A DNA stretch of 64,000 bases from Lachnospiraceae bacterium (GTDB taxonomy: Bacteria; Bacillota; Clostridia; Lachnospirales; Lachnospiraceae), in contig JAFZOW010000066.1 of the NCBI GenBank assembly GCA_017552715.1, forward strand, positions 48,585 to 112,584, in the 5' to 3' direction. Of the stretch, positions 1 to 64,000 are shown in pieces. The notes under the pieces are model-generated. The model did not search any database. It worked only from the letters and a program-made list of their open reading frames with translations, and was not told the origin of the DNA. How positions within the stretch are numbered: position 1 is the first letter of the stretch; the number at the start of each line of letters is the position of its first letter. Both the position numbers and the translations under genes were made by a program.

Positions 1-1365
1 ATCCAGCTTACCCACGAAGGTCATGCCGCCTTCAATGGAATCCCCTTCGAAATCCGCCTGCACATTATAAAGGGTGGTCTTGCCCTTGTTATAGATCGAA
101 TACATGACATTGACGGTGCCGCCCACTTCCACCGCGGAAGGCAGGATCTCGGCATCCCCGGTATCCACTCTCGCCTCCTGGTGCACCGGGATGGATACGC
201 TGGTGCTGGCGGTGTAGGGATTGTTCTTGTCATCCTCATAGGCAGCGTCCAGATCGATGACATAGGGCTTCTGTGTCAGATCGCTGCGGGCCGTCATCTC
301 GATGTTCAGATCCGCGGACTGTCCGGCCCCGATACGGCTAACGAAGATGGTGGCACTGCCCGAAGTGGGAAGGAAAGCTTCATAGGTAGTATTTTCTCCG
401 GTGCCCTCCTTGGCAGCTTTCAGGTCGAACTGGATATTGTTCACCGCCGTGGTAGCGGAAGTATTCTGCACATTGATGGTCAGATGGAAGGTGTCCCCTG
501 CATAGACCTTGGCCGGATCCGTGGAAAAGCCCGTCACGATGATACGTGGCGTGGAAGTCTTTCCGTCGGGGGCGCTCTCGCTCAAGCTGCCGTTGCCCGG
601 TGCACCGGTGATGTTGGCATAGGTGACCAGATCCGTCTCCTCGATGGCACCGTCACGGTAATACTTTACATGGAAGGTGAGGGGATAAGTGCCGGTCTTG
701 GCATCCCCCGAGACCAGGAAGTTCCAGTTCACGGTCTGGGACCATTTATCCGCCTCGTCGATCTTCTTTACAGGCTCCAGACGGTAGATCTTCCGGGTAT
801 CCTGGGCCGAGGTGATCTTGAAGGGCCACTTGTCCGGATCCGTGCTCACCACCGGCGTGATGATCACATCCTGCAGCAGGGTCTTTCCGAAGTTCACCAC
901 CGAAAGGCTCACGGTGGTGTACTGGTCATAGATCCCCGAAGGTACTCTGGTATCGTTGGTCAGGAAGATGAACTGATTGGCGCCGGGAACGTTCATCCCC
1001 GCTGCTGCCGTCAGGTTCGCTTCCACCTCGTTCATATAAGCCACCAGCTGCCCCACGGTAAGCTGGGTCTCAGCGATAAAGCAGTTTGCCTCGTACCAGA
1101 GCTCGTTCATGCGCTTTGCCGCATCCGGAGACAGATCATACAGGGTGGACAGTGTATTCATATGATCCAGGATCCAGTAATAAGCCACATTACGGTCCTC
1201 ATCGGTGATGAACTCGTCCTCACCTTTGGTGACCAGCAGCGTGGCATCGAAATAAGCCTGGGCCTCTTTGGCCGGAAGCCCCGGCAGCGGTGCCATAAAC
1301 AGTGCACCGGCTGTAAATGCTGCCGCGCAGACGCGGATGATGGTACTAAGAATCCTGTTCTTCAT
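1..1365 (-). CDS. Secreted CARDB/NEW3-like domain protein, partner of ABC exporter (3' end beyond window)
   Basis: The reading frame is open from the ATG at 1365 to the window edge, so at least 455 residues are seen and the C-terminus is missing. The N-terminus has a basic start, a hydrophobic stretch and an AQA-type cleavage region, so it is probably exported. The mature part contains repeated beta-sandwich stretches such as VYAGDTFHLTINVQNTS and VEVGGTVNVMYSIYNKGKTT, the pattern of CARDB/NEW3 (COG1361-like) domains. The start overlaps the end of the upstream ABC ATPase gene by 20 bases, indicating translational coupling. Such proteins often lie between a MacB-type ATPase and an FtsX permease; the permease would be expected just outside the window. 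The substrate is unknown. Confidence 0.75.
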   Translation of the reverse strand, partial: MKNRILSTIIRVCAAAFTAGALFMAPLPGLPAKEAQAYFDATLLVTKGEDEFITDEDRNVAYYWILDHMNTLSTLYDLSPDAAKRMNELWYEANCFIAETQLTVGQLVAYMNEVEANLTAAAGMNVPGANQFIFLTNDTRVPSGIYDQYTTVSLSVVNFGKTLLQDVIITPVVSTDPDKWPFKITSAQDTRKIYRLEPVKKIDEADKWSQTVNWNFLVSGDAKTGTYPLTFHVKYYRDGAIEETDLVTYANITGAPGNGSLSESAPDGKTSTPRIIVTGFSTDPAKVYAGDTFHLTINVQNTSATTAVNNIQFDLKAAKEGTGENTTYEAFLPTSGSATIFVSRIGAGQSADLNIEMTARSDLTQKPYVIDLDAAYEDDKNNPYTASTSVSIPVHQEARVDTGDAEILPSAVEVGGTVNVMYSIYNKGKTTLYNVQADFEGDSIEGGMTFVGKLD

Positions 1366-2140
1366 GTTTTTCCTCCGTATTTATCTCAGCTTCGTTAGCA
1401 GAAGCCGTCTCCCCCTCGCCGGCCTTCTCTGCCGCGAGCTGTCTTTCCAGCCTCTTATCCTCGATCTTTAATATCTTTCCGTCACGGATATGGATGATGC
1501 GGTCACCGTAGCTTGCCAGATTGTTATCGTGGGTGACCATGATCATGGTCTGCTTCTGTTCATGCACGATACGCTGGATCAGGTGCAGCATCTCCATGGT
1601 GGTATTGGAATCCAGGTTTCCCGTGGGTTCGTCCGCAAAAACGATCTCGGGATTCACCACCAGGGCTCTGGCTATACCCACGCGCTGCTGCTGGCCGCCG
1701 CTCATCTCCCCGGGACGGTGGGTCATATATTTCGAAAGCCCCACCAGCTTCAGCATCTTTTTCGCCCGCTGCTCCCGCTCCGCCTTGCCTACTCCCTGAA
1801 AGGTCAGGGGCATGGCCACGTTCTCCACGGCGGTCAGGTTCTGCATAAGGTTGTAGGACTGGAAGATAAAACCCACATGTGCCTGGCGGAAATTCACCAG
1901 CTGTGATTCGTTCTTCTTCTCGATATGTTCCCCGGCGATGATGATCTCTCCCCGGGTGGGCGGCTCAAGGCCGGCCATCATGTTCAGAAGCGTGGATTTT
2001 CCGGAACCGGAAGTACCGACGATACAGCAGAACTCCCCCTTGGAGATCGTGAAACTGACTCCGTTCAGGGCACGTACCTTGTTGGTACCGAGTATATAAA
2101 TCTTGTAAAGATCCTTTACCTGGATCACAGGGCGTGCCAT
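1346..2140 (-). CDS. ABC transporter ATP-binding protein, MacB/LolD family
   Basis: A 264-residue cytoplasmic ATPase of the exporter/lipoprotein-release type that works with FtsX-like permeases. Visible motifs are Walker A GTSGSGKST near residue 42, the Q-loop in GFIFQSYNL, the signature MSGGQQQRVGIARAL, Walker B IVFADEPTG and the switch His in VTHD. A charged C-terminal tail rich in Glu (about 35 residues) extends beyond the usual 225-residue core. It is the first gene of an operon with the secreted CARDB-like gene, overlapping it by 20 bases. A promoter with a TATAAT box lies about 75 bases upstream. The transported substrate cannot be told. Confidence 0.9.
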   Translation of the reverse strand: MARPVIQVKDLYKIYILGTNKVRALNGVSFTISKGEFCCIVGTSGSGKSTLLNMMAGLEPPTRGEIIIAGEHIEKKNESQLVNFRQAHVGFIFQSYNLMQNLTAVENVAMPLTFQGVGKAEREQRAKKMLKLVGLSKYMTHRPGEMSGGQQQRVGIARALVVNPEIVFADEPTGNLDSNTTMEMLHLIQRIVHEQKQTMIMVTHDNNLASYGDRIIHIRDGKILKIEDKRLERQLAAEKAGEGETASANEAEINTEEKHEEQDS

Positions 2141-2209
2141 GTCGCGATCTGTCTCCCGTCGATGCCTTTTTCCGCCAGGTTTACCGTAAGAAAATTAAAT
2201 TAACCCAAC

Positions 2210-2243
2210 GGCATCATTATAACATGCCACGCTACAAAATCAA
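2210..2243 (-). promoter_or_regulatory. Promoter with overlapping inverted repeat, upstream of MacB-type ABC gene
   Basis: On the minus strand TTGATT (2238-2243) is followed after 16 bases by TATAAT (2216-2221). An inverted repeat GGCAT-N9-ATGCC (2210-2228) covers the -10 box, which could be a repressor site. Promoter assignment is good on sequence; the operator role is inference. Confidence 0.55.
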
Positions 2244-2308
2244 GTTACAAATTTATGAAGAAACACAAAATACTGTATTAATATTTTATAAAACAGGAAA
2301 CATAAAGA

Positions 2309-3151
2309 TCAGGCCGGCTCGGAAACCGACTCCTTTAAGATATCCAGATAGTCCTGCAGAGCTCTTTTTTCTCTTTCCCTGCCCAGCTCGGCCTTATAAA
2401 CTGCCAGCCGCTCCTCCTTAAGCCGCGTCTGCCTGCGGAATATGAAAGGAAGCAGGATCAGCCTTATGACCGTCGGTATGGTGATCAGGCACGAAAGGGC
2501 GCCCAGAATATAATGCCCGCTGAAAAAAAGGAAAAAAGTGAGGGGCAGGGGGATCACGCAGACAATGATGCCCAGGATCTCCGTCACACTCATCCCGTCG
2601 GAAAGGTCACGCTCGATCCCTTCCGTTTCTTTTTCCAGCCGCGCTATGGTTTCCTCCGAACGCAGCTCACAGCGCCCGTCGGCATACAAACGCTGCCGCA
2701 CATCCGGCGGAGCCAGCTCCAGGGCATGCTTCCATGCCGGGTCATCTTCCGCTGCAGTCTCCTCCTTTAAGGGTCCTTCCCCTTCAAAGGGGTAATCCTC
2801 CGAGAAATCCTCCTCCGCTTTGGGCGCAGCCATTCCGGCCAGCCAAAGCCCCAGCCAGCCCCGGTGATCCTCCGGATAGGTCTTGGTCATCTTCTCAAAG
2901 GTCTCGGCGGCACTTCCGACTTCCTTCAGCTCCAGCTGCACGATGCCGCGCCGGATCAGCACCTCTCTGGCCGGATCCGGATCCGCAAAGGTGGCATTCT
3001 GTATATAATTGGTATTCTTCGTCACAAACTGCATGATGGCTTTTTCGACCACATAAGGCGTCTTGCAGAAAGGACAGATCGCAGCATCCCTGTCCTTATC
3101 TACCTGAAGTATACCGCCGCAGTTTGTGCAGGAAGCTTTTACCAGAGGCAT
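2309..3151 (-). CDS. Zinc-ribbon membrane protein of unknown function
   Basis: A 280-residue protein. It starts with a treble-clef style zinc ribbon, CTNCGG then CPFCKTPY (residues 8-30), followed by an acidic, TPR-like stretch (about 30-125) that mentions fixed-spacing Leu/Ala residues. Two hydrophobic segments lie near residues 190-240 and a basic, Arg/Lys/Glu-rich tail closes the protein. The likely topology is a cytosolic zinc-binding head tethered to the membrane. I do not recognise a named family. A TATAAT box at 3196-3201 (minus strand), with only a weak -35, sits about 45 bases upstream, so it is probably transcribed alone. Confidence 0.7.
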   Translation of the reverse strand: MPLVKASCTNCGGILQVDKDRDAAICPFCKTPYVVEKAIMQFVTKNTNYIQNATFADPDPAREVLIRRGIVQLELKEVGSAAETFEKMTKTYPEDHRGWLGLWLAGMAAPKAEEDFSEDYPFEGEGPLKEETAAEDDPAWKHALELAPPDVRQRLYADGRCELRSEETIARLEKETEGIERDLSDGMSVTEILGIIVCVIPLPLTFFLFFSGHYILGALSCLITIPTVIRLILLPFIFRRQTRLKEERLAVYKAELGREREKRALQDYLDILKESVSEPA

Positions 3152-3256
3152 CCCTTTACCCTCAACTCTCCTTCATGTCAGGATCGGTCTTTAAGATTAT
3201 ACCACAATCCGGGAGAATTTCCACTTAAGTCCAAAAGGCCTCCGGCGGGACAGCTT

Positions 3257-3688
3257 TCAGCCCTCCAGGAACTTATACAGCAGGAGGTAGAGTTCCTTTG
3301 CCTCCTTTTCCGAAAGAGGCGAAGGACCGGCAGCAAGCTTCACGGGGATATCCTTGCACTTTTCCTTCAGGGCATTCCCCTTCTTCGTAATGCTCACCAC
3401 CGTGACCCGCTCGTCCTCTTTCGAACGCTCCCGGGTGATATAGCCCTCTTTTTCCAGATGTTTTAAGAGGGGGGTAAGGGTTCCCGCATCCAGATGAAGG
3501 ATGCTTCCAAGCTGCCCCACACTTACGCTTTCCTTCTCCCAGAGCACCATGAAGACCACGTACTGGGTGTAGGTTAGCCCCAGGGGTTTCAGGTAAGGTG
3601 TGTAGGCAGCCACGATCTTTCTTCCGCAGGCATACAGGGGGAAGCATAATTGGTTTTTCAGTAAGAGCTGTTCATATTCCTGCGCCAT
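3257..3688 (-). CDS. ohrR: Peroxide-sensing MarR-family repressor OhrR
   Basis: A 143-residue MarR-family winged-helix regulator that closely follows Bacillus OhrR. Key matches are NQLCFPLYA with the reactive Cys at residue 15, LTYTQYVVFMVLWE, the recognition region LDAGTLTPLLKHLE and the wing RSKEDERV. Cys15 is the residue oxidised by organic hydroperoxides in one-Cys OhrR proteins; additional Cys at 21 and 111 might allow a two-Cys mechanism. The gene starts 11 bases after the glutathione peroxidase stop codon, with an AAGGAG ribosome site, so peroxidase and sensor form an operon. It probably represses its own operon through the inverted repeat over the promoter at 4300-4326. Confidence 0.9.
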   Translation of the reverse strand: MAQEYEQLLLKNQLCFPLYACGRKIVAAYTPYLKPLGLTYTQYVVFMVLWEKESVSVGQLGSILHLDAGTLTPLLKHLEKEGYITRERSKEDERVTVVSITKKGNALKEKCKDIPVKLAAGPSPLSEKEAKELYLLLYKFLEG

Positions 3689-3699
3689 GGATCTTCTCC

Positions 3700-4242
3700 T
3701 TATATAAGAGCCTCAACACACTTGTCCACATCCGACATCTTTGCGGTAGGCTCAAACCTGGCTACCACATTTCCGCTGCGGTCCACCACGAACTTCGTGA
3801 AGTTCCATTTGATCTCGGCATTATTCTTGTAATCCTTATCGATCTTGGACAGCATCACGCTCATGGCCATGGCCGCCGCTCCCTTTCCGAAGCCTTCAAA
3901 GCCCTTCTGCTCCTTCAGGTACTTAAACAGGGGAATGGCATTCTCCCCGTTCACATCCGCCTTCTTCATCTGGGGAAACTGCGTATTATACTTCAGCGCA
4001 CAGAATTCGTGGATCTCTTCATCCGTTCCGGGAGTCTGTCCCGCGAACTGGTTGCAGGGCACATCCACCACTTCAAAGCCCCTGTCGTGATACTTCTCGT
4101 ACATAGCCTCGATATCCTTGTAGTGCGGAGTAAAGCCGCAGCCCGTAGCGGTATTGACCACCAGCACCACCTTTCCTTCAAAATCCTTCATGGATATCTC
4201 TTCGCCCGTTGCAGCAGTAACGCTCTGATCATAAAATCCCAT
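3700..4242 (-). CDS. Glutathione peroxidase family thiol peroxidase
   Basis: A 180-residue thioredoxin-fold peroxidase that reduces hydroperoxides, in bacteria like this usually with thioredoxin rather than glutathione. The peroxidatic Cys35 lies in TATGCGFTPHY, followed by PCNQFAGQTPGTDEEI with the catalytic Gln69, and KWNFTKFVVDRSGNV supplies the Trp. Cys81 in EFCALKYN sits where thioredoxin-dependent relatives carry their resolving Cys. His40 replaces the usual Gln of the GFTPQY motif. I chose the ATG at 4242 rather than upstream starts because AAGGAGG lies 8 bases before it. It is the first gene of the operon with ohrR, and a consensus promoter lies 60-95 bases upstream. Confidence 0.9.
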   Translation of the reverse strand: MGFYDQSVTAATGEEISMKDFEGKVVLVVNTATGCGFTPHYKDIEAMYEKYHDRGFEVVDVPCNQFAGQTPGTDEEIHEFCALKYNTQFPQMKKADVNGENAIPLFKYLKEQKGFEGFGKGAAAMAMSVMLSKIDKDYKNNAEIKWNFTKFVVDRSGNVVARFEPTAKMSDVDKCVEALI

Positions 4243-4299
4243 TATCATTTCCTCCTTCGTATATATCTGAACTGTTGTTTTCCGGCATCCGCATCTTGT

Positions 4300-4338
4300 A
4301 TTTGACCACATTATATTTTGTCAAATGTATTTTGTCAA
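4300..4338 (-). promoter_or_regulatory. Sigma-A promoter with candidate OhrR operator
   Basis: On the minus strand TTGACA (4333-4338) and TATAAT (4310-4315) are separated by exactly 17 bases, a perfect consensus promoter for the peroxidase-ohrR operon. An inverted repeat ATTTGAC-N13-GTCAAAT (4300-4326) spans the -10 element, and the half site TTTTGTCAA occurs again 14 bases away over the -35. This placement suits repression by the OhrR encoded in the operon. The link to OhrR is inference. Confidence 0.75.
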
Positions 4339-4363
4339 GAGGATTTTTCATATTTTTCTCTGC

Positions 4364-5992
4364 TTACTTTGCCTGGAAGGTTTTGGGACCGATCCTGCTG
4401 ACCAGCAGGTCCCCCAGAAGAATATACAGCCCCGTAAGCACCATGCAGGCCAGCGTCAGCTGCAGGGCCGAGAGTCTTGTAAAAGGCAGGATGAAGCAGA
4501 CGATACAGAGCACGAAGTTTAAGAACTCCGTAAGCCTGGACCTGCCCGGGATATTGCCCGCAAAGGGCTGGATCAGGTAATAGATGATCAGGTAGCGGAC
4601 GGAGATAAATACCTGCATCAGCAGGACCGCCAGCACGGTAAAACCGTACTGGAAGAAGTACTCCTGCCCTCCGGTAAGGGCGATCACCGCAACGCTGTGA
4701 CCCGCGATCAGAAGGGCGGGGATGAGATTGTAACGGATCACCGATACAAGACGCAGGCGGAACATCTTCCGGAGGGCCACCGGTGAACGGTAGAAGGAAA
4801 ACTTGAGCAGCGAGGAATCGCAGTTCGCATACATCACCCGGGTCATAAAGCCTCCCGCATTAAGAGTGAGCAGGAGGATCGGAAAGACTCCGGGATGCCG
4901 GCATACGATAAAGCGCAGGACCGAATCCTTAACATTCTCTGCTTCCTTCAGTTCTCCCCGCAGGAAAAGCGAAGTGAGCGCCAGCCCCGCCGCCGTAAAG
5001 AGGATCATCAGAAACATCCTCCCCCACAGGATCTTTCTGTGGCGCTTCAGGAACAGCTCATTCAGGAAGCGGTATCCTCCCGCCCCGCTCCGTATCCCCT
5101 CCGTAGGGCTGATCTCCAGCTCTGGATTCTTCTTTTTCTTCTCCTTTTCCTTCGTGATCTGCATGCTCCTGTATTCCGCATTCATGGCCGTACGGTACAG
5201 ACCGTAGGGAAAGCTGCGGATCAGCTTAAGCCCCGGGATCAGAAGAAGAGCCGAAAGCAAAAGCAGTATCACCGTAAAAGGATACAGGTCAAGATAGACC
5301 ACAAAGGGACCGGCAATGAAGCCTGCGACGGAAATGACGGTCACAAGAAAAAGGGTAAGGTAGCTGTTCCCCTCGATCAGGATCTCTTCCCCTTTTCCGC
5401 CTTTCCGCTTAAGCCCCGCCTGCTTTGCGGCATAAGCCTTCATCCGCAGGCCCAGGGCGGCGGCCCGGAAGCCCGCGCCGGAAAGGGGGATCAGCAGAGC
5501 CAGGTACCAGGGAACCCCCGCAAGCATGGCCGAAGGGATGCCGAAAAGGATGTATCCGGCCACCGCCGTAAAAGTCTTCAGGATAAACAGAGCCCGGATA
5601 TACTGCTTTGCATCCATCCCCAGCGAGAAAACCGTATCCCTGCCGGCCTGATCCGCCTGGAAGTAATACTGCAACAGCGTCCCCAGCAGGCATAGAAAAA
5701 GAAAGCCGTACAGATATACCGTCCTCTGCGAATAGTCATTTAGGGAACTGATGGCCCCCGATGCCAGAAAGAGAAAAACGAACATACAGAAACGTCCGAA
5801 AAAGGCGGTGAAGATCCCCCGCAGGAGGGAGATCAAAAACGCCGCCAGCTTAAGGATCTGCATGCCGTAGATCCTGTCGCTTAAGTACTTTCCGATGATA
5901 GGAAGATGCCTTATGCCATAGAGGATCCCGTTCACGGAAACCGTAGTCCGTATATTCAGGATGATCCCGATGGTTTCAGCTGACTTCCGCAT
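4364..5992 (-). CDS. ABC-2-like transporter permease
   Basis: A 542-residue integral membrane protein with about a dozen hydrophobic segments, for example at residues 60-80, 95-110, 155-175, 215-260, 320-345 and 410-535, separated by a long cytoplasmic loop (about 275-320) rich in Lys/Glu. It overlaps the end of the preceding ABC ATPase gene by 17 bases and is clearly its membrane partner. Half-size permeases of this length with a central charged loop occur in Clostridia exporters for peptides or of unknown function. I cannot name the substrate. The sequence resembles no well-studied transporter closely enough for a gene symbol. Confidence 0.8.
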   Translation of the reverse strand: MRKSAETIGIILNIRTTVSVNGILYGIRHLPIIGKYLSDRIYGMQILKLAAFLISLLRGIFTAFFGRFCMFVFLFLASGAISSLNDYSQRTVYLYGFLFLCLLGTLLQYYFQADQAGRDTVFSLGMDAKQYIRALFILKTFTAVAGYILFGIPSAMLAGVPWYLALLIPLSGAGFRAAALGLRMKAYAAKQAGLKRKGGKGEEILIEGNSYLTLFLVTVISVAGFIAGPFVVYLDLYPFTVILLLLSALLLIPGLKLIRSFPYGLYRTAMNAEYRSMQITKEKEKKKKNPELEISPTEGIRSGAGGYRFLNELFLKRHRKILWGRMFLMILFTAAGLALTSLFLRGELKEAENVKDSVLRFIVCRHPGVFPILLLTLNAGGFMTRVMYANCDSSLLKFSFYRSPVALRKMFRLRLVSVIRYNLIPALLIAGHSVAVIALTGGQEYFFQYGFTVLAVLLMQVFISVRYLIIYYLIQPFAGNIPGRSRLTEFLNFVLCIVCFILPFTRLSALQLTLACMVLTGLYILLGDLLVSRIGPKTFQAK

Positions 5993-6683
5993 CTTTCAAC
6001 GCCTCTATGATCTTGGTCTTGAAATCATCATCGTTCAGGTCTGCCTTGTCCACCGCCTCCAGCCGGCCGTGGTTCAGCAGTACGATCTCGTCACAGACAT
6101 CCACCGCGATATCCAGAAGATGGGTCGAAAAGATCAGCACCCTTCCGGCTTTCTGGCTTTTCAGGATATCCTTCATCTCCTCCGCCACCACCACATCCAG
6201 GGAAGTCAGCGGTTCATCCAGCAGCATAAGACGCGGCCCCGCTATGATATTAACGAGCATCTGCATCTTGTTCCGCGTCCCGTGAGAATAGTCTTTCATG
6301 AGCCGGTCCCGTGTATCCTGCGGGATCATCATAAAATCCATGTACTGATCGATGCTCTTCGGATCGCGTATCCTCTCTGCATGGATGTCCATAAAAAACT
6401 TCAGGAATTCCCGTCCGGTCATAAAATCCGGAACCGTGGGCGTGGAAAGGACGTAGCCTATATCCTCGGCATTCACCGGCTCCGTACGGTCCCCTTCCCG
6501 GAAATAAAAACTCCCCGCATCAACTTCCATATCACTGTTCAGACAGTTGAACAGGGTCGTCTTGCCGGCGCCGTTCCGCCCCAGCAGGCCGTAGATCTTT
6601 CCTTCCTCAAAAGCATGATCCACATCCCTCAGCACCTGATGCTTTCCGTAGCTTTTGGACAGATGTGAGATGACAAATTCCAT
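5976..6683 (-). CDS. ABC transporter ATP-binding protein (ABC-2 type)
   Basis: A 235-residue ATPase paired with the permease that overlaps its 3' end. Walker A is GRNGAGKTT, the signature is the variant YSHGTRNKM instead of LSGGQ, Walker B is LMLLDEPLTSLD and the switch His is in STHLLD. The Q-loop region reads IGYVLSTPTV and lacks the usual Gln. SHG-type signatures are known in EcsA-like and bacteriocin-export ATPases, so the protein is probably active. It is the first gene of a two-gene operon, 29 bases downstream of the giant surface protein gene, so it may be read through from it. Confidence 0.88.
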   Translation of the reverse strand: MEFVISHLSKSYGKHQVLRDVDHAFEEGKIYGLLGRNGAGKTTLFNCLNSDMEVDAGSFYFREGDRTEPVNAEDIGYVLSTPTVPDFMTGREFLKFFMDIHAERIRDPKSIDQYMDFMMIPQDTRDRLMKDYSHGTRNKMQMLVNIIAGPRLMLLDEPLTSLDVVVAEEMKDILKSQKAGRVLIFSTHLLDIAVDVCDEIVLLNHGRLEAVDKADLNDDDFKTKIIEALKDAEVS

Positions 6684-6712
6684 TTCTTTTTTCCTTTCGC
6701 TTTATGGGATCC

Positions 6713-9700
6713 TTATTGCACCACCAGCGTATACTCTGCCACAAGCTTACCGTCGGCGCTGCTCACATAGACGGTGGCCGTTTTCCCGGCTGCATTTTTA
6801 TCCACCCGGATCTTTCCGCTGCTGCTTACCGTAAGCACCGCGGTGTCAGAGCTGCGGAAGAATACGGTGGTATCCGTATACTTCTTATACTTTTTGTACA
6901 GGCTCTTGCTGTCTCCGGTATTCTCCGTACCGTTGATGTCCACATATGCATTCAGCTTAAGACTGCCGCCGGCCTTCATGATACCTGTATATTTACCTTC
7001 TTCCACAAGGGTCACATCATTTACACCCTTCTTTCCGGCCGAGGTCTTCAGGCGGATCCGGGTCTCACGGCCCCGTACGATGACAGAGCAGCCGGCCTTC
7101 TTCCCGGGATCGCCTGCGGCTGCTGCCGTGAGCTTCGTCACTCCGGGTTTCAGACCTTTCACTGCCAGCATACAGCCTTCTGCCGTGGTAACGCCCTTCC
7201 CGGCTTCGGCAAAGTCAGCCTCTGCCGCATCGCTACCAAGAGGGATCGCTGCCAGCTGTACATTTTCGTTATCCGCCGTCCACTCAAGGGCACAGCCTTC
7301 CGCTCCTTCCGGAAGGATCGTAGCGATGCCGATGCTTCCGCAGCAGCTTTCCTCCCTTGTACCGATGACCAGCTTCTTCCTGTCAAGCTTTACGCCCTTA
7401 TCGCTCTTCCGGCCGAGCTTAAGCTCCGAGCCTTCCTTCCCTACGCTTATGGAGATGACAGTCTTCTTTTTGCTCCCGTCGCTTGCACTGATCGTGAGCT
7501 TCGCTTTCCCGGCAGCCATTCCGATGACCGTTGCGCTCATGGTATCTTCCGCCACTTCGAGCTTCACATTTTCGTTGTTTACACTCCATTCCAGCTTCTG
7601 CTCCGCCGTGAAGGGAAGGAGCTGCGCCCGGACCGTAAAGCTCCCGCCGATGCCCAGGCTTGCCTTTTTCACATCCGTCCGCACCGCGGTGACCGCTTCC
7701 TTCACATTCACTACACAGCAGGCGATCATTCCGGGTTCTTCTTCGCTCATCGCACAGATCCGCACACTTCCGGCACTCTGCGCCTTCACCATTCCTTTCC
7801 TGCTGACCGTGGCGATATCCGGATTTTCACTGTACCATATCACTCTCTTATTACGGATACTGCTGTCGGCAAATACCGGCACCAGGGTAAAACTCTTTCC
7901 CGGGAAAATGTCCTTTTCGCTGCAGGGAGTGAGCTTCTTCTTCAGCTTTTCCGATAAGCTGAGACTCTGCAGGCTGATGCTGACCCGGATCCTTACATCC
8001 TCATAATTCTGCATCTTCGCAGTGATCTCGATGCTGCCGCTCTTTTCCGCATTCTCTGCAGCGATCGTATAGGAAAGCACTCCTTCCGCAAGCGCGGGCT
8101 CTGTTTTGTAGACGATCCCGCCGCTCCTTTCCGGCGTGCCGAAGCTTACGTCCCCGCAGTCCGAAGGAAGGATATTGCGCAGATCGATGCTGTCCGAAGA
8201 CTCTTCCTTATAAGGATAATACTTCTCGAGCTCCAGGATACCCTCCGTCGCCCCATCGGTCACGGCTTTTGCGATGGTGACCGTCCCCAGCTTCTCCGCT
8301 GCAAGAACGCCCTCCGTGCGGTACCATACATCATAGCTTCCCGCAGCCGTTGCTTCAGGGACCTCGATACTCCAGTTTCTCTCGTCAAGACTGTATTCCG
8401 GAGTACCGACCGTCAGCTCAGCGGCTGTCAGCAGCTGCTGACTCTTACCGTTATAGACAAGGCCCTCCTTCAGTACCGGGAGCTTTCCGTAGACTGCCGT
8501 GACCGTGGCATTCTTTGACGGCATACGGTAAGTCGTCCCGGCACTCTTCGCATCGGCAAAGCTGCCGCCGTCCGCGCTGATCCAGAGGATAAAGTCCAGT
8601 CCTTCAGGAGCAGGATCCGCTGTGATGCTTACCTCTTTCCCTGCCGCATAGCTCCCGCTCCCGCTGCCATTCTCCACGGTAAGCCGGTGTTTTGCGGGCG
8701 AAGGAGGATTCGGAGACGTATTTTCCTTCCACCGGGCGTAGAGGGTAAGATCCCCTGTCAGTGTAACTTCCGCTCCGTCCGAGTAAGAAAGGTCGCCGCT
8801 TCCGTCAGCTGCCGTATTCCAGCCGTCGAAGCTGTAATTGCTACGGGTATAGGCATTGGCTGTCAGCGGGGCTGTCAGCGGGTCAGCGCCGGTAAGTAAA
8901 ACGACCTGGGGCTCCATGGTCCCGCTGCCGCCGTTCGGCATAAAGATGATGCGGTAGCCGCGACGGGCAAGAGCAGCCTCCGTGTCGGATTGCACTACGG
9001 AAAAAGCAGCATTATCGCTGGAGAAATTGGTGAGTGTCCCCTTTGGGGAAGAGCCAAGACTCAATCCGTTCGTAAACACCCGTGGATCATCAGCTTCTGT
9101 CGTCACACCGATCCTTGCAGAAGCACCCAATCCGCTGGTATCAAATTGGATCATTTTCCCGGATTTCAGAAAAACATTATCGGCCGCATCACCATAATCC
9201 TCTTTCCTTATGTTATCGAAGATCTCAGCTGCTCCGGAAGGTTTGAAGACGGACCAGTCGTACGCAGCAATATATACTCCGCCACCATTCGCCGCTGTTT
9301 CACCCTCCCCCTGCAATTTTGAATCACAGACATTCAGCCGGATGCTCCCTCCCTTCATTTCGAATTTACCATTACAATAAACACCACCACCCTGATATGC
9401 ACGGTTCGCGCTGATGCTTCCGCCTTCCAATTTAAAACCGTCACCAACAGAAAGAGAATAAGTATACAGGCCCCCACCACAAACTGCCAGATTATTACAG
9501 ATACTGCCACCGCTCATAGAAAACGTATAATTCGAATACATACCGCCGCCTTGCGTCGCCTTATTATCGCAGATCACTCCACCGTACATTTTGAGAGTTC
9601 CATTATTATTCACGCCTCCGCCATTCGTCGCCTGATTACCGTAGATCATTCCGCCGTACATTGTGAAAGTTCCATTAGTATCATTTATCACACCTCCGCC

Positions 9701-11158
9701 GAACGCACCTGTGCCCTCAACAGTATTACCGCAGATCGCTCCGTCGTACATTTCGAAAGTTCCACTGTTACGCACACCTCCGCCAAAATCCGACTTATTA
9801 CCGCAGATCGCTCCGCCGTACATTTTGAAAGTTCCATTAGGTTCATTTATCACACCACTTTGCCAGCCGCCGTTGATGATACCACCATATATAATAACGC
9901 TGGCTGATGTGATCGGATCCGTATAAGTATTCTCTGCATCCGGCCGGCTGTCTGTCAGACTCAGTGTTGCGTCGGGCATGATATCAACAACATACCCGTA
10001 ATGCGTAGACGTACTCCCCCGGTCGATCACGTGCCCGTTGAGATCAAGATATACCTCTCCGCGAATCAGAAGCGGAGAACTGAGCTCGATATCCGAAGTA
10101 AGCTGGTAATAGTGGGTTCCCCCAGCTGTTCCGAGAGAAGTGACGGGAGGATTTATATAGCTGTCGGTGGGGACAGACGGCAATGTTACGGGCGGGACGT
10201 CTGGGAAGTCCAGGTTGCCTGGGTCCCCTGAAATACCAAGACTGGCAGGATCAGTAATAGAGGTACTGTCACCATCCCCGGTTCTGATCGTCCCACTGTT
10301 CCATGTAAAGCTATTACTAAAAAGCATATATACATTATCATTAAAAAGCTTAAACTCATTATTGATATAGGTCCCCTTATAATTTCCACTGATGATACCG
10401 CCGTTCATATTGAAAGCTTTTGCTGTATATACACCACCGCCGTGCGCATCTTCTTCCTCAACAGTATTCTCAACAGTATTCCCGCAGATCTCACCACCGT
10501 ACATATTGAAAGTCCCTTGCGTAGTATATACACCGCCACCTCTTTTTGAAGTATTCCCACAGATCGCGCCGCCAAACATGTTGAAAGTTCCGTCATTCGA
10601 CACTCCTCCGCCGTGGTCAGATGTAACATTATTGCAGATCGTACCCCCGTACATGTTGAAAACCCCATATGTACCAGGAGTAATCTCAGCAACAGTTATC
10701 CCTCCGCCATAGCTGCCGTTTCCGCCGGTGATGATGCCGCCGCATACATTGACATTATCCGATGTGATGGGATCTGTATATGTGATCGCCGGAGTATGCT
10801 TCGCATCCGGCCGGCTGTCTTTCAGGTTCAGTGTTGCACCGGGCTCGATCCAGATAACAGATGCTACAACCGCAGCCGAATCCAGCCCCCGGTCGATCAC
10901 ATGACCGTTCAGATCCAGCGTGACGGTCGTTCCCGTGGGGATCACAAGTGTCTCTGTCTTATGCGCTTCTCCATCCTCTCCTTCTCCATACTTTATATCC
11001 CCAGTCAGGATAATCTCCCCGCCCTCCTGCAGCGCATCGTAAAGCTCGCTCCAGCTATCAACCTCTGTTTCTCCGGCCGCCAGCGCCCTGCCCGGCAGCA
11101 GCACAAAGAATGCCAGCAGTAAGGGTAACAACAGTTTCCAAACACTTTTCTTTTTCAT
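6713..11158 (-). CDS. Giant secreted surface protein: beta-helix repeats, InlB-type repeats, Ig-like domains
   Basis: About 1481 residues from the ATG at 11158, which precedes a clear signal peptide (MKKKSVWK, then a Leu-rich core ending GRALAAG). Two blocks of right-handed beta-helix repeats with the pattern NGTFxMYGGxICGNxxxxGGGV fill roughly residues 120-270 and 390-640. A Listeria-Bacteroides (Flg_new/InlB) repeat ending GDLTLYARWKE follows near 770-840, then a divergent InlB repeat, and bacterial Ig-like (Big_2) domains near 1080-1250, with further Ig-like beta regions to the end. No LPXTG or SLH anchor is visible, so attachment is unclear. An in-frame ATG at 11233 with GGAGGGG ahead of it would add a 25-residue basic extension. 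The role is probably adhesion or carbohydrate/host contact. Confidence 0.85.
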   Translation of the reverse strand: MKKKSVWKLLLPLLLAFFVLLPGRALAAGETEVDSWSELYDALQEGGEIILTGDIKYGEGEDGEAHKTETLVIPTGTTVTLDLNGHVIDRGLDSAAVVASVIWIEPGATLNLKDSRPDAKHTPAITYTDPITSDNVNVCGGIITGGNGSYGGGITVAEITPGTYGVFNMYGGTICNNVTSDHGGGVSNDGTFNMFGGAICGNTSKRGGGVYTTQGTFNMYGGEICGNTVENTVEEEDAHGGGVYTAKAFNMNGGIISGNYKGTYINNEFKLFNDNVYMLFSNSFTWNSGTIRTGDGDSTSITDPASLGISGDPGNLDFPDVPPVTLPSVPTDSYINPPVTSLGTAGGTHYYQLTSDIELSSPLLIRGEVYLDLNGHVIDRGSTSTHYGYVVDIMPDATLSLTDSRPDAENTYTDPITSASVIIYGGIINGGWQSGVINEPNGTFKMYGGAICGNKSDFGGGVRNSGTFEMYDGAICGNTVEGTGAFGGGVINDTNGTFTMYGGMIYGNQATNGGGVNNNGTLKMYGGVICDNKATQGGGMYSNYTFSMSGGSICNNLAVCGGGLYTYSLSVGDGFKLEGGSISANRAYQGGGVYCNGKFEMKGGSIRLNVCDSKLQGEGETAANGGGVYIAAYDWSVFKPSGAAEIFDNIRKEDYGDAADNVFLKSGKMIQFDTSGLGASARIGVTTEADDPRVFTNGLSLGSSPKGTLTNFSSDNAAFSVVQSDTEAALARRGYRIIFMPNGGSGTMEPQVVLLTGADPLTAPLTANAYTRSNYSFDGWNTAADGSGDLSYSDGAEVTLTGDLTLYARWKENTSPNPPSPAKHRLTVENGSGSGSYAAGKEVSITADPAPEGLDFILWISADGGSFADAKSAGTTYRMPSKNATVTAVYGKLPVLKEGLVYNGKSQQLLTAAELTVGTPEYSLDERNWSIEVPEATAAGSYDVWYRTEGVLAAEKLGTVTIAKAVTDGATEGILELEKYYPYKEESSDSIDLRNILPSDCGDVSFGTPERSGGIVYKTEPALAEGVLSYTIAAENAEKSGSIEITAKMQNYEDVRIRVSISLQSLSLSEKLKKKLTPCSEKDIFPGKSFTLVPVFADSSIRNKRVIWYSENPDIATVSRKGMVKAQSAGSVRICAMSEEEPGMIACCVVNVKEAVTAVRTDVKKASLGIGGSFTVRAQLLPFTAEQKLEWSVNNENVKLEVAEDTMSATVIGMAAGKAKLTISASDGSKKKTVISISVGKEGSELKLGRKSDKGVKLDRKKLVIGTREESCCGSIGIATILPEGAEGCALEWTADNENVQLAAIPLGSDAAEADFAEAGKGVTTAEGCMLAVKGLKPGVTKLTAAAAGDPGKKAGCSVIVRGRETRIRLKTSAGKKGVNDVTLVEEGKYTGIMKAGGSLKLNAYVDINGTENTGDSKSLYKKYKKYTDTTVFFRSSDTAVLTVSSSGKIRVDKNAAGKTATVYVSSADGKLVAEYTLVVQ
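9530..10725 (-). repeat. Degenerate tandem coding repeats of the beta-helix protein
   Basis: Within 9530-9860 and again 10395-10725 the DNA repeats imperfect units of about 60-75 bases built around the plus-strand words CCGCAGATC, CCGTACAT and GAAAGTTCC. Each unit encodes one beta-helix rung (F-MYGG-ICGN-GGGV). The similarity between units could allow slippage or recombination that changes rung number. Confidence 0.7.
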
Positions 11159-11324
11159 CGCCTTCTCCCCTCTTTTTTTGTTTTTCCCGGAGCATTCACT
11201 CTCATATTCTTTCATCACTTTCCATATTCTCATAACAAGCCCCTCCATTGTCAGTTTCAACGGCTTAAGGATCGATACAGCGGCAATTCCGCCATACTGT
11301 ATCATTATATCACAAGTTTGCACC

Positions 11325-11357
11325 AAAAAAACGAGACTTGCATAATTGTAAGTCCCG
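11325..11357 (-). terminator. Rho-independent terminator after transposase remnant
   Basis: On the minus strand a stem CGGGACTT...AAGTCTCG (11332-11357) with a short A/T loop is followed directly by seven T (11325-11331). It lies 70 bases past the stop of the remnant at 11426 and before the surface protein gene. Confidence 0.8.
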
Positions 11358-11425
11358 TTTCGCGTTTCGCCCCCCGTATCATATAACTCATTAATATCGT
11401 TTATACCGCGGTCAGCGGTCTGCTT

Positions 11426-12037
11426 TTATGCCAGGGCCTCCACTTTCTCTCTCTCCCTGTACATTTCTTTGAACAGATCATCCTGAAAAGCATCATCATA
11501 TGTTGAACGCTTGAGGTCTTCCCATCGGTCCTGCCCGATCAGCCAACTGTTCAGGTCATTAATCTCTTTTCGCTTCTGTTCCATTCCTTCTTCCATTCCT
11601 TCTTCCCTGAACATTTCTGCAAATCCTTCCATTGTCTTTACCTCCTCTGCGATCTGTGGTCTGCTTTCTATATCCACATACTTTTTGACCACTTCTGTTT
11701 TTCCCTTGTTTACACCTTCGATATATTCAAAAACACTGTCTTCCGGGACTTCATTCCCCAGACGGATAAACACCACACTCAGCAGGTCATAGTTCTCAGC
11801 CTCATCCGGGGTCTCCCCGATCAGATCCCGCTTCTTTAACTCTATAAGACTTACACTGTTCTGCATCTCCTCCGGAACATTCCTGACCATCACCCAGATG
11901 CTGTAACACTTTTCCAACGCACCATAGTCTGTCACATGGGTGCCGTAAGAAAGCTGTGAACACAATTCCCTTGCCACATAGTAAACTGCTCTCTTTTCTG
12001 TACGGCTGTAAAACTCGGTACCGCGATCCTCAGACAT
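11426..12037 (-). pseudogene. PD-(D/E)XK nuclease-family transposase, N-terminally truncated remnant
   Basis: The 203-residue frame matches the C-terminal two thirds of the PD-(D/E)XK nuclease family transposases that are abundant in Lachnospiraceae: RTEKRAVYYVARELCSQL, then EKCYSIWVMV, and the acidic GMEEGMEQKRKE near the end. Full members are about 280-330 residues and start with the catalytic part; here the D...ExK/ExQ region is absent, so it cannot be an active nuclease. The first ATG is only one base from the AAGGAGG upstream, and the frame stays open upstream without another start, both consistent with a truncated copy. Family identity is from memory of the conserved core, not a search. 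Confidence 0.65.
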
Positions 12038-12239
12038 CCCTCCTTTCGGACTACGGCAAGAGAGTATAATGGACGCTATCTTCTTCCTCTCCCGCCTTCG
12101 GTTTTAACGGTAACAAAGCACGGGAGATTTTGATTCACAGAACTTGCAGAAAGTTTGAATGTCTGATCTGTCCTTGCTTCAGAATGAGTATAGCATACAG
12201 CGGAAAATGCTGCAAGATATGATTTTTTCCTTACTGTCC

Positions 12240-13163
12240 CTACCGAAACACAGCCATCAGCAGTGTAATGGTAAAGAGGGAGACCGCCGTGGTCAGGGCC
12301 ACTCCGGAGGAGAGGATCTTCGTATCCTCCCCGATCTTTTCGGCCCGGATCAGCGGGAGGGTGCCCACGGGCACCGCCCCCATAAGGCACAGAGCCAGGG
12401 TGGTACTTTCATCAAAAGAAACAGCCCGGAGGATCAGGGCGACCGCCGCGGGGAAGAGCAGCATACGGAGCAGGATATAAGCCCAGATCCGCAGATCCTT
12501 AAGCGCATCCCCCAGCCGGAAGCGGGCTACGGAAACGCCCAGGAGCGTCATTGACAGGAACACCGTGGCATTCCCTATATGGATCACGGTACCGGAAAGG
12601 ATCAGCGGCAGCTTCAGATCAAACCAGAAAACCACAAGACTGAAGAGCGCCATGACCGTTCCGGGATTCAGCACGCGCAGCAGGGGATGCTTCTTCTCCC
12701 CTTCCCTGCCGCCGCCCAGGATCAGAAAGCCGTGGGTATAGAAGAGCAGGCTGTAAAACACATTGATCACGATCACATACAGGATCGCATTGGGCGGAAG
12801 TATCGCCTTTGCCAGCGGGATCCCCAGGAAACCGACATTGGAATACACCGTCATCAGATTGTAAAAGCGGCGGTTCTCCGGCTTCGACCGGAGGATATAG
12901 GGCATGATAAAACCAAGGATGACCAGCACAGTATAAAATACAGCCCCCAGCAGGATCGCATTCAGCAGATCCTTATGTGTGGCAGTGATGCCGCCCGAAA
13001 GGATGGAGGACAGGATCAGCGCCGGATTACAGACATCCACCACAAGAGCCGACAATCTGGCGGAAGCCGCTTCATCAATGATCTTTTTCTTCTGAAGAGC
13101 AAAGCCGATACCGGCAAGGATAAAGATCACTCCCATTTGCTGCAAGAGAACAGGCAGACTCAT
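12240..13163 (-). CDS. AEC family transporter (auxin efflux carrier-like)
   Basis: A 307-residue membrane protein with about ten hydrophobic helices in two five-helix halves, the layout of the AEC/bile-acid-like transporters. The conserved N-terminal half includes GFALQKKKIIDEAASARLS and the NPALILSSI motif with the crossing-helix Asn-Pro, and the centre has NVGFLGIPL. Bacterial relatives export or import small carboxylates; the substrate here is unknown. It starts three bases after the stop codon of the FtsX-type permease, so it belongs to the TetR-ABC-FtsX operon, an unusual partner for an ABC export pair. Confidence 0.85.
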   Translation of the reverse strand: MSLPVLLQQMGVIFILAGIGFALQKKKIIDEAASARLSALVVDVCNPALILSSILSGGITATHKDLLNAILLGAVFYTVLVILGFIMPYILRSKPENRRFYNLMTVYSNVGFLGIPLAKAILPPNAILYVIVINVFYSLLFYTHGFLILGGGREGEKKHPLLRVLNPGTVMALFSLVVFWFDLKLPLILSGTVIHIGNATVFLSMTLLGVSVARFRLGDALKDLRIWAYILLRMLLFPAAVALILRAVSFDESTTLALCLMGAVPVGTLPLIRAEKIGEDTKILSSGVALTTAVSLFTITLLMAVFR

Positions 13164-13166
13164 TTC

Positions 13167-15425
13167 TCACACTCCGCATCTGATATTTAACGACGCCACT
13201 TCACGGCTTCCCGTTCTCACCGCAAGGAGCGCTACCGCAAAGGCGGTAAAGGGGACCAGAACAAAAGCCAGTCGCCAGTCAAGTATAAACCTGAATCCCG
13301 CGGCGCCCAGGGAAGCAAGCATCATCCCTGCGATCTGCTGCCCAAGAAAGACCCCCAGCAGGATCCCCAGGGCAAGCCCGCCCACGATATAGATAAAGCT
13401 CCGCTTAAGATACTCCCTGCGTATATGGGAACTGCTTATCCCCAGCGCCTTCTTTAAGGATATGTCACTTTTCTCCTGCCAGATCATAAGCCGCACAAAG
13501 AGGACGATAACGATAAAGATGATAAGGCAGGATACCGCAAACGACAGAATCGCCGCGTTCCGTATCCGTTTTATCGTCTGCCCGTAGGTCCCTTCCATAT
13601 ACCGCGCGATATCGCTGATCTTAACGGAATTTCCGTATTCGCTGCAGTATGTCCGGTATTCTTCCGTAAAAGCCTCTGTATCTCCCTCTTCCTTAAGAGA
13701 GACATATATGATGCTCCACATGAGGGGGATATCTTCCGCCGTCAGCGTCTCCGCATCTCCGAAAATCTTTGCCGTCTTCCCGCCGTTGGTTATATCCGAG
13801 TAAATGCCGCAGACCGTATAAGCTTCTTCTTTCCCCTTCCTTTGAAGAAGGATCCCGTCACCCACTGCGCAGCCCAGTTCCTCGGAATTAAGCTTTGACA
13901 GTGCGATCTCTCCGGCCTTCTTCGGGGATGCTCCCTCAATATACTGCAGCGGGAAAGCTTCGTGATCCCCCATTTCCGTAAGGAGATTCACATTACTCCC
14001 ATCCTTAAGTACCGCCCGGAAGCTTCCTGTCTGCATGAGCGAATACTTATCTACACGTTTATCATTTTTTATCTTTTCGGTCAAGCCTTTCGAGATCCCT
14101 GCGATATCTTCGCACTGGCGTATGTCCATTCGGATCCGGCTCTGCCCCACTCCCATGTAGCTCACAAATTTCTCGGAAGATATGGTGCTGGACAGATTGA
14201 CCGGAACAAGGATCAGAAAGATGGCGGCTGCGGTAACGGCGCCGATCCATATAAAGCTGTCCTTTTTCTTTCCGTGATGGTTCTCGCGCTCGCTGATCAC
14301 CTGTACCGCCGACAGGTTGTCATTCTTTTTCAGGTTCCGCTTGATGGACATCAGTACGATCGCTTCCGTCAGCACTATGCCGGCCAGCGAGAAAACAAGG
14401 GTCCATGCATTGCCGCCGGCCGCCCCATAGAGCTCTCTCATCTGCATGCTTAAAGGCTTCGAGATGATAAGTGCAGCGATGGCACCGATCATGCCCCCCG
14501 CAAAGGACAGGAGCTCATACTTGAGCAGACAGATCTTCCGCACATCCTTTCCGCCCAGGCCCAGGGCTTTGAGCATCCCGGCCTCTTTTCTGTCTTTCTC
14601 CATTCCGGTCAGCACGATGTATCGTATACATATCAGGGATATGGCCAGTATCACTATGCCGGCCAGAAAGATCACCAGGATCATCATGCCGTCCGACAGA
14701 GCGTTCATCAAACGGATAAGCGGTGCGGTGATGGTGGGCCCGTTGGAGGGAAGACCGGCATCCGTATAGGCCGTAGCAAAAGCATCAATATCATATCCGT
14801 CCTTTATAAGGAATTCGATCAGATATTCCGGGCTGCCCTGCCCTTCCAGCCGATCGTAGTCTTCCGGATTCACAAGAAAGCGCTTGGAGGAGGCCATCAT
14901 GGAATTCATCTGCGAATCCCTCAAAAAACCTTCAATGACCAGTGCAGTACTTCCGATCTCCATGGTCTGCCCCGCTTCCAGATCGTATTCACTCTTATAA
15001 CATACGGGAACATAAACTCTGCCCGGCCCGGGATGAAGGAGCTCATTATCCGTGCCGAGAAGATGATCGAAATTCTCGTTCTGTATGCAAAGGCCGTTAT
15101 CCTGGGTACTGTCGGCGAGGGATCTTCCGTTTAAGGTGATCGTGCTGTTCTCGATGTTCAGAAAGCTGCCGATCAGCATGTCCTCCACATCCGGCCGGGA
15201 AGCCGCAAAAGCCCTGAGCGCCTCGGCATCAAGCTCTCCTGCATGCATCTGCAGGAAATCGCAGGTTTTCGCCTCCTTCATCAGCGCATCGATGGAACCC
15301 AGCAGGCTCCCGGCAAGCAGCACGGTAAGCGCGATGAAGGCAGCCGAGACTGCCATGAAGATACAGGCAGCCGCCGAAACCAGCTTATTCTTTTTCTGAT
15401 CGTTTCTGATCATCCTGAAATACAT
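13167..15425 (-). CDS. FtsX-like ABC transporter permease
   Basis: A 752-residue permease with an N-terminal transmembrane helix, a large extracellular domain (about 45-240), three helices near 240-360 typical of an FtsX domain, a second extracellular domain (about 410-620) and three more helices at the C-terminus. This duplicated MacB/FtsX architecture matches the BceB-like or large Clostridia FtsX permeases. Motifs such as EAGMLKALGLGGKDVRKI and SLKKALGISSSHIRREYL are the repeated coupling regions that contact the ATPase. The gene lies 27 bases downstream of its ATPase gene. It probably exports or releases a peptide or lipid-linked substrate. Confidence 0.88.
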   Translation of the reverse strand: MYFRMIRNDQKKNKLVSAAACIFMAVSAAFIALTVLLAGSLLGSIDALMKEAKTCDFLQMHAGELDAEALRAFAASRPDVEDMLIGSFLNIENSTITLNGRSLADSTQDNGLCIQNENFDHLLGTDNELLHPGPGRVYVPVCYKSEYDLEAGQTMEIGSTALVIEGFLRDSQMNSMMASSKRFLVNPEDYDRLEGQGSPEYLIEFLIKDGYDIDAFATAYTDAGLPSNGPTITAPLIRLMNALSDGMMILVIFLAGIVILAISLICIRYIVLTGMEKDRKEAGMLKALGLGGKDVRKICLLKYELLSFAGGMIGAIAALIISKPLSMQMRELYGAAGGNAWTLVFSLAGIVLTEAIVLMSIKRNLKKNDNLSAVQVISERENHHGKKKDSFIWIGAVTAAAIFLILVPVNLSSTISSEKFVSYMGVGQSRIRMDIRQCEDIAGISKGLTEKIKNDKRVDKYSLMQTGSFRAVLKDGSNVNLLTEMGDHEAFPLQYIEGASPKKAGEIALSKLNSEELGCAVGDGILLQRKGKEEAYTVCGIYSDITNGGKTAKIFGDAETLTAEDIPLMWSIIYVSLKEEGDTEAFTEEYRTYCSEYGNSVKISDIARYMEGTYGQTIKRIRNAAILSFAVSCLIIFIVIVLFVRLMIWQEKSDISLKKALGISSSHIRREYLKRSFIYIVGGLALGILLGVFLGQQIAGMMLASLGAAGFRFILDWRLAFVLVPFTAFAVALLAVRTGSREVASLNIRCGV

Positions 15426-15452
15426 ATCGGACCTCCGTTTTCAAAGCAGCTT

Positions 15453-16190
15453 CTACCAGCCGAAGGAATTGAGCCAGCCGTTGATCTTTTTCTGCCGTTC
15501 TTCCTCTTTCGATGGCTCGTATTTTCCCAGCGCCAGCTCTCCTCGCAGTTCACCGTCAAGGATGTACAGGACACGGTCACACTTAAGAGCCACCTTGCTG
15601 TCGTGGGTGACCATAAGGATCGTTGCCCCTTCCCGGTTGATCTTCAGGAAGGAATCGATGACCGTTCCCGCCGCCCGCTGATTAAGTGCACCGGTGGGTT
15701 CATCGGCAAAGAGGATCTCGGGATCCATCATCATGCTCCGGAGTATGCAGGCCCGCTGGAGCTGTCCCCCGGAAACTTCATTGGTCATATGATCCGCGAT
15801 ATCGCTGATCCCGAACTCTTCCAGAAGCTTATCCGCCTTCTCCCGGATTTCTTTTTCATGTTTCTTTCCCCGGGCATAACGGGCAGTGAACATGATGTTA
15901 TCCACCACATTGAGATTCGAAAGGACATTCATCTGCTGGAAAACAAAGCCCATACGGTGAAGCCGCAAGCTTGACTTTTCTTCCTCCGACAGCCCCGTAA
16001 GCTCGGTATCCTTAAGCCGCACCTCTCCGCCATCCGTCTTATCCATTCCGGAAACACAGTAGAGGAGCGTTGACTTCCCCGAGCCCGAAGGTCCCATGAT
16101 GGCGATCATCTCGCCCTTATATACCGAAAAACTGATGCCGTTCAGAATATTGTTCTTGCTCAGGTTTTCCACTTTCAATAATTCCTGCAT
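15453..16190 (-). CDS. ABC transporter ATP-binding protein (FtsX/MacB partner)
   Basis: A 245-residue ATPase. Walker A is GPSGSGKST, the Q-loop is GFVFQQMNVL, the signature is VSGGQLQRACILRS, Walker B ILFADEPTGALN and the switch His is in MVTHD. A Lys/Glu-rich tail of about 30 residues follows the core. It sits between the TetR regulator (45 bases upstream) and the FtsX-like permease (27 bases downstream) and energises that permease. Regulation probably comes from the TetR-controlled promoter at 16936-16964. Confidence 0.92.
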   Translation of the reverse strand: MQELLKVENLSKNNILNGISFSVYKGEMIAIMGPSGSGKSTLLYCVSGMDKTDGGEVRLKDTELTGLSEEEKSSLRLHRMGFVFQQMNVLSNLNVVDNIMFTARYARGKKHEKEIREKADKLLEEFGISDIADHMTNEVSGGQLQRACILRSMMMDPEILFADEPTGALNQRAAGTVIDSFLKINREGATILMVTHDSKVALKCDRVLYILDGELRGELALGKYEPSKEEERQKKINGWLNSFGW

Positions 16191-16235
16191 GTGCTTTCTC
16201 CTGTGTTTTCTGTATGGGTTTCGCTATAACCCGGC

Positions 16236-16916
16236 TTATTCTGTTTCTTTTTCCAGAAGCTGCTTCACAAATGCCATCGAGCCCGGCTGTGCGTTCAGTA
16301 TCTTTTCGATCACATCGATGAATACCCGTACTTCCGCATCCGCATTGTCCGCATCCTGAAAAAGCCTGCTACCGATGATCATGATCATCTTAACCCTCAG
16401 CTCTATATCTTCGCAGGATGCGAGCCCTGCGGAAACAGCCTGTTCCACCACCTTCGAGATGATGGGAACCGAGCGCTCCAGGAGCTTCTCATTGATCTTT
16501 TCATGCATCACGATATTCTCCGGCCGGTGCATTGCATCACCTATCGCCTGCTCACTCTCATCCGGCCGGAAGCACATCATGGCCCCGATCAGCTTGGCCG
16601 GCACGGGAAGATCCTGCTCAAGCACTGCCTCCGCCCGGGCCGCCATCTGATCGATCATCATGCTGATCACTTCTTCCAGCATATCTTCCTTGCTGGCAAA
16701 ATAATAATAATAGGTGCCCTTGGCTATGCCGGCTTCCTCGATGATCTCGTCCACGCTGGTATTGTCATATCCCCTGGTGCGGAACATCCGATATGCTATC
16801 TTTAAGAGCTCCTGTTTTCTTCTTTCTCCTTTTTTCATACGATCCTGTGCCCTTTCCGCTTGGATTATCTGTTTTTTCTCTGCAGGCTCTTCTGATTTCC
16901 TGCGTACTTTATTCAT
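16236..16916 (-). CDS. TetR family transcriptional regulator
   Basis: About 226 residues. The HTH is typical: RKQELLKIAYRMFRTRGYDNTSVDEIIEEAGIAKGTYYYYFASKEDML; the C-terminal ligand domain is helical. The ATG at 16916 is the first after the consensus promoter and leaves a leader of only about 13 bases that lacks a ribosome site, so initiation may be near-leaderless; an internal ATG 26 codons later is an alternative. The operator overlapping this start suggests tight autorepression. As first gene of the operon with the ABC ATPase, FtsX permease and AEC transporter, it probably senses the exported compound. Confidence 0.85.
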   Translation of the reverse strand: MNKVRRKSEEPAEKKQIIQAERAQDRMKKGERRKQELLKIAYRMFRTRGYDNTSVDEIIEEAGIAKGTYYYYFASKEDMLEEVISMMIDQMAARAEAVLEQDLPVPAKLIGAMMCFRPDESEQAIGDAMHRPENIVMHEKINEKLLERSVPIISKVVEQAVSAGLASCEDIELRVKMIMIIGSRLFQDADNADAEVRVFIDVIEKILNAQPGSMAFVKQLLEKETE

Positions 16917-16987
16917 CGACTGTTGGTCGATTTTTATTATATGCCGCCCGCGGTGTTTTGTCAACAGAATTTTCGACTATTGGTCGA
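16916..16987 (-). promoter_or_regulatory. Consensus promoter flanked by twin TetR-type operators
   Basis: The minus strand carries TTGACA (16959-16964), 17 bases, TATAAT (16936-16941). Two near-identical 15-base sites, TCGACTGTTGGTCGA (16916-16930) and TCGACTATTGGTCGA (16973-16987), flank it, one directly after the -10 and touching the ATG, the other just upstream of the -35; centres are 57 bases apart. They differ at one base. This is the arrangement expected for autoregulation by the adjacent TetR protein. Confidence 0.85.
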
Positions 16988-17130
16988 TTTTATGGATTAT
17001 ATTTCTAATACTGTTTTTATCCGTAGTTTTTCGGTTTGGTGCCATCATAAAAAACTGCGACCGACACAGCGGGCACTTCCCCCCTTAGTGTCAGCCGCAA
17101 ACATACAGCTTAGTAATTTCAGCCATATGA

Positions 17131-17328
17131 CTAGCCGTTTATGGCCTTCCATTCCTTTCCCAGTTCTTCGACGAGCTCATACAGCGTCCATCCCAGATTC
17201 GTCGGCGTCACGACGGCTTTCCGCGTTTCTTTGACTTTATCCGCCGCATCGCTTACAACGATACTTTCACCACCGAATCCACCGCTTTCAATGCAAAAGG
17301 AGATCTTATTCCTGCCCCGTGCCGGCAA
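17131..17328 (-). other. Possible gene fragment downstream of HD protein
   Basis: A 65-codon frame that opens with a TTG inside the end of the HD gene and has a coding-like composition (ending LYELVEELGKEWKAING). No ribosome site or ATG is seen, so it is either the C-terminal remnant of a lost gene or spurious. I do not recognise the family. Confidence 0.3.
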
Positions 17329-17878
17329 GCCCTATCTCCGCGGCATGAGCCTTCATTCCGTCAATGCAGATCTCCGCGACCTCCGACACTTCCATGCCCA
17401 GCATCTCACAGCCTTTTTTGATCGTATCGCGGTCACACTTGGCCGCAAATTTCTTATCCTTGAACTTCTTCATGAAGCTTTTCACTTCCAGATCCGTGAT
17501 CCCGTTCGGACGCATCCTGGCACAGGCCTGTATGATCCCGGTAAGCTCATCCACCGTAAACAGGCTCTTTTCCATCTCCGTCAGCGGTTCCACATCATTA
17601 ACGATGCTGTAGCCATGGGCCATTATGGCGCGAACATCCTCCTCGGATACGCCTGCCGCCAGCAGCGGTTCCTCCGTATGCTTCAAATGCTCTTCGGGAT
17701 ACTTTTCATAATCATAGTCATGCAGGTAGCCCACTGCCATCCAGTGCTCCTCATCCGCTCCGAAATGCCTGGCCATCGCTCCCATGGCATAGCAGACATT
17801 CAGGGAGTGAATGATAAGATGCTCCTCCGTCACCGCATCCCTGTTCAGTTCTTTTGCTCTTTCCATTGTCAGATCCAT
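17306..17878 (-). CDS. HD-domain family hydrolase
   Basis: A 190-residue cytoplasmic protein of the small HD phosphohydrolase class. Metal ligands can be seen as His in IIHSLNVCYAM, the His-Asp pair in GYLHDYDYEKYP and His in IMAHGYS. These proteins often act on nucleotides or phosphate esters; the substrate is unknown. The ATG at 17878 has GGAGG 8 bases before it. It follows the Mbeg1-like gene with a gap of 37 bases, so the two may be cotranscribed. Confidence 0.8.
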   Translation of the reverse strand: MDLTMERAKELNRDAVTEEHLIIHSLNVCYAMGAMARHFGADEEHWMAVGYLHDYDYEKYPEEHLKHTEEPLLAAGVSEEDVRAIMAHGYSIVNDVEPLTEMEKSLFTVDELTGIIQACARMRPNGITDLEVKSFMKKFKDKKFAAKCDRDTIKKGCEMLGMEVSEVAEICIDGMKAHAAEIGLAGTGQE

Positions 17879-17915
17879 GTACTTATCCTCCCGTTTTTCT
17901 TTATCTGTACATCCA

Positions 17916-19049
17916 TTAAGTTACATTCCCATCCTCTCGCTTATCCTCGTCTTTCCCGGACGGGCCGGAAACGGCTCCGGGAAAGAAGCTGCCTTGAAAA
18001 GCCTGTTTTGTAAACTCCTGCATGACATGTTTCGTCACATCGCCGGAATTCTTCAGCCGCTGCTGTACCGCCTTGAAACCGTCCCAGCCCTGAGTGATCA
18101 GATCCTCCAGAGTCCGGGCACCTCCGGCCGTGACGGCTTCATATATCTCCGCCAGGAATACTTTACGCTCCTCAATACTCGTTTGCGCGATCCATTTGGC
18201 AATAAAATCACTGAGCCGGATGCTGAGAGGATGATTTTTCTCCGTAAGAGCGATCTTTCCGTGATCGATGCCCCAGGTGATGGGGGCATGCTGAAACATC
18301 CCTTTGGCAAATGACTTTATGATCTTTGTATCCGGAATATCCATATCAAACAATTTTCCGACCACGGAGAATTCCGGCAGGATACGGGTGGTCTTTTCCA
18401 ATACAGCGGCATCCGGACCGCCTTCCATAACCTCTTCACACAATCCCGGCCCGTCCAGATCATAGATCCTCTCCACGTGCTCAAAAAGCTCCCGGCCCAT
18501 GGTACTTCCCGCATACAGTGCAAGATTTCCGCCTTTGGAATGACCACCCATAAACCATCTTCTTTCCGGCTCCGCCGCGATCAGAGCGGCTGCGTATTCT
18601 TTCGCCTTCAGCTGTGCCCCGGTGATGGTAAAGCTCGCGATCGAATCTTCGTACCATCCGGCCAGAGTATCATCCGTTCCCCTGAATGCGATGAATGCAA
18701 AATCCCTGTCATCACGGAAGGTTACGGAAGCATACTGCACCGGCGGTTCTTCACAGAGGATATCGATATAATCCGCGATCCTGAGATCCCCGAAACGTAC
18801 CGAATCTACAGCCGCCTGCAGCAGCTCCTTATATTTCTTATCCCTTATCGCGATCTTCTCTTCCACCTGATCCGTATCGATGAGCTTCTGACAGTCGCGT
18901 ACCGTAAGCTCTTTATCCTCCCCTTCAAAAAGCGGAGAGAGATCGATATAAACCAGATTGCATAATACAAGTACGTCCGCATCGCGAAGTCCCGTCATGG
19001 AAATCGGAAAGTCACTCATCCACAGTACATATTCCGTCAGTCTGTCCAT
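17916..19049 (-). CDS. Mbeg1-like (DUF2974) alpha/beta-hydrolase
   Basis: A 377-residue protein of the DUF2974/Mbeg1-like lipase-fold family. The nucleophile elbow GGHSKGGNLALYAG holds the catalytic Ser, and YDLDGPG fits the acid position; FAFIAFRGTDD upstream is the oxyanion-side strand seen in class 3 lipases. The last 80 residues form a charged region that may be membrane- or surface-facing. No signal peptide is seen. Family members are widespread in Lachnospiraceae and uncharacterised; esterase activity is an inference from the elbow motif. Confidence 0.8.
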   Translation of the reverse strand: MDRLTEYVLWMSDFPISMTGLRDADVLVLCNLVYIDLSPLFEGEDKELTVRDCQKLIDTDQVEEKIAIRDKKYKELLQAAVDSVRFGDLRIADYIDILCEEPPVQYASVTFRDDRDFAFIAFRGTDDTLAGWYEDSIASFTITGAQLKAKEYAAALIAAEPERRWFMGGHSKGGNLALYAGSTMGRELFEHVERIYDLDGPGLCEEVMEGGPDAAVLEKTTRILPEFSVVGKLFDMDIPDTKIIKSFAKGMFQHAPITWGIDHGKIALTEKNHPLSIRLSDFIAKWIAQTSIEERKVFLAEIYEAVTAGGARTLEDLITQGWDGFKAVQQRLKNSGDVTKHVMQEFTKQAFQGSFFPGAVSGPSGKDEDKREDGNVT

Positions 19050-19111
19050 TCTGTCGTCAATCTCCTTATCTTTGTCTTCCCGAAGGTGATCATCCTATGC
19101 GATAGAGAAGA

Positions 19112-19148
19112 CGGGGCGATGTAAAATATACACCGCCCCGGTTTTTTT
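19112..19148. terminator. Strong hairpin with T-run, between lipoprotein and Mbeg1-like genes
   Basis: CGGGGCG (19112-19118) pairs with CGCCCCG (19134-19140), extended by an inner TGTA/TACA stem. Seven T follow on the plus strand (19142-19148). On the minus strand, where the neighbouring genes lie, the tail is the weaker TCTTCTCT, so it may end the lipoprotein transcript bidirectionally. Confidence 0.6.
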
Positions 19149-19171
19149 GTTTGAAATCTCTGAACTGTTTG

Positions 19172-19990
19172 TTAATCGATCGTCTTTTCCAGTCGGTTTA
19201 ACATGGATTCCTTGTCAACATAGGGTAACGATGACAGGGCATCACCGGCCAGGTTATTGGTCTCTGCATTCAGCTTCTCTTCATATTCCTCGGGGCTTAC
19301 TTCCACATCATTCCAGTACCATTTCATGTGTTCGGTATCGTCGGGGCCTGAATAACCGTCCAAAACCTCAGTACGCCCGGTAGCATACAGTGTAACATGT
19401 CCGTCGTCCAGCAGATATACATAATCGACCGGATTGTTTTCAGGGGCATTATTGGTGCGCTCATACAGTATACCTGTTTGAGGAACATAATAAAAAGTTC
19501 CCCTGTAGCCGCCTGCGCTGGCCACGCCATCGCTTAAGCCTTCATTCAATTCTGCACCTGCTTTACTGCGGGTAATGATCATATATTCGTTAAGGTCGTT
19601 TATACCCGGCTCCGAACTTGAAATAACCACATCCGGGAAGCTGTCCTGGTCAACATAGACAAACACGAACTGATCCCACTTTTCATCCAGACCGGATATG
19701 ATATCATAATACTGCTGATACAGGAATTCCAGATCTTCCTCTTCCGTTGCTTCTTCAGGCTCCTCTCCTTCCGGATCCTCTTCGGAGTTCACTTCTTCCG
19801 TTTTCTCTTCCGTTTCGGTAATAGCAGGCTTTTCGTCATTTTTTACTTCTTCTTTTTCTTCTTTGGTGTCGGCCTCTTCCTCTATGGGAGTATCCTTTGC
19901 AGGTTTCTCCTCATTTGCACCGTTGCATCCGCTCATAAGCAGCATACCGCTCATTATGAGTCCTCCCAGTAAATACTTTGTCTTTTTCAT
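19172..19990 (-). CDS. Secreted lipoprotein with acidic linker
   Basis: 272 residues from the ATG at 19990, which has AAAGGAGAG ahead of it; the earlier frame start would hide the signal. The lipobox LLMSGC places the lipidated Cys at residue 22. It is followed by a long Glu/Lys/Asp/Thr-rich unstructured linker (about 25-95) and a folded domain with FVYVDQDSFPDVVISSSE and the ending region PYVDKESMLNRLEK. The folded part resembles the secreted lipoproteins of unknown function common in Clostridia that carry a YxDxDxxPELxx-like calcium-style motif. It stands alone, followed by the hairpin at 19112-19148. Confidence 0.75.
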   Translation of the reverse strand: MKKTKYLLGGLIMSGMLLMSGCNGANEEKPAKDTPIEEEADTKEEKEEVKNDEKPAITETEEKTEEVNSEEDPEGEEPEEATEEEDLEFLYQQYYDIISGLDEKWDQFVFVYVDQDSFPDVVISSSEPGINDLNEYMIITRSKAGAELNEGLSDGVASAGGYRGTFYYVPQTGILYERTNNAPENNPVDYVYLLDDGHVTLYATGRTEVLDGYSGPDDTEHMKWYWNDVEVSPEEYEEKLNAETNNLAGDALSSLPYVDKESMLNRLEKTID

Positions 19991-20161
19991 AATCTCTCCT
20001 TTTCCCTTATAGTTCTTTCGTTTCCGGTAAGCACCATATGTAACCGCGATACCTTGCAAATTCTATCACATACACACACATACGGAAAGAGGCTTTTTTC
20101 GTTCGGATCTCTCTTCTCCCTCTCCTATGCAATTGCCTGATTCAATCCTTCCCAAAGATCA

Positions 20162-20455
20162 TCAAACAGAGAACCCATGACCTTCCTCCTGCTTCTCAAA
20201 CCGGTATTCCTGCATGATATCCGGATACTTTCCCCGGTCCACCTTCTCCATGAACATCTCATATGGGCGGGCATATACCCGGAAGTCACCATATAGTGCC
20301 TGATATACCATCAACTTTTCGCCGCTTTCCGTATGTTCCGCTTCGCCAATAACACGATACAGATATTTATTTGTCGCCTTCTCTTCCGGAGAGAGCATCT
20401 CACGCTTGAAATGTCTAACGATATCCCCGGAATGAAAACATTCTCTTTCCATCAT
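20162..20455 (-). CDS. DUF1653 family protein
   Basis: A 97-residue protein containing the DUF1653 pattern: [10 protein letters not shown] near the start, [42 protein letters not shown] in the centre. The family is small, cytoplasmic and of unknown function, often beside NUDIX or housekeeping genes. The insertion between HFKRE and YLYRV is longer than usual. Its ATG overlaps the stop of the upstream frameshifted gene as ATGA, so the two were translated as an operon. A truncated second copy of its 3' half lies at 21962-22111, on the far side of the Fic gene. Confidence 0.8.
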
Positions 20456-20779
20456 CCTTCCCCCTCTTCAGAGATCCTCTGAAAGATCTCCAGCAACTCG
20501 TCCTTACCGATCCGGACCCCTTCCCCATAGGGATTGATATAAAGTCCGGTCATATCTGCATTCATTAACACGGCACGGATCATCTCCCCATAGTAGATCC
20601 TGACCGATTTCAAAGCCTTTCGATCATCGTTTCGGAGCGTTCTTTCAAAAATCCGCTTAAAAATGTATCATACAATCCTTCCCATCCGGGGTCATTATTT
20701 CGGATAAGATCAGCTTTTTCCTTTACGGCTCTCAAACCGCGCAACCGGAGGGCACTTATGTATTCTCAGAATATGACGC
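20452..20779 (-). pseudogene. Frameshifted small gene upstream of DUF1653
   Basis: Two adjacent minus-strand frames have coding character but no single ORF spans them. The first reads EYISALRLRGLRAVKEKAD then NNDPGWEGLYDTF and soon stops; the other continues as RIFERTLRNDDRKALKS, then MNADMTGLYINPYGEGVRIGK and ends RISEEGEG with its stop overlapping the DUF1653 ATG. They can be joined by adding one T to the five-T run near 20665. Thus a protein of about 110 residues was probably broken by a one-base deletion, or the run is a phase-variable site. No good ATG start is visible upstream. Function is unknown; the NPYGEG piece is vaguely SseB-like. The 80 bases from here to the Fic stop hold nothing I can identify. 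Confidence 0.55.
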
Positions 20780-20857
20780 GTGTTCCATCCCAAGCAAAAC
20801 AAACGAGTAACAAACATCTTTGTGATATCATTATGGACAATCTTAAATGCCATAGCT

Positions 20858-21934
20858 TTACGTCTTAAACAGATACTTTCCTTTACCTTTACCCTTCATA
20901 GGATAGACCAGATTCATATCCAGCATCTTCTTTATCAGGGCCGATGCCGGCGAAGCAGTGATGCTTAATACCTTCATAACCTCTGTTCTGCCAAAGAATC
21001 TTTCATATCCAAATTCAGCAAAAAGATCCTTAATATGTTGTTTTGTCTTATTTCCCAGCCCATCCGGAATCTGAATATCCTGTTTTGATATCTCAATGTC
21101 CTGTTTTACTGTTTTCCACCTGACATGCAGATATCGGTTTTTCAGCTCGTTCTTCTCACCAAGCAGAAGATTTCGCAAAAACAGTTCCAGAAACTCCGTC
21201 GTCTCTCGAATATCCTTCGTGTAATCGTTGTAATTCGCTCTTACAAGGGCATTCCTGAAATACCACGAATTCTTTGCAAACAAGTCATTTGTCACATCAA
21301 ACCCAAGAGATCTCAGATATTTGATAAAGAATACAGCCGTTGTCCGCGTATTTCCTTCCCCAAAAGCGTGAATCTGCCATAGTCTTGACACAAACTTAGC
21401 CAGATGAGGAACCATTTCCGGAATACCGTCAAGCGAGTATTCATACTCCTTTTCCATCCGCAGATCATACTCTAACAGCGCTCTGAGCTCCAAAGCATTT
21501 CCGTAGTGTACGGATGCACCATCCAATACCCATTCATGTTTCGATATGTTATAATCCCTGATCTTTCCGGCGTGAGAAAAAACACCCATGAACAGCCTTT
21601 TATGGATGCCCACATACTGCGGAAACGAAAACGTAAAGGCATTCTCTGACAGTATTGTAGCAATTCGGCCAGTAACAGTGTCAGCCTCTCTGCTCCTGTC
21701 CTTATCCCTCTCTGTTGATTCCTCGTAATAAGTTTCGATCAGCTTATTTGCTTCAGTCAGAGTGATCTTACCGTCAATGTTATCCCTGGCGATATCTTTA
21801 AGATGCTCAGACGGCTCCAACCCATCAACCGCCTGTAGCCCCATAGCCGTATACCAGGCATAGCCTAGCTCCTTCTTGGACGGTTCTGTCTGTCTAATAT
21901 ACTCCTCAAAAGGGTCCTTCTTTATATCATCCAT
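20858..21934 (-). CDS. Fic family protein with VbhA-like inhibitory N-terminus and winged-helix C-terminus
   Basis: 358 residues from the ATG at 21934 (AGGTGG site 5 bases upstream). The catalytic motif at about 189-197 reads HAFGEGNTR, a variant of HxFxxGNGR, so AMP transfer from ATP to a target protein is likely. The first 70 residues (GLQAVDGLEPSEHL, IDGKITLTEANKLIETYY) resemble the VbhA-type antitoxin helices fused to some Fic proteins. The last 60 residues form a winged-helix (FFGRTEVMKVLSITASPASALIKKMLDMNLV). It lies between a DUF1653 gene and a truncated DUF1653 copy, suggesting it is an insertion. It could regulate a cellular protein or act as a toxin held in check. Confidence 0.85.
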   Translation of the reverse strand: MDDIKKDPFEEYIRQTEPSKKELGYAWYTAMGLQAVDGLEPSEHLKDIARDNIDGKITLTEANKLIETYYEESTERDKDRSREADTVTGRIATILSENAFTFSFPQYVGIHKRLFMGVFSHAGKIRDYNISKHEWVLDGASVHYGNALELRALLEYDLRMEKEYEYSLDGIPEMVPHLAKFVSRLWQIHAFGEGNTRTTAVFFIKYLRSLGFDVTNDLFAKNSWYFRNALVRANYNDYTKDIRETTEFLELFLRNLLLGEKNELKNRYLHVRWKTVKQDIEISKQDIQIPDGLGNKTKQHIKDLFAEFGYERFFGRTEVMKVLSITASPASALIKKMLDMNLVYPMKGKGKGKYLFKT

Positions 21935-21961
21935 AAAATCCACCTTTTCCGTTCGTTAGTA

Positions 21962-22111
21962 CTATCCGGATACTTTCTCAAACCGGTATTCCTGCATAAT
22001 ATCCGGATACTTTTCCCGATCCACCTTCTTCATAAACATCTCATACGGACGGGCATATACCCGGAAGTTTATGTTTTTTCTCAGTATCTCTGTTGCATCT
22101 TTTGCTTCCAT
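21962..22111 (-). pseudogene. Truncated DUF1653 copy with foreign 5' end
   Basis: A 49-codon frame whose first 15 residues ([15 protein letters not shown]) are unrelated to DUF1653 but whose remainder, [16 protein letters not shown] and so on to QEYRF, repeats the end of the gene at 20162. The DNA at 21975-22068 matches 20193-20286 with about eight mismatches, mostly at third codon positions. It has lost the N-terminal half of the domain. It may still be translated, since a weak purine-rich site precedes its ATG. Confidence 0.6.
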
Positions 22112-22183
22112 AATCCCTATCCTTATCGCTTATACTGATGGACTTAAGGATCCTACCCGCATCAGCCATAATAGTACATATAC

Positions 22184-22390
22184 TCACAACAGCGCCTTCA
22201 GCTTCTGCGCCTCTTCTTCCGTTAGCGTTATTCCCTTGCCCATTTTGGTATGATCGGGTGACCATTCCCGAATATCGATCTTAGGCTCTCTGTCGTTCCA
22301 GGAGACCCGGTTGATCTCTTTCGTCCAACCTTTGGAGCCTTCTGATAAGACTCCGATATGCTCTGTGATCTCAAACTTGATGTCCGCCAT
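22184..22390 (-). CDS. YdbC/PC4-like single-stranded nucleic acid binding protein
   Basis: A 68-residue protein that follows the bacterial PC4-like YdbC family: FEITEHIGVLSEGSKGWTKEINRVSWNDREPKIDIREWSPDHTKMGKGITL. These proteins form a homodimer with a curved sheet that binds single-stranded DNA non-specifically. The ATG at 22390 has a GAGGG site 9 bases upstream. It stands alone next to the tRNA-Gly gene, at the edge of the Fic accessory patch. Confidence 0.88.
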   Translation of the reverse strand: MADIKFEITEHIGVLSEGSKGWTKEINRVSWNDREPKIDIREWSPDHTKMGKGITLTEEEAQKLKALL

Positions 22391-22520
22391 ATTATATTAC
22401 CCTCATGTGTTAACTATCAAAAGCCCCTTCCAGCCATAACACTCTAATATTATAGCATATTTATGGATGTTTTAACACGAAGACAGTGTTATCTTCTTCC
22501 CAATGAAAAACGAAAAACCC

Positions 22521-22548
22521 TTGACAATACTGGAAAAAACTGTATAAT
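22521..22548 (+). promoter_or_regulatory. tRNA-Gly promoter
   Basis: TTGACA at 22521-22526 and TATAAT at 22543-22548, spaced by 16 bases, 18 bases before the tRNA. Confidence 0.85.
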
Positions 22549-22566
22549 AGCAAAAGTGTGATGCGT

Positions 22567-22637
22567 GCGGGTGTAGTTCAATGGTAGAATGACAGCCTTC
22601 CAAGCTGTATACGGGGGTCCGATTCCCCTCACCCGCT
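22567..22637 (+). tRNA. tRNA-Gly (TCC)
   Basis: A 71-base cloverleaf. The acceptor stem GCGGGTG (22567-22573) pairs with CACCCGC (22630-22636), the anticodon stem is ACAGC/GCTGT and the loop CTTCCAA gives anticodon TCC at 22599-22601. The T-arm carries GTCCGATTC. No CCA is encoded. It is a single tRNA with its own promoter and terminator. Confidence 0.95.
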
Positions 22638-22647
22638 GCAAAAAAAG

Positions 22648-22675
22648 AGCCTTGCTGAGCAAGGCTTTTTCTTTT
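22648..22675 (+). terminator. Terminator of tRNA-Gly
   Basis: AGCCTTGC-TGA-GCAAGGCT (22648-22666), a perfect 8-base stem with a three-base loop, then TTTTCTTTT, on the plus strand 10 bases after the tRNA. Confidence 0.9.
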
Positions 22676-22698
22676 GCTTTTTATTTATCCGCGGAGCT

Positions 22699-23835
22699 TC
22701 ACTCCTTATCGTATTCTCCGTACTCGCAGCCGATGTGGGTGGCTTCGATCTCATCCACAAGCACAAGGCCCGCAGGGCTCTTGTCGTAGAGCTTTACCGT
22801 CCCCCAACCCGTGCCGCCGTTCCAGAGCCTGTTGTGCTTCTTGCTCCCGTCGGGAGCTTCGTAATTGACCAGCAGCATCTCGCTCTTCCTGCAGAACACT
22901 TCCGTCTCCATCAGGGCATATCTGTTTTCCTGCCTTACATGCCAGATCACCAGATCCTCCTTCTCTTCGAAGGAGAAGTCCGTCTTTACCTTCAGGTGGA
23001 GTTTGGAAAAGTTAAAATCATACTCCTTCCCCTCATAATAGAATACACCCAGGAGTCGCCGGTCCAGAGGCACAAAGTAGATCTTCGGGCGGCCGCCTCC
23101 TATATCAAACACACTGTTCATAAGCTGCTTCCCGCTCTTTCGGCTCTTTAAGCAATTGGATGACAGCCACACCCAGGGGCTTGTAAAATCCCGGCCCCAG
23201 TTCTTATCCGCATATCCGTAGGACTTATCGGTACTCACGATATACGTTCTGCCGTTACAGACGATCTTTCCGCTGTAGGCACTCTTCATGCCCTCCGCAT
23301 GCCAGTACATCGCAAAGGCCTCGATGTCACGAAGCGGCTTGCTTGCTCCATAGCCCACGTTGAAGGCGATCTGCTTATCTATATGCAGATCCCAGGCCAT
23401 CTCACCGGCATCGCACATCCACTCGGGATGAGCAGCCGCCTCAGCGGCGGATATTTTTATCCTTCCCTGAAGCCTTGTTTCGGATGCGATACAGTCATCT
23501 GCCTTCAGCTTATAGGGCGCATCCGGAGCCAGATGCACGGCTTTCCATCCGAAGAACCTGTGAAGCTGGAAATGCTCTTCTCCCCAGGTACCGGCCTTTA
23601 CCATCAGGTAGGAAGGCTTTTTTCCCGCTGCCCTGTTCTCCGGCAGCTGACCGAATACCGGCTGATCTTCTCCCGAGGACGGATTGCAGATAAAGTATTC
23701 CACAAAAAACGCCTTATCTTCCCCCGTCTTCGCATCCTGCGCCGTGAAGGAATGCCACCACCAGTCATAGCCCTTATAGGCAAGCGGCCCCCGCAGCATA
23801 CAGGCATTCCTTGTGATATCGTGCCGGTTAAACAT
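22699..23835 (-). CDS. Tocopherol cyclase-like family protein
   Basis: A 378-residue protein without signal peptide or membrane helix. It carries landmarks of the tocopherol cyclase-like (PF14249) fold: KGYDWWWHSF near residue 22, EYFICNP, DLHIDKQIAFNVGYG and, in the second half, YGYADKNWGRDFTSPWVWLSSN. The name refers to the plant enzyme; bacterial members are of unknown activity and may bind lipophilic or terpenoid-like compounds. The gene is on the minus strand, ends close to the tRNA terminator and lies about 100 bases downstream of the glycosidase-like gene, so the two could be cotranscribed. Confidence 0.7.
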   Translation of the reverse strand: MFNRHDITRNACMLRGPLAYKGYDWWWHSFTAQDAKTGEDKAFFVEYFICNPSSGEDQPVFGQLPENRAAGKKPSYLMVKAGTWGEEHFQLHRFFGWKAVHLAPDAPYKLKADDCIASETRLQGRIKISAAEAAAHPEWMCDAGEMAWDLHIDKQIAFNVGYGASKPLRDIEAFAMYWHAEGMKSAYSGKIVCNGRTYIVSTDKSYGYADKNWGRDFTSPWVWLSSNCLKSRKSGKQLMNSVFDIGGGRPKIYFVPLDRRLLGVFYYEGKEYDFNFSKLHLKVKTDFSFEEKEDLVIWHVRQENRYALMETEVFCRKSEMLLVNYEAPDGSKKHNRLWNGGTGWGTVKLYDKSPAGLVLVDEIEATHIGCEYGEYDKE

Positions 23836-23934
23836 CTGTCTTCTCCTTATCTGTAGCCTTCAGCACAGAAATGCTCCGCCCCGCCTCACTCATGCAGGAT
23901 CCGGATCTTTTTCATACCCTGATATCATAAAGAC

Positions 23935-25665
23935 TTATTCCCAGCGATAGCGCCGGAACTCACCCGGTGTAAGGATCAGTTCGGCCACCATCTCCTCATG
24001 TCTTTCAAAGTCTTCATGCACGATCTTCTTTGTGGCGGGGATACGCTCGCCGCTTGTTACATCCAGCAGGGTCTGCGCCTTCTTCCGGGTGTGAACGCTC
24101 ACCCGTTCCGTACGCAGGGGCGCTTTCACATAGCGGTACAGGATAAAGCTCCCGTCATCATAGATAAAGCTGGAGAAGCCCGTTCCGCTCACATAGTCAT
24201 CCCCCGTGAGTACCCGTTTGCACACATCCACTGCTTCCCGTGGAAGCTTGTAAAGATCGGAATCGTGATCCGGGATCGAAAGGATATACAGCCTTCCCTT
24301 TCCATAGGTACTCCGCAGGAGGAGGGAGGTATGCAGATCCCCTTCCCCGCCGTTTAAGAGCGACCAGGATTCGTTATTCCCGTGCAGCAGCTCGGGGAAG
24401 ACGATCCCTTCGTTCTGCTCGAGATAGCCGGCATAATCCCCGGTCACATGATACCGGGTCACCGTATACTTTTTACCCGTAAGCCGGGCTTCCGTCAGTC
24501 CGATCCGCTTCAGTTCGTCCTGGACCTCCGCAAGAAAACCGGTGGTGATCACGGCATCCCCGCCGTCTCTTACATACTTTTCCAGCTTGCCGAGGATCTC
24601 CTTATCCGCCAGTGCCGACTTTGTAAGGAAAAGCTTCGGCGCATCGCCGGGGAAGCGGTTAACGGCTTCCATGGGGAAACCCAGCATCCCAAGGCGCATC
24701 TCCAGATGATTCTCGCCGCAGGAAGCATAAGGAAGATATACTGGGATCCCGCAGGCTTTCCCTGTCCCTTCCATCATCTCATCGATCTTTTTCAGCTGCA
24801 TCCCCATGGCTGTCACGAAACGGTTTTCGATCAGGTCGCCCCACTGGAAATGCATGAGTTCCTTCGCCTGGGCAAAGGCTGTAAGATAGGCCTGCTCCAG
24901 ATATCTGTCGGAGGACCAGCACTGGTACGGATCGAACCAGCCGCCTCCGCATCTGCCCTGCCAGGCATTATCCATATAGCGTACCAGCATATAACTCAGG
25001 TATTCCGGAAGATGCTGGTCGGTATAAGCCGGGCTGCGGGTCTCGGTGCCGATATAGGTAGCGTCAAAGATCTTTTCCTGCTCCTCCGGCACATAGCCCG
25101 TAAAGTGATAGGATTCCCGCCAGTTCGGATACTTGACGATGAGCTTTGCCTTCGGATTGATCTTCTTTGCCGGCCCCACGATCAGGTTCTCGGAAACATC
25201 CTTCATCAGCTCACGCCGGAAGGTCACCCAGTCCCTGTCCCCTTTGGCCTGTATGCAGCGCTCACAGCTGCAGTTCGTGAAGTAGAAATCATCCAGTATG
25301 ATCTCGTCAAAGATCCCCGCCGTATATTCGGAGATCTTCTTTATCCGCTCCCGCATGGCCGGATCGGAATAGCAGAGGGTATTAAAGAGCCTTCTCTTCC
25401 CGCCTTCGGCTCCTTCAAAATCCCCCGAGGTGGTGGTGATGCCGCCGGAGACTTCCACTCCCTTCTCCTCGAGAAAGTCTTTGATCAAACGCAGCCGTTC
25501 CTCGGGAACATCCCTGTCCCGGTATGTTTCGAGATAGACCTTGTCCAGCCCGATATACTTCTCCAGGAAAGCATAGTCTTTTTCCAGCTTCTCCTTCGTG
25601 AGTCTGGCGGCCTCCCACGCCGGGAGATATACAACGGTTTTGAAATTCTTATAATGCGCGCTCAT
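23935..25665 (-). CDS. Putative glycoside hydrolase-like TIM-barrel protein
   Basis: A 576-residue cytoplasmic protein. The N-terminal 330 residues look like a TIM barrel, with GITTTSGDF, DEIILDDFYFTNCSCERC (two acidic residues on a strand end followed by a Cys cluster, as in some beta-galactosidase-like folds) and VKYPNWRESYHFTGY. Residues 330-480 resemble a Rossmann-like glutamine-amidotransferase fold as seen in trimerisation domains of GH42 enzymes (KYVRDGGDAVITTGF), and the end is beta-rich. I can not name a family. The most likely role is processing of a sugar or glycoside; neighbours do not help. Confidence 0.55.
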   Translation of the reverse strand: MSAHYKNFKTVVYLPAWEAARLTKEKLEKDYAFLEKYIGLDKVYLETYRDRDVPEERLRLIKDFLEEKGVEVSGGITTTSGDFEGAEGGKRRLFNTLCYSDPAMRERIKKISEYTAGIFDEIILDDFYFTNCSCERCIQAKGDRDWVTFRRELMKDVSENLIVGPAKKINPKAKLIVKYPNWRESYHFTGYVPEEQEKIFDATYIGTETRSPAYTDQHLPEYLSYMLVRYMDNAWQGRCGGGWFDPYQCWSSDRYLEQAYLTAFAQAKELMHFQWGDLIENRFVTAMGMQLKKIDEMMEGTGKACGIPVYLPYASCGENHLEMRLGMLGFPMEAVNRFPGDAPKLFLTKSALADKEILGKLEKYVRDGGDAVITTGFLAEVQDELKRIGLTEARLTGKKYTVTRYHVTGDYAGYLEQNEGIVFPELLHGNNESWSLLNGGEGDLHTSLLLRSTYGKGRLYILSIPDHDSDLYKLPREAVDVCKRVLTGDDYVSGTGFSSFIYDDGSFILYRYVKAPLRTERVSVHTRKKAQTLLDVTSGERIPATKKIVHEDFERHEEMVAELILTPGEFRRYRWE

Positions 25666-25758
25666 GAATACCTCCGGGATCTTTTTTGATCATCCTATCG
25701 TATCTTCATCCGCTTTTCCGCTCAGATTCTGTCATCGGAAGATTCAGCTTTTGATATG

Positions 25759-26379
25759 TCAGTTTCCGGACAGGGCCACCACCAGCTTCACCCGGTCATG
25801 TATCCCTGTCTTATCGTAAATAGAAGAGATGTAATTCTTGACCGTCCCCTCGGAGATATAGAGTTTGTCGGCGATCTGCCGGTTTGTCAGGCCCTCGGTC
25901 AGAAGTGTTGCGATCTCACGTTCCCGCTCGGTCATTTCCTCGCAGAGGTCGGGGGTACTGTTTTTGTTCATCAGCGAGGTCAGGCGCATCATGACCTTGG
26001 GATCCAGCACGCTCACCCCGTGCATCAGCTGTCCCACAGCCCCCAGTATGGCATCCTTCCCGCTGTCCTTTAAGAGATAGCCGTCGGCGCCGTTACTGAT
26101 GGCATCCGTGATGTTCTTGTCGTCATAAAAGGTCGTGAGCACCAGGATCTTCACATCCGGGTACATGCGTTTCATATGACCGATCAGTTCGATCCCTCCC
26201 ATGCCCTTCATGTTCAGATCCACCAGGGCGATATCGCAGGCAGCCGAGCGCAGGATATCCAGCGCCTCATGCCCGTCATGGGCTTTGCCGATTATCTCAT
26301 AATCATTTACGGACAGGATGATCTCCAGACTGTCCAGAAGCATATTTTCATCATCCACCAGTAAAACCCTGTTCATCAT
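25759..26379 (-). CDS. NarL/LuxR-type response regulator
   Basis: A 206-residue response regulator. The receiver domain has VDDEN at 8-12, the phosphoacceptor Asp54 in ALVDLNM, T/F switch residues in LTTFYDD and Lys in LLKDSG. The C-terminal LuxR HTH reads TEREREIATLLTEGLTNRQIADKLYISEGTVKNYISSIYDKTG. It is third in the operon lipoprotein-kinase-regulator, 12 bases after the kinase gene. I infer that it binds the paired palindromes RTGACYGCRGTCAY found upstream of its own operon and of the neighbouring ABC operon. Confidence 0.93.
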   Translation of the reverse strand: MMNRVLLVDDENMLLDSLEIILSVNDYEIIGKAHDGHEALDILRSAACDIALVDLNMKGMGGIELIGHMKRMYPDVKILVLTTFYDDKNITDAISNGADGYLLKDSGKDAILGAVGQLMHGVSVLDPKVMMRLTSLMNKNSTPDLCEEMTEREREIATLLTEGLTNRQIADKLYISEGTVKNYISSIYDKTGIHDRVKLVVALSGN

Positions 26380-26391
26380 TCTCCTCTTTCA

Positions 26392-27570
26392 TCAGTTGGC
26401 GATAGGCAGCTCGATCACGCTGTGGAAGCCGTTGTCTTCATAAAAATCGGTGTGCCCGCCGCAGCGTTCCGCATAGGAAGCGAGTTTTTTCAGACCGAAG
26501 CCGTTTCGTATGCAGTCCTCCAGCTTCTCCTTATCATAATCATTTTTCCCGTTATCCGCAAGCTCCAGACGCACATGGGCACTGTCAGCGGAAAGCTTTA
26601 TGACAAAACGGCTCGCCCCGCCGTGCTTTACGCCATTGGTGAGCAGCTCGCTCAAAGCGCCCGTAAGGAACTCTGCATGTTCTCTGGGAAGCAGATATTC
26701 TTCCGAATAAACATCATAGAAACGATCGCAGCTGCGCTCCGTGTCCATCATGAACTCGTTCAGGATATTGTCGAAGTAGCAGAGCAGATCCTTGACACTC
26801 ACATCCTCCCCTTCCGCATCCAGGGCCCGCACGGCACTGCGTATGGATTCCAGGCTGCCCCGTATGCGTTCCGCCGCATCGTTCATCCTCTTATGGGCTT
26901 CTTCAGGCTTCTTCTCAAAGAGTACGTCCGCTGCATCCAGAGCCATTATGGCAGCTGTGATAGAATGGCCGACACTGTTATGAATGTTCCTGCTGATATT
27001 CTCCCGCTCGATGAGCCTTGCATTCTTATCCGCATAAAAGCTCTGTCTCCTCAGTTCCCGGTTCCTCCGCACCTCGTGCATCTCACTTAAGCCGTAGGAC
27101 AGGATCCTCCGTCTGTCCTCCTCCCTTTTCTGGCTGATCCGATACAGCAGCTTTCTGCACAGCACAACGAAAAGCATTATCATATCCAGCACAAAGAGAA
27201 GAACAAAAAGGAAGGCAATACGGTATCCGATACTCTGTCCCGAAGGCTCCGTATTACGGATAAGGGGGAGGAGAAAGTATTGTGCCGCCAATGCCACATC
27301 CGCCATAAGGAAGAGCTGCCACGCGCTTAAGGGCAGCAGGACAAAAACAATACAGCCCCAGAAGGAGCCGCTGCATATGGCAAAGAGAAAAGCAAAGGAA
27401 AGCTGCAGGAATTTAAGCAGCTTTCCCTCGTCCTCCTTTACGGCTCCCATGGTGATCAGGATCATCAGGCTGCCTCCCAGGGCCGGCATCAGATAACCGG
27501 AGCCGGAGAAAACAGCCGCAAGGATCGTCAGCAGGAGCAGCAGTATGTTTGACAGCATCACTTGGATCAT
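26392..27570 (-). CDS. Membrane sensor histidine kinase (HisKA_3/NarX-like)
   Basis: A 392-residue kinase. The first 145 residues hold four to five hydrophobic helices with little extracellular domain, pointing to sensing within the membrane or through a partner. A coiled-coil linker leads to the HisKA_3 region ERENISRNIHNSVGHSI with the phosphorylated His197, and the ATP-binding domain shows LTNGVKHG, DNGKN and GFGLKKL. It lies six bases after the lipoprotein gene and 12 bases before the response regulator gene. The kinase probably controls the adjacent FtsX-ABC-FtsX transporter, as in peptide-sensing modules of Firmicutes. Confidence 0.93.
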   Translation of the reverse strand: MIQVMLSNILLLLLTILAAVFSGSGYLMPALGGSLMILITMGAVKEDEGKLLKFLQLSFAFLFAICSGSFWGCIVFVLLPLSAWQLFLMADVALAAQYFLLPLIRNTEPSGQSIGYRIAFLFVLLFVLDMIMLFVVLCRKLLYRISQKREEDRRRILSYGLSEMHEVRRNRELRRQSFYADKNARLIERENISRNIHNSVGHSITAAIMALDAADVLFEKKPEEAHKRMNDAAERIRGSLESIRSAVRALDAEGEDVSVKDLLCYFDNILNEFMMDTERSCDRFYDVYSEEYLLPREHAEFLTGALSELLTNGVKHGGASRFVIKLSADSAHVRLELADNGKNDYDKEKLEDCIRNGFGLKKLASYAERCGGHTDFYEDNGFHSVIELPIAN

Positions 27571-27576
27571 AGGATC

Positions 27577-27981
27577 TTATTCCAGATTAAATTCGAATCT
27601 TCCGTCCTCACATTTGCCGTCTGTCTCAACAATGATGTAGATCTTCCCCTCATCGGAAAGGATCTGCGAAGCTTCCAGCTCATCGCCTTCCTCCACCTTG
27701 AACCACTCGGTCTTCGTCCCGTTCACATCATAGTATACGGTGGCGGAACCGCTTCCCAGTTTCGCATGATAACTCACTTCGCCCCTGGTCCCGTTCTTAT
27801 TCTTCAATGTAAAAACCTTTGTTCCTTCAAAGGAATCGAAGCTTACGCTTGCGGAATCCGAAAGGTTGTTTGAGATCATTATGGTTCCCACTCCGCTGGA
27901 AACATAAGAGCTGCAGCCTCCCAGACAGAATGCGGACAGCAGGGTGAACAGTACCAGTGTGCATGTGATCCTTCTTTTCAT
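27577..27981 (-). CDS. Small lipoprotein, first gene of two-component operon
   Basis: 134 residues from the ATG at 27981 with GGAGG 8 bases upstream. The lipobox CLGGC at residues 19-23 marks a lipidated Cys. The mature domain is beta-rich (MISNNLSDSASVSFDSFEGTKVFTL, VTYYD-like strands) and ends in FEFNLE. Being cotranscribed with the kinase it might act as an accessory sensor at the cell surface. No family recognised. Confidence 0.75.
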   Translation of the reverse strand: MKRRITCTLVLFTLLSAFCLGGCSSYVSSGVGTIMISNNLSDSASVSFDSFEGTKVFTLKNKNGTRGEVSYHAKLGSGSATVYYDVNGTKTEWFKVEEGDELEASQILSDEGKIYIIVETDGKCEDGRFEFNLE

Positions 27982-28049
27982 TGTTTTTTCCTCCTCTATG
28001 ATCATTGTTTTGTAAGATCCCTCTATCTTTTTCTCTTGTTCTGTATCTC

Positions 28050-28124
28050 ATTATACCCTGTCATCCATCCCCGGGGAAGTGACTGCGGTCACGATCTGCG
28101 CTCCGGAAACATGACCGCGGTCAT
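28050..28124 (-). promoter_or_regulatory. Activator-type promoter with two palindromes, two-component operon
   Basis: Two 14-base palindromes, GTGACTGCGGTCAC (28079-28092) and ATGACCGCGGTCAT (28111-28124), have centres 32 bases apart. TATAAT (28050-28055, minus strand) follows the nearer one after 23 bases. No TTGACA-like -35 is present. The nearer palindrome is centred about 42 bases upstream of the expected start point, the position used by NarL-type activators. The same layout occurs at 31086-31160. Confidence 0.85.
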
Positions 28125-28128
28125 ATCT

Positions 28129-29223
28129 TCAGAACCGGGTGACATCGCCCTTGCTCATGGCGTGCCCTTTTAAAAGGATAGTGGGCAGCACCACCAGGAT
28201 ATCCGACAGCAGGAAGCCGAAGAAGCCGGTATGAGTATAGTAAGGCAGATACTGTCCCGCCGGGATATATATCAGTTCGTTCATAAGGAAGCTGAATGTC
28301 AGTATCAGTATCCCCCCGCAGACTATGGCGATCAGGTCCATCATGAGGATCTCCGCCGCCACCTTACGAAAGATCCTTCCTCTCGACATACCGATGGCCC
28401 GGTATACCCCAAACTCGTAGGTCCTTGCGATGAACTGTCCCGTGATCACCGTATTCACGATCACCGAGATGATCAGCGCCAGCATCAGTGTGACTATCCC
28501 GAAGATCAGGTCAAAGGGAACAAATTGCTTATTGATCTCTTCCCGCATGGTGCTTCCGATGTCCGCTTTTCGCCCCGCCACCACAGAGGCGATATGCTCC
28601 CGCAGTTCATTTCCGGTCAGATCCCTGCCCAGGATGTTCAGCCGCAGCGGATCCCCCTCACTTTTGAGCACATAGTAGAGGATATAGCTGTCATCCTCGA
28701 TCAGTGCCGCCACCCGGTAGCTGCCGCTTATCCCCTCTGCCACCGTTGCATCCAGTATGTCCCCCTTCTTCAGTCCGTACTGTCGCGCCAGTGCCGTGGA
28801 AAGCACCACCGTTTGGTCTTTTACCTCGCTCATATCACATTGGATGCCGAAACGTTCAAAGGCTGTCTTCATATCCTCCGGCGTATCAAAGACCATGGAT
28901 ACGGCGCCCATCTCGAAGCCCATGGTGCAGGTCCATGACAATCCCCGGAGGCCCCAGGGAGATCTGGGCAGAACGATCAGCTCCTCATCGGCTTTCAGAT
29001 CTTCATAGATCTGCGCAAATTCCTTAAAATCCTCATCCGTGGACAGCGCGCTTACCACATACATCTTATCGAAGTACTCACAGCTCCGTTCCCAGTAATA
29101 ATAGGTACTGTCCACATAGTTCCCCGCAAGGAACATACAGGTCGTAAGGAACAGAAGAAAGATGATGATCAGCGCTCTCCCTTTATTCTCTTTTATATAA
29201 TACCATGCAGATAATGCTTTCAT
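28129..29223 (-). CDS. FtsX-like ABC transporter permease (second of pair)
   Basis: A 364-residue permease with one N-terminal transmembrane helix, an extracellular MacB-like domain (about 40-225) and three helices at the end, the standard single FtsX layout. The cytoplasmic coupling segment YEFGVYRAIGMSRGRIFRKVAAE is clear. Its ATG overlaps the ATPase stop by four bases (ATGA). With the ATPase and the other permease (29888-31042) it should form a heterodimeric MacB-like exporter. One of the regulatory palindromes of the next operon begins five bases after its stop. Confidence 0.9.
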   Translation of the reverse strand: MKALSAWYYIKENKGRALIIIFLLFLTTCMFLAGNYVDSTYYYWERSCEYFDKMYVVSALSTDEDFKEFAQIYEDLKADEELIVLPRSPWGLRGLSWTCTMGFEMGAVSMVFDTPEDMKTAFERFGIQCDMSEVKDQTVVLSTALARQYGLKKGDILDATVAEGISGSYRVAALIEDDSYILYYVLKSEGDPLRLNILGRDLTGNELREHIASVVAGRKADIGSTMREEINKQFVPFDLIFGIVTLMLALIISVIVNTVITGQFIARTYEFGVYRAIGMSRGRIFRKVAAEILMMDLIAIVCGGILILTFSFLMNELIYIPAGQYLPYYTHTGFFGFLLSDILVVLPTILLKGHAMSKGDVTRF

Positions 29224-29870
29224 CGGCTCAGCTCCCCGTCCCAGATCTCTATGATGCGTTCCGCGTCCTTTAAGATGCTCTTATCATGGGTGACCACCAG
29301 GACCAGTCTGTCATCGGAATACTCTTTCAGGATGCTCATTACATTGTAGGCGTTTTCATGATCCAGGGATGCCGTGGGCTCATCGGCAAAGATCACCTTC
29401 GGATCGTTGATCATGGCTCTTGCGATAGCCACCCTCTGGCACTGTCCGCCGGAAAGCTTAGCGGGCTTCTTACCGAATTCCTTTTCCGATAATCCCAGTT
29501 CCCGCAGGAAATCCGGCGCCTTCGCAGCTGCAGCTTTATCGACAGCTCCTACCTGCACATTATCGACAGCATTCATATAGGGTACCAGATAATGCTTCTG
29601 GAAGATAAACCCAAACTCCCTCCGGCGAAGCTGTTCCCTTTCCCGGTTTCCCACATGGGTAAGCTCCTTCCCGTTATAAAGTATGCTTCCCTCCGTGGGC
29701 TCCTTCAGCGTGGAAAGGCAGTACATCAGAGTGCTTTTTCCGCTGCCCGAAGGCCCGATGATCCCCACCAGTCCCCGGTCCGGGAGCTCCAGATCCACAC
29801 TTTTCAGTGCATAGGTCATGGCATCCGTATTCATGTCATAGATCATGGAAACATTTTTCATTTCAAACAT
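29220..29870 (-). CDS. ABC transporter ATP-binding protein (MacB/LolD type)
   Basis: A 216-residue ATPase. Walker A GPSGSGKST, Q-loop GFIFQKHYLV, signature LSGGQCQRVAIARAM, Walker B VIFADEPTASLD and VTHD are all intact. It lies between two FtsX-like permease genes: 17 bases after the first and overlapping the second by four. It powers the heterodimeric exporter and is controlled by the palindrome promoter at 31086-31160. Confidence 0.95.
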   Translation of the reverse strand: MFEMKNVSMIYDMNTDAMTYALKSVDLELPDRGLVGIIGPSGSGKSTLMYCLSTLKEPTEGSILYNGKELTHVGNREREQLRRREFGFIFQKHYLVPYMNAVDNVQVGAVDKAAAAKAPDFLRELGLSEKEFGKKPAKLSGGQCQRVAIARAMINDPKVIFADEPTASLDHENAYNVMSILKEYSDDRLVLVVTHDKSILKDAERIIEIWDGELSR

Positions 29871-29887
29871 CGTTCTTCCTCCCCCTT

Positions 29888-31042
29888 CTAATCCTCAATA
29901 TTATCAATGGTCTTTATCCGGCTTAAACATACCAGCGTCGGGATCTGCAGTATCCCCATGATGAACAGGTTCACGGACAGGATCTTTAAGATCTGATCCG
30001 TATAGAAGACCTTTCCCACCAGTCCCCGGGGCAGTATGACCAGTTCGTTGAGCAGGGCCGCCGAAAGAAGGGACAGGAGAAATCCGGTGCATGTGCCGAT
30101 CAGGAAAAGGATGAGCATCTCCTTAAGGATCATACAGTAGATCTCGTAGCGGCCGTAACCTATGGAAGAATATAGGTTATACTCATTCACCCGGTTCCTC
30201 ATAAAGGAGACATATGCCACCATCACCAGTATGCTCAGGAAGATCATGACCACCAAACAGATCCCCGTGATCACCATATCGATGGTGTCCTGAACATCCT
30301 TCTTATAGGCTTCCCGGTAGCTTGCCGCATCCCAGATCGTGTCCGCTTCCGTAAGCTCTATCCCCTGTTCCTTTAGCATACCCGTCAGATCCGTAGTATT
30401 CTCATCATTGCATACGACGATATAGAAGCCGCTGTTGGTATAACCCATGGGAGTCCCCATGCTGATCAGATACTCGGATCTTATCACACCCACGATGCGG
30501 AACACTTCCCCGTACCAGTCCGGCATAAACCAGCCTCCCAGTTCATAGCCGGAGTTTTTCATGATCGTGGCATCCACCAGCATCTCGCCGTCCCCTGCCG
30601 GCAGCCGTCCTTCAATGAGCTCCGCATCCATGTGCTTAAGGAAAGAAGGTATCCTTTCCGGCTCCATGAGGGGCACTTCGAAAGTGTACTGCCCCATCAC
30701 GGCCTGATACTTACTGTTCAGGATCTGGGTATAGAACGCATCCTCGATCCCGGGCTTCTGCTTCAGCGCATCCATGAGCTCCTGCTGTTTACTGTCATAT
30801 GCCGCCATATACTCTTCATCCGTTTCATAATCCTCTCCTTTAAGTCCGTAGGCTTTCCCGGAAAGATCGGCAAAGGATACGCGGGTGGGCATTTTCAGCA
30901 TGACGGGCTTGAAGCTCTCCGCTGAGGTCTGCATCAGCACAAAGATCACATACATGGCCACAAAGGCAAGGGCCAGAGCCAGGACCATGACCCCGGTGAC
31001 CCGCTTATTGTTTTTCACATATTTCCATGCCGACAGTTTCAT
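29888..31042 (-). CDS. FtsX-like ABC transporter permease (first of pair)
   Basis: A 384-residue permease, first gene of the three-gene ABC operon. An N-terminal transmembrane helix is followed by a large extracellular domain (about 40-255), then three helices with the coupling motif LYSSIGYGRYEIYCMILKE. It pairs with the permease at 28129-29223. The substrate is unknown; coupling to a membrane kinase without an obvious sensor domain suggests defence against, or export of, a peptide. The promoter lies 44 bases upstream of the ATG. Confidence 0.9.
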   Translation of the reverse strand: MKLSAWKYVKNNKRVTGVMVLALALAFVAMYVIFVLMQTSAESFKPVMLKMPTRVSFADLSGKAYGLKGEDYETDEEYMAAYDSKQQELMDALKQKPGIEDAFYTQILNSKYQAVMGQYTFEVPLMEPERIPSFLKHMDAELIEGRLPAGDGEMLVDATIMKNSGYELGGWFMPDWYGEVFRIVGVIRSEYLISMGTPMGYTNSGFYIVVCNDENTTDLTGMLKEQGIELTEADTIWDAASYREAYKKDVQDTIDMVITGICLVVMIFLSILVMVAYVSFMRNRVNEYNLYSSIGYGRYEIYCMILKEMLILFLIGTCTGFLLSLLSAALLNELVILPRGLVGKVFYTDQILKILSVNLFIMGILQIPTLVCLSRIKTIDNIED

Positions 31043-31085
31043 CTTTCACTCCTCCGCATTGGCATCGTTCTCATCTTATGGGCTT

Positions 31086-31160
31086 ATCATACTTTTTCCC
31101 GGAAAACAAAAAAAGTGACCGCAGTCATGAGTTTGTTTTTCTTCACATGACTGCAGTCAC
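31086..31160 (-). promoter_or_regulatory. Activator-type promoter with two palindromes, ABC operon
   Basis: Palindromes GTGACCGCAGTCAT (31115-31128) and ATGACTGCAGTCAC (31147-31160) have centres 32 bases apart, and TATGAT (31086-31091, minus strand) lies 23 bases past the nearer one. Spacing between sites and to the -10 box is identical to 28050-28124. The -35 position is TTTTTT, so an activator is needed. Confidence 0.85.
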
Positions 31161-31177
31161 AAGAATGCCGGGATCCT

Positions 31178-32086
31178 TCAATCCCTGTGATATACACTGT
31201 TCTCCTCATTATTCTTAAGAAGCCTGCGCATGGCGTAATAATGCTCATCTTCCCGCCAGCCCCCGGCAAGGGAATTGATCCCGGCGGTCACGATCTTCAC
31301 TCCGGGACGCTTTTTACGCAGGGCCGCTATGTCTTCCGTGGAGGCAGCGGTCTCCATGAAGGTCACACGCCGCAGCTTCGGAAGCTCCTCTATGGGCGAG
31401 ATATCCGCCACCGGATTGCGGCTGAAATTCAGGTCTTCCAGTTCTTCCAGGTACTTAAGCGCTTCCAGATCCGTGATGGAGTTTTTGAAGATCTCCAGAT
31501 AACGGAGCTGCGGGGCATACTTCAGCATGGAGATATCACAGAGTCCGGGATTGTCCACCATGATGAACACCTGAAGCTCATGCATGTACTGGAGAAAACT
31601 GAAGTCGTAGATGGCATTATGTCCCAGATCCAGGCCCACCATATCCCGGCAATATCGCAGATAATAGGCATCTTTTTCGGAGAGGGGCTGATCCAGGTCT
31701 CCGCCCCGGAAAGTAGAAAAGCCCACCGCATCGGTCCGCAGCTTTCTTCTGGAAAACTTTATCTCCCAGATGATGCGTACTCCGGGATGGGCATCCTGCA
31801 GGCGTGCATAACCTTCATTATCCAGCCCGCAGTCGATCATGACTATCTTTTCAAGCCGGTCCATAGCGGCAAAGAGCTTATCCATGTCACAGGCACTCAG
31901 ATCGATGCCCGACAGATCAAGGGATCTGGCATGAAGCGGGATCAGGCGTTCCCCGATCTTTAAAGTCCGGCCGGGACCTTCTTCCAGCACGGGAGCAGGC
32001 TCTTCCTGCCCGTCCTCGTCTCCGGCCCGGGCAGTAAGAGGCAGGGCAAAGAATATCAGCATCAGTACGAAGAGTATCCTTTTCAT
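31178..32086 (-). CDS. Secreted leucine-rich repeat protein
   Basis: A 302-residue protein with a signal peptide (hydrophobic core to ALPLTARAG). After an acidic linker there are irregular leucine-rich repeats from about residue 55, e.g. ARSLDLSGIDLSACDMDKL, GLDLGHNAIYDFSFLQYM, LEIFKNSITDLEALKYLEELEDLNFSRNPVADISPIEEL, the pattern of internalin-like or SDS22-type LRRs. The end, YYAMRRLLKNNEEN, is charged. It is probably exported or surface-located, and binds protein or glycan. It is the last gene behind C11 protease and MntP, 24 bases after the latter. Confidence 0.8.
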   Translation of the reverse strand: MKRILFVLMLIFFALPLTARAGDEDGQEEPAPVLEEGPGRTLKIGERLIPLHARSLDLSGIDLSACDMDKLFAAMDRLEKIVMIDCGLDNEGYARLQDAHPGVRIIWEIKFSRRKLRTDAVGFSTFRGGDLDQPLSEKDAYYLRYCRDMVGLDLGHNAIYDFSFLQYMHELQVFIMVDNPGLCDISMLKYAPQLRYLEIFKNSITDLEALKYLEELEDLNFSRNPVADISPIEELPKLRRVTFMETAASTEDIAALRKKRPGVKIVTAGINSLAGGWREDEHYYAMRRLLKNNEENSVYHRD

Positions 32087-32110
32087 ATCCCGCCGGCTGT
32101 CCTCCTGCCT

Positions 32111-32698
32111 TTATAAGAACACACCCTTCACAAAGATCTCGATCCCTATGCCGATCAGGATGATACCGCCCAGGATATTGGCTTTTCCGGCAATCTTTGT
32201 CCCGATCTTTTTACCGATGACCAGCCCCGTCATACAGATGACAAAGGTAAGCAGCGCGATGATGAAGGCACAGATCAAAGCCATCGGCAGTCCATAATCC
32301 GCTATGGTAAAGCCCACCGAAAGTGCATCGATGGAGGTGGCAACACCCTGGATCAGAAGAGAGGCAAAGCCCAGGCCTTTGAACTCATCCTCTCCGGAAC
32401 CGCCCCGTCTCCCCTCCAGGATCATCTTCCCGCCGATGAACAGAAGCAGTACCAGGGCTATCCAGGGAATACATTTTTCAAAAGACTTAAAAACCGTGGC
32501 GATGGTGTGTACGCAGATCCAGCCGATCATGGGCATCAGTCCCTGAAAGCCCGCAAACACACCGGCGATGATGGACATCCGCCCCTTCTTCATGCCCGGC
32601 TCATTAAGACCGTTGGTCAGGGAAACGGAAAAGGCATCCATGGCCAGTCCCACTCCCAGCAGTATGCTGTTGATGAAGAATACGATCAGCGATCCCAT
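32111..32698 (-). CDS. MntP-type manganese efflux pump family protein
   Basis: A 195-residue membrane protein with six helices. It has the MntP hallmarks: LAMDAFSVSLTNGL in the first repeat, GVATSIDALSVGF in the second, each with the Asp that lines the ion path, and GGKMILEG in the middle. MntP exports Mn(II). The gene is 33 bases downstream of the C11 protease gene, so no manganese riboswitch can precede it; it appears to be cotranscribed with the protease. Confidence 0.88.
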   Translation of the reverse strand: MGSLIVFFINSILLGVGLAMDAFSVSLTNGLNEPGMKKGRMSIIAGVFAGFQGLMPMIGWICVHTIATVFKSFEKCIPWIALVLLLFIGGKMILEGRRGGSGEDEFKGLGFASLLIQGVATSIDALSVGFTIADYGLPMALICAFIIALLTFVICMTGLVIGKKIGTKIAGKANILGGIILIGIGIEIFVKGVFL

Positions 32699-32731
32699 TT
32701 CCGTCCTGCCACCGTCCGTTTATCCCTCAGC

Positions 32732-34903
32732 TCAATCCTCGTAGAAGGATACTTCACCGTTCTTGTCCACATTGAACATCACGGGATCCGACAGATAATA
32801 ATCCCCGTAGATATCGTCGATGCAGAAGGAATACATGTAATCCCCGCTCTCCATAAAGTCGTAATAGATCTCGGGATCGCCGGTAAATACATATTCGTCT
32901 CCCACGTATTCGAATTCGTCATCATCATCAATACCGTAGGCGTAATAGGCCGGGATGATCACATCCCCTTTCTGCAGTTTGATGATCTCGCGGGAGGCGG
33001 CACCGTATTCGTCTATGCCGTCCCAGGCTCCTTCGATCACCACCGAGCCGTCGGAGTAATACTGCTTCAGACGCAGATTGGTCTCCTCCCCGTTCAGATA
33101 TACCGGCGAGGTATAGATCACGTAATCCTCCGTATCCTCAACGATGTAGGTAGCCAGATTCTGCCCATCCGGCAGGGAAAGCCAGTAGCCGTCAAAATTA
33201 TCATAAAAGATACCGGTCTCCCAGTCCCCGTTCACGTCCACGGTCTCCCCCAGCTCGATCATGGTCTCCATATCTTCCGTAAGCTCATACACGATGGCAC
33301 TCACGGCCATGGCATTGTACCAGCCGTTGTCGTCCAGTTCAAACCAGAAGGTGCCGTCCTCATCCAGGATCGGCTCCTGGGCAAAGGTGATGAAGCGGCT
33401 TTCCCCGGTCTGCTCATAATCATCCAGATAGTCCCAGTAATCGTCGTCCTCGGAATCCCCCCAGCTCCAGTCTCCGTCATCATCGAACCAGCTGTTGTCA
33501 TCGTAATCCTCATCGTCCAATGCACCCGCACCGGTCTGGTTCTGCCGGTCCACAAAGGAAAGGTAATAGGGGCTGATGCAGATCTCACCGAAGATCCCCA
33601 GCTCGTTGGAACCGCCCACACTCAGGGGGTAATACATGGACATACCGGAAGCCCCTTTATGTACTGGACCGGAAACCGAATATACCACGGCGGCATCCAG
33701 TGCCTTCTGTACCGCAGCCGCACTGTCGGTATAGGCTCCGCAGGCCTCGATGATCCCGCCCATATCCACCATGTTCGTATAACCTTCGCTCTTGTTGTTT
33801 CCGCCGAAATTGTCCGCATCCTCAATGCCGCGGACCATCTCCGCCCGCATGGAAGCATCCTCTCCGGCTTCATACATTTCTTTTGCAAAATCGTTAAAGC
33901 TCACCAGCAGATCGTCCATCTTTGACAGATCGATAACGGAAAGGGTGGTCAGATCGTCTTCATCCTGTGCCTTGCATGCAGCCAGAAAGCTGTCACAGAC
34001 CGTCTTCCCCAGGGCCGCTCCGTCAGCGTCGGGATCGTTTACAAGGAAGTCTCCAATGGCCGTATAATCCCAGCCGCTTCCGGGCTCCGTCTCTTCCGAG
34101 CCGTACATGTAGTCCGCATAAGTGGCCAGTATATTGGCACATTCCACATTTCCCATCAGACAGGCATCAAAGCCGACAAAGTCAAGCTTTCTGCCCAGCC
34201 GTTCATAACAGGCATAGAAGGCCTCATCCAGTTCCTTAAGGCTTAATGAATCATAACCCGCCGTCTCGTCGAAGCAGACTCCCGTGATGCTCCCGCCGCC
34301 GTGGTTCCAGAGTATCACTCCCATGTGCTCGGAAGCATAGTTTTCCGTGCCCCAGATCAGGAAATCGGAAAGCGTATTGCTCTTTCCCATCCCTGCATCC
34401 GACTCTTCGTCCACCAGGCTGATATCATCCGAAGTCACAAGATAACGCTGGATCTTTCCGTCTTCCACCACGTCATTGTTCCATTCGTTGGTGCCGCCGG
34501 TCTGTACCACGAAACGCACACCGTCGCCTTCATCCATCTCCAGCATCTCTTCCAGGTCTCCTGTACCCATGCCGGCATCGGATTCCAGATCGGTACCGCA
34601 AAGGTAAACAAAGATGGTCCAGCCGCTCTCTCCGGCTGCAGCGCTTCCCGTAGCCCTGGAACGCTTGATCTCCAGCTTTCCGTTATCACGGTTCACATTC
34701 ATGGAGAGGCCGCGTACGGGCGTTTCCTCTTTCGCATCGCCGCCGGAAAGCTTCTGCGGTTCGCCTTCCTCCGGCACATCCTCCTCTTCCGTCGTTTCCT
34801 CTGCCTCCGGCTCCTCATCCCATTCGTCGTCCAGACAGCCCGTGCAGGTAAAGAGCACGGTGAACGCCGCCAGCAGACCCAAAAACCTTTTCTTCACTTT
34901 CAT
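32732..34903 (-). CDS. Clostripain-family (C11) cysteine protease lipoprotein
   Basis: A 723-residue lipoprotein with lipobox TCTGC (Cys23) and an acidic linker. The peptidase C11 core spans about 95-450: IFVYLCGTDLES, catalytic His201 in LWNHGGGS and Cys248 in FVGFDACLMGNVE, then EETEPGSGWDY. Beyond it come acidic, Tyr-rich regions (about 480-520, YWDYLDDYEQ) and a beta-rich C-terminal domain. C11 enzymes cleave after basic residues and are often auto-activated. It is likely a surface protease, first gene of an operon with MntP and the LRR protein. A second C11 gene lies at 42534-44867. Confidence 0.9.
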   Translation of the reverse strand: MKVKKRFLGLLAAFTVLFTCTGCLDDEWDEEPEAEETTEEEDVPEEGEPQKLSGGDAKEETPVRGLSMNVNRDNGKLEIKRSRATGSAAAGESGWTIFVYLCGTDLESDAGMGTGDLEEMLEMDEGDGVRFVVQTGGTNEWNNDVVEDGKIQRYLVTSDDISLVDEESDAGMGKSNTLSDFLIWGTENYASEHMGVILWNHGGGSITGVCFDETAGYDSLSLKELDEAFYACYERLGRKLDFVGFDACLMGNVECANILATYADYMYGSEETEPGSGWDYTAIGDFLVNDPDADGAALGKTVCDSFLAACKAQDEDDLTTLSVIDLSKMDDLLVSFNDFAKEMYEAGEDASMRAEMVRGIEDADNFGGNNKSEGYTNMVDMGGIIEACGAYTDSAAAVQKALDAAVVYSVSGPVHKGASGMSMYYPLSVGGSNELGIFGEICISPYYLSFVDRQNQTGAGALDDEDYDDNSWFDDDGDWSWGDSEDDDYWDYLDDYEQTGESRFITFAQEPILDEDGTFWFELDDNGWYNAMAVSAIVYELTEDMETMIELGETVDVNGDWETGIFYDNFDGYWLSLPDGQNLATYIVEDTEDYVIYTSPVYLNGEETNLRLKQYYSDGSVVIEGAWDGIDEYGAASREIIKLQKGDVIIPAYYAYGIDDDDEFEYVGDEYVFTGDPEIYYDFMESGDYMYSFCIDDIYGDYYLSDPVMFNVDKNGEVSFYED

Positions 34904-35004
34904 ATTCCTCCCGACTGTTTAACTTCCGGCCTCTTCTTTATCCACAAAAAAATACTCACCCTCGCGGACATGTTTTCTCTCCTTATAATATGATCCCGAA
35001 CTCC

Positions 35005-35625
35005 TTACAGCTTTGCCAATGCCCTGCGGGCCAGAAGCCAGGCCATCACGTGTACGGACTGGGCAAAACTGCCGTTTTTGATGGCGGCCTCGATCTCGCC
35101 GGCGGAATGCAGCTCCATGGAAAGAAACTCCGTCTCGTCCAGGACCTGACCGCTCACCTTTTCGCAGCCCCGGGCCAGGAACACATGGGCGATATTGTCC
35201 GCCATGGTGGCATTGGAGGGGATGCTGATGAGATGGATCCACTGGGAGGCCACATATCCTGTCTCCTCGCTCAGCTCCCGTCTGGCGGCTTCCAGCGTAT
35301 CCTCCGCCGCTTCATTCCCACGGCCTGCACGGTATTCCTTTCCGTCATTTCGTTCGATCCCGCCTGCGGGGAATTCCAGGGTCACCTGCCCTATACCCTG
35401 CCTAAACTGCCTCACGCAGATATATTTCCCGTGGGTATCCACGGGTACGATCACGCAGTAGTCACGCCGGCTGTAACTGTAATAGGGTTCGAACACGGTA
35501 CCGTCGGGAAAACGATACGCGCTGCGGCGGAAATCGATCCACTCGTCCTCCACGATATGCTCGCGGCTCACTTCCTCCCACATAAGGGAGCGGTTCAGTT
35601 CTTCGATGTCTCTCTTAGATGCCAT
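35005..35625 (-). CDS. NUDIX hydrolase (ADP-ribose pyrophosphatase-like)
   Basis: A 206-residue enzyme. The Nudix box runs from GGIE through EAARRELSEETGYV, with an insertion (RNDGKEYRAGRGNEAAEDT) in the usual spacer. The N-terminal strand region (RRSAYRFPDGTVFEPYYSY) and the C-terminal DETEFLSMELHS resemble ADP-ribose pyrophosphatases. It probably hydrolyses ADP-ribose or a similar nucleotide diphosphate. Divergent from the MBOAT operon; the 73-base gap holds the plus-strand promoter. Confidence 0.88.
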   Translation of the reverse strand: MASKRDIEELNRSLMWEEVSREHIVEDEWIDFRRSAYRFPDGTVFEPYYSYSRRDYCVIVPVDTHGKYICVRQFRQGIGQVTLEFPAGGIERNDGKEYRAGRGNEAAEDTLEAARRELSEETGYVASQWIHLISIPSNATMADNIAHVFLARGCEKVSGQVLDETEFLSMELHSAGEIEAAIKNGSFAQSVHVMAWLLARRALAKL

Positions 35626-35661
35626 AGGCTAATGATATCCGTTTCGGGCCGTTTTTGCAAG

Positions 35662-35691
35662 TTGAAAAAAAGCCTGTCCCTGTGATATAAT
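35662..35691 (+). promoter_or_regulatory. Promoter of MBOAT-SGNH-FkbH operon, probably leaderless
   Basis: TTGAAA (35662-35667), 18 bases, TATAAT (35686-35691). Transcription would start at about 35698-35699, which is the A of the MBOAT ATG. There is no ribosome site ahead of that ATG. Confidence 0.7.
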
Positions 35692-35698
35692 GCTCCCC

Positions 35699-37141
35699 AT
35701 GAGTGTAACGGGCTTTGCATTTTTCCGCTTTGTAGCGGTGCTTTTCCTTATATATTATATCGTACCCAAAAAGTTTCAGTGGCCGCTGCTCCTGCTGGGA
35801 AGCGGGTTCTTTTATTATTTCTGCGGACTGAATTCCTGCCTGCTGCTGGCAGGGGCCGTACTGCTCTCCTGGGGCACGGGACTGTTACTGGAGAAGATAA
35901 AGCACAAGGGCATACTCCTGGCCGGCATCAGCCTCATCTTTCTGTGCTGGCTGGTGTTTATGCGTCTGCCCTTCCGCATCCCCTTAAAATCCGTACTGAT
36001 CCCCGCGGGCCTTTCCTTCTTCGGCCTGCAATGCATAGGCTATTGTGTGGAAGTTTACCGGGGCAATGCAGCGGCGGAACGCAATCCCTTACGCTACGCC
36101 CTGTACATCTCCTTTTTCCCTCATGTGCTGCAGGGACCTTTTGCCGACTACAATAACTTAAAGAAACAGCTGGATGCCCCCCACGACTTCGATTATGAAC
36201 GCACGGTACAGGCCCTCTTCCGCATCGCCTACGGCCTGATGAAAAAGCTGGTGATAGCGGACCGGCTGAACATAGTGCTGGCCACACCCTTTTATACCGG
36301 CGAAGGCTACTACGGGGCCACGGTGCTGCTGATCCTTATCCTTTATGCCCTCCAGCTTTATGCCGATTTCTCCGGCTATATGGATATCGCACTGGGAGTG
36401 GCCAGACTCTTCGGCATCGAACTGACGGAAAACTTCGACGTACCTTACGCCTCCAAGTCCATGGCGGAGTTCTGGCGCCGCTGGCACCGCTCCCTGGGAC
36501 TGTATTTCCGTTCCTATGTCTTCTTCCCCATCCTGCGTTCCCGTCCCTGCACGGCACTGCAGAAGCATTTCAAAAAGAAGGGGAACAAATATCTGATGAA
36601 AGTCCTGCCCCTGACCATCGCCCTGGCGGTGAACTGGACTCTTATCGGCATCTGGCACGGGCTGCGCCCCACCTATATGGTATACGACTGGTTCTGCGGT
36701 GCCTTCATCATCCTGGCCGAGGTATTGAAGCCCCTTTACGACAGGATCAACAACAGTGCACCGAAGTTTTTCAAAAGCCGCTTCATGGACGGCGTACGGG
36801 TGGTCCGTACCTTCCTGCTGGTGGCTTTCAGCTTTGTCTTTTTCCGGCCGGAGACCCTCGAGACCAGCTTTACCCTGATCCGTAACCTGTTCTCGGCTCC
36901 GGGTGTATGGGAAGCGGCGCAGTTCATCTACATGAACATACTGGACCTCTTCCTGCTCATCGTTCCCGTGCTGGTCATGGGGATCACGGATATCTGCCGT
37001 TACAGGAATATCAACATCTGCGAAAAGCTGCACCGCCTGCCGCTGCCCCTGCGCTGGCTCATTTATATCTGCGGTGTGCTGCTGATCGTCATCTCCCGGG
37101 GAGACCGCGGGGAAGTGGGATTTGCTTATGCTGTCTTCTGA
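35699..37141 (+). CDS. MBOAT family O-acyltransferase
   Basis: A 480-residue multispanning membrane enzyme of the membrane-bound O-acyltransferase family (AlgI/DltB-like). Evidence: about ten hydrophobic helices, the cytoplasmic motif SMAEFWRRWHRSLGLYFRSYVFFPI and the catalytic His in IGIWHGLRP, as in this family. It moves an acyl group across the membrane for transfer to an extracellular glycan or polymer by a partner. The chosen ATG (35699) lies eight bases after the -10, so mRNA is probably leaderless; the earlier in-frame ATG at 35690 lies inside the -10. It overlaps the SGNH gene by 14 bases, and FkbH follows. Confidence 0.9.
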   Translation: MSVTGFAFFRFVAVLFLIYYIVPKKFQWPLLLLGSGFFYYFCGLNSCLLLAGAVLLSWGTGLLLEKIKHKGILLAGISLIFLCWLVFMRLPFRIPLKSVLIPAGLSFFGLQCIGYCVEVYRGNAAAERNPLRYALYISFFPHVLQGPFADYNNLKKQLDAPHDFDYERTVQALFRIAYGLMKKLVIADRLNIVLATPFYTGEGYYGATVLLILILYALQLYADFSGYMDIALGVARLFGIELTENFDVPYASKSMAEFWRRWHRSLGLYFRSYVFFPILRSRPCTALQKHFKKKGNKYLMKVLPLTIALAVNWTLIGIWHGLRPTYMVYDWFCGAFIILAEVLKPLYDRINNSAPKFFKSRFMDGVRVVRTFLLVAFSFVFFRPETLETSFTLIRNLFSAPGVWEAAQFIYMNILDLFLLIVPVLVMGITDICRYRNINICEKLHRLPLPLRWLIYICGVLLIVISRGDRGEVGFAYAVF

Positions 37142-38141
37142 AAAGAAAAACTGCATAAAGGGACTGCTGAAGCTGCTGATCCGGGGAGCTTTGCTTGCTC
37201 TGCTCTGCTATCTGGGGCACTGCCTGCTCTTCGACCTGCTCTGGCTGGAGCCCGATGCTCCCATCGCCTACGACATATCCTATGAGAAGGGCCTGCTTAA
37301 GCAGGTTCACGCCCTGCAGTCTAAGCGTGAAGATAATGTCATAATCTTCGGAGCCTCCTATGTCTCCTTCGGCATCGATGCTGCGGAAATGGAAAGTATA
37401 CTGGGCCAGCCGGTACAGACTCTGGGAGTTGAAGCCTCCATGGGCATACCCGTGCTCATCGACCTGCTGAAAAAAACTGCCCAGCCCGGTGATACTGTGA
37501 TCTATATGCTGGGAGAAGCCAATTCCAGCGCCGAGAATTCCATTGCCATCTGCGCCGCCCTGGAATCCGACAAGGAACTGCTCTACTCCTATATCGCCAG
37601 CCGGGACGGACTGAAGGATAAACGCAGTAATCTGATCTGGCGCAAGCTCTACGCTCTGACCATAGGCAAACCGGTGATCCGCATGGAGGCCCTGCTCTCC
37701 AAAAAGAAGCAGGTCTACTCCATCGACTCCTTCGATGAACGGGGCAACATGGTCGTGGACCGTCCCGGTCCTCTCGACACTCTGGTCATCCCTTTCGAAA
37801 AACTGGATATGGAGGATATCGAGCTGGAGACCATGGATAAGCTGAACCTCTTTATCGACTGGTGCGGGGCAAATGAAGTGAACTTCGTGGTCGCTTATGC
37901 CCCCTTTATGGAAGAAAGCCTGGATAACAGTTCCGAGGAACTGGACGCTTTCCATGAAGAGATCTCGGCCTACCTGCATGCGGATTTCATCGATAAGCCC
38001 CAGGATACACTCCTTCCTGCGGACCGTTTTTATAATCACCCGTCACATTTAAATTCCGTCGGTGCGAAGGAATACTCCCATGACCTGGCGGAAAGACTGA
38101 AAAAATACCGCGAGGAAAAGTCATGCGATTCATCGAATTGA
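37128..38141 (+). CDS. SGNH hydrolase-like acyltransferase partner of MBOAT
   Basis: 337 residues from ATG 37128. One N-terminal transmembrane helix anchors a large extracytoplasmic domain. The block I Ser lies in VIIFGASYVSFGID and a C-terminal FYNHPSHLNSVGAKEYS provides the His (and probably Asp of ADRFYNH), as in DltD/AlgX/PatB-like SGNH proteins. It should accept the acyl group from the MBOAT and attach it to a surface polymer. It overlaps the MBOAT gene by 14 bases and the FkbH gene by 19 bases, so all three are translationally coupled. Confidence 0.8.
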   Translation: MLSSEKKNCIKGLLKLLIRGALLALLCYLGHCLLFDLLWLEPDAPIAYDISYEKGLLKQVHALQSKREDNVIIFGASYVSFGIDAAEMESILGQPVQTLGVEASMGIPVLIDLLKKTAQPGDTVIYMLGEANSSAENSIAICAALESDKELLYSYIASRDGLKDKRSNLIWRKLYALTIGKPVIRMEALLSKKKQVYSIDSFDERGNMVVDRPGPLDTLVIPFEKLDMEDIELETMDKLNLFIDWCGANEVNFVVAYAPFMEESLDNSSEELDAFHEEISAYLHADFIDKPQDTLLPADRFYNHPSHLNSVGAKEYSHDLAERLKKYREEKSCDSSN

Positions 38142-39859
38142 AAAAACTGTCCCGTTCCGACGCATCTGCCCTGCCGGAGCTGCGCTGCGTACTTCTTGGA
38201 GACTGTGCCACACAGCATCTGGCCACGGCTCTTAAAGGTCAGGCTGTTGCGGAAGGACTGCGGCTGGAGCTGCTGGATACGGATTACGACCAGCTCAGGG
38301 CCCAGATCACCGATCCCGGCTCGGAGCTTTATGCCCATAAGCCGGAAGCCGTGATCCTGGCCTGCTGTACGGAACGGCTCTATGCGGCCTATCATGACAC
38401 TCCTGCGGCAGAGCGGGAAAGCTTTGCCGAGAATAAGCTCGCCGAACTCTGCGCTTACTGGGAACGGCTGCTTAGCGTCCCGGGCCTTCGTGTGCTGCAG
38501 TTCAGCTTTCCGGAGCTGGACGACGGGATCTACGGCGACCTGGCTGCCCAGATAAAGAGCTCCTTTCTTTACCAGCAGCGCCTGCTGAACTTAAAGCTTG
38601 CGGATGCCGCGGCAGAGCACGCCGGAGTATTCATCATCGATATTGCTGCTCTTCAGGGGCGAATCGGACGCAGGGCTCTTCATGATGAACGGCTCTACGC
38701 CAGCGCAAAGATCTCCTTCATGCCCGAAGCCCTGCCCTTTGTGGCGGAGAAAACGGTGGCCATGCTCCGTGCCCTGAAGGGTTATATCAAAAAATGCGTG
38801 GTGCTGGATCTGGACAACACCCTCTGGGGCGGTGTGGTAGGTGATGACGGCCTGGAAGGCATACAGATCGGGGAGCTTGGCAGCGGCCATGCTTTCTATG
38901 ACTTCCAGCTGTGGCTTAAGGAGCTGAAGGAACGTGGGATGCTTCTGGCCGTCTGTTCCAAGAATGACGAAGATAAGGCAAAAGAGCCTTTTGAAAAGCA
39001 CCCGGAGATGGTGCTGAAGCTGACGGATTTTGCGGTCTTTGTGGCCAACTGGGAGGACAAAGCCGGAAACATCCGCCATATACGGGAGCTGCTGGATCTG
39101 GGTCTGGACAGCTTTGTCTTCATCGATGACAATCCCTTCGAGCGGGAGCTGGTGCGCAGCATGCTGCCGGAGGTAACGGTGCCCGAGCTGCCGGAAGACC
39201 CGGCTTTGTATGTGGAATACCTCTCCTCCCTGAACCTTTTTGAGACCGCAAGCCACTCCGCTGCCGATGCCGCACGTACCGGCCAGTACCGGGCCGAAGC
39301 CGCCCGCCGCAGCACTCAGGCGGAATATGCCGATTACGATGATTATCTGAAAGCTCTGGAGATGCAGGCGGAATGTGCATCCTTTACGCCCTTCCATTAT
39401 CCCCGCATCGCCCAGCTTTCCCAGCGTTCCAACCAGTTCAACCTGCGCACGGTACGCTATACGGAAGAGGATATACGCCGGATCGCGGAAGATGAACAGT
39501 ACAGTACCATTTATTTCTGCTTAAAGGATAAATTCGGGGATCACGGACTCATCAGTGCCGTGATCATGAAAAGGGAAGGTGAAGATTTTTTCATCGATAC
39601 CTGGATCATGAGCTGCCGCGTGCTGAAGCGGGGCATGGAGGAATTCATCATCAACAAAGTGATGGAAGAAGCGGCAAAAGCCGGTGCCAAACGGGTCATC
39701 GGCGAGTACCTGCCCACGCCCAAGAACGGCATGGTAAAAGAGATCTATTCTAAGATGGGCTTTACCCCGGAAGGGGAAGGACGCTTTATCGCGGAATGTG
39801 CCGGCTTTACGGCGCGGAAATGCTATATCACTGCGACAGCTCCGGAAACGCAGGCTTAA
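38123..39859 (+). CDS. FkbH-like HAD-superfamily protein (acyl loading onto ACP)
   Basis: A 578-residue FkbH-type protein: an N-terminal SGNH/GDSL-like region (residues 1-220), the HAD core with VVLDLDNTLWGGVVGDDG (Asp229/231 of the catalytic pair), CSKNDEDKA, FIDDNPFERE, then a GNAT-like C-terminal region (HYPRIAQLSQRSNQFNLRT through YLPTPKNGMVKEIYSKMGF). FkbH enzymes of polyketide pathways dephosphorylate 1,3-bisphosphoglycerate and load glyceryl on an acyl carrier protein. An ACP gene (41107-41352) lies 1.2 kb away on the opposite strand. Inference: it makes a glyceryl- or similar hydroxyacyl-ACP used by the MBOAT. It ends seven bases from the convergent SDR gene. Confidence 0.9.
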   Translation: MRFIELKKLSRSDASALPELRCVLLGDCATQHLATALKGQAVAEGLRLELLDTDYDQLRAQITDPGSELYAHKPEAVILACCTERLYAAYHDTPAAERESFAENKLAELCAYWERLLSVPGLRVLQFSFPELDDGIYGDLAAQIKSSFLYQQRLLNLKLADAAAEHAGVFIIDIAALQGRIGRRALHDERLYASAKISFMPEALPFVAEKTVAMLRALKGYIKKCVVLDLDNTLWGGVVGDDGLEGIQIGELGSGHAFYDFQLWLKELKERGMLLAVCSKNDEDKAKEPFEKHPEMVLKLTDFAVFVANWEDKAGNIRHIRELLDLGLDSFVFIDDNPFERELVRSMLPEVTVPELPEDPALYVEYLSSLNLFETASHSAADAARTGQYRAEAARRSTQAEYADYDDYLKALEMQAECASFTPFHYPRIAQLSQRSNQFNLRTVRYTEEDIRRIAEDEQYSTIYFCLKDKFGDHGLISAVIMKREGEDFFIDTWIMSCRVLKRGMEEFIINKVMEEAAKAGAKRVIGEYLPTPKNGMVKEIYSKMGFTPEGEGRFIAECAGFTARKCYITATAPETQA

Positions 39860-39866
39860 AGAACGT

Positions 39867-40595
39867 TTATAACGCCACCCTGCGGATCACGCCGTTTTCC
39901 TTTATATTTTCTCCCAGGAGTTCATCCAGTACAGGCAGAAGATCCGCAGGGACAAGGAGTCTGCCCGCCGGGGCCTGTGCGATGTTCATCTCCCGTATCC
40001 GCGGGTCTATGGTATTTAAGAATTTTGTGTCCATCATCTCCGGCGCGATGCCGTTGATGTGAAGCTTTTCCGAGCCGTATTCGGCGGCTGCGGCTTTCAT
40101 GGCCCCCATCAGGGCATACTTTGCCACCACATAATCCGTCATATATTTCGGAGGCAGCTCATCCAGCACATAGCTGGTGAGCATCACCGCAACATTCCCG
40201 CCCGTCTTTTTCATCCCTGGCAGAAAAGCCCTGCAGATCAGCAGGAAGGCCTCGGCACCGACAGAGATGCCGGGCTTTAAACAGCCGCTTTCATATTCCT
40301 TTACACGCCGGTAAGCAAAGGGAGGGGCCGGCAGGAAAAGGATGCGGGAAGGTGTGCAGCCTTCGGCTTTCAGCTCTTCTATCATCCGCTCCGTTTCCGA
40401 AGGGTCCGAAAGATCTGCCCGAAAGGTATGGAGTTCCCTCTCCGGGCCGCCGGGAAAGGCTTCCCGGATCTTCTCGTCCGTGGTGAAATAATGTGAGAAT
40501 ACACGGACGTGTTCATTTTTATCCTGATCTTTATTCAGATGACGGAGATATTCCAGGCCCACATCAGATGAGGAGCCGATGATCAAAGCATCCAT
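39867..40595 (-). CDS. Short-chain dehydrogenase/reductase
   Basis: A 242-residue SDR. The cofactor loop is the short variant IIGSSSDVG near residue 5, LSDPSE marks the adenine-binding turn and the catalytic set is Ser in LTSYVLDE with YVVAKYA (Tyr and Lys of YxxxK). IAPEMMDTKFL follows. It is FabG-like in layout, so 3-ketoacyl-ACP reduction is plausible. It closes the minus-strand ACP-MaoC-SDR group, separated from MaoC by the 86-base palindromic element. Confidence 0.85.
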   Translation of the reverse strand: MDALIIGSSSDVGLEYLRHLNKDQDKNEHVRVFSHYFTTDEKIREAFPGGPERELHTFRADLSDPSETERMIEELKAEGCTPSRILFLPAPPFAYRRVKEYESGCLKPGISVGAEAFLLICRAFLPGMKKTGGNVAVMLTSYVLDELPPKYMTDYVVAKYALMGAMKAAAAEYGSEKLHINGIAPEMMDTKFLNTIDPRIREMNIAQAPAGRLLVPADLLPVLDELLGENIKENGVIRRVAL

Positions 40596-40614
40596 TATTA
40601 CTCCTTATGGTTTA

Positions 40615-40700
40615 CATCGCAAGGAATCCCCCCTCTGCGAGGGTCCCCCCTTGCGAATGTCCTAAGGGATCCTCCCGCTTACGCGGGCCCCTCCTTAGGA
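40615..40700. repeat. Two tandem nested palindromes
   Basis: Element 1 (40618-40655) has outer arms CGCAAGG/CCTTGCG around an inner CCCTC-TGC-GAGGG stem. Element 2 (40660-40700) has outer arms TCCTAAGG/CCTTAGGA around an inner CCCGC-TTAC-GCGGG stem. The architecture is the same, the sequences differ, so they look like REP-like elements. Element 2 encodes the last residues and stop of the MaoC gene. Confidence 0.75.
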
Positions 40701-41110
40701 CGTATACTTGCCCATATTTCGGCTGTTGAGACCTTTTTTCCTTCCTGGTTGCGTATCGTGGCGGTGATGCGTATGCGCTGAAAACCTTCGTGGCGTTCCT
40801 TTACGGTACCTTCCACGGTGAGGGTGTCTCCCACAAAGACCGGTGCACGGAAGCGGCTGTTCACCTCCTGCAGCAGGCAGCGCTCCCCTGGGAGATAAAC
40901 TCCCGCCAGGGTGGAATAAAAGGAAGCCGTGAGCATACCGTAGACCACCCGGTCCGGGAATCCGCTCTCTTTCGCATACTCCGCATCACAGTGCAGGGGA
41001 TTTTCGTCCCCGCTCATGCGCCGGAATGCTTCCAGCATCTCTTCCGTAACCGTCACATTAAAACTCTCGCTTACGCCTTCCTTCAGTTCTTCGAAGCTGT
41101 AATACTTCAT
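40679..41110 (-). CDS. MaoC-like (R)-specific enoyl hydratase / dehydratase
   Basis: A 143-residue single hot-dog protein. The hydratase dyad is Asp35 and His40 in RMSGDENPLHCD, followed by GFPDRVVYGMLTASFYSTLAG, the helix conserved in PhaJ/MaoC-type enzymes. It would interconvert enoyl- and (R)-3-hydroxyacyl thioesters, here probably on the ACP encoded next to it (four-base overlap with ACP gene). The last seven codons lie in a palindromic repeat, so the C-terminus RPKEGPA may have been remodelled by its insertion. Confidence 0.88.
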   Translation of the reverse strand: MKYYSFEELKEGVSESFNVTVTEEMLEAFRRMSGDENPLHCDAEYAKESGFPDRVVYGMLTASFYSTLAGVYLPGERCLLQEVNSRFRAPVFVGDTLTVEGTVKERHEGFQRIRITATIRNQEGKKVSTAEIWASIRPKEGPA

Positions 41111-41352
41111 TTTGTGGCGCTCGCTTCAATGATGGTGAGCATCTCGCCCACATCCTTCATACCCACCACGTCCTTCATCTGGAAACGGAAACCGAAGGCA
41201 CTCTCGATCTCGCTGATCAGGGTGATGTGCATCAGGCTGTCCCAGTCTTCGATATCATTGGCCGTAGTGCTTTCCGTCACTACGATATCATCATCCTCAA
41301 AGACCTCTTTAAAGATCTCGTTTACCTTTTCCAGGATCTCACTTCTGCTCAT
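41107..41352 (-). CDS. Acyl carrier protein
   Basis: An 81-residue ACP. The phosphopantetheine attachment site is Ser39 in IEDWDSLMHITLISEIE, and the acidic helices (FKEVFEDDDIVV) are typical. It is not the fatty acid synthesis acpP: no fab genes are nearby and it lies with MaoC (overlap of four bases) and SDR. It is a pathway-specific carrier, probably loaded by the convergent FkbH protein. It starts 49 bases after the phosphodiesterase stop. Confidence 0.92.
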   Translation of the reverse strand: MSRSEILEKVNEIFKEVFEDDDIVVTESTTANDIEDWDSLMHITLISEIESAFGFRFQMKDVVGMKDVGEMLTIIEASATK

Positions 41353-41401
41353 GTTCTTCCTCCCTATGTTTATGATGTTGCGGCCGGGGGCCGCTCAGCT
41401 C

Positions 41402-41881
41402 TTACAGAAAGCGGTTTTCACAGATGGAATCTTCTCCCTCCTTCAGCTCGATCACTCCGTAGCTGAAACGTCTGTTGGCCTGACGGGGATAGCACAGCGA
41501 ACCGGGATTCATGATCCATACTCCCTTCTCCCTGTGGACCTCCGGTACATGGGTGTGTCCGTAGAGAGCGATATCCGCACCGAAACCGGCGGCTTCGGAA
41601 CAGAGCTCCTCGGTATTGAAATTCACACCCAGCCGGTGCCCATGACAGGCAAAGATCTTATGCCCCTCCGCTTCCACCAGCTTATATTCCGGCAGCCCCC
41701 AGGAAAAATCCATATTGCCGCAAACGATATGACAGGGACAGCCCGCCATGACCTCCAGCATTCCCTCGTCACCGCAGATATCTCCGCAGTGGATCACCGC
41801 ATCCGGCTTGCCTTCCTTCTTTAAAACCGATTCAAACCTTCCCACATGCCCGTGGGTATCACTGATCACAAGGATCTTCAT
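41402..41881 (-). CDS. YfcE/MJ0936-type metallophosphodiesterase
   Basis: A 159-residue calcineurin-like phosphoesterase. All metal motifs are visible: SDTHGH, HCGDIC, GNMDF, ACHGHR and GHTHVP, ending in NPGSLCYPR. Small members hydrolyse phosphodiesters such as cyclic nucleotides or model substrates; the natural target is unknown. The start overlaps the RdgB gene stop by four bases, the pairing of these two being common in Clostridia. Confidence 0.93.
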   Translation of the reverse strand: MKILVISDTHGHVGRFESVLKKEGKPDAVIHCGDICGDEGMLEVMAGCPCHIVCGNMDFSWGLPEYKLVEAEGHKIFACHGHRLGVNFNTEELCSEAAGFGADIALYGHTHVPEVHREKGVWIMNPGSLCYPRQANRRFSYGVIELKEGEDSICENRFL

Positions 41882-42495
41882 AACAGCCCCTCCGAGACCA
41901 GTTTATCCCTCATGGCCCGCAGAGCTTTACCCCTGTGGCTGATGGCATTCTTCTGCTCCCGGCTCATCTCGGCGGTGGTGCAGCCGAATTCAGGCACATA
42001 GAAGAAGGGATCGTAGCCGAAGCCCTCGCTGCCCTTCATCTCCCTTGCGATGATGCCTTCCACGTTCTCCTGCACCGTCATATCCTCATGCCCCGGGACT
42101 ACAGCAGCTATGGCACAGGTAAAGCGTGCCGTACGTTTTTCATCCGGAAGCCCCTTCATATCCCCGATGATGTCCTGCATGGCCTGCGGATAAGTACGAT
42201 CCCCCAGCCAGCGGTGGGACTGCACTCCGGGCATGCCGCCCATGGCGTCGATACACAAGCCGGAATCATCCGCCAGCACATAGGCCTCCGCATACTCCGG
42301 CTTATCCTTTAAGTATTCTGCCACGGCCCTTGCTTTGATCAGGGCATTGTCCCTGAAACTCTCTCCGTTCTCCTCGATATCCTCCTGAAAGCCCGTCTCA
42401 CTCATGGCCTTCAGTTCCACATCAAGGCCTGCAAGGATCTCGCGTATCTCCACCAGCTTATCTTTGTTCCCCGTCGCAAATATGATGGTTTTCAT
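41878..42495 (-). CDS. rdgB: RdgB/HAM1 non-canonical purine NTP pyrophosphatase
   Basis: A 205-residue ITPase family enzyme that removes dITP/XTP from nucleotide pools. Signature elements are FATGNKDKLVEIREIL at the N-terminus, ETGFQEDIEENGESFRDNALIKA, VLADDSGLCIDAMGG, SEGFGYDPFFYVPE and MSREQKNAISHRGKAL. It overlaps the phosphodiesterase gene by four bases and follows the C11 protease gene by 38 bases. Length and motifs are standard. Confidence 0.96.
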   Translation of the reverse strand: MKTIIFATGNKDKLVEIREILAGLDVELKAMSETGFQEDIEENGESFRDNALIKARAVAEYLKDKPEYAEAYVLADDSGLCIDAMGGMPGVQSHRWLGDRTYPQAMQDIIGDMKGLPDEKRTARFTCAIAAVVPGHEDMTVQENVEGIIAREMKGSEGFGYDPFFYVPEFGCTTAEMSREQKNAISHRGKALRAMRDKLVSEGLL

Positions 42496-42533
42496 TCTTC
42501 TCCTTACTCTGTCCTGTCCAAGGATCCACGGGA

Positions 42534-44867
42534 TCAGGGCAGCTGCTCCGACCAGAAGCTGTTATTGTAGATATCCGTAAATTTATAGGAGGCGATATAG
42601 CCGCTGCCCACCTCGGTGTTGCTGATCTGCGGCTCGCCGCTCACCACCCAGGGTTCTCCCAGGAAGTAGCTGTCCTGGAAAGCTCCGCTGTAGGAATAGT
42701 AATCGCAGAGGAAATCCACCGTATCTCCGTCCTTCAGCTCCACAAGGCCCCTGGCGATGGTCTCGGTGGTGGTCTCTTCGTAATCCGGATCTGCCCCTGC
42801 GATATAGCCGTAAGGCTTTTCATCGGTAAAGAGCAGGATCAGGTTCACCCGCTCGCCGTTGAGCATGGCGGGCACACGTCCGCTGATGGTGTAGTGATTG
42901 CCGTCTTCCACGGTATCCAGATGGTAATAGGCTACGGGCTGGCTGTTGATGGAAAGCCAGGTGCCGTCCACATCCGCCACCAGATCCCCTTTATCATTAA
43001 ATTCAAATACATTGTCCAGACCAAGATCCACATAGCCGCTGCCGTCGTCCACAAACATGCTCAGATCCACGGAATGGACCAGCTCCCATTCCTCCTCGGA
43101 AAGGTCGATGGTATAGCTTCCTCCGCTCTTCTTCCATGTCAGCTTCGATGCATCCAGCTGATGGGAGGAGACATATTCCGCCGCATCCTCATCGCTTAAA
43201 GCCCGTCCGTCAAAGCCGCCCATGCCGGATACCAGGGAGAGTATGCTCTCCAGGCTCTGAAGGGTGTCGCCGCCTCCGCCGCTCAACATGGAGAAGGGCG
43301 AAACTCCCATACCGCCGCCGTTTGCCTGACCTGCTGCCTGGCCCACACCCTGCAGTCCGGCGAATTCACGGATGCAGTCGGAGTACTCGGAATCCACGCC
43401 GATCTGGGCATACAGATTGCTGGCGGTCTTCACCTTGGAACTCTTACGGTACGGGAAATAGACCGAGATGCCGTAAGCATTCGTCATGTTGGAAGAGGTG
43501 CGGTTATATTTCACCGCGCTGCGGAGGGTTTCGGAAAGGCCTCTTGCTTCCTCCGTATCCAGATTCTCCGCAAAGTGCACCAGGTCGATCTGGTCGATGG
43601 CCGAAGACTGGGCAAACTCGCGGCTGCCGCTGCGGGCACCGGATACCAGCGCATACTTATCCTCTTTGATCAGATTGGTCGTGCTCTGGGAGAAGGCCTT
43701 GAAATCATCCGGCAGGGTCTGGGAAAGTTCCGCCAGATCCACCAGGGAAAGGGTGGTCTTCTGCCCCGGACAGCTCTTGGCGCAGACATTCACAAAATCG
43801 TCGGCGATCATCTGTCCCAGCTCGATGGTGGGCATGGAAGTGTCCTTGGAAAGACTGGTGAGCCAGTTGGTATAATACCAGCCCACACCGGGTTCCGTCT
43901 CTTCGGACGCGATGATGTAATCCGCGTAGTTGGCACACATCAGATCCGTCTCCACCGTAGCCATCAGGCAGGCATCAAAGCCGATGAAGTCGAACTTAAG
44001 TCCCGCCGAGCTTAAGGCCTGGTTGATCTGCCCCAGGTTCATGGAACCGCTCTTCGCGTAGAGCTCGTCATAACCGAAACCGGAAAGGGAACCCCCGCCG
44101 TGATCCCAGAAGATCAGCATATTACGGTTGGCCGGATAATTACTGCTGCAGTACCTGATGAAAGCCGTCAGGTTCGCGGGATCCGTCATGGCCCCGCTGC
44201 CGGTGCTCTTCTCCAGCAGGTTCATCTTTCCGCCTTTGATCTGCCAGATCTGGTGGGAGCTGTTGGATATGCCATTGGTCTTCCAGGCCTTGCAGCCCCC
44301 GGTATAGACCAGCAGATTTACTTTATCCGAAAGGGTAGCCGACATCATCTCCTTTAAGTCGTTGCTGCCCATGCCGTACTTGGATTCCAGATCCGTACCG
44401 CACATATAGACCATGAGGGTGACCGTATCCTTGCCGCCTCCCAGGATATCCGTATACTTTATACGGGCTTCCGGGGAAACATCACGGTTCAGCTTTCCGC
44501 TGGTGGAACCCTCTACCCAGCCGGCCGAGCTGCCGGTAAAAGCTGCGGGCAGGCTGCCCGTATAGCTGCTGCTGCCGGTCGTACTTCCTACAGCCGGCTC
44601 GCTTCCCGTGTCAGAACCTCCCGAAAAACCGCCCAGGAAATTGCCCAGACCGCCGCCGCCGCCCAAAAGCACTATGGCGATCACGATGATCAGGCCAAGC
44701 TTGCTCCCGCCACCGCCGCTGCGCTGGGGACCGCCGCCTCCGCTGCTGCCGCCGCCGGGAAAGCTGCCGCCTCCCACCGGGCCGCTGCCCAGGCCGCTGC
44801 CTCTTCTGTGAACGCCGGCACCTCCGCCGGTAACGTTTTTCTCTCTGCCTCTGGGTCTGTCTGCCAT
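42534..44867 (-). CDS. Clostripain-family (C11) cysteine protease, membrane-anchored
   Basis: A 777-residue protein. The Gly/Arg-rich N-terminus (residues 1-55) precedes one transmembrane helix (about 57-75) and a Gly/Ser/Thr linker. The C11 core runs from about 148 to 460: LMVYMCGTDLESKYGMG, His256 in FWDHGGGS, Cys300 in FIGFDACLMATVE, EETEPGVGWYYTNW. The C-terminal 280 residues are beta-rich (DGDTVDFLCDYYS). It shares the same layout as the C11 lipoprotein at 32732 but differs in anchoring. Its ATG overlaps the stop of the amidase-like gene by one base (TAATG), so both are coupled. Confidence 0.9.
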   Translation of the reverse strand: MADRPRGREKNVTGGGAGVHRRGSGLGSGPVGGGSFPGGGSSGGGGPQRSGGGGSKLGLIIVIAIVLLGGGGGLGNFLGGFSGGSDTGSEPAVGSTTGSSSYTGSLPAAFTGSSAGWVEGSTSGKLNRDVSPEARIKYTDILGGGKDTVTLMVYMCGTDLESKYGMGSNDLKEMMSATLSDKVNLLVYTGGCKAWKTNGISNSSHQIWQIKGGKMNLLEKSTGSGAMTDPANLTAFIRYCSSNYPANRNMLIFWDHGGGSLSGFGYDELYAKSGSMNLGQINQALSSAGLKFDFIGFDACLMATVETDLMCANYADYIIASEETEPGVGWYYTNWLTSLSKDTSMPTIELGQMIADDFVNVCAKSCPGQKTTLSLVDLAELSQTLPDDFKAFSQSTTNLIKEDKYALVSGARSGSREFAQSSAIDQIDLVHFAENLDTEEARGLSETLRSAVKYNRTSSNMTNAYGISVYFPYRKSSKVKTASNLYAQIGVDSEYSDCIREFAGLQGVGQAAGQANGGGMGVSPFSMLSGGGGDTLQSLESILSLVSGMGGFDGRALSDEDAAEYVSSHQLDASKLTWKKSGGSYTIDLSEEEWELVHSVDLSMFVDDGSGYVDLGLDNVFEFNDKGDLVADVDGTWLSINSQPVAYYHLDTVEDGNHYTISGRVPAMLNGERVNLILLFTDEKPYGYIAGADPDYEETTTETIARGLVELKDGDTVDFLCDYYSYSGAFQDSYFLGEPWVVSGEPQISNTEVGSGYIASYKFTDIYNNSFWSEQLP

Positions 44868-45889
44868 TATCTCTCTCCTTTATCCAAAGCTTTGATGATG
44901 CCTTCCGCCAGGCCTTCCGCGGCCTTTTCCTCATAATCCGCGGCTTCCCGGCTGCTCACGCCTTCCTCATCCCTGTGCCAGCCGAAGTTCAATGCACAGG
45001 CCGGTATCTTCATATCATTGAGCGCATCCTCCTCCGAAAGCCGGACGATATCTCCCGCCGGTCCTCCAAGACTCTTCAGCACACTGCCCTCGACCAGATC
45101 CGCCAGTACCACGCTGTCCAGCCCCGGGATATAGTAATCCGTATCGCAGGCCGCAAAGGTGGGCGCCCGGTCACAGTCGTCATCGGCCACCGCAAGCCGC
45201 AGGAAGATGTCTGCATCAAAATATGCGCTGTAATCTGCCGCCTCTTCCGTATCCGCCCCCAGGCAGAATACGGTAAGTTCCGGTCTTTGCTCCTTCAAAA
45301 GCTCCGCCGTGCGTTCCATGATACCTGCGGCAGAAGAGGCGCTGTCCGCCGCTCCGCCGTCCCGCATCACAAGCACGGGGCCGCTCTTCTTCCATTCCTT
45401 TAAGGGAGTGAGGCGTATCCTCGTGGCATCGGGCTGCGCATCCGTTTCATCCACGCACATCTCGCTGAGCCGGAAGCTGAAGATCTTGTCCTCGCCCTCC
45501 TGATAAAGCTCGGCGGATGAGAGCAGTTCCGGATCCGCACTTACGGTGACCTCGTCCCCTTCCGTTTCTCCGCTGCCTTCCCGGGTCAGGATCACGGTTA
45601 GAGTCTTTCCCGGCACATCCGCACGGACTCTTACCCTGTCTCCCCCCGGGAGCAGTAAAAGACCGGCTTCGGAGCTGTCATGCACGATGAGCCTGCGGGA
45701 ACGACGGGTATTTGCCGCATTCTGCACCTCATCATAGGGTACCGCCGCAAAAACCTCCCCGTTCAAAAGCCCGCTGTACCAAAGCCAGCCCAGTCCGGGA
45801 AGCAGCAGGAAAACCAGGATCAGGGATACGGTAAAGAGTATCCTCATCTCGGGCGCTGCCCGGCGTTTTCTTTTACGCCTGCGCCCCAT
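44867..45889 (-). CDS. Membrane-anchored amidase_3-fold pseudoenzyme (putative)
   Basis: A 340-residue protein: a very basic N-terminus, one transmembrane helix (about 17-40) and an extracytoplasmic domain. Residues 170-335 look like an N-acetylmuramoyl-L-alanine amidase: MERTAELLKEQRPELTVFCLG, YFDADIFLRLAVADD, VVLADLVEGSVLKSLGG, then PACALNFGWHRDEEG and a helix YEEKAAEGLAEGIIKAL. In active amidases these correspond to DPGHGG, ADLFISIHAN and VELGFLSNPEE; here the zinc His residues and catalytic Glu are missing (VMRDGG, FLRLAVA, NFGW). It may be a regulator or scaffold for cell-wall enzymes or for the C11 protease translated from the overlapping gene. It overlaps the preceding methyltransferase gene by 17 bases. 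Confidence 0.6.
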   Translation of the reverse strand: MGRRRKRKRRAAPEMRILFTVSLILVFLLLPGLGWLWYSGLLNGEVFAAVPYDEVQNAANTRRSRRLIVHDSSEAGLLLLPGGDRVRVRADVPGKTLTVILTREGSGETEGDEVTVSADPELLSSAELYQEGEDKIFSFRLSEMCVDETDAQPDATRIRLTPLKEWKKSGPVLVMRDGGAADSASSAAGIMERTAELLKEQRPELTVFCLGADTEEAADYSAYFDADIFLRLAVADDDCDRAPTFAACDTDYYIPGLDSVVLADLVEGSVLKSLGGPAGDIVRLSEEDALNDMKIPACALNFGWHRDEEGVSSREAADYEEKAAEGLAEGIIKALDKGER

Positions 45890-47033
45890 TATGCTTCACG
45901 GGAGGCTTGGCCCCGGCATACTGCAGAAAATAAGTTTTGAGCATCCCGTTATAGATCTTGCGGTTCTTATCCGCCTTGCGTCCCAGATCCCGTTCCGCGT
46001 CCGCATAGGAAGTGATGAGATACATGGACCAGTCCTGCAGGGCCCGGTAACGCTCCCCTATGGTGCGGTACAGCTCCGGCAGGGCTTCCTTCTCCTCCAG
46101 ACGCTCGCCGTAGGGAGGATTGCTGATGATAAAGCCGTAACGCTTCGGATGGGACAGCTTCGCCACATCCCTGCACTGGAAATGGATGAGCTTATCAACT
46201 CCCGCACGCTTCGCATTTTCCCTTGCAGCTTTGATGATGGCATCATCCGCGTCATAGCCCTGAATGTCCGTCTCTACGGAAAGATCCTCTTCACTCTTCG
46301 CCTCTTCCCGGGCATCCTTCCACATATGGGCGGGGATGAGCTCCGGCCACTGCATGGCCGTAAACTCCCGCTTTACTCCGGGCATGATATGGGCCGCCAT
46401 CATGGCTGCCTCTATAGGGAAGGTGCCGCTGCCGCAGAAGGGATCCACCAGGATGCGGTCCCCCCTCCAGGGCGTGAGGGCGATCAGTGCCGCCGCCAGA
46501 TTCTCCGCAATGGGTGCCTTTGCAGCCAGCAGGCGGTAACCCCGCTTGTGCAGGGAATCCCCGCTGGTATCCAGCCCCACGCTCACGATATCTTTTTTGA
46601 TGAACACACGGAAAGGATAGGCGGCACCGCTCTCCGGGAAACGAGTGATCCCGTATTTTTCCCCCAGGCGGTCCACCATGGCCTTTTTCATCACCGACTG
46701 TATATCCGAAGGGGAGAACAGCGCGCTCTTCACCCCGGCAGCCTTCGCCACCCAGAAACGGGCATCCTTCGGAAGGAAGCGCTCCAGCGGCAGGGCTTTC
46801 GTTCCCTGATAGAGCTCTTCAAAGGAAGTTGCGGGAAAGCTCCCCACCTTGATGAGCAGGCGCTCCGCCGTACGGGAGCAGATGTTCACCCGGCAGACTG
46901 CCTCCGCGTCTCCCGCAAAGGTCACCCGGCCGTCCTCCACTTCCGTCACGTCATAACCCAGATCCGTGATCTCTCTTTTCAGAACCGCCTCCAGTCCGAA
47001 ATGGCAGGGGGCGATGATATCAAAACGCTCCAT
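45873..47033 (-). CDS. THUMP-domain RNA methyltransferase (RlmL/YpsC-like)
   Basis: 386 residues from the ATG at 47033 (ERFDIIAPCHFGLEAVLKREI). The THUMP domain covers about 45-150, followed by a class I methyltransferase with VDPFCGSGTFPIEAAMMAA, DIQGYDADD and the catalytic NPPYGERL. This is the layout of bacterial 23S rRNA m2G2445-type enzymes without the second RlmK domain. The frame is open further upstream, but conserved sequence starts at this Met. First gene of the operon with the amidase-like gene. Confidence 0.93.
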   Translation of the reverse strand: MERFDIIAPCHFGLEAVLKREITDLGYDVTEVEDGRVTFAGDAEAVCRVNICSRTAERLLIKVGSFPATSFEELYQGTKALPLERFLPKDARFWVAKAAGVKSALFSPSDIQSVMKKAMVDRLGEKYGITRFPESGAAYPFRVFIKKDIVSVGLDTSGDSLHKRGYRLLAAKAPIAENLAAALIALTPWRGDRILVDPFCGSGTFPIEAAMMAAHIMPGVKREFTAMQWPELIPAHMWKDAREEAKSEEDLSVETDIQGYDADDAIIKAARENAKRAGVDKLIHFQCRDVAKLSHPKRYGFIISNPPYGERLEEKEALPELYRTIGERYRALQDWSMYLITSYADAERDLGRKADKNRKIYNGMLKTYFLQYAGAKPPVKHNGAQA

Positions 47034-47106
47034 AACGCGTAACAGTATAGCACAACAAGCCCCCTTGAACAAGCATCCGCCTTCCCCGAAAATGTTCCAA
47101 AGCATC

Positions 47107-47135
47107 TTGTTATTTCAGCCTGTTTTCTGTATAAT
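47107..47135 (+). promoter_or_regulatory. Promoter of cellobiose phosphorylase gene
   Basis: TTGTTA (47107-47112), 17 bases, TATAAT (47130-47135), on the plus strand, 67 bases before the ATG. Confidence 0.75.
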
Positions 47136-47202
47136 CGAATACGCTTAGCAATTATTTTATCCTTTTTTAGAAAAAAACGATTAAATCAAAGGAGAAATGC
47201 GC

Positions 47203-49686
47203 ATGAAATTTGGTCATTTTGATGACGCCAACAGAGAATACGTCATCACCACCCCCAGAACCCCTTATCCCTGGATCAACTATCTGGGAACACAGGGTTT
47301 CTTTTCACTGATCTCCAACACCGCCGGCGGCTATTCATTCTATAAGGATGCACGTCTCCGCCGCATCACCCGTTACCGTTACAATAACGTTCCCATCGAT
47401 ATGGGCGGACGTTATTTCTATATCAACGACAACGGTACCGTATGGAACCCCGGCTGGTCTCCCGTTAAGACGGAGCTTGACGCTTTCGAGTGCCGTCACG
47501 GCATGGGCTATACGGTCATCTGCGGCAAAAAGGCGGATCTTAAAGCCGAAGTAACCTTCTTCGTACCCCAGGATTTTGACGGTGAAGTACAGCAGCTGGT
47601 GCTCACCAATGAGGGCAGCGCGGAAAAGAGCTTCTCGCTCTTCTCCTTCGCGGAATGGTGCCTCTGGGATGCACAGGACGATTCCAACAACTTCCAGCGT
47701 AACTTCTCCACCGGCCGCGTGGAGGTGGACGGCTCCGTGATCTATCATAAGACCGAATACCGTGACCGCCGCAACCACTACGCTTTCTATTCCGTAAACG
47801 ACAGCATCGACGGTTACGATACCGACCGCGATTCCTTCATCGGCCTTTACAACGGTTTCAACAATCCCGAGGCCGTGCTTGCAGGCAAGGCAACGGATTC
47901 CTTCGCAGACGGCTGGGCTCCCATCGCTTCCCATTACAAGAAGATCACCCTGAAGCCCGGCGAGTCCAAGGCTCTGGTCTTTGTGCTGGGTTATGTGGAG
48001 ATGCCCGTGGATCAGAAGTTCGAGGCCGACGGCAAGACCATCAACAAGGTCAAGGCCAAAGAGATGATCGCAAAATACGATACCCCGGAGAAGTTCGCCG
48101 CCGGAATGAAAGAGCTGCGTGCTTACTGGGATAAGCTGCTGGGCATCTTAAGCGTGGATACGCCGGACGACAAGGTCAACCGCATGGTCAATATCTGGAA
48201 CCAGTACCAGTGCATGGTCACCTTCAACCTGTCCCGTTCCGCTTCCTATTTCGAATCCGGCATCGGCCGCGGCATGGGCTTCCGCGATTCCAACCAGGAT
48301 ATCCTGGGCTTCGTGCACCAGATCCCCGACCGTGCCAAGGAGCGCATCATCGATATCGCCTCCACCCAGTTCCCCGACGGCGGCTGCTACCATCAGTACC
48401 AGCCCCTTACCAAGAAGGGCAACGCAGATATCGGCGGCGATTTCTCCGACGATCCCCTGTGGCTCATCCTTTCGGTGGCGGCCTACATCAAGGAGACCGG
48501 CGACTGGTCCATCCTGGACGAGCAGGTTCCTTACGACAACGATATGTCCGTTGCCCAGTCCATGCTGGAGCACCTGCGTGTTTCCTTCTATCATATCGTG
48601 AATAACTTAGGACCTCACGGACTGCCTCTGGCCATGCGTGCCGACTGGAACGACTGCATCAACCTTTCCTGCTATTCCGACACGCCGGGTGAGTCCTTCC
48701 AGACTTATACCAATCCGAAGTTCGCAGCCGAGGGCGGCTACTCCAAGGTAGCCGAGTCCGTAATGGTGGCTGCACTCTTCACCTATACCGGTCCCAACTA
48801 TGTGGCCATCCTCAGGCATCTCGGTAAGGATGACGAGGCTGCAGCCGCACAGGCCGAGATTGACAAGATGAAGAAGAACATGATGGAATCCGCCTGGGAC
48901 GGCGACTGGTTCCTGCGTGCCTACGATGCCAACGGCGAGAAGATGGGCTCCAAGGAATGCGAGGAAGGCCAGATCTTCATCGAGCCCCAGGGCTTTGCCA
49001 TCATGTCGGATGTGGGCAAGGAGCAGGGTACCGACCTTAAGACCCTGGCTGCCATTGATGAGCGCCTGAACACCGAGTTCGGTCTGGTGCTCAACAATCC
49101 CGCCTTCTCCAAGTACTACATCCAGTACGGCGAGATCTCCACTTATCCCGGCGGATATAAGGAGAACGCGGGTATCTTCACCCACAACAATGCCTGGATC
49201 ATCTGCGCCGCCGCTTATGCCGGCCAGGGCGATCAGGCCTTCAAGTACTATTCCGAGATTGCTCCCGCCTTCACGGAAGAGACCTCCGATATCCACAAGA
49301 CCGAGCCCTATGTATACGGTCAGATGATCGGCGGTAAGGATGCGGGTTCCGATATCGGACGTACCGGCAAGAACTTCGGTCAGGGCAAGAACTCCTGGCT
49401 TACCGGTACCGCCGCCTGGAACATGGTCGCCATCTCCCAGTACATCCTGGGTGTACAGCCCGATTTCGACGGCCTGCGCATCGATCCTTCCATTCCTTCC
49501 GCCTGGGACGGACTGAAGGCTACGAGACAGTTCCGTGGCGCCACCTACGAGATCAAGGTGAGCAATCCTTCCCACGTCTGCAAGGGCGTAAAGAGCGTTA
49601 CCGTGGACGGTGCCGCTGTGGAAGGCAACCTCATCCCCGCTTACAGCGACGGCAAGACCCATGTGGTGGAAGTCGTGATGGGCTGA
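47203..49686 (+). CDS. cbp: Cellobiose phosphorylase (GH94)
   Basis: 827 residues, matching Clostridium thermocellum cellobiose phosphorylase almost along its whole length: [27 protein letters not shown] at the start, then [48 protein letters not shown], the catalytic acid in [23 protein letters not shown] and [11 protein letters not shown]. The enzyme is cytoplasmic and splits cellobiose with phosphate into glucose 1-phosphate and glucose. ATG 47203 is chosen because AAGGAG lies 8 bases before it. Codon use is strongly biased to C-ending and CTG codons, as for a highly expressed gene. It has its own promoter and terminator. Confidence 0.97.
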
Positions 49687-49712
49687 GGAAAGAGCCGAAA
49701 AGAACAATAAAG

Positions 49713-49745
49713 AACCCCGTCGGGAAACCGGCGGGGTTTTCTTTT
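49713..49745 (+). terminator. Terminator of cellobiose phosphorylase
   Basis: AACCCCGTCGG-GAAA-CCGGCGGGGTT (49713-49738), a long stem with a GNRA-type loop, followed by TTCTTTT on the plus strand. Confidence 0.9.
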
Positions 49746-49788
49746 ACTCTTATGATCCGTAAGGAACGCTTACACGTCCTCTTTCAGC

Positions 49789-50334
49789 TTACTGCCACTG
49801 GCCGTTGTTGTTCATGGGAGCCTGGCCCTGCTGGAACTGCTGCTGGGGCATCTGGCCCTGGAACTGCTGAGGCTGCTGCATCTGCTGCATCTGCTGCATC
49901 TGAGGCTGAGCGCCGGGATAGAAGAACTTCTCAACAAAAGCACCGACGAAAGGAAGCTTGATCCTGCCGCCCTTGGCCACCTTCAGAAGGGTGGTTACAA
50001 AGAGCACGAAGAAGATCACGCTGAGAGCGGTACTGACATATCCGACGATATCCATCTTGCCGGTCATCAGGATATAGGTCTCATAGTAATCCTCGCTGAA
50101 GAAGCCCCAGAACCAGTTCCAGAAGCGGTCAACGTAACCGACTGCGCTGAGGACGATGCTGAATACCGCTTCGAGCAATGCCCACTGGCATACGTTTGAC
50201 TTGGTCTCCACTGCGACATCACAGATGAGGAAAGCAAGCAGTATCACCACCGTTGCCAGCCCCAATCCCGTATAGTGGATGCAGGCGATGCCCAGTACAG
50301 ACAGAAGTATCGGATGTGCCTTGATCTCTTTCAT
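49789..50334 (-). CDS. Small membrane protein with Gln/Met/Pro-rich tail
   Basis: 181 residues from ATG 50334 (GAGGTG site 6 bases upstream). There are three to four hydrophobic helices: residues 10-40, 50-65 and 95-120. The tail after residue 145 is of low complexity, MQQMQQMQQPQQ and PQQQFQQG, and likely cytoplasmic and disordered. No family recognised; such Gln-rich tails can mediate self-association. It has its own promoter (50406-50434) with two palindromes in the leader. Confidence 0.7.
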   Translation of the reverse strand: MKEIKAHPILLSVLGIACIHYTGLGLATVVILLAFLICDVAVETKSNVCQWALLEAVFSIVLSAVGYVDRFWNWFWGFFSEDYYETYILMTGKMDIVGYVSTALSVIFFVLFVTTLLKVAKGGRIKLPFVGAFVEKFFYPGAQPQMQQMQQMQQPQQFQGQMPQQQFQQGQAPMNNNGQWQ

Positions 50335-50351
50335 ATCATTCACCTCTTTCC

Positions 50352-50434
50352 GCCGTATGTACGGCTAAATTGTTTTCAGCCGCATGTCAACATACAGCCA
50401 AAAAAATTATATTATATCCTCCGGCAAATGTAAA
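50352..50434 (-). promoter_or_regulatory. Promoter and paired palindromes upstream of Gln-rich membrane protein
   Basis: On the minus strand TTTACA (50429-50434), 17 bases, TATAAT (50406-50411). The leader carries two related palindromes: the perfect GCCGTATGTACGGC (50352-50365) and the imperfect GCCGCATGTCAACATACAGC (50379-50398). They can be operators or RNA hairpins close to the ribosome site. Confidence 0.65.
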
Positions 50435-50468
50435 GCGTTGACCTTGGCAGGGAGGGCCGGTCTTACTC

Positions 50469-51482
50469 TCAGGGCTCTTCCCTTCTCTCCGCTTCTTTTC
50501 TTACGGCTTCCGCACTCTCCTGCCAGGAGGCATAACCCGCTTCTCCTCGGTGATCCGGCAGTTCGTAACGGGCTTTCAGTTCTCCCCCGAGGTACTCGGT
50601 AAACTTTCTTGCCCCCCAGTAATTCAAGTGGGACCAGTCACTGAAATCCGTTTCGAAATCCAGCCCGATCTCGTCGTAATCGTAATTCGTACTGTTGAAC
50701 TGCAGCTCATAGACCTCCGCTATGGAACGCAGACGGTTATAGATCACCTCGTCCTCATTGGTGGTGATATAGGGCGTAACGATCAGGAAGAGCTCTATCC
50801 CCTGCTCCTTGGCAAACTGCATGATACGCATCAGGTAATCCTCGGATTTGACCGTAACGCTCATGCTGGCAGTCTCGTCCAGCTCCGGCCGCTCCTGAGC
50901 CTCCTGATTAAAATACGGAGAAAAACCCTTGAAGCTTCCCAGTGTCCGGGCTGCCGTAAAAGGAAAGAGCAGATCCTCCGATGTAAGGTCCCTGAGCCTG
51001 TCATGATAACTAACGAAGGAGGGGAAAAAGTCCGGGATACGCTCCGGCTCCACACTGTCCATGAGCATCTGAAGTTTGTTCATGGACAGGCGCATTCCCT
51101 GCAGGTTTTCATCCAGCCACAGATACTGGTAATCCTCTTTGAAACGCGCCGGAGCAAAAAGATCCAGCACCACCACCTTAGGCTTCTGGTATTTGCAGAT
51201 CTCTTTCAGATAATAATAGGTGCACCACAGAGGCTGCTCTGCCGCGCTGTAATCGTAGGCGGTGATACCGTATTCCTCCCACAACAGTCCCGTATCGATA
51301 TCGCAGTGGATATGGCTGGAGCCCATCATGACCACATCGATACTGTTGGGAGGCTGGTAATACAGGGCCCGCGCCTGATCGATCCCGTGCTTCGATTTCA
51401 CGCAGAGCACACCGTTCAGATACCACAGGCTGAACAGTGTCAATATCACAAAGAAAAGTTGTACGAGTCTTTTCTTTACCAA
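50469..51482 (-). CDS. DltD/AlgX-like SGNH protein, partner of MBOAT
   Basis: A 337-residue protein with an N-terminal membrane anchor (residues 7-27) and an extracytoplasmic SGNH fold. The block I Ser lies in VVMMGSSHIHCDIDT, the acyltransferase-like core continues YSAAEQPLWCTYYYLKEIC, and DWSHLNYWGARKFTEYLG supplies the Asp-His pair. Related proteins transfer acetyl or other acyl groups delivered by an AlgI/PatA-like MBOAT to surface glycans. The MBOAT gene ends four bases upstream of the ATG. Confidence 0.85.
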   Translation of the reverse strand: MVKKRLVQLFFVILTLFSLWYLNGVLCVKSKHGIDQARALYYQPPNSIDVVMMGSSHIHCDIDTGLLWEEYGITAYDYSAAEQPLWCTYYYLKEICKYQKPKVVVLDLFAPARFKEDYQYLWLDENLQGMRLSMNKLQMLMDSVEPERIPDFFPSFVSYHDRLRDLTSEDLLFPFTAARTLGSFKGFSPYFNQEAQERPELDETASMSVTVKSEDYLMRIMQFAKEQGIELFLIVTPYITTNEDEVIYNRLRSIAEVYELQFNSTNYDYDEIGLDFETDFSDWSHLNYWGARKFTEYLGGELKARYELPDHRGEAGYASWQESAEAVRKEAERREEP

Positions 51483-51485
51483 AAC

Positions 51486-52934
51486 CTAAAACTCCATATA
51501 CATAAAGCTGCCCGCATCATAGCCCGGGCCGTAGATACCGAAGACAAAGATGATAAGGATCGCCGCATAATATACCAGGTAGCGGTATCCGTAGGGCCAG
51601 TTCCGTATCGTCTCCGGGAAGGCCTGTCCGCTCCGTTCTGACACGATATCGGTCAGAAGGACCAGAAGAACCGAAAGGAGCAGGATCACGATCTCGGTTC
51701 CGTCGATCCCCAGAAGCGCGGCACCCCCGGAAAACTCCGGCAGCCTGCCCAGTCCGGAAAGGAAAGTGCGTATGTACCCCACAGCCTTTCCGAGGCTTTC
51801 TGAGCCGAAAAAGACCCAGGCGAAGGAAACCGCCGCAAAACACCCCACCCTGTCCAGGCCTTTGCGCAGGCGGCTTTTTTCCTTTTTACGGAATATAAGG
51901 ATATCCGCCACGGAATACAGCCCGTGGAGCAGCCCCCAGGCTAAAAACTGCAGCCCGTTTCCGTGCCAGAGTCCGCAGATGACAAAAACAACGGCAACAT
52001 GCATGCACTGCCGGAGCTTCCCTTTACGGTTCCCGCCCAGAGGGATATAGACCATGTCCCGCAGCCAGCTGCTTAAAGAGATATGCCAGCGGCGCCAGAA
52101 ATCCGAAATGCTCTCCGCCAGATAGGGAGAGCGGAAATTCTGTGTCAGTTCCAGACCGAAAAGCCGTCCCACGCCGATGGCTATGGCGGAATAGCCCGCA
52201 AAATCGCAGTAGATCTGCAGGGTGTACATCAATGCCCCCAGCAGGAGCCAGAGACTGTTGTAATCGGGATAGCCCGCAAAAAGGCTGTCGGTATAGATAG
52301 CCAGCCGGTCCGCCACCACGGTCTTTAAAAAGTATCCGTACAGGAGCCAGGAAAAAGAAGAGGACATCCGGTTCTTTTCGAAGAGCCGGACAAACTTAAG
52401 CCGCTTAAGCTGGGGCAGGAACTTCTGTGCCTGCTCAATGGGGCCGCTTAAGAATTTCGGGAAGAAACACATGTACAGGGCGAAATGAAACAGGTTCTTC
52501 TCAGCCGGCATCGCATCCCGGGAAACGTCCTTCAGATAGGCAATAGCCTGGAAAAGATAGTAGGACATACCCAGGGGAAGGATGAGATTTTTCAGTATCC
52601 CGGCTTTTGCTGTTTCGGAAACGGGAAGAACGGGGACGGCAAAAGGAAGCCACTTAAGCCCCGCCAGCAAAAGGATCAGCAGGATGATCGCCGCATTCCC
52701 GGCTTTGCGGGCGCGCGAGTCTTTTCCTTCGCCTTTCAGCCTTTCACACAGGAGGGCTGCCCCGTAAACAAAGAGTGTACAGAGCAGGGCAGCGATACAG
52801 GACTTCAGGTCCAGTACGGCCAGCCAGATAAGGCCTGCAGCCAGGAGCAGGTGAGGTCTTACCGCATTCCGTATCCCGTAAAACGACGCAAGTACCAGTA
52901 ATAAAAAAAGGAAAGTAAATATCGAAAAAGTCAA
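51486..52934 (-). CDS. MBOAT family O-acyltransferase (AlgI/PatA-like)
   Basis: A 482-residue multispanning enzyme. Diagnostic motifs are FFPKFLSGPIE, YCDFAGYSAIAIGVGRLFG, SISDFWRRWHISLSSWLRDMVYIPLGGNRKG and the catalytic His in ICGLWHGNGLQF. It moves an acyl group, usually acetyl, across the membrane for the SGNH partner encoded next. It lies divergent from the Ig-like protein gene. It is a second, independent MBOAT/SGNH pair, closer to the classical AlgI than the one at 35.7 kb. Confidence 0.93.
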   Translation of the reverse strand: MTFSIFTFLFLLLVLASFYGIRNAVRPHLLLAAGLIWLAVLDLKSCIAALLCTLFVYGAALLCERLKGEGKDSRARKAGNAAIILLILLLAGLKWLPFAVPVLPVSETAKAGILKNLILPLGMSYYLFQAIAYLKDVSRDAMPAEKNLFHFALYMCFFPKFLSGPIEQAQKFLPQLKRLKFVRLFEKNRMSSSFSWLLYGYFLKTVVADRLAIYTDSLFAGYPDYNSLWLLLGALMYTLQIYCDFAGYSAIAIGVGRLFGLELTQNFRSPYLAESISDFWRRWHISLSSWLRDMVYIPLGGNRKGKLRQCMHVAVVFVICGLWHGNGLQFLAWGLLHGLYSVADILIFRKKEKSRLRKGLDRVGCFAAVSFAWVFFGSESLGKAVGYIRTFLSGLGRLPEFSGGAALLGIDGTEIVILLLSVLLVLLTDIVSERSGQAFPETIRNWPYGYRYLVYYAAILIIFVFGIYGPGYDAGSFMYMEF

Positions 52935-53013
52935 ATCCGGCCTCCATATGAAGCGGTGAATCCTCTTTACCGATTCTATCAGCCAAGGCCTCGAAAGTCA
53001 ACGGGACGGGCGC

Positions 53014-53042
53014 TTGCCCTGTGAGCCAAAAAGGACTATAAT
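53014..53042 (+). promoter_or_regulatory. Promoter of Ig-like protein operon
   Basis: TTGCCC (53014-53019), 17 bases, TATAAT (53037-53042), on the plus strand, about 70 bases before the chosen ATG. Confidence 0.6.
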
Positions 53043-53112
53043 GAAACAGATACGTACTCCGATCAGGGGTATCCGGGAACGGGACTACGACAGATCAGGG
53101 AGGATTCATGTT

Positions 53113-53871
53113 ATGGACGGACAATTCGGAAATATGAACTTTCCTTCGGGAGATAACGGAGTGGGCCGCACGCTTGCCGCCCCCAATGCAGCGGCAATGC
53201 CCGCCGGTACTGCGGACAGCATAGGCAGGACCACGGCGGCAGCATCCGGGATGCCGGGGATCCCGGGGGATCCGGCTTCTGCAGCCGCTATCATGCCGGG
53301 AGCAATGCCCATGCCGGGACAGACTCCCGTTCCCGGACAGATGCCCATGCCTGGACAAGCTCCCATCCAGGGACAGATGCCCGTGCCGGGGCAGCCTCCC
53401 ATCCAGGGACAGGTGCCCGTACCGGGGCAGATGCCAGCGCCCAACGGAATGCCCTTCCCCGCTGCCGGGGCCATGCCCGGAATGATGCCCAATGCAGCCT
53501 GGCCGCAGCCGGAGGAAAAAAAGAAAGTGAACGCGGGAGTAGTGGTACTTATCGTAACGCTGTTCCTGCTGCTCATCGCCGGCGGAGTGGTGGCCTTTCT
53601 GATCTTCGGTCCCAAAAAGGAGATCACCTTAAGCAAGTCCTCCCTTCACCTGGAGGTGGACGAAACCGGTGATGTAAAGGTAGAAAACTATGATTCGGAC
53701 TTAAGCGGCATCCATCTGGATTACACCGTGGAGGATACGGACATAGCCCGGATAAGCAAGGAGTTTTACGACGGCTTTTATGTGGAGGGGATCTCCGAAG
53801 GGCAGACCACCATCACCGTCAGCGGCCGGGGCTGCGAGAGCGTCGTCATCAAAGTAAAGGTTACGGAGTAA
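53113..53871 (+). CDS. Single-pass membrane protein: Pro/Gly/Met repeats and Ig-like domain
   Basis: 252 residues from ATG 53113, GGAGG 9 bases upstream. The N-terminal 125 residues are low complexity, built on units like PMPGQ, PVPGQ and PIQGQ; a transmembrane helix follows (about 142-165), then a single domain of about 75 residues like bacterial Ig-like group 2 (ITLSKSSLHLEVDETGDV, EGISEGQTTITVSGRG). Topology is probably a disordered cytoplasmic tail with an external Ig-like domain. It is the first gene of an operon with the NdpA-like and radical SAM genes. Confidence 0.75.
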   Translation: MDGQFGNMNFPSGDNGVGRTLAAPNAAAMPAGTADSIGRTTAAASGMPGIPGDPASAAAIMPGAMPMPGQTPVPGQMPMPGQAPIQGQMPVPGQPPIQGQVPVPGQMPAPNGMPFPAAGAMPGMMPNAAWPQPEEKKKVNAGVVVLIVTLFLLLIAGGVVAFLIFGPKKEITLSKSSLHLEVDETGDVKVENYDSDLSGIHLDYTVEDTDIARISKEFYDGFYVEGISEGQTTITVSGRGCESVVIKVKVTE

Positions 53872-53874
53872 GCC

Positions 53875-54864
53875 ATGAACAGATCCGCCATTGAGATCGA
53901 GCGTTGTTTTATCAGTGCCATCGATGCAGCAAAAGAATATGTGGAATATAACGAGTGGACCATTGATCCCGACGGAGAGATCTTCTCTTATATCCTGCAG
54001 CTCTTCGCACACAATTACGATTCAGTCAGTGCCAAAACGGCACGCTTTGCCGAGGATTCCTTCCTTGCTCAGATCCTGCCGGATGAACCCGACGGCTTTG
54101 ATGCTTTTGTGGATGTGATCACCGACGAGATGCACGAGCTCTTAAAGGAAGCTTACGGTCTGCAGCCCGGCAGCGGCCTTTTCGTCTACGCCACCGTGGA
54201 AGAACAGCCCATCGTCGCTTTCTTCAAGCTCAATTACCAGAGCCGTTTTACCTGCGACAAAAAGGACGGGCGGGTGGTCTGGAAAAAGGATATGCGCCTC
54301 CTGCCCTCCCACACCCAGAAGGAATACGATTTCTTCTTTGTGAACGTATACGACCGCAGGGCCTGGATGTCGGATATGCGCTGCATGATCGGCACCGAGA
54401 GCGTAAACTACATGGCCGAGCGCATACTGAAGCTGGATCTGCGGGTCTCGGAAAAAGAGACGGTGGACAGCTTCCAGGAAGCCGTGATCGAGACCATCAA
54501 AGAGTGTTACGAGGACGAGGCTCCGAAAAAGCTGTTTGATTACCGGCAGGCCGTGGCAGAAGAAGCCCGGGAGCGCGGCGAGATCAATCCGGTTAAGATC
54601 CCGGAACGGCTCTTTTCCGACAATGCCAAGGCACAGGAACGCTACGAGCAGCGTACGGAGGAGACCGAGATCCCGGATGCTCCCATGTACGTAAGCCCCA
54701 AGACCCGCCGGAGCCTGAACCGCAAACAGAAGATCGTTACCGAAAACGGCATCGAGATCCTGGTGCCCCTGGAATACCTGGACGATAAAAACGTGTTTGA
54801 CTTCCGCCAGGAAAACGGCATGGTGAGCATCACGATCCACGATGTGAACGGGACTTTGAAATGA
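53875..54864 (+). CDS. Nucleoid-associated (NdpA/37-kDa)-like protein
   Basis: A 329-residue cytoplasmic protein. The layout fits the 37-kDa nucleoid-associated family: IERCFISAIDAAKEYVEY near the N-terminus, a central strand VYATVEEQPIVAFFKLNYQSRFTC and LLPSHTQKEYDFFFVNVYDR, and a helical C-terminal half. The match is by pattern only and distant. It starts three bases after the Ig-like gene and overlaps the radical SAM gene by four. Link to the membrane protein upstream is unexplained. Confidence 0.55.
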   Translation: MNRSAIEIERCFISAIDAAKEYVEYNEWTIDPDGEIFSYILQLFAHNYDSVSAKTARFAEDSFLAQILPDEPDGFDAFVDVITDEMHELLKEAYGLQPGSGLFVYATVEEQPIVAFFKLNYQSRFTCDKKDGRVVWKKDMRLLPSHTQKEYDFFFVNVYDRRAWMSDMRCMIGTESVNYMAERILKLDLRVSEKETVDSFQEAVIETIKECYEDEAPKKLFDYRQAVAEEARERGEINPVKIPERLFSDNAKAQERYEQRTEETEIPDAPMYVSPKTRRSLNRKQKIVTENGIEILVPLEYLDDKNVFDFRQENGMVSITIHDVNGTLK

Positions 54865-55745
54865 GCACAGTCATAAACGACACAAAAAAACAACAGACCG
54901 GGTCCGTGAGCTGCCCGGTCTGTTTTCATCATTGTGAACTGAAGGAAGGACAGCGGGGACGCTGTCTTGCCAGAGTCTGCCGTGACGGCAAAAGCCGCTG
55001 CGACAACTACGGTCTCCTCAGCTCCCTGGCCCTGGATCCCATCGAAAAGAAGCCGCTTGCCCGTTTCTTTCCCGGCAGCCGCATCCTTTCCGTCGGAAGC
55101 TACGGCTGCAACCTCCATTGTCCCTTCTGCCAGAATCACGAGATCTCCCATCCGGCAGACTTAAACTCCCTGAAGGAGCAGTGCCGCTACGTTTCCCCGG
55201 AAGAACTCTGCGCCCTTGCGGAAGAATACGTCCCCCGCGGGAACATCGGCGTAGCCTTCACCTATAACGAACCCCTGGTGGGCTATGAATACGTTCTGGA
55301 CTGCGCGGAGCTTTTGCACGCCAGAGGCTTAAAAACGGTACTTGTAACGGCGGGGCTGGCGGATAAAACAGTGGCGGAGGCGCTGCGCGGAAAGATCGAC
55401 GCCATGAACATCGATCTTAAATCCTTCCGGGAAGGCTTTTATACGGATCTGGTACGGGGTGATCTGGAAACGGTAAAGCAGTTCATCCGTACGGCAGCGG
55501 AATATGCCCACGTGGAACTGACCAAGCTCATCATCCCGGGTGAAAATGACAGCGCAGAAGAAATGGAGGAAATGGCAGACTGGATCGCATCCCTCCCCGG
55601 CGGGAGCGATATCCCCCTGCACGTAAGCCGCTTCTTCCCCCGCTACCGTATGACGGACCGGCCCCCCACGGATACGGACCTCGTCTACCGCCTTGCGGAT
55701 ACGGCACGGAAAAAACTCCGCTACGTCTATACCGGGAACTGCTGA
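54861..55745 (+). CDS. AmmeMemoRadiSam-type radical SAM enzyme (AmrS-like)
   Basis: A 294-residue radical SAM protein. The cluster motif CxxxCxxC is GCNLHCPFC (Cys83, 87, 90); a Cys-rich N-terminus CPVCFHHCELKEGQRGRCLAR precedes it, the mark of AmrS and of pyruvate formate-lyase activase relatives. FTYNEPLVGYEYVLDC and NIDLKSFREGFY match the family. AmrS usually lies with a Memo-like and an AMMECR1-like gene; neither is seen in the window. The reaction is not known with certainty. Confidence 0.88.
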   Translation: MSTVINDTKKQQTGSVSCPVCFHHCELKEGQRGRCLARVCRDGKSRCDNYGLLSSLALDPIEKKPLARFFPGSRILSVGSYGCNLHCPFCQNHEISHPADLNSLKEQCRYVSPEELCALAEEYVPRGNIGVAFTYNEPLVGYEYVLDCAELLHARGLKTVLVTAGLADKTVAEALRGKIDAMNIDLKSFREGFYTDLVRGDLETVKQFIRTAAEYAHVELTKLIIPGENDSAEEMEEMADWIASLPGGSDIPLHVSRFFPRYRMTDRPPTDTDLVYRLADTARKKLRYVYTGNC

Positions 55746-55753
55746 AAAAATCA

Positions 55754-55782
55754 TTGACTTTTTTCCCGTAGTATGCTATCTT
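55754..55782 (+). promoter_or_regulatory. tRNA-Arg promoter
   Basis: TTGACT (55754-55759), 17 bases, TATCTT (55777-55782), on the plus strand, 31 bases before the tRNA. Confidence 0.7.
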
Positions 55783-55813
55783 ATCTTGCGGACGCTGAAA
55801 GGAAGCAGTCCAT

Positions 55814-55887
55814 GTGCGCGTAGCTCAGCTGGATAGAGCGTCTGGCTACGGACCAGAAGGTCGTGGGTTCGAATCCTGTCGCGCACG
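55814..55887 (+). tRNA. tRNA-Arg (ACG)
   Basis: A 74-base cloverleaf. The acceptor stem GTGCGCG (55814-55820) pairs with CGCGCAC (55880-55886), the D-arm is GCTCAGCTGGATAGAGC, the anticodon stem TCTGG/CCAGA encloses CTACGGA with anticodon ACG at 55848-55850, and the T-loop is TTCGAAT. The T-stem relies on G-U pairs. No CCA is encoded. Confidence 0.95.
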
Positions 55888-55890
55888 CAT

Positions 55891-55927
55891 TACGGAGGTG
55901 TCTTGCGAAAGGCACCTCCGTTTTTTT
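55891..55927 (+). terminator. Terminator of tRNA-Arg
   Basis: ACGGAGGTG paired with CACCTCCGT, with further pairing inside, followed by seven T on the plus strand; 4 bases after the tRNA. Confidence 0.9.
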
Positions 55928-55968
55928 ATCCGCTGGAACGGGCGGCACATTTATGTTATAGTATGGAT

Positions 55969-56805
55969 ATGTACAAAGCCAAAGGGAAACTCCTTCTTTT
56001 GTTCATACTGCTCAGCCTCACTCTCTGTGCCTGCGGCATGGAGACCTGTGATTTCTGTGGCGAAAAGAAATTCTGCAAACAGTTCGACATCCTGGGCGTG
56101 ACCCGTTTTATCTGTAACGACTGCCTGAACAACCCTCTCGTAGCGGTTTCCGGCAATATGGTACGGACATATTCCGAAAAATATGAAGACGGTACCCTGG
56201 AGTATCCGGAAGGCTCCCCCCTGCGTGCGGATGCCGGAACGGTCTCGGAAGACAGCCCCTCGGAGGCTGCCCTGCCCTCTCTCACTCCGGACATTCACGT
56301 GGAGAATCCCGAACCTCCGTTTGATACCAGCGCCATTCCCAACGGCACGGAACCGACGCCGGTGGTGACCGCTCCCACTCCCACAGCCGCTGCTGCCGGA
56401 ACCAGCGGAAGCGCTCTCACCGATGCCCTGAATGCGGCTCTCGCCGCCGATAACATGCTGCTGGTCCCCAAGGACGGGGAGGGCAAAGAATTTCTGATCT
56501 ATTCCGGAAATAACGATCTGCATCTTGCCGTCACCCGCACGGAAGGCAGTTCCGCCGGCAAGGACGGACTGGTGGTGGCCCAGAACAACGGTGCCTCCTC
56601 CTCGGACTATGTAAAAGCCGCGATCCGTTCCATCCTCACCTGCATCCAGAGCGAGGATTACGACGGCCTGGGCCACGACATCTACAACCAGGCCATACAG
56701 AAAGGTGAATTCCGCTATAACGGAGTCATCTTCCGTTCCACTGTCCATACCGCAGACGAAGTGGAAAAGGGCGCCCCTGTTGCCGAATTCTCCATTCTGC
56801 CCTGA
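55969..56805 (+). CDS. Lipoprotein with Cys-rich zinc-ribbon-like motif
   Basis: 278 residues from ATG 55969. The signal peptide ends in the lipobox LCAC, and the mature protein begins with an unusual Cys pattern, CDFCGEKKFCKQF and CNDC, resembling a zinc ribbon outside the membrane. A long Pro/Thr/Ser/Ala linker (about 70-150) follows, then a folded domain from SALTDALNAALAADNMLLV to the end. A TATAGT box (55957-55962) ends seven bases before this ATG and there is no ribosome site, so the mRNA may be leaderless. Function unknown. Confidence 0.65.
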   Translation: MYKAKGKLLLLFILLSLTLCACGMETCDFCGEKKFCKQFDILGVTRFICNDCLNNPLVAVSGNMVRTYSEKYEDGTLEYPEGSPLRADAGTVSEDSPSEAALPSLTPDIHVENPEPPFDTSAIPNGTEPTPVVTAPTPTAAAAGTSGSALTDALNAALAADNMLLVPKDGEGKEFLIYSGNNDLHLAVTRTEGSSAGKDGLVVAQNNGASSSDYVKAAIRSILTCIQSEDYDGLGHDIYNQAIQKGEFRYNGVIFRSTVHTADEVEKGAPVAEFSILP

Positions 56806-56938
56806 TTCTTTTGTCTATTTTTACCAAAAATGCTATCCGCCTATACTTTTTTATGGCAAATTGTCATGATTTCTGTTATACTGACATTTGGGTGTCTGTG
56901 CAATTCTGACAGAATAATTTCAGAAAGGTGGTTTGATT

Positions 56939-57808
56939 ATGGCGGCAGGTACAAACGCTTATTACAGAGAGATCATGTCTCTTCATGGTCTTGAAGATTT
57001 CAAGGAGGTCATCGAGCAATGGCAGCGCCTGAGTGAGAATATCACAAAGTTCCATGCCAAGCAGAAACTGGTGCTCCCCAATATGCTCTGGGCTACGGAT
57101 AACGGTCTGAACCGTGAACATCTCCTTGCCCTTCTGACCAATTTCATGTACAGTTCCGGAAACCTTCTGGATTTCTACGGGAACGTACGCTGCCTGGAAT
57201 ACTTCATGGATTACGTCCCTGCGGATAAGGAATGTCACGAGATCGAAAAGATCGGTGAAAAGATCCGAGACGCTGCCGGTTTCCGTTCGGAATACCGCGG
57301 CCTGCTTTCCGTGGATGTGAGTGAATGGACGGGGCATTTTGAGGATGCCCATTTCATCGATATCATGAAATATCTGGCCACCATGGATGAAGATATCTGC
57401 TATATCTTCCAGATCCCGAATTACAACCCTCAGGCCGTTCAGCAGCTGACACAGCTTCTGGTGCTCTTCTTCCGCATCCAGCCCATTCAGATGAACCTGC
57501 CGGATTCCGAAGAGCTCTGCAATTACATCCGCGGCGAGATCTCCGATTTCGGCTTAAACCTGGATCAGGAAGCCGAGGCCATGATCATCGCGGCAGTGAA
57601 CCGCCTGCGTGAAGATCAGTATTTTGCCGGCTACGAAATGCTGGATCGTCTGGCTTCGGATATCGTTTATTCCGTATATACCTCCACCCCGCCTTATGAC
57701 GGGATCGTGACCAAAGGTATGATCAGTGCCTTTGCACCCGACGGTTTCTATGTTTCGGAGCTGATCCAGAATAACGCCCGCGTCTTTACCGCACAGTTCA
57801 ACTACTGA
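56939..57808 (+). CDS. AAA-ATPase-like protein with degenerate P-loop
   Basis: 289 residues from ATG 56939 (AAAGGTGG site 7 bases upstream). The region RSEYRGLLSVDVSEWTGHFEDAHFIDIMKYL, followed by a helical lid-like part (LPDSEELCNYIRGEI through LASDIVYSV), resembles the AAA+ ATPases of SpoVK/CbxX type often seen in Lachnospiraceae. Where the Walker A is expected the sequence is MLWATDNGLNREHLL, without GKT/S, so ATP binding is probably lost. It is the first gene of a two-gene operon with the VirD4-like ATPase 46 bases downstream and could be its adaptor. Assignment is by pattern and moderately sure. Confidence 0.55.
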   Translation: MAAGTNAYYREIMSLHGLEDFKEVIEQWQRLSENITKFHAKQKLVLPNMLWATDNGLNREHLLALLTNFMYSSGNLLDFYGNVRCLEYFMDYVPADKECHEIEKIGEKIRDAAGFRSEYRGLLSVDVSEWTGHFEDAHFIDIMKYLATMDEDICYIFQIPNYNPQAVQQLTQLLVLFFRIQPIQMNLPDSEELCNYIRGEISDFGLNLDQEAEAMIIAAVNRLREDQYFAGYEMLDRLASDIVYSVYTSTPPYDGIVTKGMISAFAPDGFYVSELIQNNARVFTAQFNY

Positions 57809-57854
57809 TGCCCGGGGCCAAAAACGTTTCTATTTCTTTAATTAGGAGGAAGAT

Positions 57855-59351
57855 ATGAGCAGTTCACAGATCAAAAACACAAGATACAAAAGTAATATGG
57901 GAACCACCCGCTGGGCTACGGTGGAAGAGATGCAGCGTTCCGCCACCAGAGTGGATATCGATGCTCCCGTATATCCCATCGGCGGGATCCCGGTCATGAG
58001 CGACGGCCGCACGGCTTATGTGGACGGCCGCGACACCCATACCCTGATCTTCGGTGCCACCGGTTCCAAGAAGACCCGTATCTTCTGTATGCCTACGCTG
58101 AATATGTTCATCCGCTCCGGCGAATCCTTTGTGGTCACCGACCCCAAGGCCGAGCTTTATGTGCGTACCGGCGGCTTTGCCAAGGAGCATGGCTACAAGA
58201 CGGTAGTGCTGAACTTCCGTGATATCGGTTACGGCGACATGTGGGATCCTCTGGCCCTGCCTTATGAGTATTACCGTACCGGCCGTAAGGACGAAGCCAA
58301 CAACCTGGTAAACGACCTGGCAGCCACGCTTTCCGCCCGTCAGAAGGAAAACACCACCGACCTTCTGTATCCTCTGATGGCTGAAACGCTGCTGACCGCT
58401 AATATGTATCTGCTCTTCGAAGCAGCCGCGGCAGAGAACGCCGTGAACATGCGCTCCTTAACGGCCCTCTGCTCCCAGGCTTCTCTGGAATCCTTAAAGA
58501 CCCTGGCCGGTAAGATGAGCACACAGAATACCATCGGAATGCTCTTCAAAGGTACGCTGCTGGGCGAGAACGAAAAGACCATCTCCTCCATCATGAGCGT
58601 GCTTTACGGTATGGTCTCCATCTTCAACCTGAACAAGCGTCTGACGGATATGCTCTGCCACAACACCTTCGACATCCGCATGTTCGGCCACGAAAAGACT
58701 GCCGTATACGTCATCGTCCCCGATGAAAAGACCACCTGCCACTTCCTGGTGACCATGTTCATCAAACAGGTTTACGAGATCCTGATCGGTGAGGCACAGC
58801 GTCAGGCTTCCCTCTCCCTTCCCATCCGCGTAAACTTCGTTCTGGACGAGTTCTGTAACATCCCCAAGGTGCCGGATATGCCTTCCATGATATCCGCTGC
58901 CCGTAGCCGTAACATGCGCTTCTATCTGGTGGTACAGTCTCTGCATCAGCTGAAGGGCCGCTACGGTGAAGATGCGGATACCATCAAGGGTAACTGCGAT
59001 AACTGGATCTTCTTAACCAGCCGTGAGCGCGACCTGCTCACCGAGATGAGCTTCCTCTGCGGCGAGATCGATGCCTGGGGTCCGGGAGGCGCCGAGAAAC
59101 GAAAACTGATCTCCGTTACGGAGCTGCAACGCTTCAGTAAAGAGAAAGGCGAATGCCTGATACTGCATGGCCGTGAATATCCCTTCATTACCTATATGGC
59201 GGATATCGACCAGTACCCCGCCTTCGCCAATTACAAGGTGGTGCCGATCCCGCCCATCGAGATCCCGCATCCGCCTACTTTCGACGTTATCAAGTTCACG
59301 ACCAAGTTCGCCTTCATCGCCGACGGCGTACCCTTCGCGAACCCGGATTAA
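57855..59351 (+). CDS. Soluble VirD4/TraG-like P-loop ATPase
   Basis: A 498-residue protein of the type IV coupling protein family (VirD4/TraG). Walker A is GATGSKKT (67-74), the following strand VVTDPKAELYVRTG is typical, Walker B is VLDEFCNIP (331-337), and SAARSRNMRFYLVVQSLHQLKGRYGED and NCDNWIFLTSRE match the conserved C-terminal motor part. The N-terminal transmembrane helices that anchor conjugative coupling proteins are absent, and there is no relaxase, VirB4 or other transfer gene around. Ribosome site AGGAGG is present. It probably moves DNA or protein inside the cell together with the degenerate AAA protein. Confidence 0.85.
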   Translation: MSSSQIKNTRYKSNMGTTRWATVEEMQRSATRVDIDAPVYPIGGIPVMSDGRTAYVDGRDTHTLIFGATGSKKTRIFCMPTLNMFIRSGESFVVTDPKAELYVRTGGFAKEHGYKTVVLNFRDIGYGDMWDPLALPYEYYRTGRKDEANNLVNDLAATLSARQKENTTDLLYPLMAETLLTANMYLLFEAAAAENAVNMRSLTALCSQASLESLKTLAGKMSTQNTIGMLFKGTLLGENEKTISSIMSVLYGMVSIFNLNKRLTDMLCHNTFDIRMFGHEKTAVYVIVPDEKTTCHFLVTMFIKQVYEILIGEAQRQASLSLPIRVNFVLDEFCNIPKVPDMPSMISAARSRNMRFYLVVQSLHQLKGRYGEDADTIKGNCDNWIFLTSRERDLLTEMSFLCGEIDAWGPGGAEKRKLISVTELQRFSKEKGECLILHGREYPFITYMADIDQYPAFANYKVVPIPPIEIPHPPTFDVIKFTTKFAFIADGVPFANPD

Positions 59352-59361
59352 GCATCCTGAA

Positions 59362-59391
59362 AGAAGCCCCCGAGCGGGGCTTCTTTTTTTT
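59362..59391 (+). terminator. Terminator of VirD4-like operon
   Basis: GAAGCCCC-CGAGC-GGGGCTTC (59363-59383) and a T-run of eight on the plus strand. Confidence 0.9.
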
Positions 59392-59406
59392 GTGATATCC
59401 CTGCAA

Positions 59407-59437
59407 TAAAAAAGCGACGGAAGATCCCGCCGCTTTT
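59407..59437 (-). terminator. Terminator of dynamin-like operon
   Basis: On the minus strand AAAAGCGGCGG pairs with CCGTCGCTTTT, and the T-run continues (A-run 59407-59413 on plus). It lies 20 bases after the dynamin stop. Confidence 0.85.
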
Positions 59438-59457
59438 ATAACTTCTGTTTATGTGCC

Positions 59458-61962
59458 TTACTCTTCGCCCCAGATCTTCCGGTTCAGGGCATCTTCCTGA
59501 AGGCCGATCATGGAAAGCACCGCACGGGCCTTCCCCTGCTCCTCGGCTGCCTTCACCTCATCCCGGATCAGCAGCTCCAGGCTTCCGGAGACGGTATCGA
59601 TATTGTTCTTGAACTCCTCCACCATCTGGGCGGTACGCTGCTGTGCCACCTTGATCACTTCTTCCTTATAAGCGATGAACTGCTCCACGGTCTGGGAGTT
59701 GAATGCACGCTCCAGATCCCGCTTGTAGGCCTTCTTATCCATGGTATTGAAGATCAGGATGGCCTTCTGTTCGTTGATGTAGTCGTTCATCTTCAGGGCG
59801 CCGATCTCGGAAGGTGCGATCTCCGTATCCGAGATGTTGGTGATACGGCTGATCAGTTCCTCATCGATCCCCTTGTACTCACGGATCTTACCGATGATGA
59901 TGAGCTTAAGCTCCAGCACCTGGGCTGCCAGGATATCCCGGCGGATACGCTTGTAGTAGTCGTCGATCTCCTGCAGGTAGCGGTTCAGCTCGCTGATGAT
60001 GATATTGTTCTTGTTTTCGAAGATCTCCGGCTTCAGGGCAATCCACTGCATCTTATCCGCCTGACGGCTGGCCAGCTCCTGACGCTTCTCGATCTCCTTG
60101 ACCAGAGCCTTGATCTCTTCCACCTGGGTCTCCAGAGAGTCATCGGTGATGCGGGCCACAAACTCCTCATGGGCTGCTTCGATATCATGCATCATGCTGG
60201 TCTTCATGATGGTGATGTTCTGCTCGATCTGTTCCTTGGAATGCCTTGCCTGGGATTCCAGTGCACGGTAATCCGTACGAACGAAATCGATGAGGCCCTC
60301 AATGCCGTCGTAGAGGCTCTTGGCCTTCACTGCCAGGGCATATTTCTGGGCATATTTGATGATCTCCTGCTCGATGGCATACATGCCGGAATTAACGTAG
60401 ATACGGTGGATAACGCCCTCCAGGGTATTATCGCACTGCGCGGAAGCACGGTCCGAATCGGCAAGCAGCTGTCTTGTCTCGAAATCCGCATCCGCCAGTT
60501 TGTCATAGCGGTAGAACACACCGTTGTCGGAAGAGATACTGGCCGGCCGGTCCGTAAAGGGATCCGGGGTGGGCTCGTTATTGATCTCGTTCTTGTGATT
60601 AGCGAGCCAGGTACGCTCATCCTCCAGATCCACGTTGCCTTCGATGGCCTTACTGATATAAGCCGCCTTGGAAGAAACGAAGAAGAGCCTGGCCGCCGCC
60701 AGATCGATCTCCATATCCTCCTCGCCGTAGATCTTGTCCTCTTCCTTCAGGCTCACCATCACCTTGCGGTTACGCAGGGCCTTCAGATCTTTGCTGGACT
60801 TGGTATCCGCCTGGTTGATCACGTGGAAGGAACGGTCCAGGTCGATGGACACACCGTTCTCCGATGAGCGGTTATTACGGAAGCCTCCGATCAGCTTGTA
60901 GAGCATGGAATTACCCGTGCCCTCCATCTTGGTAGGCTCATAGATCACGATAAGAATGGAATTGGTCTGCTGCTGCAGGGCTTCCTTTAAGATCAGCAGA
61001 TGCTCACCCGCGTTGGAATCCGTACCCGGTGTATCAAAGAAGGTGAAATTGATGTTCTTGCACAGCGGGATGGGGAAGCCCACTTCGATGATGCCGCTGA
61101 CATAACCGGAGCCGTCCTTCTGCTCGTGATTCGGCACGTCATTGAGCTTCTTCAGCAGACGGCAGAGCTGCTCATGCTGTTTGAGACCCAGCTCGGCCGC
61201 AGAGGAAGCTTCCAGCTCCAGCTGCCTGCGGATATGATCCTCCCCGTTGCCCATGCTGCGGGTCACCTCGAACTGGCCGATGGCCTCGTTCCAGTTGATC
61301 ACCACATGGTCGGGCCGTGTATCCTTCATGGTAAAGATATCAAAGGAGACCCTGGGAATGGCTTCGTTTCTGATCTTGAACATCTTAGCCGTTTCGGAAT
61401 TGATGCTCTCCGGCAGGATGCGCTTTCCGATGATGGCGTTGATGAAGGTAGATTTTCCGGAAGAATAAGTACCCACCAGACAGAGGTTCACTTCGTTATT
61501 GTTCAGGGCATCCTTGCGCTCCTCAAAGAGGACCTTGCGCTTATGGAACATCTGCTTGGTATCGTTGTTTTCCAGCTCCTCCTCCAGTCTGCGTATGCTC
61601 TCGTCACAGAATTTGAGGATCAGCTCGTATATCTCGGAAACACTGGGAAGTTCGATATATTCCGCGATCTTGAAGATCTGCTTGCCGCGGGTCTCGTTGT
61701 AATCCTGGATCTTTTTCTGCAGGTCATCATAATCGATGCGCGTACCCTTGAAGGTGATGTTCACATTATCCCGGGTAAACTGCTCCCAGATGTCGTCGAA
61801 AAAATGATTTCCCTGGTTCTGAAGGAGGAATTCCGTCCCGGGCCCGTATTTCTGGAGCCTGGGGCATTCCTCGTAAGGGATCTCAACAAACTCTCCCTTA
61901 AATCGCCCAAAGAAACGTATCTCCTTTTTAACCGGATGATACTTGATCATCAATTCCTTCAT
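59458..61962 (-). CDS. Dynamin-like GTPase
   Basis: An 834-residue dynamin-family protein. The G1 motif GTYSSGKST is at 164-172, the G3 DTPG at 310-313 and the G4 variant NQAD at 383-386; the rest is largely helical, with coiled-coil stretches at about 115-150 and 560-640 and a final helix bundle (650-830). There is an N-terminal beta-rich domain of about 100 residues (KYHPVKKEIRFFGRFKGEFVEI) before the GTPase domain, not usual for the family. Bacterial dynamin-like proteins remodel or protect membranes. It is the last gene of an operon with DeoD (18 bases upstream) and convergent with the VirD4-like operon. Confidence 0.85.
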   Translation of the reverse strand: MKELMIKYHPVKKEIRFFGRFKGEFVEIPYEECPRLQKYGPGTEFLLQNQGNHFFDDIWEQFTRDNVNITFKGTRIDYDDLQKKIQDYNETRGKQIFKIAEYIELPSVSEIYELILKFCDESIRRLEEELENNDTKQMFHKRKVLFEERKDALNNNEVNLCLVGTYSSGKSTFINAIIGKRILPESINSETAKMFKIRNEAIPRVSFDIFTMKDTRPDHVVINWNEAIGQFEVTRSMGNGEDHIRRQLELEASSAAELGLKQHEQLCRLLKKLNDVPNHEQKDGSGYVSGIIEVGFPIPLCKNINFTFFDTPGTDSNAGEHLLILKEALQQQTNSILIVIYEPTKMEGTGNSMLYKLIGGFRNNRSSENGVSIDLDRSFHVINQADTKSSKDLKALRNRKVMVSLKEEDKIYGEEDMEIDLAAARLFFVSSKAAYISKAIEGNVDLEDERTWLANHKNEINNEPTPDPFTDRPASISSDNGVFYRYDKLADADFETRQLLADSDRASAQCDNTLEGVIHRIYVNSGMYAIEQEIIKYAQKYALAVKAKSLYDGIEGLIDFVRTDYRALESQARHSKEQIEQNITIMKTSMMHDIEAAHEEFVARITDDSLETQVEEIKALVKEIEKRQELASRQADKMQWIALKPEIFENKNNIIISELNRYLQEIDDYYKRIRRDILAAQVLELKLIIIGKIREYKGIDEELISRITNISDTEIAPSEIGALKMNDYINEQKAILIFNTMDKKAYKRDLERAFNSQTVEQFIAYKEEVIKVAQQRTAQMVEEFKNNIDTVSGSLELLIRDEVKAAEEQGKARAVLSMIGLQEDALNRKIWGEE

Positions 61963-61980
61963 CTGAACAAAACCTCCCCC

Positions 61981-62706
61981 TTATTGATCCAGACCGGCAG
62001 CAGTCTTTAAAGCCACTTCCATCATCTGAGTAAATGTATTCTGCCGCTCTTCCGCGGAAAGAGCATCCCCCGTAAGGATATGGTCCGAAACCGTAAACAT
62101 CCCCAATGCCTTCCTACCGGCTTTGGCCGCATTCATGTACAGGCCTGCGGTCTCCATCTCGATGGCCAGAAGCCCCATCTTGATCCAGCGCTCGTTGGCA
62201 TCCTCCTGAGCATCATAAAAGGTATCCGAAGAAAGGATATTCCCCACATGGTAGCTCGCCCCAAGCGCCTCCGCCTGCTTTACAGCCGCGGAAAGGAGCC
62301 CGAAATCAGCAATGGGAGCAAAAGTTCCGGGCAGCTCAAACTGTCTGGCATAATTACTGTTGGTCGAAGCCCCCATGGCAAAGACCAGATCCCGCACCTT
62401 CACATCAGGATGAATGGAACCGGCGGATCCTATGCGGATGATATTCTCCACCCCAAAGACATTATACAACTCCCAGCTGTAAATGCCAATAGACGGAATG
62501 CCCATTCCGCTTGCCATGACCGTAACTTTTTTTCCTTCATAGGTCCCTGTATAGCCCTGAACGCCCCGCACGTTGTTCACGAGCTTCGCATCCGTAAGGA
62601 AATTCTCCGCGATATACTTGGAACGCAGAGGATCCCCGGGCATGAGCACGGTCTTAGCAAAATCTTCCGGTGTTGCCGCGATATGCGGTGTAGGATATGC
62701 TGCCAT
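61981..62706 (-). CDS. deoD: Purine nucleoside phosphorylase DeoD
   Basis: A 241-residue hexameric-type phosphorylase. VLMPGDPLRSKYIAE, RGVQGYTGTYEGKKVTVMASGMGIPSIGIYSWEL, RIGSAGSI, AIEMETAGLY and VSDHILTG with the catalytic Asp are all in place. It cleaves purine (deoxy)ribonucleosides with phosphate in salvage. The gene lies 12 bases after the cytidylate-kinase-like gene and 18 before the dynamin-like gene. Confidence 0.97.
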   Translation of the reverse strand: MAAYPTPHIAATPEDFAKTVLMPGDPLRSKYIAENFLTDAKLVNNVRGVQGYTGTYEGKKVTVMASGMGIPSIGIYSWELYNVFGVENIIRIGSAGSIHPDVKVRDLVFAMGASTNSNYARQFELPGTFAPIADFGLLSAAVKQAEALGASYHVGNILSSDTFYDAQEDANERWIKMGLLAIEMETAGLYMNAAKAGRKALGMFTVSDHILTGDALSAEERQNTFTQMMEVALKTAAGLDQ

Positions 62707-62718
62707 TTCTTTCCCCCC

Positions 62719-63315
62719 TTAAATACAGCTTTTTATAAGCTCAACCGCTTTGTCGATCCCCAGCTTGCCCGTATTCAGGCAAAGGTCGTAATAACGGCTA
62801 TCGCCCCATTCATGGTCTGCATAATAATTATAATAGGCTGCGCGGTCTTTATCTCCCTTCAGGCAGAGGACTTCCGCCTCTTTGCGGGATATCTTCTCCC
62901 ACTCCATCACCCGGCCGGCACGGAAGTCCATATCCGCATGGATAAAGACATGCAGCGTATCCGGCATATCCGCAAGGACATAATCGGCACAGCGCCCGAT
63001 GAAGATCCCCGGACCTTCCTCCGCCAGTTTCCGCATGGTATTGAACTGGGCCAGATAAAGCTCCAGTGCCAGGGGTCTCTGATAATTCGCCCCGAAATTC
63101 CCGATCCCCATAGCCAGCGCATAAAGAAAGCTGTTGGTGGGTTTTTCGTCATGCTTCTCCAGGATCTCGCGGCTGTATCCGCTCTTCTCCGCCGCCTTGC
63201 TCAGGAGCTCCCGGTCATAAAAAGGAATACCCAGCTCCTTCGAAAGCCTGCGGCCGATCTCACGGCCTCCGCTGCCTAGCTGACGTCCGATAGTGATGAT
63301 CTGTTTTTCCTTCAT
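62719..63315 (-). CDS. Cytidylate kinase-like family protein
   Basis: A 198-residue P-loop kinase of the cytidylate kinase-like family (Cytidylate_kin2). The start is IITIGRQLGSGGREIGRRLSKELGIPFYDRELL, with a P-loop variant and the Asp-Arg strand, then GPGIFIGRCADYVLAD and VFIHADMDFRAGRVMEWE. Such proteins are common in Clostridia; the substrate is not established and they are not the essential cmk. It is first of the operon with deoD and the dynamin-like gene. Confidence 0.88.
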   Translation of the reverse strand: MKEKQIITIGRQLGSGGREIGRRLSKELGIPFYDRELLSKAAEKSGYSREILEKHDEKPTNSFLYALAMGIGNFGANYQRPLALELYLAQFNTMRKLAEEGPGIFIGRCADYVLADMPDTLHVFIHADMDFRAGRVMEWEKISRKEAEVLCLKGDKDRAAYYNYYADHEWGDSRYYDLCLNTGKLGIDKAVELIKSCI

Positions 63316-63369
63316 GTAATCCCCCCTTTACCGCACAAGTGTAGTATATCAAAAAACGAAAAAAAAAGA

Positions 63370-63398
63370 TAGACAAAAGCTAAAATATGTTGTAGTAT
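63370..63398 (+). promoter_or_regulatory. Promoter of cheY
   Basis: TAGACA (63370-63375), 17 bases, TAGTAT (63393-63398), plus strand, 64 bases before the ATG. Confidence 0.6.
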
Positions 63399-63462
63399 AT
63401 TCGTAGTGCATCGCGAGTTTGTATGTTTGCGCTTATATTTTGTTTGATGAGGAGTATGAATC

Positions 63463-63822
63463 ATGGCCAAGATACTTGTAGTTGATGATGCGGCTTTCAT
63501 GCGCATGATGATCAAGGACATCCTGACAAAGAACGGATATGAAGTTGCAGGCGAGGCTGAAAATGGTGCCATTGCAGTTGCCAAGTACGGTGAGTTAAAG
63601 CCGGATCTGGTACTTATGGATATCACGATGCCCGAAAAAGACGGTATTCAGGCTCTTAAGGATATCAAGGCCAGCGATGGCGGTGCAAAGGTTATCATGT
63701 GTTCCGCTATGGGTCAGCAGGCCATGGTTATCGAGGCGATCCAGTCCGGTGCCAAGGACTTCATCGTTAAGCCTTTCCAGGCCGACCGTGTTATCGAGGC
63801 CGTAAAGAAGGTAGTCGGCTGA
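63463..63822 (+). CDS. cheY: CheY-type single-domain response regulator
   Basis: A 119-residue receiver domain with no output domain. Asp8/Asp9 in VVDDAAF, phosphoacceptor Asp53 in LVLMDITMPEKDG, the Thr/Ser switch in MCSAMGQQ and Lys103 in IVKPF are all present. The sequence is close to Firmicutes CheY proteins that bind the flagellar switch. No chemotaxis or flagellar genes lie in the window, so it is solitary here, with its own promoter and terminator. It may serve chemotaxis encoded elsewhere. Confidence 0.92.
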   Translation: MAKILVVDDAAFMRMMIKDILTKNGYEVAGEAENGAIAVAKYGELKPDLVLMDITMPEKDGIQALKDIKASDGGAKVIMCSAMGQQAMVIEAIQSGAKDFIVKPFQADRVIEAVKKVVG

Positions 63823-63890
63823 GTTTTACATCGATCATTTCAAAAGCCCCTGCAATGCAGCAATGTTATTAAGTTAAGATAACAGAAGGA

Positions 63891-63929
63891 AGAGTTCTAT
63901 ATCATAAGTGATATAGGGCTCTTTTTTTT
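63891..63929 (+). terminator. Terminator of cheY
   Basis: A 14-base stem AGAGTTCTATATCA/TGATATAGGGCTCT (two G-U pairs) with loop TAAG, then eight T, plus strand. Confidence 0.9.
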
Positions 63930-64000
63930 ATAAAAAAGCTTGACATGTAGGTCAGAATGTGCGGCCGCTTTCGCTACTGATTGTATTTATGAGGTAGCGA

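Follow-up and report, generated by a model that had tools for sequence, protein, structure and literature searches.

Two minus-strand operons of the window (the whole 64,000-nucleotide stretch analysed), one encoding an FtsX-ABC-FtsX transporter and the other a lipoprotein, a sensor histidine kinase and a response regulator, are each preceded by a pair of palindromes set at the same distance from a −10 hexamer. In other Lachnospiraceae, too, the corresponding operons (FtsX-ABC-FtsX or lipoprotein) have paired sites in front of them. Judging from sequence comparisons, it is very likely that the phosphorylated regulator binds the paired sites, activating the exporter and, in this genome, its own genes.

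The palindrome RTGACYGCRGTCAY has four exact matches in the window (the putative operators of Table 1), and the same four are the only ones in the whole 3,431,658-base assembly, whereas a first-order Markov model fitted to the window predicts 0.003 exact sites in 64 kb and 0.14 in the genome. With up to three mismatches allowed, 27 sites were counted in the window for a shuffle mean of 19.3, and 7 of 100 shuffles were as high, so that such sites are not clearly enriched. All four exact sites contain GACYGCRGTC. The sequence-only reading had described two pairs with centres 32 bases apart, an equal distance to the −10 box and a missing −35 element, and all of this was borne out: the centre-to-centre distance is 32 bases in both pairs, each −10 hexamer begins 23 bases past the nearer palindrome when counted on the sequence, and a consensus scan of the minus strand over 27900-31300 gave no sigma-70-like −35/−10 pair. 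By eye, the 18-base spacers and 23-base gaps of P1, the promoter of the lipoprotein-kinase-regulator operon, are unlike those of P2, the promoter of the transporter operon. The position of −42 given for the proximal site presupposes a start about 7 bases past the −10 hexamer; starts are predicted near 28043 and 31079 on the minus strand.

Table 1. Genes and putative promoter elements of the two operons (window coordinates)
Feature	Position	Strand	Description
FtsX1	29888..31042	-	FtsX-domain permease (PF02687); gene 1 of the transporter operon
ABC ATPase	29220..29870	-	PF00005; top NCBIfam matches of LolD/MacB/DevA types, all under cut-off
FtsX2	28129..29223	-	second permease with an FtsX domain
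Small lipoprotein	27577..27981	-	134 aa; lipobox-like LGGC by eye
Sensor histidine kinase	26392..27570	-	HisKA_3
NarL/LuxR-type response regulator	25759..26379	-	Response_reg and GerE (GerE 62.2 bits)
P2 distal operator (putative)	31147..31160	-	GTGACTGCAGTCAT on the minus strand; centre about −74, taking the start as 7 bases past −10
P2 proximal operator (putative)	31115..31128	-	ATGACTGCGGTCAC; centre about −42
P2 T-tract	31108..31114	-	7 T on the minus strand, occupying the −35 hexamer position
P2 −10 hexamer	31086..31091	-	TATGAT; 23 bases past the proximal operator
P1 distal operator (putative)	28111..28124	-	ATGACCGCGGTCAT; begins 4 bases past the FtsX2 stop codon
P1 proximal operator (putative)	28079..28092	-	GTGACCGCAGTCAC
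P1 −10 hexamer	28050..28055	-	TATAAT; 23 bases past the proximal operator

The ATPase scored 186.6 bits against the LolD model of NCBIfam (cut-off 307.75) and 176.1 bits against MacB (cut-off 966), and a profile search of FtsX1 against solved structures gave only weak YbbP/MacB matches (E 0.18, 0.33). The lipoprotein, for which a longer reading frame opens at 28005, probably starts at 27981 as judged by its homologues. No Pfam or NCBIfam family was found for it, and a profile search against solved structures returned nothing usable, the top matches being proteins named Cake, which were taken as designed. Six distinct loci elsewhere have a lipoprotein homologue downstream of paired operators: L062, L066 (which equals L134), L077, L107, L110 and L201. 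In some relatives, the partner genes encode a CPBP/Rce1-like membrane protease and an S41 peptidase, which suggests an envelope-stress or antimicrobial-peptide response.

A search of related genomes for paired sites before homologous operons, the check named beforehand, found such pairs, with helical-phase spacing and a nearly constant −10 distance. The set comprised 23 loci found by the DNA pattern and 18 others, drawn from whole-genome loci and from the window itself; removal of five of these 41 promoters that were more than 75% alike left 36. Most of the 41 were gathered via the motif, so that their palindromes are conserved by construction and only their spacing, their −10 distance and the genes around them count as independent evidence. 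In the kept promoters, the sites are spaced 21-24 or 31-34 bases apart, corresponding to two or three helical turns. The 32-base spacing emphasized at first thus describes both window pairs but is not the sole arrangement, 15 of the 36 non-redundant promoters being spaced by 21-23 bases; every spacing in that set falls within 21-23 or 31-34 bases. A −10-like hexamer stands at exactly 23 bases in 32 of the 36, where any other distance yields on average 0.9 of 36; the other four are L042, which has none, L077 and L136, at 22 bases, and L069, at 24. In 35 of the 36, the proximal palindrome is directly followed by a T, and in 33 at least five T are found among eight bases after the proximal site. 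Some promoters carry arrays of sites, with three at 33 and 32 bases in L130 and spacings of 21, 21, 23 and 33 bases in L221.

Across 28 genomes, nearly all of which were picked for carrying the motif or the module, 34 of 35 pairs were in helical phase, at one to three paired promoters per genome, and a reversed control pattern gave zero pairs in the same genomes. A survey of 397 family genomes that started from the regulator led to 11 fetched loci, 10 of which had a pair and a −10-like hexamer at 23 bases; one of the loci duplicates an earlier record, and the contig of the eleventh stops short of the promoter.

The motif by itself was rejected as a marker. The pattern search yielded at least 117 matching stretches, 32 of which were grouped as Lachnospiraceae and other Bacillota. 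Three of the 32 were not taken into the set of promoters, namely L104 (a tandem repeat), L132 (a TetR-like gene) and L142 (a hairpin with a T-run past a gene end), and six more (L054, L116, L117, L119, L122 and L128) are places already included. Among the matches listed, the 85 others consist of 84 non-Bacillota stretches and the Bacillus locus L098, and hold 100 pairs, mainly 22 bases (31) or 41-42 bases (36) apart. Nine of these 85 were opened by eye: four Rhodobacteraceae stretches lie beside replication- or partition-like genes, two from Leisingera beside TetR-like genes, and two from Flavobacterium and one from Quadrisphaera show no clear context.

The adjacent NarL-type regulator (25759-26379) is, from its sequence and its distribution, the best candidate for binding the pairs. 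The window sites have the configuration of a NarL/LuxR-type operator, a palindrome with a C(X)4G core beside a gene for a GerE-type helix-turn-helix regulator. Among 35 genomes of the genus, the transporter (E 1e-10) and the regulator (E 1e-45) are present in the identical 11; pairs were found in 10 of these 11, and three of the remaining 24 genomes matched, only at a spacing of 13. Across 31 non-redundant regulators, the recognition helix, SEGTVKNY(I/V)S, does not vary. Identity to the window regulator is 0.81 for the DNA-binding domain and 0.78 for the receiver, so that the former as a whole is no better conserved and the recognition helix alone (0.94) stands out. In Bacillus L098, which was found by the DNA pattern alone, the adjoining regulator is 35% identical and has the same helix; GATAAT stands 23 bases away by eye, and the pair is 38 bases apart, out of phase. 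Three of 16 pattern-positive genomes are without the regulator at E 1e-40, namely G431, where the pair is a tandem repeat, G435 and G441. An OmpR-type regulator, whose gene precedes the pair in L005/G011, was dropped as a candidate binder because that contig also carries the NarL-type orthologue, 4.7 kb further downstream.

Binding by another protein, possibly a repressor, is improbable. It might be L206, another NarL-type helix-turn-helix protein of the genome, whose nearly identical helix (ISEGTVKNYIT) has most of the recognition helix in common and could bind the sites, or it might be a TetR-like protein, given that by eye TGACCGCGGTCA pairs 22 bases apart adjoin TetR-like genes in the two Leisingera loci and that such a gene lies downstream of a 26-base pair in L132. 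Against this, it is the adjacent regulator that co-occurs with the pairs, no TetR-like gene was recognised beside the kept pairs on ORF maps read by eye without a family search, and a site abutting the −35 position of a promoter with a poor −35 is activator-like.

The pairs might instead act as intrinsic terminators or attenuators. In that case, the RNA of both palindromes would fold into a single long hairpin ahead of a run of T's and stop the upstream transcript. P2 can be read as a 14-base inverted repeat with one G-T followed by 7 T, and the T-rich stretch of most promoters is terminator-like. However, the full hairpin is possible in just 14 of 36 promoters, its loops would measure 17-20 bases in the three-turn class, P1 has no T-tract, and neither an exact 23-base −10 distance nor whole-turn spacings are needed for termination. 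The neighbouring gene upstream in L077 is divergently oriented, and its transcript would therefore not enter the pair. Termination is retained as a weak rival, with a quite small probability, because pairing between distal and proximal sites leaned slightly above that of shuffled sequences (33 broken pairs against a mean of 37.6, a value reached or undercut by 0.006 of shuffles). That the palindromes arose by chance and look notable only in hindsight can practically be dismissed, since despite the modest excess of near matches the four exact sites far outnumber expectation and the spacing and −10 distance are conserved in relatives, including in loci found without the motif.

For activation by the NarL-type regulator, we infer phosphorylation, binding and activation, as well as a signal and a cargo, from the observed sites, spacing, −10 distance, conservation and co-occurrence. 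Each pair would be a double operator for the phosphorylated regulator, with a single dimer per palindrome and TGACY as half-site. The proximal dimer, centred at about −42 next to the −35 position, would make a class II contact with RNA polymerase and substitute for the absent −35 element, where most relatives have a T-tract. The distal dimer, on the same face of the DNA but two or three turns further upstream, would assist through cooperative binding and/or contact with alpha-CTD. Activation of P2 would switch on the exporter, and that of P1 the lipoprotein, kinase and regulator genes, as a positive feedback in this genome. The self-amplifying layout proposed earlier holds for the window, where the 28079-28124 pair precedes the lipoprotein-kinase-regulator operon, but not for 13 related loci, which have the regulator gene on the upstream side of the pair; the constant target is therefore the transporter operon and/or the lipoprotein. 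More tentatively, the promoters may obey a phase-quantised grammar, with the proximal dimer fixed to the base (23 bases to −10, a T-tract for −35) and further dimers added or moved only by whole turns. If so, the Lachnospiraceae sensor/exporter/lipoprotein module would be a clean natural series for cooperation between tandem NarL-type activators, and the lipoprotein would be a co-regulated part of sensing.

Our literature searches, in part too broad to be exclusive, found no description of this two-component/exporter module. Among the matches listed, papers containing motif strings had titles and abstract openings unrelated to such regulation, and the motif is absent from the excerpts of PMC5855569, PMC11323011 and PMC4314665. 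An operator, its cognate regulator and a regulon are predicted for the module, the expected targets being the transporter operon, the lipoprotein and, in one relative, a CPBP gene (L202). In its 36 non-redundant natural promoters, the sites are spaced in steps of whole helical turns at a nearly constant −10 distance, which makes NarL-type cooperative activation directly testable. Leads to the signal come from the same or neighbouring units, which encode the lipoprotein, a CPBP protease and an S41 peptidase.

BceRS-BceAB modules likewise combine a two-component system with an adjoining FtsX-domain ABC transporter. Bce-type modules have an OmpR-type regulator and one large permease. The present one has a NarL/GerE regulator and two permease genes with one FtsX domain each and falls outside that type, as far as general Bce features rather than Bce sequences can define it. 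Compared with LolCDE/MacB-type exporters, the FtsX domains are present and the ATPase match is below equivalog level.

The motif, first taken as unknown to the literature, is not wholly so, because its core GACYNNRGTC is common to LiaR/CesR and DosR operators. The LiaFSR and VraSR systems also have a NarL-type regulator, and VraR gave the best sequence matches of the window regulator among solved structures. As given in excerpts of PMC4447274, the CesR box is TCAGHCTnnAGDCTGA, compatible with a GACTnnAGTC core, and the LiaR boxes of S. mutans have an A4 stretch flanking the repeat. The kinase, however, scored 29.5 bits for Strep_LiaS (cut-off 450), and no LiaF family member was found in nine proteins scanned. 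In the LiaR box, T(X)4C(X)4G(X)4A, the C(X)4G is shared, and the outer T...A fails at the proximal sites, followed as they are by T. Excerpts of PMC7191749 describe primary and secondary sites in LiaR/VraR-type systems, the secondary requiring phosphorylation; one strong and one weak site there contrast with two strong palindromes here, and a position of −76 to −52 in PliaI with a site abutting −35.

DosR/DevR of Mycobacterium tuberculosis is likewise of the NarL subfamily, with TVKNY in its aligned recognition helix. Its operator is palindromic, with core GACTNNAGTC and full form TTSGGGACTWWAGTCCCSAA, and its regulon comprises about 50 genes (PMC2275270, in excerpt); its promoters carry a single site or several, of which the proximal lies over −35, and binding is cooperative (PMC3029386, in excerpt). 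Relative to the DosR operator as excerpted, GGGACTWWAGTCCC, all four window sites share the GAC-RGTC core and miss the GGG/CCC flanks, the outer bases being TGAC/GTCA here and GGGAC/GTCCC in DosR. With the starts as predicted, the layout is of the DosR type, the proximal site ending 23 bases (6 + 17) before −10 with further sites upstream. It differs from DosR in having one to three paired promoters per genome rather than a regulon of some 50 genes, a near-invariant −10 distance, two- or three-turn spacing and an FtsX-type exporter as target.

The palindrome RTGACYGCRGTCAY is present in four exact copies, starting at 28079, 28111, 31115 and 31147, and a scan of the whole assembly around the window (3.43 Mb in 134 contigs) gave no exact match beyond these, where a Markov model predicts 0.14 per genome. 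The copies form two pairs, P1 (28079-28124) before the lipoprotein-kinase-regulator operon and P2 (31115-31160) before the FtsX1-ABC-FtsX2 operon (Table). Both pairs combine a centre-to-centre spacing of 32 b with a -10 box starting 23 b past the proximal site, which bears out the equal geometry claimed in the sequence-only reading. With up to two mismatches, the motif has 152 matches in this genome (G000), as compared with 34 for the reversed pattern. A leucine-rich-repeat protein gene (31178-32086) ends 17 b ahead of the P2 distal operator, and P2 may therefore overlie the 3' end region of that gene.

Table. Genes and -10 boxes of the two operons
Feature	Position	Strand	Remark
FtsX1	31042-29888	minus	
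ABC ATPase	29870-29220	minus	
FtsX2	29223-28129	minus	
Small lipoprotein gene		minus	between FtsX2 and kinase
HisKA_3 kinase	27570-26392	minus	
NarL/LuxR-type regulator	26379-25759	minus	
P1 -10, TATAAT	28050-28055	minus	starts 23 b past nearer site
P2 -10, TATGAT	31086-31091	minus	starts 23 b past nearer site

Among 35 genomes of the genus, some of them incomplete, FtsX1 was found in 11 (E 1e-10), and an orthologue of the regulator (E 1e-45) in exactly the same 11, with 75-84% identity to the window's own regulator in the other ten. A palindrome pair precedes the FtsX1 operon in all 11 of these module genomes, as had been proposed for homologous operons, but the 32-b spacing is not general: it is shared by G000 and G011 only, eight genomes having 22 b and G007 23 b, the latter with weaker sites that carry mismatches to TGACYNNRGTCA. 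When all 35 genomes were scanned for TGACYNNRGTCA occurring twice with any gap of 0-30 b, 13 matched, including 10 of the 11 module genomes (G007 was missed owing to its mismatches) and three of the 24 without the module, all three at a spacing of 13, a different arrangement.

Conservation also holds when the search starts from the regulator alone. With a cut-off of E 1e-55, the regulator has matches in 13 of the 397 genomes of the family, and 11 previously unexamined loci from this search were scanned leniently (up to three mismatches over a pair). In ten, FtsX1 or the lipoprotein gene is preceded by two sites 22-24 or 32-34 b apart, and a -10-like hexamer follows at 23 b exactly; nine of these loci are new, since L228 is apparently the same record as L062. 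At the eleventh, L223, the contig stops within FtsX1. At seven of the ten loci with pairs, a single mismatch to TGACYNNRGTCA is present in one site of the pair. The two central bases differ among these relatives, which reduces the conserved core to TGACY NN RGTCA. The lenient scan returned three further pairs (12, 25 and 34 b), none with a -10 at 23 b.

The distance to the -10 was compared in a set of 41 promoters (36 once near-identical ones were removed). A -10-like hexamer (A2, T6, at least 4/6 matching) starts exactly 23 b on in 37/41, or 32/36 non-redundant, promoters, and at other distances in a mean of ~0.9 of 36; the promoters off 23 b are L042 (none), L077 and L136 (22 b) and L069 (24 b). 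Directly after the proximal site, 33 of the 36 have at least five T in eight, while the mirror control, at least five A in eight before the distal site, gave 6/36. Because 23 = 6 + 17, this T-tract occupies the place of the -35 hexamer. Window P1 is an exception, with TTCCCCGG in place of the T-tract. Most promoters were collected via the motif, so that palindrome conservation is there by construction; gene context, spacing and -10 distance are conserved independently of that collection.

A wider scan over genome contigs (TGACYGCRGTCA twice, gap 2-32) gave at least 117 stretches. Among the matches listed, the 32 stretches that belong to Lachnospiraceae or other Bacillota, with a Bacillus locus (L098, 38 b) counted separately, hold 33 pairs, whose spacings are short (21 b, one; 22, nine; 23, one; 26, one) or long (31, one; 32, eight; 33, eight; 34, two; 36, one; 40, one). 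By eye, the outlying pairs are a TetR-like locus (26 b), a hairpin after a gene end (36 b) and a tandem repeat (40 b). In 28 genomes, nearly all picked for holding motif or module, a relaxed pattern found 35 pairs, of which 34 are spaced 21-23 or 31-34 b and the last, the tandem repeat, 40 b; the reversed control pattern found none. With only one to three pairs per genome in 27 of the 28 and none in G007, the pair-defined regulon is very small. Two loci have more than two sites: L130 has three (33 and 32 b), and L221:3354-3465 about five before FtsX1, some degenerate (21, 21, 23 and 33 b).

We infer that the regulator binds the palindromes. Its gene is present in 5/5 genomes of one set examined and, among the matches listed, in 13 of the 16 genomes reached from 17 pattern loci, G431 (tandem repeat), G435 and G441 having none that passed E 1e-40. 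Gene and pair mostly share a contig; in G014, G016, G430, G438, G442 and G443 they are separate, to some extent as a result of contig ends. The recognition helix SEGTVKNY(I/V)S is unchanged across 31 non-redundant regulator sequences, and identity to the window regulator falls from 0.94 in this helix to 0.81 for the DNA-binding domain as a whole, with 0.78 for the receiver and 0.59 for the linker. A helix of the form TVKNY or TVK[NT][YH][IVL]S is encoded in 10 of the at least 117 pattern stretches, and all ten read SEGTVKNYIS; among the matches listed, these are nine Lachnospiraceae-type loci and L098, whose regulator has 35% identity to that of the window. Another NarL-type regulator of the window's genome, L206, has the helix ISEGTVKNYIT, which counts against a unique binder. 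The L098 pair, at 4356-4407 in Bacillus sp., consists of TGACTGCAGTCA sites with a spacing of 38 b and adjoins a NarL-type kinase/regulator pair, with GATAAT 23 b off, upstream of a serine-hydrolase-like gene (by eye).

What recurs behind the pairs is the transporter operon; several genomes also have the lipoprotein as a target, with copies that stand without a comparable transporter in the fetched stretch at L077, L110 and L201. A CPBP/Rce1-like protease is added in L022 and L023 and an S41 peptidase in L022 and L026; from such partner genes, a role in envelope stress or peptide immunity might be guessed. A CPBP/Rce1-like protease gene of G023 lies behind a 22-b pair of its own (L202:4136-4171), with TATCAT at 23 b. 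A 21-b pair (L069:5213-5247), with TATCAT at 24 b, lies upstream of a gene whose transglutaminase-like match is sub-threshold (19.5 bits, cut-off 23), a possible further target. In Eubacterium sp. RGIG9269 (G433), a second paired promoter (L133:1337-1533) is followed by DNA that resembles a piece of FtsX2 more than an intact gene (by eye).

Since P1 precedes the lipoprotein-kinase-regulator operon, positive feedback through P1 is likely in the window, in keeping with the module having been called self-amplifying. This does not extend to all relatives: in 13 loci (L018, L037, L062, L068, L126, L136, L224-L227 and L229-L231) the regulator gene is located ahead of the pair, and feedback through the pair is therefore not constant.

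By eye, the same palindrome occurs in Rhodobacteraceae and Leisingera in other gene contexts, so the motif by itself identifies nothing. Among the matches listed, the 85 remaining pattern stretches have 36 of 100 pairs at 41-42 b. In Rhodobacteraceae (L044, L045, L060 and L079), TTGACCGCGGTCAA palindromes 41 b apart adjoin replication-/ParB-like genes (by eye). TetR-like genes adjoin TGACCGCGGTCA pairs at 22 b in Leisingera (L074, L102) and, in Bacillota (L132), a 26-b TGACYGCRGTCA pair, both by eye; these are perhaps look-alike sites of another regulator.

The claim that the motif is new holds in part. No description of the element or module was found in the literature searched, most subscription journals being outside its scope, but the DosR consensus (PMC2275270) has the same core, GACYNNRGTC, with which the CesR box (PMC4447274) is also compatible, the flanks differing in both. 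The element and module are thus best called not described before in the searched literature, with the core of a known operator type. With a start assumed ~7 b past the -10, the proximal site would be centred near -42, a class II position, and the distal one near -64 or -74, as an additional upstream in-phase site. This putative layout resembles that of DosR, whose proximal box overlaps the -35 and whose second site is filled cooperatively (PMC3029386), and LiaR offers a precedent for a second site that requires phosphorylation (PMC7191749).
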